From positions 1 to 42,784 of the forward strand of contig CAILCF010000004.1 of NCBI GenBank assembly GCA_903832635.1: DNA of 42,784 bases. The letters run 5' to 3'. The translations under genes were made by a program, and so were the position numbers. Origin of the DNA: an uncultured bacterium (GTDB lineage: Bacteria > Patescibacteriota > Saccharimonadia > Saccharimonadales > Saccharimonadaceae). Below the pieces are notes generated by a model that saw only the letters and a list, made by a program, of their open reading frames with translations, did not search any database and was not told the DNA's origin. Shown here in pieces: positions 1 through 42,784 of the stretch (positions within the stretch are counted from its first letter, which is position 1; each line of letters begins with the position of its first letter).

Positions 1-34
1 ATGGCGTGTCGTCTACTAGATAGATATGCTAATA

Positions 35-125
35 ACGGGTGACGTTCGGTGGGGCGGCACCCGATTTACTATAAAATGGTAATCCATTTTTATAAATCAG
101 GGGCGGACCGGACGGCAGGACCCGT
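35..125 (+). ncRNA. Candidate structured RNA, copy 1
   Basis: This segment shares two blocks with 30403-30489. The 21 bases at 35-55 are identical to 30403-30423, and CGGCAGGACC at 113-122 is identical to 30480-30489. The region between differs in sequence but keeps its fold. P1 is ACGGGT (35-40) with ACCCGT (120-125), P2 is CGGT (47-50) with ACCG (107-110), and P3 is CCC+GATTTA (60-68) with TAAATC+GGG (93-102), capped by AAAATGG/CCATTTT around TAAT. A weak -10 (TATGCT, 25-30) lies about seven bases upstream of P1. No terminator follows on this strand. I do not recognise the family, and the strand is chosen by analogy with copy 2. Confidence 0.55.
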
Positions 126-185
126 CAAAACTACAAAAAAAATGGTCGTTTATTATGATGATGTGAAGGAAATTGAGGGAAAAGA

Positions 186-665
186 CTATTTCCGGGTTAC
201 TTTAACCATTGAATGACGGATTGGGCGACCGTTTAGAGTATAGCCGGGTTGCATTTCTTCGGCGATTACTTCTTCGCCGTCCGGCGAATCACCCTCATCA
301 AACAAAATAGCTTCGTGCAAATCAGGGTTAAAAATAGTACCTGGTTTTGCGTCAATTCGCTTCAAATTCAATTCATCCAGTGATTTTTCAAGATTTTTCA
401 CCAAACTAGTGACGCCTTGTACCCACATGTTATCCCTTAGTTCATCCGGGGTATGAGTAATCGCCCTTTCAATATTGTCGATAACCGGTAAAAGTTTCAA
501 AATCGCGCTTGACTGCCCAGCCTCACGAGCAGATATTTTTTCGACCTCACTTCGCTTCATGTAGTTTTCAAAATCAGCACGGGTACGCTGTAAATCCTGG
601 GTTAATTCACCCATTTTTTGTAATAATTCCAATTCCTTCTTGTTTTTCTTGCTTTTTTCTACCAT
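186..665 (-). CDS. grpE: GrpE nucleotide exchange factor
   Basis: GrpE is the nucleotide exchange factor for the cytosolic Hsp70 chaperone DnaK. The 159-aa product starts with a Lys-rich stretch followed by the long coiled coil (about residues 10-65, with the ADFENYMKR-type segment). It ends with the beta domain, including PDLHEAI and the EEMQPGYTLNGRPIRHSMV block near the C terminus. Length is a little short for the family (usually 170-200 aa) because the acidic N-terminal tail is reduced. It lies 13 bases downstream of hrcA on the same strand, so both should be transcribed from the CIRCE-controlled promoter. dnaK would be expected next on this strand but is outside the window. Confidence 0.95.
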   Translation of the reverse strand: MVEKSKKNKKELELLQKMGELTQDLQRTRADFENYMKRSEVEKISAREAGQSSAILKLLPVIDNIERAITHTPDELRDNMWVQGVTSLVKNLEKSLDELNLKRIDAKPGTIFNPDLHEAILFDEGDSPDGEEVIAEEMQPGYTLNGRPIRHSMVKVTRK

Positions 666-678
666 ATAATACCTATGT

Positions 679-1389
679 CTATAATATTTCCTCTAGCATT
701 GCTCCGGTTTGTCGAACAAGACGCATAACCTTGTCGTAACTTTGTCTAGTCGATCCAAGTACCCCAATATAGCTTCTGTCGCTGTATGGTGAGCGATACC
801 GGCTGATTATCAGGCTAACACCACTATTCCTGCCAATTGGGTTTTCAGCGCCTATATAGACGTTTAGCGGTTCATTAGGTGCGGCTTCACGTAGCCAAGG
901 TTCAAGGTTGTCAAGTAATCTGGCAACCGATTGCGCATGGTTAGCGCTGGCAAATTCCGGTTGAGAAAATAAATTGCCGATTCCGCTCATATATAGTTCG
1001 TCACCAATAGTTGCAATCCCCAAATTATGGGTCAAATCAACCAAGCTGTCGACAGCACTTCGAATTGCTTTGTCGGCGTGGTTACTTTGGGTATTAACCC
1101 GTGCTTCAATCGCTCTCGCACTACGATCGAATCCTGGCAAAATGTTCGTGTTAGGAGTTTCGTTTAGCATATTTACATAAAAACGGTAGCCGGCATCAGT
1201 TGGAATTCGGCCGGCGCTAGTGTGTGGTTGAGTAATCAGACCCATCTCTTCCAATCGAACCATTTCGCTTCGAATCGTCGCGCTGGATACGCCAAATAAT
1301 TTTGCCAGCATAACACTGCCGATTGGGGCAGCAATCTCGGCATGTTGTTCAATGATTGCAGAAAGTATTTGGATTTGACGCTCCGTCAT
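679..1389 (-). CDS. hrcA: HrcA heat-shock repressor, short form
   Basis: HrcA represses class I heat-shock genes by binding CIRCE, with GroEL as co-factor in well-studied species. The N terminus (about residues 1-70) is a winged helix with the recognition segment SSATIRSEMVRLEEMGLI and PHTSAGRIPTDAGYRFYV. The C terminus keeps the family's NVYIGAENPI and YIGVLGSTRQSYDKVMRLV blocks. I start at the ATG at 1389, because the 60 upstream codons cover the CIRCE and promoter. The product is then 236 aa against roughly 340 in Bacillus, so much of the middle region between the two conserved parts is missing. The -10 box lies only six bases before the ATG, so the mRNA is probably leaderless. Confidence 0.9.
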   Translation of the reverse strand: MTERQIQILSAIIEQHAEIAAPIGSVMLAKLFGVSSATIRSEMVRLEEMGLITQPHTSAGRIPTDAGYRFYVNMLNETPNTNILPGFDRSARAIEARVNTQSNHADKAIRSAVDSLVDLTHNLGIATIGDELYMSGIGNLFSQPEFASANHAQSVARLLDNLEPWLREAAPNEPLNVYIGAENPIGRNSGVSLIISRYRSPYSDRSYIGVLGSTRQSYDKVMRLVRQTGAMLEEIL

Positions 1390-1395
1390 AGTGTT

Positions 1396-1435
1396 ATTAT
1401 ATCGCGGTTTAGCACTCAATGTCAACGAGTGCCAG
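1396..1435 (-). promoter_or_regulatory. hrcA promoter with CIRCE operator
   Basis: On the minus strand TTGACA (1425-1420) and TATAAT (1401-1396) are separated by 18 bases and end six bases before the hrcA ATG. The plus strand reads TTAGCACTC (1409-1417), nine bases, then GAGTGCCAG (1427-1435). This matches the CIRCE consensus TTAGCACTC-N9-GAGTGCTAA with two mismatches in the right half. The operator overlaps the -35 box and the promoter spacer, which suits autorepression by HrcA. Confidence 0.88.
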
Positions 1436-1437
1436 AC

Positions 1438-1466
1438 TTGCTGTAAGCGCACTGTTTGATTATACT
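1438..1466 (+). promoter_or_regulatory. Divergent promoter of the kinase-like gene
   Basis: TTGCTG (1438-1443) and TATACT (1461-1466) are 17 bases apart. The ATG at 1474 follows the -10 by seven bases, implying a leaderless mRNA. The -35 begins two bases beyond the CIRCE, so HrcA could also affect this promoter; that link is inferred. Confidence 0.6.
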
Positions 1467-1473
1467 CAGAGTA

Positions 1474-2094
1474 ATGGATGACAGAGCAAAAATTGATGTA
1501 ATAAAGAAGTGGTTGGGTACGGGCGCAATTGATATTTTTGGTCGCCCTTTTGCCGGCAAAGACGCCCAAGGGAAGCGTTTAGCCCAGTTATTTGGTGGAA
1601 ATTTAGTTGGCGGTGGAGAAATTTTACGTGGCCGTGCTATCCCCCGGCGAGCCAAAGAATATATGAGCACAGGCAGATTGACACCTAGTGATGATTATTT
1701 AAAAATTGTTCTGCCATACCTAAGTCAATCTTATTTGGATGATAAACCGTTGATTTTAAGTTCTGTCGGACGATGGCACGGTGAAGAAGCTGCTGTACTT
1801 GAATCCCTTGAAAAATCAGGTCACCCCTTGAAGGCCGTCGTATATTTAGATATATCTACAAATGAGTCCCATTCTCGATGGTTAGCCCGCGAAATAAATA
1901 ACGATCGATCTGACCGCTATGATGATACCGAAGAAGCTTTAAATATCCGTTTTGCTGAATTTCAAGATAAGACCATGCCAATTCTGGATTATTATCGTAA
2001 TCTGGGTTTACTTTTGGAGATTGACGGCAAGGGTCCGCGAAATGAAATTACCGAACTGATTATTAACACTTTATATAAACTTGCGAGTAGTTAA
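1474..2094 (+). CDS. Adenylate-kinase-like nucleoside monophosphate kinase
   Basis: The protein resembles the adenylate kinase family of P-loop enzymes, which move phosphate from ATP to a nucleoside monophosphate. It has a modified Walker A near the N terminus, GRPFAGKDAQGKRL, where classical Adk reads GxPGAGKGTQ. This is followed by GGNLVGGGEILR, and later by the RSDRYDDTEEALNIRF segment that matches the Adk RxDDxxxxxxxR motif. The 206 aa chosen start at ATG 1474; the longer reading from a TTG at 1456 runs through the promoter. Gly-Thr to Asp-Ala in the P-loop suggests a paralogue rather than the housekeeping Adk. Substrate is unknown. Confidence 0.7.
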   Translation: MDDRAKIDVIKKWLGTGAIDIFGRPFAGKDAQGKRLAQLFGGNLVGGGEILRGRAIPRRAKEYMSTGRLTPSDDYLKIVLPYLSQSYLDDKPLILSSVGRWHGEEAAVLESLEKSGHPLKAVVYLDISTNESHSRWLAREINNDRSDRYDDTEEALNIRFAEFQDKTMPILDYYRNLGLLLEIDGKGPRNEITELIINTLYKLASS

Positions 2095-2095
2095 T

Positions 2096-2788
2096 TCAGG
2101 CCCTAGCGTGCCTTCTGGTTTTACGAGTGCCTGCTCCATATTTTCGATCAAATATGTCACCACCCCAAAAACCAAGAGTGATTGCTATTGCAAGTAAATA
2201 AAATGGAACCGGCGATTCATACCATGGTTTGCCTCCGAACAGCTGATTGGTAAAATTCTTAAGCGCAGTTGCGGCCGATGAAGGTTCGGTTTCACCATTG
2301 ACTTGGATTGCCGTCTGGACTACTGCCGTTTGACTGGTTTGATCGGTAAGCTTGAATTTAATTTTATAAGTGTTTGGTACGGCATAACTAAACTGAATTT
2401 TTTTATAGCCTGGACCCGACAAGCTGATCAGCGTTGGGTTAGTACCTGAATCATCACCAAAGTTCACAGACAAGGCATAGGGGGGCGTTCCTCCCCATAC
2501 CAGGACACCCAAAGTCTGCTTAATTTCCGGCATAAACAGACGTGGTACGCAAACAATTGATACATGCAACGGACCACCGGTCGGTAGAACTCCAGGAACA
2601 TAGTCTTCACAACTGGAATAACTTGAGGTAGATGGGACTCCGGGGATAATTGATGGGTTATCAGGGATTGCTGCAGAAACAGTTTGTATTGTGTCTGTAG
2701 TCGAAATCGAAATTGGCGTATTATCAAAAACTGTCCTATTAACGGTAACTGTAACAGATGGAGTCGCCGGTACTGTAGTCTTCTTTTT
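2096..2788 (-). CDS. PKD-like surface protein, C-terminal anchor, 5' end lost
   Basis: The frame is open on the minus strand from a stop at 2791-2789 down to 2096. It begins with a Pro/Thr/Ser-rich linker (PAPTPSVTVTV, then ISISTTDTIQTVSAA), passes through a PKD-like beta domain (GGTPPYALSVNFGDD, then TYKIKFKLTDQ), and ends with one membrane helix (FYLLAIAITLGFWGG) plus a basic tail, RKTRRHARA. This is the layout of an exported protein held in the membrane by its C terminus. No signal peptide, ATG or GTG is present; the only in-frame candidate start is a TTG at 2569, inside the domain. The 5' part therefore seems to be missing, at the same point where tatC is truncated. Confidence 0.55.
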   Translation of the reverse strand, partial: KKKTTVPATPSVTVTVNRTVFDNTPISISTTDTIQTVSAAIPDNPSIIPGVPSTSSYSSCEDYVPGVLPTGGPLHVSIVCVPRLFMPEIKQTLGVLVWGGTPPYALSVNFGDDSGTNPTLISLSGPGYKKIQFSYAVPNTYKIKFKLTDQTSQTAVVQTAIQVNGETEPSSAATALKNFTNQLFGGKPWYESPVPFYLLAIAITLGFWGGDIFDRKYGAGTRKTRRHARA

Positions 2789-3716
2789 TTATGAACCGGT
2801 TTTAGCTTTTCTTAGCTCACCTCTTGGTGCTCCACTGTATTACAGCAACCCGGCTGGCAGTTTCAGTTTTGTTATGAAGATTTGTCTGACGGGCGCATTA
2901 ATTATTGCAATTCCAGTTCTTATCTTTAACATCATTATGTTTATTAAACCGGCTTTTGAAAAAACGTTGTCAATGAAACGAATATTAATTACAACAGGAA
3001 TTTCAACTATTCTAGCGATTGCCGGAGCCGTTTTCGCGTTTTATGTAATACTACCCGGTTCGTTAAAATTCTTTAAAGGTTTTCAGGTTAGCGGATTACA
3101 TGCACTTATTTCAGCCGACAGTTATCTTAGCTTTATTACAAATATGATAATTATGTTCGTTATAGTATTCCAGATTCCACTGTTGATGATTTTTATTGAC
3201 CATATCAAACCTTTAAAACCGATTGATTTGATAAAACGGGGTAAATGGGTAATTGTCGGTGCCTTAATCTTAACGATTATTCAACCGTTCACGTACGATA
3301 TTATGACCAGTCTGTTTATTGCTTTGCCGATTATCGGTCTTTATTACCTGTCTATCCTGGGTGTGGTTACCCAGCACGCCCACGAAAGGCGTAAAGAGAA
3401 AAAAGCTGTTTATGCCGTTGTAGCAAAACCTGCCGTGGCTTTGGTGCCACAGATAACGGTTGATGATTTGCTGTACGAAAGTATGCTGGATGAACTATCG
3501 AATTTGGAAAAACCGGCTCCTATACCTGTTCGTGTACAGAAAACAGCACCAATGCCGGTTAACCCGACAATGGACTTCAAGAAAAAACCGACAACCCAAA
3601 CAAATGTTGCCGTGCCAACTTGGGTCCTTGAAAGAAAAGCCCGTCAAGCACAATTTTCAAAACAAGTAACTGTTTTTTCAGATATTATTAGAAATCCCAA
3701 CGTTAGTCACGCCTAA
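2691..3716 (+). CDS. tatC: TatC twin-arginine translocase subunit, 5'-truncated
   Basis: TatC is the signal-peptide receptor of the twin-arginine export pathway in the cytoplasmic membrane. Recognisable TatC sequence starts at about 2781 (FFFYEPVLAFLSSPLG) and continues with LYYSNPAGSFSFVMKICLTG and four to five more membrane helices. A long hydrophilic tail follows, with Pro-rich stretches. The nominal GTG at 2691 and the 30 codons after it look like the antisense of the neighbouring minus-strand gene. The first cytoplasmic segment with the conserved HxxELR motif is missing in every plus frame upstream. The 3' end overlaps the end of lepA by 14 bases. Either the gene is broken or the assembly is wrong at 2780-2790. 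Confidence 0.7.
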   Translation: MSVVEIEIGVLSKTVLLTVTVTDGVAGTVVFFFYEPVLAFLSSPLGAPLYYSNPAGSFSFVMKICLTGALIIAIPVLIFNIIMFIKPAFEKTLSMKRILITTGISTILAIAGAVFAFYVILPGSLKFFKGFQVSGLHALISADSYLSFITNMIIMFVIVFQIPLLMIFIDHIKPLKPIDLIKRGKWVIVGALILTIIQPFTYDIMTSLFIALPIIGLYYLSILGVVTQHAHERRKEKKAVYAVVAKPAVALVPQITVDDLLYESMLDELSNLEKPAPIPVRVQKTAPMPVNPTMDFKKKPTTQTNVAVPTWVLERKARQAQFSKQVTVFSDIIRNPNVSHA

Positions 3717-5481
3717 GCATCACAGTAAAGGCTTCGGACGGAATATCAACTTTTCCAAAACGTTTCATACGTTTCTTGCCTTTTGCTTGTTTGGCTAGAA
3801 CCTTCTTTTTACGTGATACGTCCCCGCCATAAAGACCGGTTGTTACATCTTTGCGATAAGCAGACAAGTCAGCTCTGGCAATAAATTTACCGCCAATTGC
3901 TGCCTGCAAAGCAACCTGAAAGTTCTGTCGCGGTATTACCTCTTTTAATTTATCGACAATATTTCGACCCAAACGCTGAGCTTCAGACCGATGAGCCATA
4001 ACACTAAGGGCATCAACGATATTGCCGGCTACGTAAAAATCGACTCTAACCAAATCTTCGGTTTTATAGTCGTCCAGTTCATAGTTAAATGTACCGTAAC
4101 CACTTGTAATTGACTTGAGTTGATCGTAAAAATCGGTTAATAAATTTGCTAACGGGGCGCTAAAACTAATAATCGCCCGTTCGTCCATATAACTGAGATT
4201 GTTTTGGATACCGCGTTTGCCAATAACTAATTGTAAAACCCCACCAATGTAAGTTTGCGGTATAACAATTTCACCTTTTATCCAAGGTTCACGAATTTCG
4301 GAAATACGACTGACATCCGGCAAATCGCTGGCACTTTTAATATCTACGGTTTCACCGCTGGATAATACAACCTGATAATCGGTCGATGGATTGGTGACTA
4401 TTAAATCCAAATCGTATTCGCGCTCTAGTCGTTCGCGAATAATATCCATATGCAGCAGGCCCAAAAAGCCAATTCGAACACCAAAACCCAGTACTGGTGA
4501 ATTTTCGGGCTCAAATTGCAATGCCGAATCACTAAGACTTAGTTTTTCAATTGCGTCTTTTAAATTCTGGTAATCATCATTACTGACAGGGAAAAAACCG
4601 GCATAAACGAATGGTTTAACTAATTTATAGCCCGGCAACTGAGATTTTGTATAAGACCTTTTAGTGGTGACTGTATCACCTACACGAGCCTCACGGGTAG
4701 TGCGTAAATTAGTAACTACATATCCTATTTCGCCGGTTACAAGTTCCGGCCCCGGTTTCATAGCCGGTTGCAACGAGCCAACTTCCAACGCAACCCCACT
4801 GGCACCGGTTGCTATCATCTGGATTATATCGCCTTTTTTGATTGAACCGTCGACTATTCGAACATATAAAATAACTCCGCGATAATCGTCATAATAGCTG
4901 TCAAATATCAATGCCCTGGTTGGCGCATTATCGTCCCCAATTGGCGGATTAATTTTCTGAATAACAGCATCAAGTACGTTTTCGACACCTTTACCGTTTT
5001 TAGCACTAATTTTCAAGATATCTGATTCGTCGCAACCCAATAAATTAATAATCTCAGCCGTAACTCTGTTTACGTCAGAAGCTGGTAAATCAATTTTATT
5101 TAAAACCGGAATTATTTTTAAATCTTGGTTAAGGGCCAGATATACGTTTGCCAGAGTTTGGGCTTGAATCCCCTGGCTGGCATCGACCACTAAAATTGCG
5201 CCCTCACAAGCTTGAAGTGACCGGCTGACTTCATAGCTAAAATCGACATGCCCCGGTGTGTCAATCAGATTCAAATCATATCCTTTATACTTCATTCGTA
5301 CCGGGGCCAATTTAATAGTAATCCCTTTTTCGCGCTCTAAATCCATGCTGTCCAGCAACTGGGACTTCATATCGCGCTGTAATACCGTGCCGGTAAGTTC
5401 CAGCATCCTATCAGCCAAAGTCGATTTGCCATGATCGATATGGGCGATAATACAAAAATTTCGAATTTTGTTTAAGGTCAT
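3703..5481 (-). CDS. lepA: Elongation factor 4 (LepA)
   Basis: LepA (EF4) is a ribosome-associated translational GTPase that acts in ribosome assembly or back-translocation. The 592-aa product has the full set of GTPase motifs: AHIDHGKST (G1), the REKGITIK switch region, DTPGHVDF (G3) and NKIDLP (G4). Domains II, III and V follow. The LepA-specific C terminus is present, with YRKDVTTGLYGGDVSRKKK and a Lys-rich run. Its ATG overlaps the stop of murJ (ATGA), showing translational coupling in the tilS-ftsH-murJ-lepA operon. The end converges on tatC. Confidence 0.97.
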   Translation of the reverse strand: MTLNKIRNFCIIAHIDHGKSTLADRMLELTGTVLQRDMKSQLLDSMDLEREKGITIKLAPVRMKYKGYDLNLIDTPGHVDFSYEVSRSLQACEGAILVVDASQGIQAQTLANVYLALNQDLKIIPVLNKIDLPASDVNRVTAEIINLLGCDESDILKISAKNGKGVENVLDAVIQKINPPIGDDNAPTRALIFDSYYDDYRGVILYVRIVDGSIKKGDIIQMIATGASGVALEVGSLQPAMKPGPELVTGEIGYVVTNLRTTREARVGDTVTTKRSYTKSQLPGYKLVKPFVYAGFFPVSNDDYQNLKDAIEKLSLSDSALQFEPENSPVLGFGVRIGFLGLLHMDIIRERLEREYDLDLIVTNPSTDYQVVLSSGETVDIKSASDLPDVSRISEIREPWIKGEIVIPQTYIGGVLQLVIGKRGIQNNLSYMDERAIISFSAPLANLLTDFYDQLKSITSGYGTFNYELDDYKTEDLVRVDFYVAGNIVDALSVMAHRSEAQRLGRNIVDKLKEVIPRQNFQVALQAAIGGKFIARADLSAYRKDVTTGLYGGDVSRKKKVLAKQAKGKKRMKRFGKVDIPSEAFTVMLRRD

Positions 5482-7106
5482 GCTCGTCCAAGACCACCAA
5501 ATAAAATGCTACGTGTTTTTGAAATAATCGGCTTTGCCTCTTTCAACCTAAATAGCCAACTTACCAATATATATGCAACCAGATTAACGGTTACTATCAA
5601 AAAGAATCTGGGGAAACTACCCAAAAAACTTTGGTCAGTTGCCTGAAGCGGGTACATAGAAAAACTAATATAAGAAGTTACCGCCATAATACCGGTGGCA
5701 CCAGCCATACGCATTATCGCATGTACAAAGGCATAATCAAACAGGTTTTTAATCCGTTTTGACATAATAAACATCAAAACTAATACTTGGACAATTGATA
5801 CTATTGATACAGCCCAGGCAAGACCATATACTCCCATATTCAATCCAAATGTAAACCATACGGCTAGTGCAATATTGAGGGCAATGGCAAAAAATGCGAC
5901 ATAAAGTGGAGTTTTCGTATCTTGATGGGCATAAAAGCTACGGGCAGCAATTTGATAGATTGAACTAAATACTATTGAAATAGCCAAAATCCCTAAAAGA
6001 CCAGCCATCAGTACATCACCACCGTTAATTATAAAGTTGATTAAATAGCCACGACCGAAAAAGGCAATAATGGTTACCGGCAGCGATAACCAAATGATGA
6101 CGCGTAGGGTTGCTTGTAATTCTTTTTTGAACAAGTCCGGTCTGCCCTGACCCAAACGCTCTGCCATCTTTGGGAAAGCAGCCGTACTAATTGCAACACC
6201 AATCAAGCTGGTTGGTACATATGCCAAGTTGGATGCTTGTTGATAAGCTCGAATTGAACCGGCAGCCATACGTGATGCCAAGTTTGTCTCAACAAGGCTG
6301 TTCACATAATTAATTCCCTGATTAAGTGATCTGGGCGGGATAAGAGTCAAGACCTTGCGAAATCCCTTGTTCCGCCAAAAAATCTTGAACCGATAGTCAA
6401 AGCCCATACCCCACAAGCCAATACAACTAATCAATAGTTGCATAACGGAACCCAGTGCCACCCCCAAAGCAACACCCATAATACCGCCTTCAAACACTTG
6501 CCATCCAAAAATAGTTATTCCGTTTGTAAAAAACAAAGCCCCAATAATAATTCCGATATTATAAACAGTCGGCGCCAAAGCAAAGAAAACAAATCTGCCA
6601 ACAGCTTGTTGCATACTGGTAATAACTGCAGCAATCGAAAATAGGAATGGATTAATTGCAATAACCCGCATCATGCTAACTGCCAGAGCCCGCGTCGATT
6701 CATCGAAACCAGGCCCAACAACGTATCTTACCAGTGGTTCTGCAAAAATTATTATTAGCAGACTTGTGATTAAGGTAACGATTGCCATCAAATTTAAAAG
6801 ACTTGTAGATAATTCCCAAGCTGACTTTTTATTATTATCAGCTAGGCGCTTATTAAAAACAGGTATAAAAGATACGCTTAGTGCTCCAGAAACCAGAATA
6901 AAAAACATGAAGTCCGGGATTAAAAAGGCTACTGTATAAGCATCAATTCCCTGTGGATAGGTATTATAATAAAGCCCATTTAACAACCGGTCACGTAGTA
7001 ATCCCAAAATACTTGAAAGCAGTGCCGAACCGGCTAATAATGTAGCCGCCCATTTTATGGGTAATCTTACATTTGCCCGAGCAACAGTTCCCTTTAGTGA
7101 TACCAT
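5478..7106 (-). CDS. murJ: MurJ-type lipid II flippase
   Basis: This 542-aa polytopic protein of the MurJ/MviN family (MOP superfamily) is expected to move lipid II across the cytoplasmic membrane for peptidoglycan synthesis. About 14 hydrophobic helices can be counted. The first helices show the family pattern, with SILGLLRDRL close to the N terminus and FLIPDFMFFILVSGALSVSFIPVF after it. It sits 18 bases after ftsH and overlaps lepA by four bases, so it belongs to the operon that begins at 10078. With murC at 24502, it shows that this organism makes or at least finishes its own wall precursors. Confidence 0.92.
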   Translation of the reverse strand: MVSLKGTVARANVRLPIKWAATLLAGSALLSSILGLLRDRLLNGLYYNTYPQGIDAYTVAFLIPDFMFFILVSGALSVSFIPVFNKRLADNNKKSAWELSTSLLNLMAIVTLITSLLIIIFAEPLVRYVVGPGFDESTRALAVSMMRVIAINPFLFSIAAVITSMQQAVGRFVFFALAPTVYNIGIIIGALFFTNGITIFGWQVFEGGIMGVALGVALGSVMQLLISCIGLWGMGFDYRFKIFWRNKGFRKVLTLIPPRSLNQGINYVNSLVETNLASRMAAGSIRAYQQASNLAYVPTSLIGVAISTAAFPKMAERLGQGRPDLFKKELQATLRVIIWLSLPVTIIAFFGRGYLINFIINGGDVLMAGLLGILAISIVFSSIYQIAARSFYAHQDTKTPLYVAFFAIALNIALAVWFTFGLNMGVYGLAWAVSIVSIVQVLVLMFIMSKRIKNLFDYAFVHAIMRMAGATGIMAVTSYISFSMYPLQATDQSFLGSFPRFFLIVTVNLVAYILVSWLFRLKEAKPIISKTRSILFGGLGRA

Positions 7107-7124
7107 AAAAATTTACTGCCAGGC

Positions 7125-8987
7125 TTAGTAGAGCTTAGCCTCCTCTGGTAGGACAGTATCTTTGAGTATCTCGGCAACTTGGTCTTCTTCGATTGTTTCT
7201 TCGGCAAGCAAGGCTTTGGCCAATTTATCCAAACCTGCACGGTTATGTGCAACTACAATCTCGGCGCGCTTGGCAGCTTCATTTATAAGCGATGCCACTT
7301 CCTTGTCAATTTCCATAGCAGTCTCATCGCTATAAGGGCGGTCGTGAGCCATCCTATCAAACATTATTCCGCCGCTATCTTCGTGAAATACCTGGTCGCG
7401 TAGTTTTGTTCCCATACCTTGTTCCATGACCATATCGCGCGCAACTCCAGTTGCATAACGCAAATCCGAACTGGCTCCCGTAGTGACGCGGTCTTTGCCG
7501 TAAATAAGTTTTTCGGCAATGCGTCCGCCCAATGCCCTAGCCAGAACATCTTTGAATTCAATAATACTGGTAAAGCGTTTATCTTCCGGGGGTAAAAACC
7601 AAGTTACTCCGCCGGTAGCACCACGTGGGATAATTGTGACCTTGTGCACCGGATCGCTATCCGGCATGACATGACCAACTACAGCATGGCCGGCTTCGTG
7701 ATAAGCAGTCATCTGTTTTTCCTTGTCGTTCATGATTTTTGTTTTATGTTCCGGACCAATGGCGATTTTTTCAAACGCCTCTGTCAAATCAGAGTTGGCG
7801 ATTTTTTTAGCATTTCGCCCGGCTGCAACTATTGCTGCTTCATTAGCTATATTAGCCAAATCCGCACCCGATGAACCGGCTGTTTTCGCAGCCATTGAGC
7901 TAATATCAACCGTCGCATCGACCGGCTTGTTTTTAAAGTGAACTTTTAGTATCGCTTCACGGTCACGACGTTCCGGCAAAGTAATCTCTGTGCGACGATC
8001 AAAGCGTCCAGGTCGCAAAAGTGCCGGATCCAACACATCGGCACGGTTGGTTGCAGCCAAAACTATAACATTTGCCCCGGTTTCAAAACCATCCATCTCG
8101 ACAAGAATTTGATTCAAAGTTTGTTCGCGTTCGTCATGACCGCCGCCCATTCCGCTACCTCGCCTACGTCCGACGGCGTCAATTTCATCAATAAAGATAA
8201 TAGCCGGTGCATTCTTTTTGGCTTTGGTGAATAAATCGCGAACTCGCGATGCACCGACACCAACGAACATTTCAACGAACTCCGAACCTGATATTGAAAA
8301 GAATGGCACATTAGCTTCGCCGGCAACGGCGCGAGCCAATAATGTTTTACCAGTTCCCGGGCTACCGACTAGCAGTACTCCGCGAGGTATTTTTGCTCCT
8401 AATGATTCGTATTTTTTGGGATGTTTTAGGAAGTCAACAACCTCTTGCAAGTCTTGTTTAGCTGAGTCGTTACCGGCAATATCGTCAAAGACGGCTTTTT
8501 CCTTGTCCAGCCCATAAAGTTTGGCTTTTGATTTGCCAAAACCCATCGCTTGGTTGTTTTGTCCCTGAGCCTGGCGCATCATAAACATAAAGAAGCCGGC
8601 AATTAATACAACCGGAATAATGATGGTTGCCAAACTCCAAAAAGTACTACCGGTGGTTGAAGCCGCTAATATTGTGAGTTCAACCGGTGCATCAGATTTT
8701 AGACCTTGTTGCTGAATACTACTGCCATCTTGTTTCACTGATTTTTCAGTCGGATCCTTATAACCCTTCGGCGTAACTGTAACGTCATTACCTTGAATCA
8801 CAATCTTTGATATCTTTCCGGTATTGGCGTCTTTTATCACATCGGATATGGCTACGCTTTTCAAGTTATCGTGCGGTGTCAGCATAGCTACGCCAACCAG
8901 ACCGGCAAAAATAATTAATGCCCAAAACAAGCTAAGCCTGATAATATCGCTTGGTTTTCTTTTCATACTAGGTAATTTCATTGCCAT
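7125..8987 (-). CDS. ftsH: FtsH membrane AAA+ metalloprotease
   Basis: FtsH is the membrane-anchored ATP-dependent zinc protease that degrades misassembled membrane proteins and some regulators. The 620-aa protein has an N-terminal helix ([19 protein letters not shown]), a short extracytoplasmic domain, and a second helix near residue 115. The AAA domain carries Walker A GSPGTGKT, Walker B IIFIDEID and the arginine-finger region RPGRFDRR. The protease motif HEAGH is present, with a later Asp-containing helix for the third zinc ligand. A GGATG-like ribosome site (AAAGGATG) precedes the ATG at 8987. It lies 53 bases downstream of tilS, the gene order seen in many Gram-positive bacteria. Confidence 0.97.
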
Positions 8988-9040
8988 AAAAAATCATACA
9001 TCCTTTCGCGGTCAGTCGCATCACTATTCTTTCTCTGTAC

Positions 9041-9904
9041 TTATTTTATCAGTTTGACGGTAAAATTACGAGAAGTGAAATGAATTTCGGCTTGCCATCC
9101 CGAATGAAAGATTTTTCCCGGTAGAAAAGTTTTTATGGCATGCAAGGCTTTAACTCGTTGAGGCCTAGTAAGACGCCATCTCGTTATATGCCAAATCAGC
9201 TCCGAACCGATGCGATCATCCAAATGAGAAAAGAAATAGCGGCTGTATGATGGGCCTTCGCCGATTAATTTATCGGATTCTTTTTCGATTTCAGCCTTAA
9301 TCGATTTTTGGGTTACCCAAAGTGCTAACAACTGCCTTTTTGTGTCTTGGTCCAGTTCAGCAATTTTTCGTCGAATCCGATTACGCAGATATGCGTCAGT
9401 GCTATTAGTACTGTCTTCACACCACTCAAGTTTATGCTTTTTGGCATAATCAACAATTTCCGATTTATTCAAGACAGTTAAAGGGCGAATAATATCTGAG
9501 TCCAAAACTGCCAAACCCCGCCAGCCAGTCCCTCGTGACAAATTAATTGCAATTGATTCGATAACATCGTCGGCATGATGTGCCGTTACTAATTTTGCAT
9601 TATATTTTTCTGCAATTGAACGCAGAAAAGCATACCGCTGGTCGCGCGCTTTTTCTTCGCTGGCCTTCGGTCCTAGCTCTTCTCGCTTGGTTTCAAATGG
9701 CAGATTATACTTTTTTGCCAAATTTCTTACAAACTCAGCATCCTTATGCGACTCCTTGCGAATGCCGTGATCAAAATGAGCCACGATGAGTTGGTAGTTA
9801 GTAGATGGTAGGTAGTAGGTGTTAGGTAACCTTTTTGAAACAAACATATCTAATAAAACCACCGAGTCCACACCACCGCTTACAGCTAAAACATATTTAT
9901 CCAT
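9041..9904 (-). CDS. tilS: tRNA(Ile)-lysidine synthase TilS
   Basis: TilS converts C34 of the CAU-anticodon tRNA-Ile2 to lysidine, so that it reads AUA as Ile and not AUG as Met. The PP-loop SGGVDSVVLLD is at the N terminus, followed by VAHFDHGIR, AHHADDVIES and RNRIRRKI, all typical of TilS. At 287 aa it keeps the catalytic core but has little of the C-terminal tRNA-binding domains of the E. coli enzyme. An unusual insertion of about 13 Tyr/Asn/Pro-rich codons, built from short CTA/TAC repeats, lies between the first helix and the VAHFDHG strand (about 9788-9832). Its substrate tRNA is encoded at 19580. The start directly abuts the stop of the 57-aa gene. Confidence 0.95.
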   Translation of the reverse strand: MDKYVLAVSGGVDSVVLLDMFVSKRLPNTYYLPSTNYQLIVAHFDHGIRKESHKDAEFVRNLAKKYNLPFETKREELGPKASEEKARDQRYAFLRSIAEKYNAKLVTAHHADDVIESIAINLSRGTGWRGLAVLDSDIIRPLTVLNKSEIVDYAKKHKLEWCEDSTNSTDAYLRNRIRRKIAELDQDTKRQLLALWVTQKSIKAEIEKESDKLIGEGPSYSRYFFSHLDDRIGSELIWHITRWRLTRPQRVKALHAIKTFLPGKIFHSGWQAEIHFTSRNFTVKLIK

Positions 9905-10078
9905 TTACAAATATCTCTTCGATACGACAACACCAACCCAAATCCCGGTAATACCGCCGATTAAACCGCCTAAAATACCCCAAACACCAAAAATATCATT
10001 ATTCCCAAATAGCATCGGTGCAAAACTACCCGCCAATTCGCCAGCGACAGCAAAAAACATGATGACACTTTTATTCAT
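9905..10078 (-). CDS. 57-aa two-helix membrane protein
   Basis: This short gene encodes MNKSVIMFFAVAGELAG at its start and a Gly-rich second helix, GILGGLIGGITGIWVGVVV, ending in a basic KRYL tail. Its TAA is followed at once by the tilS ATG, so it is the first gene of the tilS-ftsH-murJ-lepA operon. The -10 box TATAAT (10091-10086) is seven bases before the ATG, so the mRNA is probably leaderless. The pattern of two helices with glycine-zipper character resembles small AtpZ-type or quality-control membrane proteins, but no family is recognised. A role with FtsH is only a positional guess. Confidence 0.75.
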   Translation of the reverse strand: MNKSVIMFFAVAGELAGSFAPMLFGNNDIFGVWGILGGLIGGITGIWVGVVVSKRYL

Positions 10079-10085
10079 AGGATTT

Positions 10086-10091
10086 ATTATA
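10086..10091 (-). promoter_or_regulatory. -10 box of the tilS-ftsH-murJ-lepA operon
   Basis: A perfect TATAAT on the minus strand ends seven bases before the ATG of the 57-aa gene. No good -35 is visible at 16-18 bases; TAGACT at 10116-10111 is 19 bases away. Confidence 0.55.
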
Positions 10092-10124
10092 CAGGCTTGG
10101 AGATAATGTAAGTCTAATAAACCT

Positions 10125-10769
10125 TCATCTGCCTACTGGTAAAATGAGTTTTGCTTCGTTTACTTTCACACTGTTTACGTCTTTACCAACCGGATACATT
10201 TCCAGTCCGTTATCCTGATATGGCAGCAGTAATGATTCTATTTGTTCACGACCATCAGCAGCTAGCCATTTAACATGGTCCTGTTTACTCAGTATCACCG
10301 GCATTCTATCGTGAATCGACACCATTTCCCGATTTGGTTCGGTTGTCAAAATTGAATATGTATTTATTTCTATCCCCTCGTGCTTCCAGGTTTCCCAAAT
10401 TCCTGCAAACATAAATAATTTTTGGTCTTTCGTCCTAATGTAAAATGGCTGTTTACTATCACCTTGTTTTTGCCATTCATAAAAACCATTAGCCGGAATC
10501 AGGCACCGCTTTTTTGTAACGATCCCTTTCCACATTGGTTTATCAAATACCGTTTCACTTCTGGTATTGATTAGCCTGTATCCGATTTTTTCATCTTTGG
10601 CCCACGCCGGAATAATCCCCCAACGCATAATTTCTAAACCCTTATCGGTAACAACCGGCATATTTTGAGTTGGGGCTATGTTGTAATTAGGCATGAATTC
10701 AAAATCAGCGGGCCATCCATACTCGTCTTTTAGCTCATCAATTCCGATTAACGCATACCTTCCGCACAT
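10125..10769 (-). CDS. yedK: SRAP (YedK/HMCES) abasic-site shield protein
   Basis: SRAP proteins attach covalently through Cys2 to abasic sites in single-stranded DNA and protect them from cleavage and error-prone bypass. The 214-aa product begins MCGRYA, giving the catalytic Cys2 after Met removal. It has the NIAPTQ segment with the conserved Asn, RWGIIPAWA, CLIPANGFYEW with the active-site Glu, and HDRMPVIL with the active-site His. It lies 28 bases downstream of the Y-family polymerase gene on the same strand. A shared damage-tolerance operon is therefore likely, similar to SRAP/translesion polymerase neighbourhoods known elsewhere. Confidence 0.95.
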   Translation of the reverse strand: MCGRYALIGIDELKDEYGWPADFEFMPNYNIAPTQNMPVVTDKGLEIMRWGIIPAWAKDEKIGYRLINTRSETVFDKPMWKGIVTKKRCLIPANGFYEWQKQGDSKQPFYIRTKDQKLFMFAGIWETWKHEGIEINTYSILTTEPNREMVSIHDRMPVILSKQDHVKWLAADGREQIESLLLPYQDNGLEMYPVGKDVNSVKVNEAKLILPVGR

Positions 10770-10797
10770 AACTCTATTATAATCCTTTCATTTGTCC

Positions 10798-12048
10798 TTA
10801 TGAACGCTTTATAAGCAAGTCAAAATACTCGGTACCGCCAAACGGGACTTTTTGTTTGACAATTTTTCTACCGTTTAGTGTAGTAGCGGAATAAACCGTG
10901 AATTTTCCGTAAAAATCATTAATCTCGTCGACGGCCTTGGTTAGCCAATCTTTTTTAATAACGTCTTCAAACAAACTCATTTGGTTTCTAGTCGACGGAG
11001 TCAGCATGTAACAGTAAATGCCAATCATGATAATCGTGCCATGCGGACGGCTATTAAATAGTTGCAAAGCATACTGGTATATTTCTTGGTTCGTATAAAA
11101 AGTTGTTTTGTGCATGCGTTTTGAGTACCAATGTTCACCACTTTTATATCTGGCCCAAACGCAAATTCCTCTGGCTTCGGACTGTCGATAGCGAAGTTTT
11201 ATACCGGTGGTTTCGCACAGAAAACTAAGACACGGCAATAAATAATCACTGCTGTCTGTCGGGTCATGTACGACCCATTGCCGACCAACCATACCCAATT
11301 TTGTATCGTAATCATCGATTTCATAACCACGCAGACGTTTGTACCAATAAAGGCCGGTGATGCTTTTGAAAACACGTTTTTGAAGCATGCTTTCATCAGC
11401 TTTTAAAAAATCCAGTGGAGTCATAATGCCGTACGAATTTAGTCTGGCCTCAAATCTTTCGGCGATACCACACAAATCCGTTAGTTTATGTTCTTTGTAA
11501 TATGATATGAGGTTCGTATGGTCTATCTTGTCCAAGCCATCAGGTTTATGCCACGAAGCCGCTTCCTTGGCTAGAAAATAATTTGTACCAATGCCAATGT
11601 TGATTCTCATCCAGTCACCAATATCTGATTTGACACGCTGTTTGATTTCGTAACCAATTTCTTCGATTGTTCGGTCTTTTAAAACCGGCTCCATACCGTG
11701 AAAATCAATAACCCCTTCGTCGATGCTTTTCATCTGTATTTTCGGTGAATAGTCACTCATTATATTTATTAGCTTTTGGTATACCGCGTGGTATTTAGCC
11801 GGATCGCTTTCAATAAAAACAAAGGTTGGACATATAGCCAGCGCCTCAGAACGTCTGGTCCCAACTTTGATACCAAGGGCTTTGGCTTCGTAAGATGCAG
11901 CGATGACCACACATTCTTTTGACAATCTGTTTGTTACTCCCATCGGCTTCCCTCTTAGGGTTGGGTGTGCTTGTTGCTCGGCAGTCGCAAATGCGCTATT
12001 CAGGTCTATATGCATAATTAGAGGTTTTTCCGGATTAATCCCGTACAT
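10798..12048 (-). CDS. Y-family translesion DNA polymerase
   Basis: This 416-aa protein belongs to the Y family (DinB/UmuC/ImuB), which copies damaged DNA at low fidelity. The metal-binding carboxylates are intact: HIDLNSAFATAEQ near the N terminus and SIDEGVIDF in the palm, so it should be active, unlike many ImuB proteins. A helix-hairpin-helix region and little-finger domain follow. NQMSLFED near the C terminus fits the beta-clamp-binding motif QxSLF. The start overlaps the 93-aa gene by 14 bases, suggesting coupled translation. It could be called DinB or a UvrX-type enzyme; phylogeny would be needed to choose. Confidence 0.9.
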   Translation of the reverse strand: MYGINPEKPLIMHIDLNSAFATAEQQAHPTLRGKPMGVTNRLSKECVVIAASYEAKALGIKVGTRRSEALAICPTFVFIESDPAKYHAVYQKLINIMSDYSPKIQMKSIDEGVIDFHGMEPVLKDRTIEEIGYEIKQRVKSDIGDWMRINIGIGTNYFLAKEAASWHKPDGLDKIDHTNLISYYKEHKLTDLCGIAERFEARLNSYGIMTPLDFLKADESMLQKRVFKSITGLYWYKRLRGYEIDDYDTKLGMVGRQWVVHDPTDSSDYLLPCLSFLCETTGIKLRYRQSEARGICVWARYKSGEHWYSKRMHKTTFYTNQEIYQYALQLFNSRPHGTIIMIGIYCYMLTPSTRNQMSLFEDVIKKDWLTKAVDEINDFYGKFTVYSATTLNGRKIVKQKVPFGGTEYFDLLIKRS

Positions 12049-12316
12049 GATGCCCCTCCAATATACTGACCAAAGTCCAAGTTAGCGCCTCGGCGTCAAA
12101 CTCCAACCGATAATCATTGGCCCCATCACTGACATCGAAAACATGTATCATACGTTTACCTTGTACGGTTGGATGTCGCATTCCAAACACGGTAAACACA
12201 ATCTCTTGGTTTCGATATTTCATTTTCCAAGGAACACAAAGTGTAATCTCCGGTGCATGCGCATAGAAGATAGGGACAATATCAACACGTTCATTAACAA
12301 AGATTGTCGGGTCCAT
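12035..12316 (-). CDS. 93-aa partner of the Y-family polymerase
   Basis: This small soluble protein has no obvious membrane helix or signal peptide and is probably mostly beta (alternating patterns such as EIVFTVFGM and RMIHVFDVSD), with YRLEFDAEALTWTLVSI near the end. It overlaps the polymerase gene by 14 bases and is first in the cassette. Small genes preceding Y-family polymerases are known: YolD-like proteins before UvrX/YqjW in Bacillus, and ImuA before ImuB. Position and size resemble YolD, but I cannot confirm homology. The ribosome site GTGGAG lies seven bases before the ATG and can be hidden in a hairpin. Confidence 0.75.
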   Translation of the reverse strand: MDPTIFVNERVDIVPIFYAHAPEITLCVPWKMKYRNQEIVFTVFGMRHPTVQGKRMIHVFDVSDGANDYRLEFDAEALTWTLVSILEGHHVRD

Positions 12317-12320
12317 TTTG

Positions 12321-12380
12321 TAGCTCCACTTTAAGAAAAGATGACTTTTTGTATCTATAACGGATTTGGTTGTGGAGCTA
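12321..12380 (-). promoter_or_regulatory. Hairpin that can mask the ribosome site of the polymerase cassette
   Basis: On the minus strand TAGCTCCAC (12380-12372) is the perfect complement of GTGGAGCTA (12329-12321), with 42 bases between. The 3' arm contains the Shine-Dalgarno GTGGAG of the 93-aa gene. The rest of this roughly 270-base leader holds only an upstream TATAAT at about 12500 on the minus strand. Confidence 0.5.
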
Positions 12381-12586
12381 TCCGATGGTACTTTTGCAGA
12401 CCGCTTACTGCTAATACACGACGGAGAACTAAGATGCTTTATTTATAAAGCCTGCAGGTAGAAACGCTTTGCGCGAGTACTTACATGGCTAATTATTATT
12501 ATACCACCGCCTAAATATTTACACACGCGGGCAACGGTGCGATAATTGTCAGTGAATAATAAACATAATCGGTAATAATATGAATT

Positions 12587-13051
12587 ATGGAACCAAACGT
12601 TATCAACAGTAATAATACAGATCAACCACAATCACCAGTGCAGCAATCGCCACAGCCACAGTCTCCAGCACCATCTCCCGCTCCGATAGAGACGCCTTCG
12701 CCGGTTGTCGAACAACCGCCACAGCCACAAATGACAACCCCAACACCTAAAAAATCAAATAAAAAACTATACGTAATGATTGGGATAATCGCGGTAATTT
12801 TAGTAGTCCTAGTTGGCTACTTAGTTTTCGCTAACATTAAACCTACCCCAAAACCGGCTGATAACGGTAAAAACGGCTCAACAACCGCAGCAACCGACAA
12901 TTCTACCGTAGGTCAAATAACAAGTACGCTCACAACCAGTGCAACAGATGAATTAAAGACCACAAACACAAATGATACTAGCATTGCCAGTGATGCCAAT
13001 AACACCGCAAATAGCGTAGGAGACAGCGTCAATGAAAACAACATTAAGTAA
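12587..13051 (+). CDS. Single-pass membrane protein with Pro/Gln-rich cytoplasmic tail
   Basis: The 154-aa product starts with about 55 residues of Pro, Gln and Ser repeats (PQSPVQQSPQPQSPAPSPAP). One membrane helix follows (YVMIGIIAVILVVLVGYLVF, preceded by KKSNKK), and then an external Thr/Asn/Ser-rich region without cysteine. Topology by the positive-inside rule is N-in. The -10-like TAATAT (12576-12581) is five bases before the ATG, so a leaderless mRNA is likely. It overlaps the next gene by 20 bases, so the two are expected to be made together. No known family is recognised; the layout is common among surface proteins in this lineage. Confidence 0.75.
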   Translation: MEPNVINSNNTDQPQSPVQQSPQPQSPAPSPAPIETPSPVVEQPPQPQMTTPTPKKSNKKLYVMIGIIAVILVVLVGYLVFANIKPTPKPADNGKNGSTTAATDNSTVGQITSTLTTSATDELKTTNTNDTSIASDANNTANSVGDSVNENNIK

Positions 13052-13808
13052 AATTCTAATTACGACAATAATAAGCCCTGCTTTAATTTTATTAACCGTT
13101 TCGCCCGCGATGGCTGTAGTGGCGCAACCAACAACAACTACGAATACAAAAAATCCGGATGCAAGCATTAACACCGACGCTGGAAATTGTTTACATGTGA
13201 TATCAGTTCGAACCGATGGACGCAATGGATTTGCGACCCACCTTACAAAAATGAATGCTGCTTCTTCTAATCGTCAGGAAAAAATCGCTACCGACAAAAT
13301 TGCTGCTGATAAAAAACTGACGACTGCCAGAGCAAATGCCAAAAAACAATTCGAGGATAAAATTGCAAAATTACTTACAAAAACCGGACTAACCGATGTG
13401 CAAAAGCAAGCCATCGAAACTTATAAAACCGATATGGAACTTGCCAAAACAAACCGCGAATTCGCTGTTGACAAGGCAAGGGCTGATTATCGTAGTGCTC
13501 TGTCCGCCGCTATTCTTGAACAACAGACAGCTCTTTCAAACGCTGCAATTACCTACCAAGAGTCCTTTGAAAAAGCCTTTGCGGTTGCAACTGCTGATTG
13601 TGCCAAAGTTACAGATATGTCGACTGTAAAAACTGCTATTCAAACTGCTAAAAAAGATTTCAAAGCATCGATTGACAAGATCAAAATCTCTGACAAAATC
13701 AAACAGCTTGCATCAACTCGAGATAGCGCCATTCAGGCTGCCAATGAAACCTTTGCAAAACAAGCATCTAGCTTCACGGAAACGCTGAAAACTGCTCTTG
13801 GCGAATAG
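13032..13808 (+). CDS. Secreted coiled-coil protein
   Basis: A clear signal peptide (KILITTIISPALILLTVSPAMA, read in two parts: Lys-containing start, hydrophobic core, AMA cleavage site) is followed by a short Thr-rich linker. The remaining 200 or so residues are Ala/Lys-rich and helical, with repeated patterns such as AADKKLTTARANAKKQFED and ILEQQTALSNAAITYQESF. Two cysteines (in GNCLHV and TADCAKV) could form a disulfide. There is no C-terminal membrane helix or sorting motif, so the protein is probably released or held non-covalently. It shares an operon with the preceding membrane protein. Function is unknown. Confidence 0.75.
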   Translation: MKTTLSKILITTIISPALILLTVSPAMAVVAQPTTTTNTKNPDASINTDAGNCLHVISVRTDGRNGFATHLTKMNAASSNRQEKIATDKIAADKKLTTARANAKKQFEDKIAKLLTKTGLTDVQKQAIETYKTDMELAKTNREFAVDKARADYRSALSAAILEQQTALSNAAITYQESFEKAFAVATADCAKVTDMSTVKTAIQTAKKDFKASIDKIKISDKIKQLASTRDSAIQAANETFAKQASSFTETLKTALGE

Positions 13809-13857
13809 GCGATTCACTCTGGAAAAACAGTCTATTAATTGATACAATTGGGTTTAC

Positions 13858-13924
13858 GGTAGCGTAGCTCAGTTGACCCAGCCGAAGGCGGTAAGATTTG
13901 TCGCGTAGACGCTCTAACCAACTG
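13858..13924 (+). other. Scrambled tRNA-derived fragments
   Basis: Bases 13858-13875 are identical to the first 18 bases of the tRNA-Met at 13974. Bases 13910-13924 are the reverse complement of its D-arm (CAGTTGGTTAGAGCG, 13986-14000). The stretch between has no tRNA fold, and the anticodon and T arms are absent. It looks like a rearranged duplicate of the neighbouring tRNA gene, preceded by a promoter-like GATACAAT at about 13840. Confidence 0.55.
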
Positions 13925-13973
13925 TAGTACATAGCCAGAGAGATTATCTCTCATTCACAATTCACCCCTAAAT

Positions 13974-14050
13974 GGTAGCGTAGCTCAGTTGGTTAGAGCG
14001 CAGGACTCATAAGCCTGAGGTCGCCGGTTCAATTCCAGCCGCTACTACCA
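13974..14050 (+). tRNA. tRNA-Met(CAT), elongator
   Basis: The 77-base gene has a seven-pair acceptor stem (GGTAGCG with CGCTACT, G-U at the first pair), a standard D-arm, anticodon loop CTCATAA, T-loop TTCAATT, and an encoded CCA. The base after the T-arm and the paired 1-72 position exclude the initiator. Mismatches are A-G at the base of the anticodon loop and C-A in the T stem. Elongator Met is preferred over Ile2 because the copy at 19580 resembles Ile2 far better. Confidence 0.85.
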
Positions 14051-14051
14051 A

Positions 14052-14085
14052 AATAATCGTCTCACCTTCTGGTGGGACTATTGTT
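14052..14085 (+). terminator. Terminator-like hairpin after tRNA-Met
   Basis: A 15-pair stem with one mismatch (52-66 with 71-85 of the 14000s) has a TTCT loop and is followed by a short T run. It starts one base after the CCA end of the tRNA. Confidence 0.6.
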
Positions 14086-14087
14086 TT

Positions 14088-14165
14088 GGTAATAAATGAT
14101 GGGAATCGAACCTGTGACTGCACCGTTAAAAACGGTGCTTGGTCGTCGGGTCGTGTAGCGATTGA
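14088..14165 (-). pseudogene. Degenerate tRNA-Lys(TTT)-like sequence
   Basis: On the minus strand an intact anticodon arm (GCACCG TTTTTAA CGGTGC, anticodon TTT) is followed by the T-loop sequence GGTTCGATTCC. The T stem, acceptor stem and D-arm do not pair, and there is no CCA. It therefore reads as a decayed tRNA-Lys. A rearranged but functional tRNA cannot be excluded without covariance-model scoring. Confidence 0.5.
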
Positions 14166-14233
14166 AGCGAAAAAGTGTTTACATTTTTTCGTGAATGAGC
14201 ACAAGATGCTTGCAGATATTCCAGCCTTGTTCC

Positions 14234-15184
14234 CTAAGGACTATATGGTTTTATCGGTGCTTTTGACCAATCAATCTGAGTAAAGTTTGCACTTTTAGCA
14301 CCCTGGTCGTTTACCCAATCCATAAAATACTGGCCATCGTCGGTTACGATAACCCATTTAGCTTTCGTGTCATCATAGTAAAAAATGTAAAATCCCTGTT
14401 TTGTAGTTTGTGGGTGCGGGACAACTCCTTCCTTATAATCGCCACATATATCTGAAGCACACACTTCGTATAAGTTGTCATACTTATAACCCGCTACTAA
14501 AACTTTAGTAGTATCCATATTGGTAGTCCTTTTATTAAACCCAGTCCAACTAAAGTCCAGGCTATACATGCTGCTTAGAGTCTTTTGACCTAATGAATTA
14601 TAAGTTGTCACGAAATCCTTCCATTCATTTTTACTAAGAGTGCGATTAATAAATCCAGGCATAAATATAAAGTCGTATGAATCCATATGAACTGTGTCAT
14701 CTTTGCCTTGAGTTGAAACCCAGATGTCAAATGGCATTTTAAACCTTGCCCCCGTAGGTGTAAAATAGCCCTCATATTTGTAGTCTGTAATCTTGTCGGT
14801 TGGACAAAATAGCGTGCATTCTTGCAAAGGACTTTTCTTAACAATCTCAACAGATGACACAACGCCTGGATCATGCTTATTCAGTCGAGCTATTATATCT
14901 GAGTAGCTTTGGTTACTGGCATTATTCTCATTAACCTTAGTATTGATGAACGAATAGGCTATCGGTACAGCGATTAGAAAAAATATAACAAACAAAATCA
15001 CCACTGGAGTTCGTTTATAAAAAGGTTTTTTAGCCTTTACGGCTTGTACTTCGATGGGCGTAGCATATTGTGGTACAGACGGACTACTAATTTCAGGCTG
15101 ACTTTCCCCAATATTATTAATATTTGGTTGGTTTTTGGGTTGTACGCTTGAGTCCTTAGCAATGTTTGTATCTTTATCTTCCAT
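14234..15184 (-). CDS. Membrane-anchored extracellular protein, unknown
   Basis: The 316-aa product has a hydrophilic Asn/Gln/Ser/Pro-rich N-terminal tail of about 50 residues. A Lys/Arg-rich stop-transfer border (KAKKPFYKR) precedes one membrane helix (VVILFVIFFLIAVPIAYSFI), and about 235 external residues follow. The external part has Cys pairs (QECTLFCPTD and VCASDICGD) that fit disulfides, and several Trp/Tyr-rich segments. An AGGAAAA ribosome site precedes the ATG. It has the same N-in, large-outside layout as the 12587 protein, but no sequence similarity is evident. No family is recognised. Confidence 0.75.
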   Translation of the reverse strand: MEDKDTNIAKDSSVQPKNQPNINNIGESQPEISSPSVPQYATPIEVQAVKAKKPFYKRTPVVILFVIFFLIAVPIAYSFINTKVNENNASNQSYSDIIARLNKHDPGVVSSVEIVKKSPLQECTLFCPTDKITDYKYEGYFTPTGARFKMPFDIWVSTQGKDDTVHMDSYDFIFMPGFINRTLSKNEWKDFVTTYNSLGQKTLSSMYSLDFSWTGFNKRTTNMDTTKVLVAGYKYDNLYEVCASDICGDYKEGVVPHPQTTKQGFYIFYYDDTKAKWVIVTDDGQYFMDWVNDQGAKSANFTQIDWSKAPIKPYSP

Positions 15185-15253
15185 TATTTTCCTAGATTAA
15201 CGTTAGTTTAATTCTATATCATATCAAAATGAAATAAAAGCATAAAAGATATT

Positions 15254-15276
15254 TTTAGAAGGACGGACCTTCTAAA
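15254..15276 (+). repeat. REP-like palindrome, left of the transposase
   Basis: TTTAGAAGG, loop ACGGA, CCTTCTAAA: a perfect nine-pair hairpin 16 bases beyond the 3' end of the transposase gene. Its core AAGG-ACGGA-CCTT recurs at 15943-15957 (inverted) and in 18736-18788. Confidence 0.75.
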
Positions 15277-15292
15277 CGAATAAAATGTGTTG

Positions 15293-15910
15293 TTATATCT
15301 TATTTGCCAATTCAAATTTAATTTCTTCCAGCGATTTTTCGTAATCTTCGCTATCATCCAAAAAGTCGGCATACACCGGAGTCGATCCAAATATTTCAAT
15401 TACTCTTTCTTGTTGTAACCACTCGGGTTGACCAATGCCAAAATAAGCACTGATACTGGAATACGGATAAGCTCGCCAGTCACCGGGGTTCAGATGAATA
15501 TAACGGCTGATATGCATCAAATACGAATCGTTCGATATTCGCGAAGCCTTGTAGCGACTTTCGAATGGTGAACCCGAAGAATCGTATTTTTTATTGAAAT
15601 ATGTACTGTAACTGGTCATTATCCCGCGCATCAACCTAGACATAGCGCTTTTTTCAATTTGGTATAACAGCAGATGAAAATGATTTTCCATCAAACAATA
15701 ACTGAGAAGTTCAATTTTTCCTCGCAGATGTGTGTATGGTTTGCCGTATTTGTCTGCAGTCATTTCTAACGAAAGATGACGTTTTAACAGATTCAAAAAA
15801 ACTATGAAATCCTCATCATCACGGAATATTTTTTGCCGACCATGCCCACGCGCATAGACGTGATAATAACTTTCCTCAATATCAATCTTGATAACATTTC
15901 GACTGGGCAT
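15293..15910 (-). CDS. REP-associated tyrosine transposase (TnpA_REP/RAYT)
   Basis: The 205-aa protein belongs to the Y1 transposase superfamily (IS200-like HUH single-strand nucleases). The N-terminal YYHVYARG strand and the HUH site ENHFHLLL (His77, His79) are present. The RYIHLNP segment (Tyr137) aligns with the catalytic tyrosine region of E. coli TnpA_REP. All residues needed for nicking are intact, so the gene looks functional. It is monocistronic and flanked by palindromes with the same core. RAYTs differ from IS200 in being domesticated and spreading REP elements rather than themselves. The REP doublet at 18736 supports that view here. Confidence 0.9.
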   Translation of the reverse strand: MPSRNVIKIDIEESYYHVYARGHGRQKIFRDDEDFIVFLNLLKRHLSLEMTADKYGKPYTHLRGKIELLSYCLMENHFHLLLYQIEKSAMSRLMRGIMTSYSTYFNKKYDSSGSPFESRYKASRISNDSYLMHISRYIHLNPGDWRAYPYSSISAYFGIGQPEWLQQERVIEIFGSTPVYADFLDDSEDYEKSLEEIKFELANKI

Positions 15911-15937
15911 GTTTACATATTACACAATAAAACTTCT

Positions 15938-15962
15938 TTTTAGAAGGTCCGTCCTTCTAAAA
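15938..15962 (-). repeat. REP-like palindrome, right of the transposase
   Basis: TTTTAGAAGG, loop TCCGT, CCTTCTAAAA: a perfect ten-pair hairpin 27 bases upstream of the transposase start, and the reverse complement of the left element over its core. Confidence 0.75.
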
Positions 15963-15965
15963 TAA

Positions 15966-15993
15966 AATAACCCCATCTTTCGATAAGGTTATT
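15966..15993 (-). terminator. Terminator of the 50-aa gene
   Basis: On the minus strand a 12-pair stem including two G-U pairs, with a GAAA tetraloop, is followed by a T-rich tail (TTATTTTATTTT). It lies 17 bases after the stop of the gene at 16011. Confidence 0.7.
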
Positions 15994-16010
15994 CCTAACA
16001 AATATTATTT

Positions 16011-16163
16011 TTATGTATCGTCTTCGATATCTGAAATTGCAGCTTCGCGACGGGCGATAAAACCCAGCAATTGTTCGGTAGATCGTGGTCGATCCCAGGT
16101 TGCCATCGTCAAATCTAGTATGTCGCTTTTTGTTACTAGTTCAATTTCTGATTGTGTATCCAT
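16011..16163 (-). CDS. 50-aa acidic protein, unknown
   Basis: An ATG-initiated frame of 50 codons encodes a soluble, acidic product beginning MDTQSEIELVTKSDILDL and ending in AISDIEDDT. A ribosome site AAAGGAAA lies eight bases before the ATG, and a strong terminator follows, so this is a well-formed one-gene unit. A central RRE segment and Asp/Glu-rich ends suggest a helical protein, perhaps a small regulator, but nothing is recognised. It is transcribed divergently from the membrane/ATP-cone/flavoprotein operon that starts about 160 bases away. Confidence 0.6.
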   Translation of the reverse strand: MDTQSEIELVTKSDILDLTMATWDRPRSTEQLLGFIARREAAISDIEDDT

Positions 16164-16323
16164 TCGGTTTATTTCCTTTTTTTTGTTTTTATTGTTTTAT
16201 AGTACTATTTAAGCATAAATTGTATTATATTGCAATACCATTTTATAAAATCCATACCAAATCTTTGACGTTATAGTAGTGGTTATGCTATAAATTAAGT
16301 TGAGGAAACAGAAAATAAAAATT

Positions 16324-17037
16324 ATGGATATCCCCAGTTCACTCGCAATTATATCTTTGGCCGCATTGGTTCATGCTAGTTTCCAACTTAGTGTCAGCGT
16401 TCTGACATTGCTAGGTGGACATTCAATCGGGGCAAAACATTCCCAAGCCAGATTACTTCGACTTATTTCCAGCTTTGTATTTGGCGCCGCCGTCATGACG
16501 GTCTTACTGTTATCATTCGTATCGCTAACTCTGATATGGGTGTACGGTGATACCCCGCCTTTGGTTGTTTGGGCTGCTGTTAGTGGATTATTAGTAGGTG
16601 TTGCTGTATGTATTTGGTTATTCTATTACCGTCACGACAAAGGGACTGCGCTTTGGATTCCAAAGTCTTTCGCATTATATTTGAACGACAGGACCAAAGC
16701 AACAAAACTAAGTGCAGAATCTTTCGGATTGGGGCTGAGTAGTGTTCTTGGTGAACTGCTATTTATTATTGCACCGCTGTTAATAGCCGGTTTAGTACTA
16801 ATCCAGTTACCTTCTGTTTGGCAAATGATAGGTATTGCAATTTATACCGGCATTTCTATGCTTTCATTGATTATTGTTTGGGTTTTAATTGGGAGTGGCC
16901 ACTCTTTGGGTAAAATTCAAAAATGGCGTGAATCAAACAAATATTTTCTACAATTTGTTTCAGGTGCTGGATTGATCGTGTTGGTTTTGTTTGTTTATGC
17001 AGTTGAAATCGTTGGCTCTACGGTGGGATTTAATTGA
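16324..17037 (+). CDS. Six-helix membrane protein, first gene of the flavoprotein cassette
   Basis: The 237-aa protein has six predicted helices in two groups of three. Each group starts with a similar segment (LAALVHASFQLSVSVLTLL and ESFGLGLSSVLGELLFIIAP), separated by a basic loop with RHDKGTALW. This repeat-like topology is reminiscent of LysE- or DsbD/CcdA-type proteins, but cysteines are lacking at the positions expected for CcdA. The ATG at 16324 is used; a TTG at 16300 in frame would add eight basic residues. The stop at 17035 nearly touches the ATP-cone gene. Function is unknown. Confidence 0.75.
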   Translation: MDIPSSLAIISLAALVHASFQLSVSVLTLLGGHSIGAKHSQARLLRLISSFVFGAAVMTVLLLSFVSLTLIWVYGDTPPLVVWAAVSGLLVGVAVCIWLFYYRHDKGTALWIPKSFALYLNDRTKATKLSAESFGLGLSSVLGELLFIIAPLLIAGLVLIQLPSVWQMIGIAIYTGISMLSLIIVWVLIGSGHSLGKIQKWRESNKYFLQFVSGAGLIVLVLFVYAVEIVGSTVGFN

Positions 17038-17039
17038 CC

Positions 17040-17324
17040 ATGACTTTATCGGTGGATGTAATAAAACGCGGTGGTCAGCGCCAACCGGAACAGTTTATGC
17101 GCGAAAAGCTTCATGCCAGTATCGTTGCAACCTGTTTAAGCGTCCGAGTCCCGACCGGTCAAGCTGAAGCTATCGCTCACAGTGTTTGTGAAGCAGTGGT
17201 TGCTTGGCTTCAGCAACATCCCGAAGTTACCAGCCAGGATATCCGCATTATTGCGACCAAACACCTGCGGGTTCAACACCCCGAAGCGGCCTATTTATAC
17301 GAACAAAACAAGATTACAATATAA
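17040..17324 (+). CDS. Stand-alone ATP-cone domain protein
   Basis: The 94-aa product is an ATP-cone: VIKRGGQRQPEQFMREKL at the start, a helical middle (AEAIAHSVCEAVVAWLQQ), EVTSQDIRIIATKHL, and the typical ending PEAAYLYEQ. ATP-cones bind ATP or dATP and act as allosteric switches in ribonucleotide reductases and NrdR. Here there is no NrdR zinc ribbon and no fused reductase. It sits between a membrane protein and a flavoprotein, with a two-base gap before it and 20 bases after it. A nucleotide-sensing role for the cassette is inferred. An in-frame TTG at 17034 is an alternative start. Confidence 0.8.
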   Translation: MTLSVDVIKRGGQRQPEQFMREKLHASIVATCLSVRVPTGQAEAIAHSVCEAVVAWLQQHPEVTSQDIRIIATKHLRVQHPEAAYLYEQNKITI

Positions 17325-17344
17325 CCTGATGGAAGGGAAGTATC

Positions 17345-18718
17345 ATGGCAAAAAAATTTACATTCGACTATGACCTTATCGTTATCGGCAGTGGACCCGG
17401 CGGTAGTGCAGCTGCAACTATGGCAGCGGCAGACGGCAAACGCGTGGCGATTATTGAATCGAGTATTTTCGGTGGTGAATCGCCAAATTACAGCGATATC
17501 CCGACAAAAGCTTTGCTTCATGCTGCTAATTTATATGATGAAGCACGTCATGGCGACCGTTTTGGTCTGCGGTCATCAACACTCGGCTATAACTACCCTT
17601 CACTTCGAGCTTGGAAAGAGTTGGCCGTAACACGCACCGGCACAGGTGGAAACCGAAAATATTACGAGAACCAGGGGATTGACACGTTCATCGGCATGGC
17701 CCACTTTTTATCACCAAACGAAATCAGTGTTAATCGTCGACATTTATCGTCCAGTTATTTTTTGATTGCAACCGGAGCTGATTGGTCCGTTCCCGAAATC
17801 CCAGGCCTGGACAAGATTAAATTTCTGACACCTCGAACAATTTTGGAATCAATTCGCCCACCAAAAAGCCTAATGATAATAGGCGGTGGCGATACAGGGA
17901 TAGAAATCGCTCAGCTGATGGCAATATTTGGGACAAAAGTTTATATTGCCGAACAGGCAAGTCATCTGTTACCACATCACGACAGCGAAATCGGCGAGCT
18001 AATGGAAAGGGTACTTGGCGAACAAAAAGGTGTTACTGCCCTGACCCACTGCCGGGTTGTGTCCGTCGAAAAAGACGGTCTTCAAAAAAGAGTAATCATA
18101 TCTCGTGGTGGAGCCGAAAAATCATTTCGTGTTGACGAAGTATTAATCGCAACTGGGCGTTCGCCAAGGGTTGATTTTGGTTTGGAAAATGCCGGTGTTA
18201 AATATTCGGCAAGTGGAATCCCCGTCAATGACCATCTGCAAACAAACGTCAAACATATTTTTGCTGCCGGTGAAGTTTTGGGACGTAATAGTCATACACA
18301 CTCTTCGTTGATGGAAAGCCAAGTCGCTGCCAGCAACATCTTTGACAAGACAAAAGTTACCCCGAACTATAAAGCCATTACGGAAATAATATTCACAAAC
18401 CCCGGTATCGCTACCGTTGGTCTATCCGAATATGATTGTTTAAAGCGTGATTTATCTTTTAATAAGGCCATTGCCCCGCTGAATATCATTGCCCGCAGTA
18501 ACACTTCAGATTTTCGTGATGGTTTCGTCAAAATTATAGCCGATAAAAACGGCGTAATATTGGGCGCGTCAGTTGTTGCTCCGCATGCTGCCGAAATAAT
18601 CCACGAGCTATCACTGGCTATAAAACACGATATGACAGCTTATCAAGTCGCCGAAACCCCGCACGCCTTCCTGTCCTGGAGCGAAGCCGTCCGCGTCGCC
18701 GCCGCAAAATTAAGTTAA
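17345..18718 (+). CDS. FAD/NAD oxidoreductase of the disulfide-reductase family lacking the redox cysteines
   Basis: The 457-aa protein has the fold of dihydrolipoamide dehydrogenase or mercuric reductase. It shows the FAD dinucleotide site IVIGSGPGGSAAA, a second (NAD) Rossmann motif IIGGGDTGIEIAQLMAIFG, the second FAD motif HIFAAGEV, and the dimer domain. The signature GGTCLNVGCIPSK of the family reads GGESPNYSDIPTK at residues 43-55, so both cysteines are replaced (Ser46, Asp51). The C-terminal His and Glu region survives as TPHAFLSWSEA. It cannot do disulfide chemistry in the usual way and may act as an NAD(P)H:acceptor oxidoreductase. The ribosome site GGAAGGGAAG precedes the ATG. Confidence 0.85.
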   Translation: MAKKFTFDYDLIVIGSGPGGSAAATMAAADGKRVAIIESSIFGGESPNYSDIPTKALLHAANLYDEARHGDRFGLRSSTLGYNYPSLRAWKELAVTRTGTGGNRKYYENQGIDTFIGMAHFLSPNEISVNRRHLSSSYFLIATGADWSVPEIPGLDKIKFLTPRTILESIRPPKSLMIIGGGDTGIEIAQLMAIFGTKVYIAEQASHLLPHHDSEIGELMERVLGEQKGVTALTHCRVVSVEKDGLQKRVIISRGGAEKSFRVDEVLIATGRSPRVDFGLENAGVKYSASGIPVNDHLQTNVKHIFAAGEVLGRNSHTHSSLMESQVAASNIFDKTKVTPNYKAITEIIFTNPGIATVGLSEYDCLKRDLSFNKAIAPLNIIARSNTSDFRDGFVKIIADKNGVILGASVVAPHAAEIIHELSLAIKHDMTAYQVAETPHAFLSWSEAVRVAAAKLS

Positions 18719-18735
18719 ATTCAAATAAAAAAGAG

Positions 18736-18788
18736 AAAAAGGTCCGTCCTTTTTATCCACAGAAAGGACGGACCTTTCTGTGGATAAA
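18736..18788. repeat. REP-like inverted doublet at the end of the flavoprotein operon
   Basis: Two palindromes with the transposase-linked core lie back to back. The first is AAAAAGG-TCCGT-CCTTTTT at 18736-18754. The second is TTTATCCACAGAAAGG, loop ACGGA, and its complement at 18752-18788, a 16-pair stem. The cores also pair with each other over 15 bases (18738-18752 with 18763-18777). This matches the layout of paired REPs. It lies 17 bases after the stop at 18718 and may also end transcription. Confidence 0.7.
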
Positions 18789-18853
18789 CCATGGACTTTA
18801 GTTCTGTATTGCAAATTAAAATTAAATACCCATCGGCGGATGGGTATTTAATT

Positions 18854-18930
<77 letters not shown>

Positions 18931-18988
18931 ATACAAGATATTTTTGTTCTACCTAAGATTAACAGATATGGACTGTTTTTACAACCCT

Positions 18989-19435
18989 TTATTTGGAAAT
19001 GTTTTTGTTGTTAGTGCCGAATAAAAAGTTCATCCATTGCGTGAAATTGCTAATTGGGACAACTTTAACCGTAATTTCAGATTTGGCGGCTTTGTCTGCG
19101 GCTTTTACATCAGTTGAATTCGGCGGCAGAATCAATACACTTTCACCGGGTGTAACCAGCCCAAGTTGTTGACGAACAGCCAATTCTTTATATTCGTCTG
19201 TTTGATAATACCTTTGCTCTAGTTTCGCATTTGCCGTGTCTAGCTGAGCCACAATTAGTTGGCGTGATTTGTCATCAAGTTCCTTTTGTAAGGTAAAATT
19301 GCGTTGCATCATCGTCAACGATCCCCAGACCCAATTGGCTGCAATAACAAAGGCGATCAAAATAACCACGTTATTTAGCGTCATATAGTCGGTCTTGAAC
19401 TTGTAATATAGCCTGCGGATGTTTATTTTTTTCAT
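18989..19435 (-). CDS. ftsB: FtsB/DivIC-type septum protein
   Basis: FtsB/DivIC is a bitopic divisome protein that works with FtsL and FtsQ/DivIB at the division septum. The 148-aa product has a short basic cytoplasmic N terminus and one membrane helix (NNVVILIAFVIAANWVWG). An external coiled coil follows (LQKELDDKSRQLIVAQLDTA), and then the family's conserved end YKELAVRQQLGLVTPGESVL. Length is slightly greater than usual because of an Asn/Lys-rich tail. A TATAAT at about 19455 on the minus strand gives a short leader. It is single-gene and lies between tRNA-fMet and tRNA-Ile2. Confidence 0.85.
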   Translation of the reverse strand: MKKINIRRLYYKFKTDYMTLNNVVILIAFVIAANWVWGSLTMMQRNFTLQKELDDKSRQLIVAQLDTANAKLEQRYYQTDEYKELAVRQQLGLVTPGESVLILPPNSTDVKAADKAAKSEITVKVVPISNFTQWMNFLFGTNNKNISK

Positions 19436-19456
19436 AATGTTACAAAGTTATTATAA

Positions 19457-19544
19457 CATCAGCGAGATGAGCGAACAGTTAATTTATTTACTGTTCCGAG
19501 GCGACCTGATGCTATATATTTCTGATTTATCAGAAAAATATAGC
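19457..19544. other. Two adjacent hairpins between ftsB and tRNA-Ile2
   Basis: The first has an outer CATCAG/CTGATG pair (19457-19462, 19506-19511) and an inner GAACAGT/ACTGTTC (19473-19479, 19490-19496). The second pairs 19511-19525 with 19530-19544 (15 positions, one A-A mismatch) around TTTA. They may be operators or an RNA fold in the ftsB leader; no family is recognised. Confidence 0.45.
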
Positions 19545-19563
19545 CCAACAGGGTGAAATAGGC

Positions 19564-19569
19564 TATAAT
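19564..19569 (+). promoter_or_regulatory. -10 box of tRNA-Ile2
   Basis: TATAAT lies ten bases before the first base of the mature tRNA. No consensus -35 is seen. Confidence 0.55.
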
Positions 19570-19579
19570 GTCAAGGTCT

Positions 19580-19655
19580 GGGGGCGTAGCTCATCGGTTA
19601 GAGCAGGCGGCTCATAACCACTTGGTAGCTGGTTCGATTCCAGCCGCCCCCACCA
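19580..19655 (+). tRNA. tRNA-Ile2(CAT), lysidine-modified
   Basis: The 76-base gene has a perfect acceptor stem (GGGGGCG with CGCCCCC), D-arm, anticodon loop CTCATAA, T-arm GCTGG-TTCGATT-CCAGC and encoded CCA. It lacks initiator features. GAGCAGGCGGCTCATAA and CTTGGT closely follow E. coli tRNA-Ile2, so C34 is expected to become lysidine through the TilS encoded at 9041. The anticodon stem contains one C-A mismatch. Confidence 0.82.
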
Positions 19656-19669
19656 AAAAAATTACGTTT

Positions 19670-19697
19670 AAATGGACCTTTCTCGTAAGGTCTATTT
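19670..19697 (+). terminator. Terminator after tRNA-Ile2
   Basis: AAATGGACCTT pairs with AAGGTCTATTT (one G-U) around a six-base loop and is followed by TGTTAAT. It lies 14 bases after the CCA. Confidence 0.65.
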
Positions 19698-19706
19698 TGT
19701 TAATAC

Positions 19707-20147
19707 TTATTTAGCAAGAATTTTCTTTAATCTATTGATGTAAGCAAATTCCCAAAATTTAAGGGCTGCCTTCCCGATAATCAAACGCGAAAACATATTA
19801 AGAATATTATTTTTAATTGTAACTTTGTTTAAATACTCAATGCGTGTCCCCTGGGCAACCGGTTTCAAGATGAATTGTTCATCCTCTATCGCAAGGCCTG
19901 ATTCATTTATTGATTTAAAACCTTTATTGGGCATTAGCGTGGTTTTCATTTTTACCTTGAAGTTAATCCCAAAAGTATTCGTAGTAGCCTCTATCTCTAG
20001 GTCATTACCATCCCTACTTATTACTTTCATTCCTTTTGACACTAAAGGGAAATACTTAGGTGCATTCTCGAAATCCGAAATAATTTTATAAATATCTTCT
20101 ACAGGATAATCGATTATCCATGACCCTTTTAAAACTTTTATTTTCAT
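19707..20147 (-). CDS. SRPBCC (START-like) family protein
   Basis: The 146-aa soluble protein shows the helix-grip pattern of the SRPBCC/polyketide-cyclase superfamily: IDYPVEDIYKIISDFENAPKY at the N terminus, alternating beta strands, then VAQGTRIEYLNKVTI and a long C-terminal helix. Such proteins bind hydrophobic ligands in a central cavity; some bacterial members act with membrane lipids or quinones (the COQ10 type). A TAAAAT box seven bases before the ATG, overlapping AAAGG, could serve as promoter or ribosome site. Ligand and role are unknown. Confidence 0.75.
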   Translation of the reverse strand: MKIKVLKGSWIIDYPVEDIYKIISDFENAPKYFPLVSKGMKVISRDGNDLEIEATTNTFGINFKVKMKTTLMPNKGFKSINESGLAIEDEQFILKPVAQGTRIEYLNKVTIKNNILNMFSRLIIGKAALKFWEFAYINRLKKILAK

Positions 20148-20165
20148 AACCTTTATTTTACCATT

Positions 20166-20504
20166 TTAGTACCATCCGAAAATCAATCCGCCAATCAGAT
20201 AAGAGCTAACGTTCATAGTCAAAGATAAAATAAACAGTTTTTTAGAATCCTGTTGCAGAGCAAACCGTAATAATTGCCATTCAACCAAGATAATAATTAC
20301 CTCCAAAATCGTAATCGTCATAGCATCGACAGTCATAATTTTGAAATGTTCGCTTGCATACAAAAAATAATTCAATATCGGATTGGTAACCATATTTACC
20401 AATACAACCGTAGCTATTACTTTTTTTTGCCTGTAGCCCAAAACTACGGCAACCGTTACTTCGATCAGAATCGTAAGTATTAACGCGACCAAGATTAGTC
20501 TCAT
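20166..20504 (-). CDS. Four-helix membrane protein, unknown
   Basis: The 112-aa product is almost entirely hydrophobic with four helices. Acidic residues lie inside them (LILTILIEVTVAVVLGY; ITILEVIIILVEWQLL), which is unusual and suggests ion or proton coupling or helix packing. It is ten bases downstream of the 79-aa gene on the same strand and may form a complex with it. No family is recognised. An MFS carrier gene is next upstream, with its own promoter. Confidence 0.7.
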   Translation of the reverse strand: MRLILVALILTILIEVTVAVVLGYRQKKVIATVVLVNMVTNPILNYFLYASEHFKIMTVDAMTITILEVIIILVEWQLLRFALQQDSKKLFILSLTMNVSSYLIGGLIFGWY

Positions 20505-20514
20505 GATTTATAGG

Positions 20515-20754
20515 TTATTTCTTTATTCGGTTTTGTTTTCGTATTCTGATAATAGCAAATACACCGAAAAAAACAGTGAGTATAATGATGTTGCCAGCAA
20601 CGACAAACAAAATAAAGTCTGTATTATCACAGGTGGGCTGTGGATCGTAGGAATGTCCAGGGAATGGTGCTAAATCGGCGTACACAACTTGAGTAAGTGA
20701 AATTAGGGTTAAAATAAATGCTGGGATTATTGATGTTATTGTTAATTTTTTCAT
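20515..20754 (-). CDS. 79-aa protein with signal sequence and C-terminal helix
   Basis: The product begins with a signal-like segment (IIPAFILTLISLTQVVYA, AxA-like end). A short outside loop with DLAPFPGHSYDPQPTC follows, then a second helix (FILFVVAGNIIILTVFFGVF) and a basic tail RIRKQNRIKK. The loop with one Cys and several Pro is the only exposed part. The -10 box TACAAT lies six bases before the ATG, so the mRNA is probably leaderless. It is co-transcribed with the four-helix protein. Unknown function. Confidence 0.7.
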   Translation of the reverse strand: MKKLTITSIIPAFILTLISLTQVVYADLAPFPGHSYDPQPTCDNTDFILFVVAGNIIILTVFFGVFAIIRIRKQNRIKK

Positions 20755-20796
20755 ATACTCATTGTAACTTAAGCATTAAAAAAACAGAAGTAAATC

Positions 20797-21849
20797 CTAG
20801 GCGGTCTTTTTTAAATATTTCGTGAAATACGTCCGTAAACCATAAAAAAGTGCAACTGACGAAATCAGGATAATAATAAATATCGATAATTCTCTTGATA
20901 AAAACTGCCCAAGTCCGAAATAAACCGGCAACACCCCCAACATAAGTGCCAGACAGGTCAAGCCGAATGCAAAGCCGGGACGACCCGGCAATATATTCGA
21001 AATTACTACTAACGTTACTGGCATTGTAATGTTGAATAAAAACATCCCGACTATTGCAATGAATGGTGAGTTTGCACCAAAAACAAGGAAAGGTATCGAC
21101 AACACCAACGCACCAACGGCTACCTGTAACCAACCGAATTTGTCAGCCAATAATCCCCCAAGTCCTTTCCCAAGGACAACCGCCAAAGTCAAAGCTATCA
21201 ACAAATCTATGTTTGTTTTCCAGGGGAATATAATCGCAACTCCAACCAAGGAACGGATTGCGATTGATAACAATATTAATATAAGGATGATTTGAAAATA
21301 ACCGACTTTACTACTTTTAATTTCTTCCTTGTTGTAATTCATTTCCGGTTTTTTAATTATTAACACGGAAAAACAAAGGATTAAAATTGTTAAAACAAAT
21401 GGCCAAGCAACAAATTGTCCGCTTTTCCCAAGTATTGTTCCGACTAAAACGCCAATCGCCCCGGTTGAAACAAAAATTCCCGGTGCAGACGCTTTTTTGG
21501 GTGTTAGATTCAAACTAATACTGCCAGCACCAACATGAAACAGTGCGTTGCCAAGGCCTGCGAGTATAACTGCAGCAACTGGTAAATACGAAAATTCTAT
21601 TACTGAAATAGCTATCAAAACACAGCCAGATAGTAATATTGCACGTGGGGATTTTAAATAGTCTGTGGCGTACCCAATAATTGCCTGAAGACCAAACGCA
21701 ATGACGTTATATAAAATTACCAGATTAATAAGTTCAGCTATACTGCCAATTTGATTTTTCAAAACACTAAACAATACTGCGATTGTCATCATATCAATTA
21801 CGGCATGCATAACTGAATAGACGGATAAGTTTGAGGCTATTGTTTTCAT
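20797..21849 (-). CDS. Major facilitator superfamily transporter
   Basis: The 350-aa protein has 11-12 helices and an MFS pattern. GLGNALFHVGAGSISLNL is similar to the fosmidomycin-resistance (Fsr) type motif of a Gly-rich helix with His. GKGLGGLLADKFGW matches the second-half loop motif GxLADRxGR. I start at the ATG at 21849, two codons inside the longest frame, because TATACT lies exactly six bases before it. Substrate is unknown; small-molecule efflux is a reasonable guess. The family normally has about 400 residues, so this member is compact. Confidence 0.8.
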   Translation of the reverse strand: MKTIASNLSVYSVMHAVIDMMTIAVLFSVLKNQIGSIAELINLVILYNVIAFGLQAIIGYATDYLKSPRAILLSGCVLIAISVIEFSYLPVAAVILAGLGNALFHVGAGSISLNLTPKKASAPGIFVSTGAIGVLVGTILGKSGQFVAWPFVLTILILCFSVLIIKKPEMNYNKEEIKSSKVGYFQIILILILLSIAIRSLVGVAIIFPWKTNIDLLIALTLAVVLGKGLGGLLADKFGWLQVAVGALVLSIPFLVFGANSPFIAIVGMFLFNITMPVTLVVISNILPGRPGFAFGLTCLALMLGVLPVYFGLGQFLSRELSIFIIILISSVALFYGLRTYFTKYLKKTA

Positions 21850-21904
21850 AAACACAGTATAGCCTGTTTTAATAATAAATTATCGTCCTTAGTATGAGAT
21901 TGTT

Positions 21905-22306
21905 TTATTTAATGCCGTTTTGTTTTAGAAACTTCGCGAATTTTGTATCCGCACCTCGAAAATGGACCAGTAGCCATTTTTCAAGGAAAAATAATAGATC
22001 ATCACCAAGTTTTTTGGGCTTATCGTGCCTGCCTGCAAACTCGCTGACTTTTGCCCGAAGTTCATTATGTGCCGCTATATGCACACCTGTATCAGGGTAA
22101 TGTAATTTATCAAAATACTCTTCTTCGGTTTTAAAGTGATGTTCGGCATAATTTGTCAAATTCTTGATGATTTCAGGAATATTTTCCCTATGTTTTGATT
22201 CCAAACTTTCGTACAAAGTATTTAGTAGCCCCACAAAATGTTTATGTTGTTCGTCTATGACTCCTACACCTACAACGTAGCTATCGTCCCATTGAATCGC
22301 AGTCAT
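21905..22306 (-). CDS. Bacteriohemerythrin
   Basis: Hemerythrins bind O2 reversibly at a di-iron site. The 133-aa single-domain protein shows the full ligand set: His21 (DEQH), His57/Glu61 (HFKTE), His76 and His80 (HIAAH), His115 and Asp120 (HFRGAD). It has the typical N terminus MTAIQWDDSYVVGV. It is preceded by a GGGAG ribosome site and TATAAT at about 22330 on the minus strand. O2 storage, delivery or sensing would fit a host-associated or microaerobic cell; the actual role is not shown by the context. Confidence 0.95.
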   Translation of the reverse strand: MTAIQWDDSYVVGVGVIDEQHKHFVGLLNTLYESLESKHRENIPEIIKNLTNYAEHHFKTEEEYFDKLHYPDTGVHIAAHNELRAKVSEFAGRHDKPKKLGDDLLFFLEKWLLVHFRGADTKFAKFLKQNGIK

Positions 22307-22341
22307 TGCCTACTCCCATCGTGTTTTTATTATACTCTTTA

Positions 22342-22369
22342 AAATAACCTGCGGATTCGCAGGTTATTT
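22342..22369 (-). terminator. Terminator overlapping the stop of the 158-aa gene
   Basis: AAATAACCTGCG pairs with CGCAGGTTATTT around a four-base loop. The stop codon of the gene ending at 22364 lies inside the first arm on the minus strand. Confidence 0.7.
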
Positions 22370-22840
22370 TTGTTGTTTTTTCCAAGTTCTTAGGTATCGC
22401 GTACGGGTCTTTTTGCCTTTCGGACCATCAAACCTGTTAGTAAAACTTCTTTCCGCTGATTTTTCCCAAACTTCTGCTGTTTTGGGATTAACAGCGCCAA
22501 GATTAACTATTTTATCTAATCCGAATGCCTTTGTCATATTTGAATGAAAATCGTCTATATATGATTGTTGGCTACCAACTATTCTACTTATCTGTTCGTT
22601 ATTAAATCTTCCTCTGACTGATTTGTTGTAAGGTGAATTTAAAGCATGTTCAAAACCACTTGCACGTAAATAGCCAGAATTAGCTTTGTCCGCTGCACAC
22701 AAATAGAAGGCTCTTTCGGCAAGATTAATAGAAACACCCGAATCAAAGACTTTCTCACCTCCTGTTAATTTGTTGGCAATATCAGTTGGCACTTCCACAA
22801 GGGAAAGCTGGTCTATATTTCCGTCTTTTCCTTTTTTCAT
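22364..22840 (-). CDS. Unknown 158-aa basic protein
   Basis: The product starts MKKGKDGNIDQLSLVEVP and has no membrane helix. The middle is helical (INLAERAFYLCAADKA), and the C terminus is strongly basic (GPKGKKTRTRYLRTWKKQQK), suggesting nucleic acid or ribosome binding. The ATG at 22840 is chosen because TATAAT ends six bases upstream (leaderless); the 18 bases upstream in frame are promoter. The next gene upstream, at 22865, shares a short QLS(F/L) motif near its N terminus. No family is recognised. Confidence 0.65.
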   Translation of the reverse strand: MKKGKDGNIDQLSLVEVPTDIANKLTGGEKVFDSGVSINLAERAFYLCAADKANSGYLRASGFEHALNSPYNKSVRGRFNNEQISRIVGSQQSYIDDFHSNMTKAFGLDKIVNLGAVNPKTAEVWEKSAERSFTNRFDGPKGKKTRTRYLRTWKKQQK

Positions 22841-22864
22841 ACCTTTATTATAACACACTTGTGC

Positions 22865-23365
22865 TTATTTGTCTATCACCGGTCTTTTGTGATAAGGAAA
22901 ACAAACCGCGTCTGGATTTTTCTTTAACTCTTTTTTAAACGGTTTTCTGTCATCTGAATACCTAAACATTGGCTCAATTCCGTGAACATACCGATAAGTT
23001 GGATCTGGGGGCAAAGTAGCAACGAAGCAATCCTTTTTAGGCCCCACACAATTAAAACATGCTTCATCATAAGCCGCCGCTGCCAACATGTCTATCTGTT
23101 GCTGTTTTTCGTATTCTACGTTTTGGTCTGTCCCCTGATATTTCTCTGATAATGGGTGGCTTTTTTTATGGTTCTTGTAATTTTCGTCATCTTTTTTTAG
23201 TCGGTAAGCAAAGCTACCTGTACTATTGGCTGCGGACATTAAATCGAATGCTTTTAATATAAGCGTTACTCGCCTAGCCTTTATTGCCCCTAACAGTTTA
23301 TCTTCGCGGGTTTTAGGTTTAGAAAATGTATCAAAACTCAACTGTTCTGGATTAAACTTAACCAT
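22865..23365 (-). CDS. Unknown 166-aa protein with Cys cluster
   Basis: The soluble product starts MVKFNPEQLSFDTFSKPK. A charged helical part (LKKDDENYKNHKKSHPLS) leads to a segment with four cysteines in the second half: ACFNC, KKDC, then AVCFPYHKR, which could hold a metal. The C-terminal RYSDDRKPFKKELKK is basic. The start at 23365 is preferred to an ATG eight codons upstream. A TAGTAA box is four bases before it, with TTGAAT 18 bases further upstream. It is separate from the gene at 22840, which has its own promoter. Not recognised. Confidence 0.65.
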   Translation of the reverse strand: MVKFNPEQLSFDTFSKPKTREDKLLGAIKARRVTLILKAFDLMSAANSTGSFAYRLKKDDENYKNHKKSHPLSEKYQGTDQNVEYEKQQQIDMLAAAAYDEACFNCVGPKKDCFVATLPPDPTYRYVHGIEPMFRYSDDRKPFKKELKKNPDAVCFPYHKRPVIDK

Positions 23366-23421
23366 AAAATTACTATGGCACATCGTCAATAATATTCAAA
23401 CCTTAGGCGTTAAACATACAA

Positions 23422-23445
23422 AAAATGCCCCCGAGGGGGCATTTT
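23422..23445 (-). terminator. Terminator of the 68-aa gene
   Basis: AAAATGCCCC and GGGGCATTTT pair around CGAG. On the minus strand the hairpin is followed by TTTTTT, placing it as the terminator of the gene ending at 23512; it may also work in the other direction. Confidence 0.75.
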
Positions 23446-23511
23446 ATGGCACCTGTTTGTTTGATTAATACTATACAACCAAACATGCTTACGGTGCAAG
23501 TCTAAATTAGA

Positions 23512-23718
23512 CTATTTTTTCTTTGAAACAGTTAGGAACCCATTGCGTGGGTTTTCTTTTACAACACTTCCTGCTGGTAGATCAACTGGGTGACCTTTAG
23601 CATTCTTTTCTACTTTTGCAAAAAAGTAGATTGTTTGTAATTTGCCACCGCGAAGCGTAACTTCGGTGCTGTGCAAGTAATATGTGATACCCTTTGAGTT
23701 TGTGTGCTTGTAAGCCAT
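23512..23718 (-). CDS. 68-aa conserved-looking basic protein
   Basis: The product MAYKHTNSKGITYYLHSTEV... is basic, probably beta (VTLRGGKLQTIYFFAK), and ends in KENPRNGFLTVSKKK. I recall similar short proteins in Saccharibacteria and other CPR genomes, without assigned function. The ATG at 23718 has two ribosome sites upstream on the minus strand: AGGAG four bases before it, and a perfect AGGAGG eight bases earlier. A strong terminator follows. This arrangement suggests high expression. A nucleic-acid or ribosome-associated role is only inferred from charge and expression signals. Confidence 0.7.
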   Translation of the reverse strand: MAYKHTNSKGITYYLHSTEVTLRGGKLQTIYFFAKVEKNAKGHPVDLPAGSVVKENPRNGFLTVSKKK

Positions 23719-23788
23719 AAGACTCCTATTCCTCCTATTAGTACTATACAAGTGTTAGATTACACCAGGGGAGGTGCGGTGTCAACGG

Positions 23789-24409
23789 TTAAATGCTTTT
23801 ATAATGCCGTCTAAGCATTAGCCTTAAGATAACAACACCTACAAAACGGGCAAATATCATTATCAAAATTACTACACATACCAGCATAGACCAGCCTGCA
23901 AAATCAGGCGACCAAAGTGGTGATGCGAAACTATACATGTATGGGCCGGAAGGCAGATTGACAGTATCATTAAGACTTTCCCCGGATGGATATTTAGCCA
24001 GTTCATTAACCGTACACTGCACATACGCCGGTGACCAGCTGTGGTAGCGCGGGGCACAAACCTGTTGAGCTTTGACATAAATATTGCCATTTGGTCCATT
24101 TGATTGTTTTTCAATCAAAGCTTGTTTATCACGATTATATGTTGCTGTCAGGGTTACCTTACCCATATCGGTATTCATATGCGACGAGACGTAGCGCTGT
24201 AAGTCATACAGCCGGTTTTGGGTTGTGGCATTATCCCCAACTTTGTCAGCTGTATAAACGGCCTCGCGACGCTGTACCATGCCAATATTATTTAAACGCA
24301 AAAATGTAGCTGATACGAAACCGAAAAGTATCAAAATAATCACCAGTTGCCACGTTTTTATCCGTTGCAGCTGGCCGAGACTTCTCTTGACGTGTTTTTT
24401 ATTAGCCAC
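23789..24409 (-). CDS. Two-helix membrane protein, unknown
   Basis: The 206-aa product starts with GTG (weak AAGGTGGGG ribosome site). A basic cytoplasmic N terminus leads to a first helix (WQLVIILILFGFVSATFL). About 120 external residues follow, with two cysteines (QVCAPRY and VQCTVNEL), and then a second helix near the end (MLVCVVILIMIFARFVGVVIL) with a basic tail. The outside domain between two helices could sense or scaffold envelope components. It is divergent from murC with about 90 bases between, but no functional link is shown. Not recognised. Confidence 0.7.
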   Translation of the reverse strand: MANKKHVKRSLGQLQRIKTWQLVIILILFGFVSATFLRLNNIGMVQRREAVYTADKVGDNATTQNRLYDLQRYVSSHMNTDMGKVTLTATYNRDKQALIEKQSNGPNGNIYVKAQQVCAPRYHSWSPAYVQCTVNELAKYPSGESLNDTVNLPSGPYMYSFASPLWSPDFAGWSMLVCVVILIMIFARFVGVVILRLMLRRHYKSI

Positions 24410-24489
24410 TTAGGGACCCCACCTTAATTGTTAAAACTAGTATAACATTTTACTTGCGATAGACTAATCAACTACGGAGTGTTATAGGC

Positions 24490-24495
24490 TATACT
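24490..24495 (+). promoter_or_regulatory. -10 box of murC
   Basis: TATACT ends six bases before the ATG at 24502. No clear -35 is seen. Confidence 0.55.
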
Positions 24496-24501
24496 AGATT
24501 C

Positions 24502-25746
24502 ATGAATATCTACTTTTCAGGTATCGGCGGTGTCGGTATCGGGCCATTGGCCGAAATTGCTATTGATGCCGGCTATGGCGTCACCGGTTCCGACCCGGCA
24601 AGTACCCCAATAACAAAATTGTTAGACGCAAGGGGTGTTGTTATTAGCAATAACCAAGATGGGACATTTTTAGAAGCTTGCCATGCCGAAAAACCGATTG
24701 ACTGGTTTATTTACACCTCGGCATTACCCGAAACTCATCCGGAACTAACCCGGGCACAAGAACTGGGAATAAAAACCGCTAAACGCGATGAATTGATTGC
24801 CTTCATAATCGATGATAAAAAATTGAAACTAATTGCTGTCGCCGGTACTCACGGAAAAACCACAGTTACAGGCATGTTGATTTGGGCTATGACACAACTA
24901 AATATTCCTATTAGCTATTCGATTGGAACAACTATTAATTTCGGCCCAAGTGGTAAATTAGATTCAACCAGTGAATATTTTGTCTATGAGTGTGACGAGT
25001 TTGATAGAAATTTTCTTCATTTTAAACCCTACCTGTCATTAATAACTTCGGTCGACTATGACCACCCTGATACTTACCCGACAATATTTGAGTATTTGGA
25101 TGCGTTCCACCAATTTGCGAAAAGTAGTAGTCAGATTATCACTTGGAACGACCAGCATAGCGAACTCTTTAGTGGTGTTCCGGGAGTGACTTTATTAAAT
25201 CCATCGGAAATAAACGGCCTGTCAGCCTATGGCCAGCATAATCGAAGGAATATTACTCTTGTTCAAGCCGGTCTAAAACAATTGGGCTTTTCAGAAAATA
25301 CCGACGCAATCCTAACTAGTTTTCCAGGAACGAACCGACGATTCGAAAAATTGGCCGATAATTTATATAGTGACTATGGTCATCATCCGGTTGAAATTGC
25401 TGCAACTTTACAAATGGCAAGGGAGTTATCAGACCACGTCGTTTTGGTCTACCAACCTCATCAAAACATTCGACAATATATGATTCGCGACCTTTACAGC
25501 GATCAATTTGAACCGGCCGAGACAGTCTATTGGTTGCCAACCTATTTATCGCGCGAAGACCCGAACCTTAGGGTACTTAGCCCCGAAGAATTAATCAAAA
25601 ACATTACAAATAAAGACATTATTGAAGTAGCAGACCTAAATGATGAGCTTTGGGGTAATATTGAAAAAGCTCGGGCAGATGGAAAATTAGTAATCTGTAT
25701 GGGTGCTGGAACGATTGATAGCTGGGTAAGAGGAAAACTAGCTTAA
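24502..25746 (+). CDS. murC: UDP-N-acetylmuramate--L-alanine ligase (MurC)
   Basis: MurC is the ATP-dependent ligase that adds L-Ala to UDP-MurNAc, the first amino acid of the peptidoglycan stem peptide. The 414-aa product has the N-terminal UDP-binding motif FSGIGGVGIGPLAE and SDPASTPITKLL. The Mur ligase P-loop reads AGTHGKTTVTGML. Further blocks are YECDEFDRNFL, DYDHPDTYP, YSDYGHHPVEIAAT and VYQPHQNIR, the last two typical of MurC and the related Mpl ligase. It is about 40-60 residues shorter than standard MurC. Mpl is an alternative. Leaderless start. Confidence 0.85.
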   Translation: MNIYFSGIGGVGIGPLAEIAIDAGYGVTGSDPASTPITKLLDARGVVISNNQDGTFLEACHAEKPIDWFIYTSALPETHPELTRAQELGIKTAKRDELIAFIIDDKKLKLIAVAGTHGKTTVTGMLIWAMTQLNIPISYSIGTTINFGPSGKLDSTSEYFVYECDEFDRNFLHFKPYLSLITSVDYDHPDTYPTIFEYLDAFHQFAKSSSQIITWNDQHSELFSGVPGVTLLNPSEINGLSAYGQHNRRNITLVQAGLKQLGFSENTDAILTSFPGTNRRFEKLADNLYSDYGHHPVEIAATLQMARELSDHVVLVYQPHQNIRQYMIRDLYSDQFEPAETVYWLPTYLSREDPNLRVLSPEELIKNITNKDIIEVADLNDELWGNIEKARADGKLVICMGAGTIDSWVRGKLA

Positions 25747-25750
25747 ATTA

Positions 25751-26122
25751 CTAGTTGGAAGTATCACTTATCCCTAAAGCTGCAGGGTCAAGTGGAGAAC
25801 CGCCAAAAGCATCAACGCCTACGATTTTTTGAGCCTGCTTGTTTAATAAAGCCTTGAAATCATCGATAACACCCTTGTTCATTGGTCCATTAGCCGGATA
25901 ATTTTGGAAATCACTATCTGATGTATCAACTTTTGAACGCACACTGACATAACCGGGACGACTAAGGTCAAGTTGAGCTGCCCCGCTACTGTTGTACATT
26001 TGCATACTGACATAAATTACGACAGCTGATATCAAAATTGAACTTGTTATAAAAATCAAAAAACTATGTTTGCCGATAAATGACCTTGCGTCGACTACGG
26101 CTTCGTTTAATTTATCTTCCAT
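25751..26122 (-). CDS. Single-pass membrane protein, partner of the 26124 gene
   Basis: The 123-aa product has a cytoplasmic N terminus (MEDKLNEAVVDARSFIG), one helix (LIFITSSILISAVVIYVSMQ), and an external hydrophilic domain ending in DPAALGISDTSN. The start at 26122 is one base after the stop of the preceding gene, implying coupled translation. The longest frame would begin 18 codons earlier, inside that gene. It converges on murC with only four bases between. No family is recognised; it probably works with the secreted protein encoded upstream. Confidence 0.7.
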   Translation of the reverse strand: MEDKLNEAVVDARSFIGKHSFLIFITSSILISAVVIYVSMQMYNSSGAAQLDLSRPGYVSVRSKVDTSDSDFQNYPANGPMNKGVIDDFKALLNKQAQKIVGVDAFGGSPLDPAALGISDTSN

Positions 26123-26123
26123 A

Positions 26124-26678
26124 CTAACGAGTCGTTCCTTCCAGCGAAAGTAAATAGTCGCTTTCAAACTGGTCAAGAGTAGATTGATAGTGTGTGATTG
26201 ATTGGTTCAAACTTTGGATGTCAATATGTACTCTGTCCCTATATGTACGCGCCGAAGATATGGCATTATAAAACGATGTTGGATGATTTTGGCAGTCGAT
26301 ATTAATCGATGCCGACAACTGCTGTTCGTAAGATTGGTAATCATTCCTAAAATTGTCTAATAATGCATTGTAATTTTTTGTTGCAGACAACAAACTGTTG
26401 TTATTCAAATTATTATTTTCAACTCGGCCGTTAAAACCATTCATCAATTTTATTGATATCGATTCGTACAATTGCCCCATATTTACTCTTAAAAGCGCAT
26501 CGCTGGCATGTAATTGATTCAAAGTACCTTTCAACTGTACACAGTTGTTTTTAACCAGTTGGATTTGGGTATCGGTCGGTTGGTCGCTCTGGGCGGAAGC
26601 AATTTTCATAAAGGCTACCCCGCAAATAAGCACGGCTGTAATAAACCCGGTCAAGACTACCTTTTTAGTAATTTTCAT
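26124..26678 (-). CDS. Secreted helical protein, unknown
   Basis: The 184-aa product has a signal peptide (VVLTGFITAVLICGVAFMKIASA followed by QSDQ; basic start, AxA end). The mature part is predicted helical (LLDNFRNDYQSYEQQLSAS; RVHIDIQSLNQSITHY) with two cysteines (NNCVQL and IDCQNH). The ribosome site GGAAGG lies close to the ATG. It forms an operon with the single-pass protein just downstream. The pattern of a coiled-coil exported protein plus a bitopic protein also occurs at 12587-13808 in the reverse order. Function is unknown. Confidence 0.7.
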   Translation of the reverse strand: MKITKKVVLTGFITAVLICGVAFMKIASAQSDQPTDTQIQLVKNNCVQLKGTLNQLHASDALLRVNMGQLYESISIKLMNGFNGRVENNNLNNNSLLSATKNYNALLDNFRNDYQSYEQQLSASINIDCQNHPTSFYNAISSARTYRDRVHIDIQSLNQSITHYQSTLDQFESDYLLSLEGTTR

Positions 26679-26731
26679 ACCTTCCTATTATCTAACGTCA
26701 AGGCCTGTTTGGTCAAATCACTTAGACAACA

Positions 26732-27199
26732 TCATATGTTTAGATTCATATTTTTTAATTGGTCGAGGTTCAGACTAGGTGTCGAGCCCCCAGTACCCTG
26801 TTGCAACAATTTTTCAATACCACCACTATGCATTAACTGATCGACTGCAAAATAAACCGAAACGCCGGTCATTGCAATCAGTAGAATCAATACAAAACCA
26901 AAAATTAGCGTGTAATTGTTTGCGAACCTTTTGTATCTGGCATATTCTAACATTTCATTTCCTTGCTTGTCCCGCATACTTCCCGACATAACCATCGTCA
27001 AATCGATTATCGCCCAGATACCAAAACCTCCAAATGTCAGCATTTTTAATAGCCCTGTCCAATATTTACCCAAATAAAACCTATCAACACCGAAAATCCC
27101 CCACATGAAACTTAGGAAAAACACGGCTAGAAAATGCCGTTGTTTGTTTGCAACCGGCTTTAGCACGGTTTGAACAGCAATTTGAGGTGTTTCTTCCAT
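26732..27199 (-). CDS. TM2-domain membrane protein
   Basis: The 155-aa product contains the TM2 domain. AVFFLSFMWGIFGVDRFYLG and KYWTGLLKMLTFGGFGIWAIID form the two helices, with the family's conserved GxDRFYLG turn. A third helix follows (NYTLIFGFVLILLIAMTGV), and then a Gly-rich tail with QQGTGGSTPSLNL. TM2 proteins are widespread but mostly without defined function. It lies five bases downstream of aspS on the same strand, which suggests co-transcription. Confidence 0.85.
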   Translation of the reverse strand: MEETPQIAVQTVLKPVANKQRHFLAVFFLSFMWGIFGVDRFYLGKYWTGLLKMLTFGGFGIWAIIDLTMVMSGSMRDKQGNEMLEYARYKRFANNYTLIFGFVLILLIAMTGVSVYFAVDQLMHSGGIEKLLQQGTGGSTPSLNLDQLKNMNLNI

Positions 27200-27204
27200 C
27201 GTAA

Positions 27205-28521
27205 TTAAGGTGTCAACCGATTAATATCGCGTGGGAATAGACAGGCCTCTTTTACATTAGCCAGGCCGATAACCCTTTGTGTTAGACGATCAATTCCAAA
27301 TCCGCAACCACCATGAACAGGCAACCCGTATTTAAATGCCTGAAGATAATATTTAAAGCCTTCGTGTTCAATGTCCAATCCGGCATTTTTCATCTGTTCA
27401 ATCATCTTTTCGTAGTTGTTTTCACGCAGAGGAACGGTGGCAAGTTCAGTACCACGAAATATCAAATCACCCCATAAAACCGTACCGTCGGCTATGTCTA
27501 GTTTATGATAAAATTTTGCGGCTTCGATTGGGAATCTGATGGCATAGACCAGGTCAGTCCCCAACTGTTTTTTGGCGTATTCGCTAATCCAGCGTTCTTC
27601 GTCCGGCGTTAAATCTTTTTCGTGAGTCGTATCAGTTTTGGTAGCATCGCTGTACATACGGTGAATATCGGCAATTGTGAACCTTGGAACCTTGCCGTCT
27701 TCGGTTAGTTTAAGTTCTGGTGCATTCAAACTTTTTAAGCTGCCGGCATGTTCGGTATAGACTCTTTTCAGTACGTATGACGTCATGTCGCCAACCATAT
27801 CTAGGATCTCGTCATGACCACTTACAAATCCCATTTCGATATCCAGCATCGTCAGTTCAGTCAGATGCCTGGTCGTAGCACTTGGTTCTGCCCGATAAGA
27901 ATGCGCGATTTCATAAACACGCTCGAAGGCTCCGACCATGATTTGCTTGTAAAATTGAGGACTTTGCGCCAATGTAGCAACTTTACCAAAATATTCCAAT
28001 TTGAACACCTCGGAACCGCCTTCGGTTGGTTCAGCCAGTAGTTTCGGGGTATCGATTTCGATAAATTCATTTTCCCGCAGGAAATCTCGGATATATTGCG
28101 TCAAGTCAGCCCTAATCCTAAAAATCTTTTGTTCGCGGATATTGCGAATATTAAGAACTCGATTCTCAAACAATGTGTCTAAATGTTCGGATTTATGAGA
28201 AATGGGTTTATCGACTTCGATTGGCGGTTCATCCCACACTGGTACCAATACTTCGACGCTGACTTCGTGAAGTTCAGCACCACCCGGAGACCGTTCATCA
28301 GCCACGACATTGCCGGTCAAAGATAACACTGTGCCGGTTTGCAAGCCACGAAGTTTTTCAAGTTGGTCCTTGTTGTCGATTAGAGTTTGAATTAGACCGC
28401 TGCGATCACGAACTGTAATAAAGTTTAATCCACCAAGTAACCGTTTTTTATGTAGCCATCCGCTGATTGTTACAGTCTCGCCGGCTTTTGATGCTAATTC
28501 TCGCGCTAGTGTTCGTGTCAT
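27205..28521 (-). CDS. aspS: Aspartyl-tRNA synthetase, archaeal type
   Basis: The 438-aa protein is a class IIb synthetase with an N-terminal OB-fold anticodon domain (ISGWLHKKRLLGGLNFITVRD) and a catalytic core. Core motifs include EIDTPKLLAEPTEGGSEVF, AQSPQFYKQIMV, RAEPSATTRHLTE and the C-terminal GFGIDRLT. Its length and the absence of the large GAD insertion mark the archaeal/eukaryotic form, not the roughly 590-aa bacterial form. Such enzymes are often non-discriminating and then need GatCAB to make Asn-tRNA. This form is common in Candidate Phyla Radiation genomes. A ribosome site AAGGAT precedes the start. Confidence 0.93.
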   Translation of the reverse strand: MTRTLARELASKAGETVTISGWLHKKRLLGGLNFITVRDRSGLIQTLIDNKDQLEKLRGLQTGTVLSLTGNVVADERSPGGAELHEVSVEVLVPVWDEPPIEVDKPISHKSEHLDTLFENRVLNIRNIREQKIFRIRADLTQYIRDFLRENEFIEIDTPKLLAEPTEGGSEVFKLEYFGKVATLAQSPQFYKQIMVGAFERVYEIAHSYRAEPSATTRHLTELTMLDIEMGFVSGHDEILDMVGDMTSYVLKRVYTEHAGSLKSLNAPELKLTEDGKVPRFTIADIHRMYSDATKTDTTHEKDLTPDEERWISEYAKKQLGTDLVYAIRFPIEAAKFYHKLDIADGTVLWGDLIFRGTELATVPLRENNYEKMIEQMKNAGLDIEHEGFKYYLQAFKYGLPVHGGCGFGIDRLTQRVIGLANVKEACLFPRDINRLTP

Positions 28522-28567
28522 AAATTAATCCTTATCCTATTATTCTACTAAACTGATTCCGATATCC

Positions 28568-29587
28568 CTATACTTCCCCTTGTTTTTCAGATTGATTATT
28601 GCCATGAGGCCGACGCATCGCAACTGCACGCAAGTTGTCGTGATTATCAAACTCATCAACAATTTTTCGACCGATTAAAGCTTCAATAACATCAGTCAGT
28701 GTCAGCAAACCGACCGTTTGGCGGTCTTCATTAATAACGATTAAAAGATAGTGTCTGGTACTTAGAAACTCCGTTAACGCGTGTTGTAAAGTTTGATTTT
28801 GGTGAATGTAATAAACTTTCGGCTCCATAAGCTTTTCAGCGGTTGTAGAACGTTTAATATCCAACGCCAAGAGTCCCTCAAGATGTAAAATACCGACAAT
28901 ATGATTAATGTCACTCGAAATGACTGGCAGTTTAGTAAACCCGGTTTGATGCAAATCATTCAGTGTCAACGGTCCTAAAAATTCCGATTTTTTAACACTG
29001 GCAATCGAGTCTACGGGCGTCATGACTTTTCGAACCAATTGGTCATTAAACGACAAACTATTGACAATTAGTTTTTTCTCTTCGGGTGTCAGGACTCCAT
29101 CAGACTCGGCTACCAGATGTTGCAACTCTTGGCGCGAGTCAATGTGCAGTACATGTAATCCGGTGCTCATTGGGGCGCTACGTAGAAATTTAACCAAAAG
29201 GGGTGCTTTTTTAATGAATTTAAGAACGTATTTTTCGCAACGGATATATAATTTTTGAGCCATTTTTTTAATAATGCCAAGCCTTGCAATTGAGCCATAA
29301 ACAAGTGCTACAACGAATGCCATAAAAATACCAAAATAAAACCCAAAGGCAAGTTCGGCCAAAATAAAGACTATAACTTGCATGATGGCAATTAACACCC
29401 GTTGTAAAGATATAACATCGCCTAGCATCTTTTCGCGTTCAAGGGCTTTTTCGGCATAGCTGTCACCAATACCGGCTCGACGCTCAAGTTCAAATATATT
29501 CAATGTGCTGTGATGCGGTCTGATTGCCGCCAGAATCAATAGCAAGATAAACGCTAGTACGGTTAAAATTAGTAGATAGATTGACAT
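28568..29587 (-). CDS. Membrane protein with CBS-domain pair (CorC/HlyC-type)
   Basis: The 339-aa product starts with an N-terminal helix and two central helices (IAIMQVIVFILAELAFGFYF; FMAFVVALVYGSIARL), a reduced CNNM/DUF21-like membrane part. Then come the linker ESDGVLTPEEKKLIVNSL, the VRKVMTPVDSI block and two CBS domains (one ending TKLPVISSDINHIVGILHL, one YLLIVINEDRQTVGLLTLTDV). Such proteins are linked to Mg/Co efflux or sensing adenosyl ligands. The usual C-terminal CorC transporter-associated domain is absent. The ATG at 29587 follows GGTGG and is nine bases after TACAAT. Confidence 0.85.
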   Translation of the reverse strand: MSIYLLILTVLAFILLLILAAIRPHHSTLNIFELERRAGIGDSYAEKALEREKMLGDVISLQRVLIAIMQVIVFILAELAFGFYFGIFMAFVVALVYGSIARLGIIKKMAQKLYIRCEKYVLKFIKKAPLLVKFLRSAPMSTGLHVLHIDSRQELQHLVAESDGVLTPEEKKLIVNSLSFNDQLVRKVMTPVDSIASVKKSEFLGPLTLNDLHQTGFTKLPVISSDINHIVGILHLEGLLALDIKRSTTAEKLMEPKVYYIHQNQTLQHALTEFLSTRHYLLIVINEDRQTVGLLTLTDVIEALIGRKIVDEFDNHDNLRAVAMRRPHGNNQSEKQGEV

Positions 29588-29682
29588 TCCACCACTATTG
29601 TAACCCATAATGTAACCTGATTACACTGCCATCCATAATCAGGCTTTGCTATAATAGATTGGTTAATATAAAGGAGTATGTT

Positions 29683-30372
29683 TTGACCAGAAATCGTTGG
29701 ATTATTTTTGTAATTATTGCTGTTGGTGTTTTGGCGCTGATGATCCTCTCTTCAGGTAATTCGGGTATAAATGTCAGTAATGTTGACGTGAACGCCGTAC
29801 AGACAGGAAACAGCCAGAACGGAAATATTGGTGACCATGTCTTTGGCAAAGCTAATAGCAAGGTTACTCTGATTGAATACGGCGACTATCAATGCCCGCC
29901 GTGCGGCGAAATCTACCCTGTCGTTAAATCGATTACTAACAAATATATAAACCAGTTGCAATACGTGTTCCGAAATTTCCCGATTGCCGATTTACACCCT
30001 AACGCCAAAGCCGCAGCTGCCAGCGCCGAGGCTGCCGGTTTACAAGGTAAATATTGGCAAATGCACGATAAATTATACGAAACGCAAAATGACTGGAGTA
30101 GTTTGTCTGCCTCTGATCGAACGAACTTCTTTGATAGTTTGGCAAAAGGTATGGGTCTGGATATAAAAAAGTTTGACGCTGATATGTCGGCCTCTAATGT
30201 AACTTCGAAAATTAATTACGATATCGCACTTGGTAATAAATCTTCCGTTAGTGGAACACCTACATTCTTCCTAAATGGCAAAAAACTGGACACAAAGGCA
30301 TATGGCACACAGGCAACTTTTGAAGAAACGATTAATGCAGAATTGAAAAAAGCCGGAATACCTTTACCTTAA
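29683..30372 (+). CDS. Membrane-anchored DsbA-like thiol oxidoreductase
   Basis: The 229-aa product has an N-terminal anchor (WIIFVIIAVGVLALMIL) and an external thioredoxin-fold domain of the DsbA/BdbD type. Its active site CPPC lies in EYGDYQCPPCGEIYPV, and the cis-Pro region is VSGTPTFFLNG. It probably introduces or isomerises disulfides in exported proteins; several in this window have paired cysteines. The start is a TTG at 29683, with AAGGAG six bases upstream. The ATG at 29678 is out of frame, and the in-frame TTG at 29659 lies before the ribosome site. TATAAT is at 29650-29655. Confidence 0.9.
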   Translation: MTRNRWIIFVIIAVGVLALMILSSGNSGINVSNVDVNAVQTGNSQNGNIGDHVFGKANSKVTLIEYGDYQCPPCGEIYPVVKSITNKYINQLQYVFRNFPIADLHPNAKAAAASAEAAGLQGKYWQMHDKLYETQNDWSSLSASDRTNFFDSLAKGMGLDIKKFDADMSASNVTSKINYDIALGNKSSVSGTPTFFLNGKKLDTKAYGTQATFEETINAELKKAGIPLP

Positions 30373-30402
30373 AAAATAAATCGTCTTGGTAATAATTTAA
30401 CT

Positions 30403-30537
30403 ACGGGTGACGTTCGGTGGGGCAACCCCATGGATTGTTTTTATTGTAATCAATAAAAAAATTTATGGGGTAAACCGTGCGGCAGGACCTGTGGGCAATT
30501 AAAAACACCCCGGTGCCCTGGGGTGTTTTCTTTTTTT
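30403..30537 (+). ncRNA. Candidate structured RNA, copy 2, with terminator
   Basis: The first 21 bases equal those of copy 1 (35-55), and CGGCAGGACC (30480-30489) is also shared. P1 is ACGGGT with ACCTGT, a C-to-T change that keeps G-U pairing. P2 is CGGT/ACCG, and P3 is CCCCAT (30426-30431) with ATGGGG (30465-30470). P3 differs in sequence from copy 1 but keeps the stem. A -10-like TAATAA (30390-30395) lies seven bases upstream of P1, and a strong terminator follows at 30502, so the plus strand is favoured. It is 30 bases after the DsbA-like gene. I do not recognise an Rfam family. Confidence 0.65.
30502..30529 (+). terminator. Bidirectional terminator
   Basis: AAAACACCCC pairs with GGGGTGTTTT around an eight-base loop, followed by CTTTTTTT on the plus strand and TTTTTAATT on the minus strand. 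It serves the structured RNA and, from the other side, the 30-aa gene. Confidence 0.9.
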
Positions 30538-30578
30538 GTATCCGCCGTAAAGCGGATGGATTTTGAGTCAAACGACTC

Positions 30579-30671
30579 TTACTGTGCGATATACAGTTGC
30601 CATTCGGCAGGCACCACATCCACTGCTATCCTTTTGCGCCTTGTAGGCACAAACTCGATGGCTATTGGCAT
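30579..30671 (-). CDS. 30-aa basic peptide with strong promoter
   Basis: The frame encodes MPIAIEFVPTRRKRIAVDVV followed by PAEWQLYIAQ. An AAGGAGT ribosome site lies nine bases before the ATG. A near-perfect promoter (TTGACT, 17 bases, TACTAT) gives a leader of about 75 bases. A small hairpin (ATCCGC/GCGGAT, 30539-30556) and the bidirectional terminator lie downstream. The peptide has an RRKR centre and no membrane helix. It is not recognised. Small size makes the call tentative, but promoter, ribosome site, start, stop and terminator are all in register. Confidence 0.6.
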   Translation of the reverse strand: MPIAIEFVPTRRKRIAVDVVPAEWQLYIAQ

Positions 30672-30752
30672 GTGATTTATACTCCTTGTACTATGTACAG
30701 CCTCACGCTCTTCGACCTTTACAATATAGTTTTGGGGCGAGACACGATAATA

Positions 30753-30781
30753 ATAGTATCAATTTTTGCTGTTGAAGTCAA
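30753..30781 (-). promoter_or_regulatory. Promoter of the 30-aa gene
   Basis: TTGACT (30781-30776) and TACTAT (30758-30753) on the minus strand, exactly 17 bases apart. It is the closest match to the sigma-70 consensus in this gap. Confidence 0.75.
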
Positions 30782-30855
30782 GATAGGCGTTAATTAAAAA
30801 CGCTTGTGCTGATAATTATAGAATACTTTTTAACAGAGCACAAGTACTATTTGCG

Positions 30856-32544
30856 TTAGATTTCGCCCGGTGTTTCCTGTGGTTTGCCGGTACGCAATGT
30901 CTTTTCTTTGATACCGAAAACAATAATAGTCGCAGTGCCCATTAGGAAGGCTGCTACTATAAATATATTGTGCATACCGTCACTGAAAGCATGAACCACA
31001 ATTGAAGAAAAGTTATCTTGCTGTGCTTTGAATTTTTGTGCAACAACAGTTTTTATTGGTACAGGTAATTTTGTAAATGCTGCGTCTGCTTGATTATTGA
31101 TCTTCTGTTTAATGTCCGGTGTGTTAAGAGTAAGAAGCGTATTTGAATCGCTAAGACTACCAATCCTTGAGGCGGCAGGATTCTGAGCAAGGGTTTTGAT
31201 ATATGGAATTTGGCTAGTATCACCCAACCCTGAAATAATCCCCGCTGTTAGTATTGCTCCAAACACGGCAACACCGATTGTCGAGCCAAGATTACGAAAT
31301 AGCTGACTGCTGCTGGTCGCAACACCTAATTCTAACTGTTCAAACTCATTTTGCACGGCCAGATTAAGAACCGGCATGACTATACCCAGACCCATCCCCA
31401 AAAAGACCATGATGATTGATTCGTAAAAATAGCCCGATTCCGGCCTTAGGGTCGTAAGAAATATGATTGAGATAGTCGCAAGCGCCGTACCAATTTGCAT
31501 AAATATCTTGTATTTGCCAGTTCGGGTTATCAGTTGACCACCGATGACGCTGGATAATACCAACCCGCCTACCATCGGCAACAACATCAACCCGGACTGA
31601 GATGGACTGGCTGCAAAAACCTGTTGATTAAATTGGGTCAGGTATAGAATTGTGCCAATAAAGGCTGCGCCGAACAACAAACTTATCATAATGATTAAAT
31701 CGAAGTTTCGGTTTTTAAAGAAACGAAGCGGTAGGATTGGTTCTTTGGCACGATTCTCTACAACGATAAATATCCCAACCGTAATTGCCACGATAGTAAA
31801 CATTATTATGCGCAACCAAAGAAGTGAAATGCCTGTTGAAGTCATAAAATCGGCAAAAATATGTTCGGTGTTATCAATAGCCAAAACCAACACAGAAAGA
31901 GCAAGCGCCAAAAGGGCTGCTCCGACATAGTCGATTTTCGGCTTTTTTTCATGCCTAAGTGTTGGGCAAAATATAAAGATTACCGCGAATGCAATAATAC
32001 CGATTGGGATGTTGATAAAAAGCGTCCAACGCCAGCTAGTAGTCATCCACAAAATACTATGCGTTTCAGTTAAATATCCACCCAATATCGGACCTACGAC
32101 TGTCGCCACACCGAACACTGCCCCGAATACCCCCTGCCATCTGGCGCGTTCGCGAGGGGCAAATAAATCACCGATAATAGTAAAGGCATTAGCCGTAATA
32201 ATCCCTGCGCCAATACCTTCTATTGCTCGCCAAAGGATTAACTGGTTCATACTGCCGCTCATTCCACCAAAAAGCGAGCCGGCAACAAATATAGAAATAC
32301 CTATCAGTAATAAGATTCGACGGCCATACATATCCGAAAGTTTACCAGCGATAGGAACGCTGACGGTCGACGTGATTAAATAAGCTGTTACGACCCAAGA
32401 AAGTGATGAAAATGCGTTAAATTCTTCGACAATTTTACCTAATGAAGTCGTAAAGATAGTCTGATCAAGCGCCACCAAAAACAAGCCTGCCATTACCGAC
32501 ATCATAATTATTATCTTGGTTCGTAAATCAAGGTGATGGTGCAT
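30856..32544 (-). CDS. EmrB/QacA-type multidrug exporter (MFS, DHA2)
   Basis: The 562-aa protein has 14 helices and the motifs of the 14-TMS drug:H+ antiporters: LDQTIFTTSLGKI in helix 1 (motif D1), GKLSDMYGRRILLLIG (motif A), and VVGPILGGYL (motif C) in helix 5. SWRWTLFINIPIG follows, as in EmrB. A large external loop separates the last two helices, with repeated Asn/Gln-rich helices. It lies 17 bases downstream of an AbrB-type regulator gene on the same strand, so expression is probably under that regulator. Exported compounds are unknown. Confidence 0.93.
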   Translation of the reverse strand: MHHHLDLRTKIIIMMSVMAGLFLVALDQTIFTTSLGKIVEEFNAFSSLSWVVTAYLITSTVSVPIAGKLSDMYGRRILLLIGISIFVAGSLFGGMSGSMNQLILWRAIEGIGAGIITANAFTIIGDLFAPRERARWQGVFGAVFGVATVVGPILGGYLTETHSILWMTTSWRWTLFINIPIGIIAFAVIFIFCPTLRHEKKPKIDYVGAALLALALSVLVLAIDNTEHIFADFMTSTGISLLWLRIIMFTIVAITVGIFIVVENRAKEPILPLRFFKNRNFDLIIMISLLFGAAFIGTILYLTQFNQQVFAASPSQSGLMLLPMVGGLVLSSVIGGQLITRTGKYKIFMQIGTALATISIIFLTTLRPESGYFYESIIMVFLGMGLGIVMPVLNLAVQNEFEQLELGVATSSSQLFRNLGSTIGVAVFGAILTAGIISGLGDTSQIPYIKTLAQNPAASRIGSLSDSNTLLTLNTPDIKQKINNQADAAFTKLPVPIKTVVAQKFKAQQDNFSSIVVHAFSDGMHNIFIVAAFLMGTATIIVFGIKEKTLRTGKPQETPGEI

Positions 32545-32561
32545 GCAAATTGCCCCCTAAA

Positions 32562-32789
32562 TTAGGATTTTTTTATATTCTTGAATTCTTCAATATGAAA
32601 ATTCATGTGTTCGATGAACTTGTCCAGTTCATCTTCTTTTAAAAGCATTGCCATGCCTTTTTTAGGCGAACCGATAACATATAGCCTATCTCCGGTATTA
32701 ATGCCCATTTCTTCGCGGGCATCCGCTGGGATGACTATTTGGCCTTTGGTTCCAACCGTTGCTGTTCCGTATAGTTTTCTTTCGTGCAT
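32562..32789 (-). CDS. AbrB/MazE-family DNA-binding protein
   Basis: The 75-aa product is a SpoVT/AbrB swapped-hairpin domain: TATVGTKGQIVIPADAREEM, GINTGDRLYVIGS, then an acidic helical C terminus (KFIEHMNFHIEEFKN). Such proteins act as transition-state regulators or antitoxins. No toxin gene is adjacent; the partner is the exporter downstream, so a repressor role is favoured. TTGACA-N17-TAAAAT ends six bases before the ATG (leaderless). AAGTATG repeats over the promoter look like its own operator. Confidence 0.88.
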   Translation of the reverse strand: MHERKLYGTATVGTKGQIVIPADAREEMGINTGDRLYVIGSPKKGMAMLLKEDELDKFIEHMNFHIEEFKNIKKS

Positions 32790-32795
32790 ACTTCT

Positions 32796-32830
32796 ATTTT
32801 ATACAAGTATGAAAAGTATGTCAACAAGTA
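32796..32830 (-). promoter_or_regulatory. Promoter and candidate operator of the AbrB-exporter operon
   Basis: On the minus strand TTGACA (32824-32819) and TAAAAT (32801-32796) are 17 bases apart. On the plus strand AAGTAT occurs at 32805, 32814 and 32826, and the inverted form ATACTT at 32788-32793 spans the start codon. The repeats cover the core promoter, fitting autoregulation. Confidence 0.65.
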
Positions 32831-33283
32831 TTAAAGTCCTACTGGAGTAATTTGATACTTGAAACTATAACCTTCACTTTTGGCTAGGCTTTCGAATTTT
32901 GCACGGATTTCCTTGTAGTCAAAATTATAGCTGAAATCTTTGCCGAAAAGTTTTGACTGTTCTTCGATTGAACCTTCCCTGCCACCATTCATCGTGTTGA
33001 ATTTTTCAGTTTTAAAACCAAAACCAGATGACATACCCATACCGCCATCAAAATCGCCACCGCCACTGGATAATCCGGACCCGGATTCAGCCAGCATTTC
33101 CGTAAACTTTAACTCCTTGTCATCATCGTTAATTCTGAATTTAGCGATATAGCGCAGTTTCTTTTTCGATAGGAAGGCTTTTCTTTCAGCAATTAATACT
33201 TCCAGTTTATAAACGTCTTTTTTATCAGACATATCACCACCCAGTTCTTTGGCATAATCTGTAATCTTATCTTTTAAACTCAT
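32831..33283 (-). CDS. Unknown 150-aa soluble protein
   Basis: The product begins MSLKDKITDYAKELGGDMSD. It has a charged segment ERKAFLSKKKLRYIAKFRI, a Gly/Ser-rich loop (SGLSSGGGDFDGGMGMSSGF) and an aromatic C-terminal helix. There is no membrane helix. A clear GGGAGG ribosome site lies seven bases before the ATG at 33283; the longest frame would start five codons earlier within that site. TATAAT-like boxes lie near 33315. It is upstream of the AbrB gene on the same strand but that gene has its own promoter. Not recognised. Confidence 0.65.
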   Translation of the reverse strand: MSLKDKITDYAKELGGDMSDKKDVYKLEVLIAERKAFLSKKKLRYIAKFRINDDDKELKFTEMLAESGSGLSSGGGDFDGGMGMSSGFGFKTEKFNTMNGGREGSIEEQSKLFGKDFSYNFDYKEIRAKFESLAKSEGYSFKYQITPVGL

Positions 33284-33366
33284 ACAAATTCCTCCCATTT
33301 ATAATGTAATCCTAATTATAATCCATTGGTGCCGCTTTAGTAAAAAAATGATAAAATAAGGTCTTC

Positions 33367-35169
33367 ATGGGTCAAATATTTAAAAAGATTTGCCGACAGT
33401 TATTGTCATTCGTCTGCGACCAATACATTGTTTTGTTCTTGATATTGACGACTGCATACAAACAGTTTCTTTTTAATTCCAATATTCTAAACAAGGGCGA
33501 GTGGTTGACACCACAAATCTTTTTTATAATTTTCAGTTCAGCTATTATTTTTTCACCACTCTTTTTTATCCGGCGACATAAAAATAAAATTGCTATTTTG
33601 TTTTCATTTTTTATATCATTCCTGTTAATCGTTGATACCGTATATTTTTCATACTTTTCGGCGCTGCCTTCGGTCGGACTATTGGGCTCATTGGGGCAAA
33701 CCGAGTCAATCGGACCGGCGATTGCGGCATTAATAGAGTGGTGGTTTATCTTGTATTTCATCGATATCGCACTAGTTCTGATATCATACAAAACACTAAA
33801 AAAATTCTTTATTAAACTAAGAATCAAATTTAAAATTAAAAAAACCTATATAAAAACAACATGGGTTATCTTTGCCCTATTGCTTGTTGGCTTATGGTTA
33901 TCACTTATGAATATCGGTGGAATTAGTGATCTGACAGGCGTGTTTGAAAAGGGCTATGATACAGTTTCGACTTCAAATAATTATGGCGTGCTGGCAGCCC
34001 ACGGAATTGACGTCGCTCGTTTTATCCGCGAAGAAACGACCAGTTTGTCCAATAAAGATAAAAAGGCTTTAATAGATTGGGTAAAAATTAATAAACCAAA
34101 ACAGACAACGAACTCTTTAACGGGTATCGCTAAGGGTAAAAACGTCATTATGATTCAGATTGAGTCGCTGGGCGGGTTCGTTATCAATCAAAAAATTGAT
34201 GGAAAAGAAATAACTCCTAACTTAAATGATTTAGCAAAAAGTTCCCAGTACTTTCCAAATGATAGATTCATTATTGGTGAGGGCCATACCAGTGATACCG
34301 ATTTTGTGGTTAACTCATCATATTTTCCGCTTGACGATGCAGCGGTATTTGTCCGATTTGGGCATGATAATTTTACCAGCCTACCGAAAACATTGATCAC
34401 GAACGGTTACAGTGCCGACGCCTATCACGGATTCAACCGTAATTTCTGGAACCGTAATGTTGCTTATAAATCTTTGGGATATCAAAAGTTCTATGCTGCT
34501 GACAATTATCCCAAAGGTTTTGATATTAATATGGGTTTGAATGATGGTACTTTCTTGTCAAAAACAGCTGAGTATATAAAAGATCAGCCAAAACCGAGTT
34601 TCAGCTATGTTATAACCCTTTCTTCACACGTGCCGTTTTCTACTAATGACCAAACCGATAAACTTGGTGTCGATAAGACTAAATACCCCGAACAGGTCGG
34701 CGGATATTTGGATGATATTCATTATACTGACAGCGTATTGGGTGAATTCTTTGCCAAACTTAAAACTGAAGGGTTGTATGACGATTCCTTGATATTGGTT
34801 TACGGTGACCATACTCCGGTTTTACCTGCGTTTTCGGCAGGTACAATTAATTACAATCCTGATTCCGTTTCGGAGAAGGAAGTGCCACTAATGATTAAAC
34901 TTCCCGGCAAGAATGAGGGTAAAACATATTCTAACTTTGGTTCCCATATCGATATAATGCCAACAATTCTGGACCTACTGGGAATCAAAACAAATGATTT
35001 AATGTTTGGACAAAGTCTATTTTCTAGTGGCGATAAAGCTTTGAAAATTTGCTCTGAACAATTACCCGCCTTCCCAACTAACGGCGATTGCAATTCAATG
35101 CTGACTGACGAAAAAAATCAATCAGCCACAATAATTCGTTACAACCAATTTAACAATCTAGCTAAATAA
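33367..35169 (+). CDS. LtaS-family sulfatase (lipoteichoic-acid-synthase-like)
   Basis: The 600-aa protein has five N-terminal membrane helices and a large external sulfatase-fold domain. The Mn-binding and catalytic residues of LtaS are present: Glu266 in IMIQIESLGGF, the nucleophile Thr308 in GEGHTSDTDF, and Asp481-His482 in YGDHTP. In Firmicutes these enzymes polymerise glycerol-phosphate from phosphatidylglycerol onto a lipid anchor. Here it could make lipoteichoic-acid-like polymer or modify lipids or glycans. TAAAAT lies nine bases before the ATG, so the leader is very short. It is convergent with tsaC. Confidence 0.92.
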   Translation: MGQIFKKICRQLLSFVCDQYIVLFLILTTAYKQFLFNSNILNKGEWLTPQIFFIIFSSAIIFSPLFFIRRHKNKIAILFSFFISFLLIVDTVYFSYFSALPSVGLLGSLGQTESIGPAIAALIEWWFILYFIDIALVLISYKTLKKFFIKLRIKFKIKKTYIKTTWVIFALLLVGLWLSLMNIGGISDLTGVFEKGYDTVSTSNNYGVLAAHGIDVARFIREETTSLSNKDKKALIDWVKINKPKQTTNSLTGIAKGKNVIMIQIESLGGFVINQKIDGKEITPNLNDLAKSSQYFPNDRFIIGEGHTSDTDFVVNSSYFPLDDAAVFVRFGHDNFTSLPKTLITNGYSADAYHGFNRNFWNRNVAYKSLGYQKFYAADNYPKGFDINMGLNDGTFLSKTAEYIKDQPKPSFSYVITLSSHVPFSTNDQTDKLGVDKTKYPEQVGGYLDDIHYTDSVLGEFFAKLKTEGLYDDSLILVYGDHTPVLPAFSAGTINYNPDSVSEKEVPLMIKLPGKNEGKTYSNFGSHIDIMPTILDLLGIKTNDLMFGQSLFSSGDKALKICSEQLPAFPTNGDCNSMLTDEKNQSATIIRYNQFNNLAK

Positions 35170-35182
35170 TACTTACGAAATA

Positions 35183-35743
35183 TTATCTTAATTTAATTGG
35201 TAATCCGCTAGTGAAATCTATTAGATTTGAAGGATGACCAATGATTTTGCCAAAGTCCACATAATAATCAATCTGATTATTAAAATATTTAATTGCAACA
35301 CTGATATCTGTGGCTGGTTCTTGACCTTCTGGATTCGCACTGGGTGCAATCAGTGGGCCAGTTTTTCTAATAAAATCAGTTAGTTTTTTATCGTCAGGTA
35401 ATCTGAAAGCCAAACTTTTTGTGCCTCGACTTAAATAATCAAATTTGGTATTATCACACGACAAAATTAAACTGTTTGGTCCTGGCCAATAATCTTTTAG
35501 TTGAGACAATAAATCAATCGGCAAACTGACATTAAATATGCCCAAATCAGCAATGTCTGCTATTAAAACAATGAAAGGTTTATCTGGTGTCCTTTTTTTT
35601 ATTTCATAGACTTTTTTCACTAATGGTTCGTTAGTGGCACATGCAACAATCCCATAAATAGTATCTGTAGGGATTACTGCAACTTTTCCAGACACAATTC
35701 CTTTAACCAAATTTTTATTGTCGAGTGAGTTATAAATTATCAT
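35183..35743 (-). CDS. tsaC: Threonylcarbamoyl-AMP synthase (TsaC/YrdC)
   Basis: TsaC makes threonylcarbamoyl-AMP from Thr, bicarbonate and ATP for the t6A37 modification of ANN-decoding tRNAs. These include the Ile2 and Met tRNAs in this window. The 186-aa product shows VAVIPTDTIYGIVACA, the KKRTPDKPFIVLI substrate segment, DYWPGPNSLIL, the LAFRLPDD strand and APSANPEGQEPATD, all typical of the YrdC domain. It lacks the C-terminal Sua5 domain. It ends 13 bases from the LtaS gene, convergently. Confidence 0.94.
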   Translation of the reverse strand: MIIYNSLDNKNLVKGIVSGKVAVIPTDTIYGIVACATNEPLVKKVYEIKKRTPDKPFIVLIADIADLGIFNVSLPIDLLSQLKDYWPGPNSLILSCDNTKFDYLSRGTKSLAFRLPDDKKLTDFIRKTGPLIAPSANPEGQEPATDISVAIKYFNNQIDYYVDFGKIIGHPSNLIDFTSGLPIKLR

Positions 35744-35821
35744 TCCATTAATTATTCTACCTTATTTAATTAAAAATGGTTTTAATGTTATATTGGTGAA
35801 TAGAATAATGAAAGGGTTTTA

Positions 35822-36472
35822 ATGGATGCAACTTTTTTAAAAGTGTTGCCACTGGCCATTGGTGCAACAATCAGTCCGACGGGCCTACTGTTCGTCATGA
35901 TGATATTAAGTGGAAAAGATAACCCAAAGAAAAAGGCTTTAACATTTATCATTGGATCTACAATATTCTTGACGCTATTGGGATTATTGATATTCTTTAC
36001 ATATAAACCAATTGTTGGGCATACTGCTCACCCAGATGATGTTTCGTATATAATAGACATTATTTTGGGGATATTGATTATCCTGATTGTAGTAAAATCA
36101 GTTTTCTTCAAGAAAAAAGACAAACCCAAAGACGACAGTACAAAACATAAAAAGCCATACATCGTCCTTGGCTTTTTATATATGCTAATCAACATTTCAA
36201 CCCTGATACCTTTTATCGCTGCTATTAAAATTATTGCTGCTAATAAACTTCTCATAATGGATGATTTTTGGGTAGTTGCTGCAGTCATCATAATCACAAT
36301 GTTGATGGTTTCGTTCCCTGTTATTATTTCTTACGCCATGCCCAAAGAATCAACTAAAATACTAGGACCAGTTAATAAGTTCATGTCCAAACACGGCGCT
36401 CAAATTGCGAATGTCTACTTTTTGTTGATGGCAATTTACCTGATATATGCAGGTACGGCTAAACTATTTTAA
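35822..36472 (+). CDS. GAP-family six-helix membrane transporter
   Basis: The 216-aa protein has six helices in two repeats, with LPLAIGATISPTGLLFVMMIL at the start, as in the GAP/LysE-like family that includes mycobacterial lipid-export helpers. The second half begins at YIVLGFLYMLINISTLIPF after a basic, Lys-rich loop (KKKDKPKDDSTKHKK). The ribosome site GAAAGGG is five bases before the ATG. In an envelope gene region it might handle lipids or amino acids; neither is shown. Confidence 0.75.
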   Translation: MDATFLKVLPLAIGATISPTGLLFVMMILSGKDNPKKKALTFIIGSTIFLTLLGLLIFFTYKPIVGHTAHPDDVSYIIDIILGILIILIVVKSVFFKKKDKPKDDSTKHKKPYIVLGFLYMLINISTLIPFIAAIKIIAANKLLIMDDFWVVAAVIIITMLMVSFPVIISYAMPKESTKILGPVNKFMSKHGAQIANVYFLLMAIYLIYAGTAKLF

Positions 36473-36481
36473 TTAATGGTT

Positions 36482-36832
36482 CTAAACCTGAGTAGAGGCG
36501 GTAGGGGTTGCAGGGGCAGGATTTGATTGTCCAGTGCCAGCAACTTTATTAAATGAATCTTGAATTATTGCTTGACCAATATTACCTAGTAACAACATCA
36601 AAATAAATGCTATCACGCCACTCATTTTTTCATTTGTAACTTCTCCAACACCTTCACCGTATTTCCACATCCACCAGATATTCACAAATGGAACGATTAT
36701 CAACCAGGCCGTCGGAATTTTTGATCCTTTTTCATTCATCTCTCCTTTTGTCTTTACCATCCAATATAGGGAATAAATCCCAAATGTGATGAAAGGTAAT
36801 AAAAATACTGCGATTGGACTTCGTTGTTTCAT
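36482..36832 (-). CDS. DUF4234-family membrane protein
   Basis: The 116-aa product has the DUF4234 pattern: FITFGIYSLYWMVKTKGEMN near the start, PFVNIWWMWKYGEGV in the middle, then a hydrophobic C-terminal helix and a Pro/Thr tail. Three helices are predicted. Function of the family is unknown. A GAGGGAG ribosome site precedes the ATG. It converges on the GAP-family gene, with ten bases between. Confidence 0.8.
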   Translation of the reverse strand: MKQRSPIAVFLLPFITFGIYSLYWMVKTKGEMNEKGSKIPTAWLIIVPFVNIWWMWKYGEGVGEVTNEKMSGVIAFILMLLLGNIGQAIIQDSFNKVAGTGQSNPAPATPTASTQV

Positions 36833-36980
36833 ACAATGTCTCCCTCATTAATTAATTGTCACTATTAATATTAACACTAATTAATATAAAACATAAGCGT
36901 TTAACCCCTGTACCATTAATAGATAAAAAATATAATAATATTTTTGGGCTCGTATAACAAAAGGTACAGTATTTGTTAAC

Positions 36981-37009
36981 TTGTTGTTAAATACAAGATT
37001 CCATATACT
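36981..37009 (+). promoter_or_regulatory. Promoter of the glycosyltransferase fusion gene
   Basis: TTGTTG (36981-36986) and TATACT (37004-37009) are 17 bases apart; the ATG at 37017 is seven bases after the -10. The rest of the A+T-rich gap from 36833 shows no other clear element. Confidence 0.65.
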
Positions 37010-37016
37010 TAGTACA

Positions 37017-39065
37017 ATGCAAAGTATCAATACAAAAAATAAGCCACTTGATTATCTATTTATTCTTCCAATATATAATGAAACCTTGATTCTAAGTAAA
37101 TCACTTACTTTATTAAATAATTATTTTAAAAACAAATTGAAAAACAAATCTTGGAAAATAGTTGTAGTAGACAACAACTCAACGGATTTTCCCAATAAAA
37201 TTGTTTCTAAATTTATCAGTACTACTGAATTAATAAAATTAAACAAAAAAGGCAGAGGATACGCAATAAAAGAAGCATCGAAAAAAATTAATTCAAACAT
37301 TTACATATGTCTAGACATTGATATCCCGCTAAAACTAAGTGATATTCAAAAATTGATAAAACCTGTCCAAGAAAACAAAGCTTCAGTTGCAATAGGACGC
37401 AGAATAGGCAAAAGACCGATTGGGCGCATGGTTTTGACTAAGTCACTACATTTTATAAATTTAATATTATTAGACTTAAATATTCATGACTCACAATGTG
37501 GTGCAATTGTTTACAACAAATCAGTTGTTAAAACGATTAATAATTGTATGCAAAATGGCTACTTTCTACACACAGAGTTATTAAAAAGAGTTAGTTGTCG
37601 AAGTGATAGTATAATTGAAGTCCCAATTAACTGGTTGGAGTCGCGCTTTAAACGAAAAAGTAAGATTAACTTAATCAAAGATCCAATAATGGGCCTTAAG
37701 GCTATATTTGAAATTTGCCAAAACTTTTATCCAAAATTATTGAAAAATAGTATTGCCTTAATCTTAACTTGCGTACTAATAATTAGTACATACATTTTTG
37801 CGATGCATACATTTTCAAAAACTGGCTTTTACACTGCAAAATATATAGCCAATTACTACCCTTACTTGTTGTTTTTTGCAATCACTCTAGGTTTGTTGTA
37901 TATATTATTTGGAACTTTTCTAAAAAGAGCTTTAAAAACATTACCAAAAGGTTTAGTAATTTTTATTCTTATAATAACTTTTTCTGCGATATCTTTTATT
38001 GCAATTCAAACATTGCCATACCGATCTCAAGATATTTATCATGATTTAGTATTAATAAAAGGGAACATTAACTATGGGTTAAACCCTTATCTTACAACTC
38101 CAAATGAATTAAGCGCTGAAGCTTGGACAAAATATCTCGTCCATTGGAGAGATCTACAAATGACCTATGGACCAATATGGGTATTTATTTTGACTGTTAT
38201 ATTGAAGGTTACTACATCCTTGATACATATATTGATCATCATAAAAATATTGTTTTTAATAATCTTAGTCGCCTGCGGTTATTTGCTTAATAAAATAATG
38301 AATTTATTAGGGATGATAAAAGAAAAAAAGATTTGGTTTATTGGTATATTTCTATTTAACCCTTTAGTCATTCAATATTTTTTAATTGATTTACATACTG
38401 ATATTTTTATTTGCTTGTCCATACTTTTAAGTTATTACTTTTTCCTAAAGAAGAATTACATTGCAAGTATATTTTCACTACTTGGTGGTGGGTTAATAAA
38501 ATATATTAGTTTAATTCTAGTTCCAATACCTTTGATGAAATTAATACTAGAAAAAAAACAAAATAAAATAATCACATTACTAATAATTGGTATTATTTCT
38601 TGCATCATAATTTTCGCCGCCTATTACCCTTTCGGTCTAACTCCAAAACTTTTCCAAGGCATTGAAAACGAATTAACGCAACGGTTTGGAACATATGAAA
38701 GTTCCTTCGGAAGTTTGATATTACTTCAACTAACCAAAAACGTAGCAGCCGTTAAACTAATTGGTGTAACTTTAGCTGTGATAAGTACATTTTTTTATAT
38801 TAAATCTAAATCACCTTTACGTTATATATTCCCATTCATTATTATCTACTGTATCGGCGTTCCTTGGTTCATGCCCCATTATATTGTATGGATTATTCCA
38901 CTTTCTTTTATTTTGTTTCCTTGGTGGATAATCGCAATATCAACCTTTATAATATACTTACTTGGACCATCTTTGGTCCTGCCAACGTCTTATGTAACAT
39001 TACTAATAACCTTGATGATCATTGGCTATATTGTAAGTCAAAAAATTAAAAAATTACTTTTTTAA
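37017..39065 (+). CDS. Fused GT2 glycosyltransferase and GT-C-like membrane protein
   Basis: Residues 1-230 are a GT2 domain of the dolichyl-phosphate-sugar synthase type: FILPIYNETLILSKSL, VVVDNNSTDFP, NKKGRGYAIKEASKK, LDIDIPL as the DxD-like site, and HDSQCGAIVYNK. The remaining 450 residues have 11-13 helices with short loops. YRSQDIYHDLVLIKGNINYG, NPYLTTP and MTYGPIWVFIL resemble polyprenol-sugar-using GT-C mannosyltransferases (GT39/GT87-like). One chain might therefore make a polyprenyl-phosphate sugar and transfer it outside. The longer frame from 36981 begins in the -35 box, so the ATG at 37017 is chosen. The gene is visibly richer in A+T than its neighbours. Confidence 0.82.
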   Translation: MQSINTKNKPLDYLFILPIYNETLILSKSLTLLNNYFKNKLKNKSWKIVVVDNNSTDFPNKIVSKFISTTELIKLNKKGRGYAIKEASKKINSNIYICLDIDIPLKLSDIQKLIKPVQENKASVAIGRRIGKRPIGRMVLTKSLHFINLILLDLNIHDSQCGAIVYNKSVVKTINNCMQNGYFLHTELLKRVSCRSDSIIEVPINWLESRFKRKSKINLIKDPIMGLKAIFEICQNFYPKLLKNSIALILTCVLIISTYIFAMHTFSKTGFYTAKYIANYYPYLLFFAITLGLLYILFGTFLKRALKTLPKGLVIFILIITFSAISFIAIQTLPYRSQDIYHDLVLIKGNINYGLNPYLTTPNELSAEAWTKYLVHWRDLQMTYGPIWVFILTVILKVTTSLIHILIIIKILFLIILVACGYLLNKIMNLLGMIKEKKIWFIGIFLFNPLVIQYFLIDLHTDIFICLSILLSYYFFLKKNYIASIFSLLGGGLIKYISLILVPIPLMKLILEKKQNKIITLLIIGIISCIIIFAAYYPFGLTPKLFQGIENELTQRFGTYESSFGSLILLQLTKNVAAVKLIGVTLAVISTFFYIKSKSPLRYIFPFIIIYCIGVPWFMPHYIVWIIPLSFILFPWWIIAISTFIIYLLGPSLVLPTSYVTLLITLMIIGYIVSQKIKKLLF

Positions 39066-39066
39066 A

Positions 39067-40098
39067 TTAAATATATTTGGTTGCCGATTTGCCAATCCTT
39101 TGCGAAAGTTTGTGATATTCAACTTCCTTGCCCGTAAAAGTCTCGACTGATTTAACAATTTCCTCGTATATTGAGTCAACAATTTCATTAGAATTATTAG
39201 TTTTTAATAATTCCTGAACATCAAGAAACTCGCCTATCCTCATTTGCCAATTTCCTGTGATTGGTGATTTGATAATGGTTGCCCCAAAAATATCATCAAA
39301 ACCCTCAATCAATTTTGCTGATGATGGATCAATGGCTGGTATTTCATAATGATCAATTTCACCATTTTCTTTTTGGTGTGGAACAATTTGTTTGCCAGTC
39401 AAGGCAGCATCAAGTTCAAGACCGCCTTTTTGCAAATCTGGTTTTAATACTTTCATAAATAATGCATTACCCAGCATGGTTGCTCCCGCTGGAATGCCAT
39501 GTTTTTCAGCGCTGGTACTTTTTGGATATGAAAAATATATGTTTGAAACTGGAGTAAAATGTTCGACTATTTTTTTACCAATATATGACTGACGGGTCAT
39601 AAGTTTGTTTAAAATTACACCATTTTTATCGATATTTGCTCGGTCTCTCTTCTCGAGCAATCGTAAACCTTTAAAATAACCAAGTTCAGTAAAACTAAAA
39701 TGCGATGTAACTACCATGGTGTTTTTACCGTCTCTTTGGTTCGCAATTAACTTTTCTGTCAGTGATCTGGAATCATCTGCCGAAGTCGGCTGATCTTTTA
39801 ACTGTTGGGCAAGTTCACGATATGATATTGAGCCTAGTGTTCTAATCAATTTTTTCTTAACAATTCTGTAGTATAAAAAATCTGGTACTTTTGGATGAGG
39901 GTCGTGGGCCTCAATCTTTGGCACATAAATACTTTGTTCAGGATGACGACTTAAATCATATTCAAAAGGAACAAATTGAGCGCCTTCTCGACCTGACATA
40001 TCTTCTAGCCAAGAATCGTACGCACCATGAAGTTCCTCTGTTGGATCACCCCAACGACTGTAGTACTTCGAATAACCATTACATAATTCTTCAGACAT
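39067..40098 (-). CDS. Unknown 343-aa protein, possibly acyltransferase-like
   Basis: A soluble protein without signal peptide or membrane helix. Its N terminus has many Trp/Tyr (YSKYYSRWGDPTEELHG). The centre has NTMVVTSHFSFTELGYFKG followed by a KLMTRQSYIGKKIVEHF segment and PAGATMLGNALFMKVLKP. The His-(x4)-Glu in SHFSFTELG recalls the HxxxxD site of glycerolipid acyltransferases, but other motifs are not clear, so this is a weak suggestion. It is divergent from degV, a fatty-acid-binding family, and near the LtaS-like gene. TATAAT lies 11 bases before the ATG. Confidence 0.65.
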   Translation of the reverse strand: MSEELCNGYSKYYSRWGDPTEELHGAYDSWLEDMSGREGAQFVPFEYDLSRHPEQSIYVPKIEAHDPHPKVPDFLYYRIVKKKLIRTLGSISYRELAQQLKDQPTSADDSRSLTEKLIANQRDGKNTMVVTSHFSFTELGYFKGLRLLEKRDRANIDKNGVILNKLMTRQSYIGKKIVEHFTPVSNIYFSYPKSTSAEKHGIPAGATMLGNALFMKVLKPDLQKGGLELDAALTGKQIVPHQKENGEIDHYEIPAIDPSSAKLIEGFDDIFGATIIKSPITGNWQMRIGEFLDVQELLKTNNSNEIVDSIYEEIVKSVETFTGKEVEYHKLSQRIGKSATKYI

Positions 40099-40192
40099 AA
40101 CGAATGACTATTATACGATAATTATGTTTACATGTGAAGTTCTAATAATTTAAAGTCGCCCTTTTGCAAACTTTGTGTTATTATTATTGAAT

Positions 40193-41116
40193 ATGGACAG
40201 AGGTGTAGCCCCAGAAAAAATTGCTATCGTTCACGATAGCGCTTCTTCACTACATAATGAAATAACTATGGCTAATTACCCAAATCTTTATGAGGTACCT
40301 TTCACAGTTACTGCAACGACTGGGGACCAAACCAAAGACTGGATCGACAATCCTTTTCAATCAGATGCCGAAAAAGCGGACTTTATTAATGATTTAGCAA
40401 CTACTCAAATGTCTACATCACAGCCAAACCCAAATGCATACAAAAAAGTTTTTGAAGATATTATTAGTAAAGGTATTACAGAAATTGCTGTTGTTCCAAT
40501 GAGTCGCGGGCTAAGTGGTTCGATTAATTCAGCTGAACTCGCCGCTTTGGCATTAAGAAACGAAGCTAATATTGTCGTTGCTGATTGCAAAACTGTTTCA
40601 GTTGGTCAAGGATTATTGATAACTCAAGCAGAAATTGAAAATAAAAGTGGTGACTTTGACGATGCTGCACAATTAGTAGGTAGAGTCGAAGAGTTATCTA
40701 AACAAGTATACGTAGCCCAAGCTTTTTCTAGTCTTGAACATTTGCGTAAAGGTGGCAGAATTGGGCTAGCATCTAGCATGATAGCAGGCGTTTTAGGGAT
40801 TATCCCAATCATCGGAACCAATGAAGAAGGTAAATTAGTTCCTATTGATAAAAAAAGAGGCTGGAAAAAATCACTTGAATCTATTGTCCAACACGTTTCA
40901 GAAAATGTTGGCCAAAAAGCCGTCCGTCTGGCACTTGTACATTTTGAATCAGATCAATTAGACAATTTACGTGAAGAAATAAAGGACAGATTCGTAATTG
41001 CAACCGATAAAGACGGCAATGAGTATGACGTAATGGAATGTAAAGAAAATATGGTTACGGCTGCCCACTCAGGTCCAGACGCTGTTGGTTTAGGTGCTTT
41101 AATAGTCGATAGATAA
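40193..41116 (+). CDS. DegV-family fatty-acid-binding protein
   Basis: DegV proteins bind a fatty acid in a cleft between two domains; FakB members present it to the FakA kinase. The 307-aa product has KIAIVHDSASSLHNEI, the MSTSQPNPNAYKKVF ligand motif, VPMSRGLSGSINSAELAA, VADCKTVSVGQGLL and LEHLRKGGRI, all family blocks. I start at the ATG at 40193; the TTG at 40175 lies in the A+T-rich promoter zone. No fakA gene is in the window. Fatty-acid uptake from a host cell would fit an episymbiont, by inference. Confidence 0.9.
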   Translation: MDRGVAPEKIAIVHDSASSLHNEITMANYPNLYEVPFTVTATTGDQTKDWIDNPFQSDAEKADFINDLATTQMSTSQPNPNAYKKVFEDIISKGITEIAVVPMSRGLSGSINSAELAALALRNEANIVVADCKTVSVGQGLLITQAEIENKSGDFDDAAQLVGRVEELSKQVYVAQAFSSLEHLRKGGRIGLASSMIAGVLGIIPIIGTNEEGKLVPIDKKRGWKKSLESIVQHVSENVGQKAVRLALVHFESDQLDNLREEIKDRFVIATDKDGNEYDVMECKENMVTAAHSGPDAVGLGALIVDR

Positions 41117-41120
41117 ACGT

Positions 41121-41777
41121 TTATTGCTGTTCGGTAAAAACAACCAAGCGCTGATTATATTTATTTGTCCCTTTTATCACTTCACCTGTGCATGTAATCA
41201 GATTAAGTCCTGATTTTTGAGAATTAATCGGTTTTAGTGCAGCTTCCATGTCTACCTTGTCATAATCGTAAGTTTGTTTTTTAAAAACTTTATAGTTAAT
41301 AAGCTGACCATCCCCTCTTTCTATATTTATAATATCGCCTGTAGCTAATGTGTTTAAATTATGAAAAATACCATGATATGCTCCAACTCCAACATGACCA
41401 TCAATTAACATTGCTCCTAGTTGGCCAGGCAAGCTACTCTGGTTGTACCATCCAGCTGCATTATTGTTCGATGGAACTTGCATCTCATTTGACGAAGTAA
41501 CCCCAAGCGATAAAACAATAGCTTTTACATTAAGTTTATTAATAAAAATATACCTAGGCTGATTGGCTGAAACTGTATAATTTTTGAATGTATCGTCACT
41601 GATTGGAGCTGTGCTTGGGACGCCGTTATCAGCACCACTGTTTGCATTAGTTACTGCTTTTTCTAATGCATTGTTAATGTGTTTGTTTGATTGCCATTGA
41701 AAAAAACTGATAGTCAATCCGACAGATAATACGAAAACTGCTGATAATCCCAGTAACACTGGTAGCCGCCGTAACAT
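41121..41777 (-). CDS. Sortase
   Basis: Sortases are membrane transpeptidases that cut a C-terminal sorting signal and attach the protein to the cell wall. The 218-aa product has an N-terminal signal anchor (LPVLLGLSAVFVLSVGLTI), a Ser/Asn linker and the eight-strand sortase domain. It carries the catalytic triad His128 (LIDGHVG), Cys196 (LITCTG) and Arg210 (NQRLVVF). The class is not assigned. It lies 23 bases downstream of a gene whose product ends in SPDTG plus a membrane helix, so this protein is the probable substrate. Confidence 0.93.
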   Translation of the reverse strand: MLRRLPVLLGLSAVFVLSVGLTISFFQWQSNKHINNALEKAVTNANSGADNGVPSTAPISDDTFKNYTVSANQPRYIFINKLNVKAIVLSLGVTSSNEMQVPSNNNAAGWYNQSSLPGQLGAMLIDGHVGVGAYHGIFHNLNTLATGDIINIERGDGQLINYKVFKKQTYDYDKVDMEAALKPINSQKSGLNLITCTGEVIKGTNKYNQRLVVFTEQQ

Positions 41778-41800
41778 GATTTTTTTATTAAATTTATGCC

Positions 41801-42784
41801 CTATTTTGATAGACCTTTTAATCTACGAGCTAACACTGCCAGAAAACCTAAAACTAATGCTGACGAAACAAAATACATTAAATTAGCTATTGGATTATCT
41901 TGATATGCTCCATAGCCAGTGTCTGGGGATTTAATAGTCGAGTAAGGGGTTGGGGTAGTAGTAATGGTTGGTTCAACTGATGATTCAGATACCTGATAGC
42001 TAGTCAAAAACATACCATTAGATTCAGCACTAGTTGTTAAGGTATCTAACCCGCCAAAAGTTACTGTACCGCCAAAGCTACCAGTGACATAAATATTACC
42101 TGAATTATCGATAGCAATATCATCTCCATAAAAATAATCATTACTATTACTAGTAACACCAAAATCCTTAGTCCAGTCATATGATCCGTCGGCGTTGTAT
42201 TTTGTTACGTAGCCATCATCACCAGCGGTAGTTAGAGTGTCTGAATCGCCAAAATCTACGGTTCCGCTATAATCACCTGAAACATAAATATTACCTAGAT
42301 TGTCAGTAGCTATTCCATATCCATAAGAGCAGCTAGTACTGTTAGCACCAATAAAATCTTTAGTCCAGCCGTATGTGCCATCGACGTTGAATTTTGTTAT
42401 GAAAGTAGCTTGGTTTTCACCAGCGTTTAGATTATCTGTGCCATCAAAATGTACGGTGCCACTAAAGTAGCCAGTTAGATAGATATTACCTAGGTTGTCA
42501 GTAGCTATTCCATTTCCAGAAGAGTAGCTAGTACTGTTAGCACCAATAAAATCTTTAGTCCAGCCGTATGTGCCATCGACGTTGAATTTTGTTATGAAAG
42601 CATCACTACCCTCACTAGCAGTGAAGTTATCTGTGCCACCAAAATCTACAGTTCCATTAAAGTAGCCCGTAATATAGATATTGCCTAGGTTGTCAGTAGC
42701 TATACTACTCCCCCAAGCATTACCGTTAAAACTTTTAGTCCAGCCGTATGTGCCATCGACGTTGAATTTTGTTATGAAAGCATC
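41801..42784 (-). CDS. Beta-propeller repeat surface protein with SPDTG sorting signal, 5' end outside window
   Basis: The frame is open to the window edge, giving 327 residues and a stop. It consists of at least four repeats of about 60-65 residues of SBBP beta-propeller type, e.g. FITKFNVDGTYGWTKDF, then GIATDNLGNIYVTG and GTVDFGGTD. A Thr/Pro linker (PTITTTPTPYSTIK) precedes SPDTG (41915-41929), a hydrophobic helix (LMYFVSSALVLGFLAVL) and RRLKGLSK, the three-part cell-wall sorting signal. The SPDTG replaces LPxTG. The neighbour is a sortase. It is probably a displayed adhesion or binding protein; the signal peptide lies beyond 42784. Confidence 0.88.
   Translation of the reverse strand, partial: DAFITKFNVDGTYGWTKSFNGNAWGSSIATDNLGNIYITGYFNGTVDFGGTDNFTASEGSDAFITKFNVDGTYGWTKDFIGANSTSYSSGNGIATDNLGNIYLTGYFSGTVHFDGTDNLNAGENQATFITKFNVDGTYGWTKDFIGANSTSCSYGYGIATDNLGNIYVSGDYSGTVDFGDSDTLTTAGDDGYVTKYNADGSYDWTKDFGVTSNSNDYFYGDDIAIDNSGNIYVTGSFGGTVTFGGLDTLTTSAESNGMFLTSYQVSESSVEPTITTTPTPYSTIKSPDTGYGAYQDNPIANLMYFVSSALVLGFLAVLARRLKGLSK
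42362..42784 (-). repeat. Near-identical DNA repeats inside the propeller gene
   Basis: A block of about 44 bases coding for the FNVDGTYGWTK part is identical at 42362-42405, 42557-42600 and 42737-42780. Spacing is 195 and 180 bases, i.e. 65 and 60 codons. Silent positions are also identical there, and the adjacent blocks are nearly so, pointing to recent duplication or gene conversion. The array continues past the window. Confidence 0.85.

Follow-up and report, generated by a model that had tools for sequence, protein, structure and literature searches.

This analysis covers a 42,784-nt stretch, referred to here as the window, which makes up all of contig C4 in a Saccharibacteria genome of 793 kb (G000). 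An earlier note on this DNA had described two segments with common 5' and 3' blocks and a similar fold, and both are present, one close to the 5' end of the contig behind the 3' end of a GrpE reading frame and the other downstream of a DsbA/thioredoxin-like reading frame (Table 1). The functional names GrpE, DsbA-like, Pth, and xthA were assigned by inspection. The first 21 bases (ACGGGTGACGTTCGGTGGGGC) are identical in the two window copies, and the 3' end of each carries the block CGGCAGGACC. An 18-nt block that occurs twice in the window was found in 0 of 100 shuffles, even when 3 mismatches were allowed. The predicted folding energies are -38.8 kcal/mol for copy 1 and -37.3 kcal/mol for copy 2, each with a z of -4.5. 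Both structural differences that had been pointed out between the copies are real: copy 2 has a G-C to G-U change in P1, and P3 differs in sequence yet is paired in each copy. A terminator-like hairpin with a T run does follow copy 2, as had been reported; it is not conserved at other copies, whose flanks differ. By the same comparison, the "-10-like box" proposed in front of P1 is no feature of the element, because the sequence just outside P1 differs between copies. The window contig also contains three tRNA genes with a CAT anticodon (13974-14050, 18855-18930, and 19580-19655).

Table 1. Positions of the two element copies, their parts, and their neighbors in the window
Feature	Position	Strand	Evidence or remark
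Copy 1 core, 89 nt, CCC-GATTTA inner stem	36..124	+	covariance model R1, 89.1 bits; fold z -4.5
Copy 1 P1	36-40/120-124		extendable to 35/125
Copy 1 P2	43-50/107-114		
Copy 1 unpaired GGGG	51-54		
Copy 1 conserved GA; conserved GCAGG	41-42; 115-119		
Copy 2 core, 88 nt, CCCCAT inner stem	30404..30491	+	covariance model R1, 82.6 bits; fold z -4.5
Copy 2 P1	30404-30408/30487-30491		
Copy 2 P2	30411-30418/30474-30481		
5' flank of copy 1, common to the C3 contig-end copy	1..35	+	99.4% identity over 161 nt between contig ends
3' flank of copy 1, TGGTCGTTTATTATGATGA...	125..165	+	by eye, resembles the reverse complement of the L007 5' end, TCATTGTAATAAACGACAACC
Terminator-like hairpin AAAACACCCC...GGGGTGTTTT and T run, 3' of copy 2	30502..30538	+	from sequence
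Copy 1 neighbor, ORF, GrpE by inspection of the translation	186..665	-	3' end towards copy 1
Copy 2 neighbor, 237-aa ORF, DsbA/thioredoxin-like by inspection	29659..30372	+	stops 31 nt short of the core

A copy at the end of contig C3 of the same genome is nearly identical to copy 1 at the C4 end, with ~35 nt on each side included, which implies that the assembly broke in this repeat. The 5' flank of copy 1 is also similar to the upstream region in locus L007. This flank belongs to a longer repeat of ~300 nt that was cut by the contig end and whose 3' part corresponds to copy 1. The likeness between the 3' flank of copy 1 and the L007 5' end probably reflects inverted repeats at the termini of the longer form. 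A common structured 5' module occupies ~200 nt upstream of the cores in L002, L007, L014, L016, L019, L022, and L023; together with the core it makes up an ~300-nt repeat with inverted ends. At L124, L131, L132, and L150 (G398), cores are nested in a longer repeat with TTGCTAGACCTGGCGTGAAGC downstream in common.

The "two-copy" count of the earlier note was too low. Pattern searches and a covariance model (R1) built from 17 copies detected eight full copies in G000, two each on contigs C3, C4, and C5 and one each on C1 and C2, as well as a truncated copy at C5:144267, and many more in related genomes. Model R1 found copies in 24 of 28 genomes of the genus (0-14 per genome) and in 69 of 393 genomes and 18 of 156 genera of the order, where the genomes are largely draft metagenome assemblies and gene calls are ORF-based. 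Outside the order, weak matches that kept the same conserved blocks appeared in 3 genomes of a phylum sample; in other Patescibacteria, copies are rare and divergent. A pattern scan of public genomes named other Saccharibacteria MAGs as well. Among nearly complete genomes, G113, G098, and G395 are rich in copies, whereas G102 and G323 of the genus have zero copies; viral, phage, and plasmid collections gave no match to the element. The core is 85-90 nt long, and some copies are longer through an outer stem. Most copies are intergenic, many of them at gene 3' ends. The open-access literature yielded no relevant paper on palindromic elements, MITEs, or REPs in Saccharibacteria or CPR bacteria.

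The fold is conserved across these copies. P1 (CGGGU/ACCCG) is almost invariant, P2 varies in sequence with pairing kept, the GGGG is unpaired, P3 is variable, and the 3' end reads GRCAGGACCC. Standard pairs filled 91.6% of the cells in an alignment of 99 hits (94 distinct) that was fitted to the model, a procedure that favors the structure. Double changes occurred at 17 of 23 pairs, and 265 cells with double changes were observed, compared to 75 in shuffles and 95 in the best slid-structure control. Because the alignment was model-fitted, a second test used a custom tree-preserving null with a rough tail fit, under which 5 of 3570 column pairs reached E<0.05: three model pairs, the apical P3 pair 45-52, and a non-canonical pair, 7-106, which is A-G in 45 sequences and G-A in 42. 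The next ranks were mostly structure pairs. P1-P3 thus covary across further homologues; their failure to do so was one of the outcomes that the earlier note had named as refuting its proposal. G-U pairs (101) exceed A-C pairs (49), which lie mostly at one mis-assigned column pair (15-98), and this excess indicates that the sense strand is the one that folds. Correction of quasi-palindromes by template switching, rather than selection, would also make the arms complementary without any function, and the outer stems do vary freely. However, such correction should erase the asymmetric loops (GGGG and GRC/GRCAGG) and the mismatches, which are conserved phylum-wide, and we consider this origin of the covariation highly improbable.

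About 20 copies lie in frame within conserved genes, mostly in sense and some in antisense orientation, without stops and with the fold kept; N-terminal fusions are among them. Sense hosts are dnaX (in four genomes), cysS, gltX, topA, der, a sucC-sucD fusion, dus, tlyA (twice in one gene), sufB, miaA, a PBP, and mnmA, and antisense in-frame hosts are obg, xseA, an agmatine deiminase gene (aguA), and mnmA. Frame 0 is open in 12 of 14 sense genic copies compared to 22 of 77 intergenic copies (p=8.7e-5), and pairing is kept in 89% of cells in genic copies. The preferred frame, with the peptide RVxxGGAAP...GADxxxGP, is used by 12 of these 14 sense copies; genic copies of genus g3 use other reading frames. 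The best reading of these sequences is that in-gene copies are translated. A small self-splicing or ribosome-bypassed insert would likewise sit within conserved enzymes, be highly structured, and leave the flanking protein in frame, but the avoidance of stops in the host frame, the antisense in-frame copies, and the intergenic position of most copies make such an insert quite improbable. The stop avoidance counts against a self-splicing intron in particular, because an insert that is removed from the mRNA would be expected to tolerate stops.

At the insert position in cysS, a solved CysRS (3sp1) continues without an insert. Relatives have short variable loops at this site, and one (G397) has the 5' half of the core only; because of this half-deleted relic, the cysS site was rejected as an empty site. 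The dnaX linker alignment was too variable for exact insertion points. A second type of in-frame insert occurs in the DnaX linker (L068/L149, L064, and L076), with a peptide like SDSGPGVGSDLGS, and resembles sequence upstream of some cores; it is probably another palindromic family.

Other comparisons bear on mobility. Core edges are sharp, with homology between many copies ending ≤1-2 nt from the core, and a pair of copies at L263, separated by 8 kb, has 96.6% identity along a stretch of exactly 88 nt. Between species, identical copies occupy different loci: one and the same core is carried by G404, G308, and G378 at differing sites. Empty sites were seen at two loci only, where a filled/empty difference may be a gain or a loss. 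At the pth locus, G404 has a core and a short outer stem, and G378, with a 96% identical Pth, lacks both; at the pth gene end in G167, the core is in the opposite orientation to that in G404. At L112, the copy of G227 directly follows the T run of a terminator, and the same T run is uninterrupted in G394 and G397. No clear target-site duplication was found at these two empty-site loci. The genes between nearby copies in L258-L261, inspected for islands or transposons flanked by copy pairs, were ordinary-looking. The filling of different sites in related genomes shows a dispersed, mobile element. Separately, a conserved stretch lies just 3' of pth in ~10 genomes of the genus (GCGC..AAGGGTGGGC..GCGC..TTTACCCTTTAACCCACCC; L196, L186, L187, L190, L195, L198-L200, and L202); it is a possible ncRNA, and the example examined (L196) had no Rfam match.

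The earlier note had raised the possibility of a new ncRNA family. Its claim of a structured element outside known families holds, in that the Rfam search gave nothing above gathering threshold and relaxed thresholds gave nothing convincing; weak matches to copy 2 were far under gathering scores, and many lay over its terminator. The results do not support a simple ncRNA gene driven by a promoter of its own, because the copies are dispersed and mobile and occur in either orientation, both intergenically and in frame within protein-coding genes; this distribution typifies RPE/MITE-like elements, not a conserved ncRNA gene. A different possibility is a functional RNA module, such as a protein-binding or processing element or part of a terminator, that would act at the RNA level in mRNAs and 3' UTRs, with dispersal being secondary. 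The non-canonical covarying A-G/G-A pair (columns 7-106), the G-U excess, and the conserved unpaired GGGG and CAGG are consistent with such a role, as are the many copies at gene 3' ends and the 13 of 81 intergenic copies (~16%) whose flanks are self-complementary beyond the 5% level of swapped flanks, some of them terminator-like. Nevertheless, copies differ between close relatives and occupy unrelated places, antisense copies in genes and N-terminal fusions exist, and G102 and G323 do without any copy. Moreover, a function linked to the host mRNA is hard to reconcile with the genic copies that lie antisense. We regard the RNA module as an unlikely primary explanation.

We favor, with a probability of roughly 0.7, a small, non-autonomous, mobile palindromic element that is RPE-like, selected for its folded strand, and moved by a factor acting in trans. 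Direct evidence backs its repetition, mobility, fold conservation, strand polarity, and in-frame insertion; from these we infer that mobilization depends on the fold. The sense strand would fold into P1, a conserved asymmetric internal loop, P2, a loop with the unpaired GGGG, and a long variable P3, and the element would copy itself to new sites, mostly gene ends. Within genes, only in-frame, stop-free copies would survive, adding ~25-30 residues at loops, linkers, or N-termini. Selection on the folded strand with stem sequences left free suggests that a trans-acting enzyme may recognize the folded single strand (DNA or RNA) and not a fixed sequence, such that elements that keep the shape would keep moving. 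The fold is still kept in genic copies, which counts against selection on transposition alone, since that would not hold the fold there for long; these copies either are young insertions or have a fold that also matters after insertion. A broader version of the favored reading strikes us as doubtful: a phylum-wide Patescibacteria element in which the conserved three-dimensional fold is the unit of selection and a new type of enzyme would recognize a hairpin (ssDNA or RNA) by shape, repeatedly adding short peptides to essential enzymes with the fold kept in coding sequence.

Genes for Y1, reverse transcriptase (RT), and IS110 enzymes were considered as sources of the mobilizing activity and rejected, as their presence does not track copy number. 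G000 encodes two reverse transcriptase domains (C2:95863-96513 and C5:234581-235264). A REP-like element moved by a RAYT/Y1 transposase, of which one member is encoded in the window (15293-15910, minus strand), would account for the hairpin shape and the intergenic spread, and Y1 genes occur in 17 of 28 genomes of the genus. Yet the nearly complete genomes G113 and G167 have many copies without Y1, G323 and G402 have Y1 without copies, no GTAG-type tetranucleotide lies beside the element hairpin, and the palindrome that borders the window Y1 gene is another one (TTAGAAGG..CCTTCTAA), so that we judge this relationship improbable. The RAYT-like Y1 reading frame has its own palindrome repeats near 15258-15280 and 15940-15964 (TTAGAAGGACGGACCTTCTAA type), which are unrelated to the element.

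The favored mobile element also resembles other known systems in part. MITEs (NEMIS/Correia, RUP, and ERIC) are likewise small, non-autonomous, and mostly intergenic, with inverted ends; the Saccharibacteria element differs in that its stem sequence varies by compensatory change. Its empty sites show no clear target-site duplication, and none of the three enzyme families examined (Y1, RT, and IS110) follows its copies. REP/RAYT systems have in common with it dispersed hairpins and probable recognition as a folded single strand; unlike them, it lacks a GTAG-type tetranucleotide and does not track Y1 transposase presence. Integron attC sites vary in sequence and conserve a folded shape with extrahelical bases, as the element does, and on inspection no attC core boxes were seen in it.

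Closest in kind, by analogy and with no membership claimed, are the Rickettsia palindromic elements (RPEs), reportedly described by Ogata in 2000. We know of no mobilizing enzyme for RPEs. To our knowledge, protein-coding palindromes have been reported chiefly in Rickettsia and Wolbachia. RPEs are small, palindromic hairpin repeats of ~100-150 nt that occupy intergenic sites and also interrupt conserved protein genes in frame (PMC2229807, PMC10969869). The Saccharibacteria element is like them and the Wolbachia palindromic elements in being a dispersed hairpin repeat found both intergenically and in frame in conserved protein genes, and it differs from RPEs by belonging to another phylum, by its distinct conserved core, by its demonstrated strong covariation with a non-canonical pair, by its antisense in-frame copies, and by a range that covers an order and extends further. 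One repeat family can be named as the source of short inserts in essential proteins and of some of the contig breaks in the assemblies. A family in Patescibacteria with reduced genomes, which combines a fold shown by covariation with empty sites and with orthologues that have or lack inserts, makes the question of how protein-coding palindromes arise and are mobilized testable.
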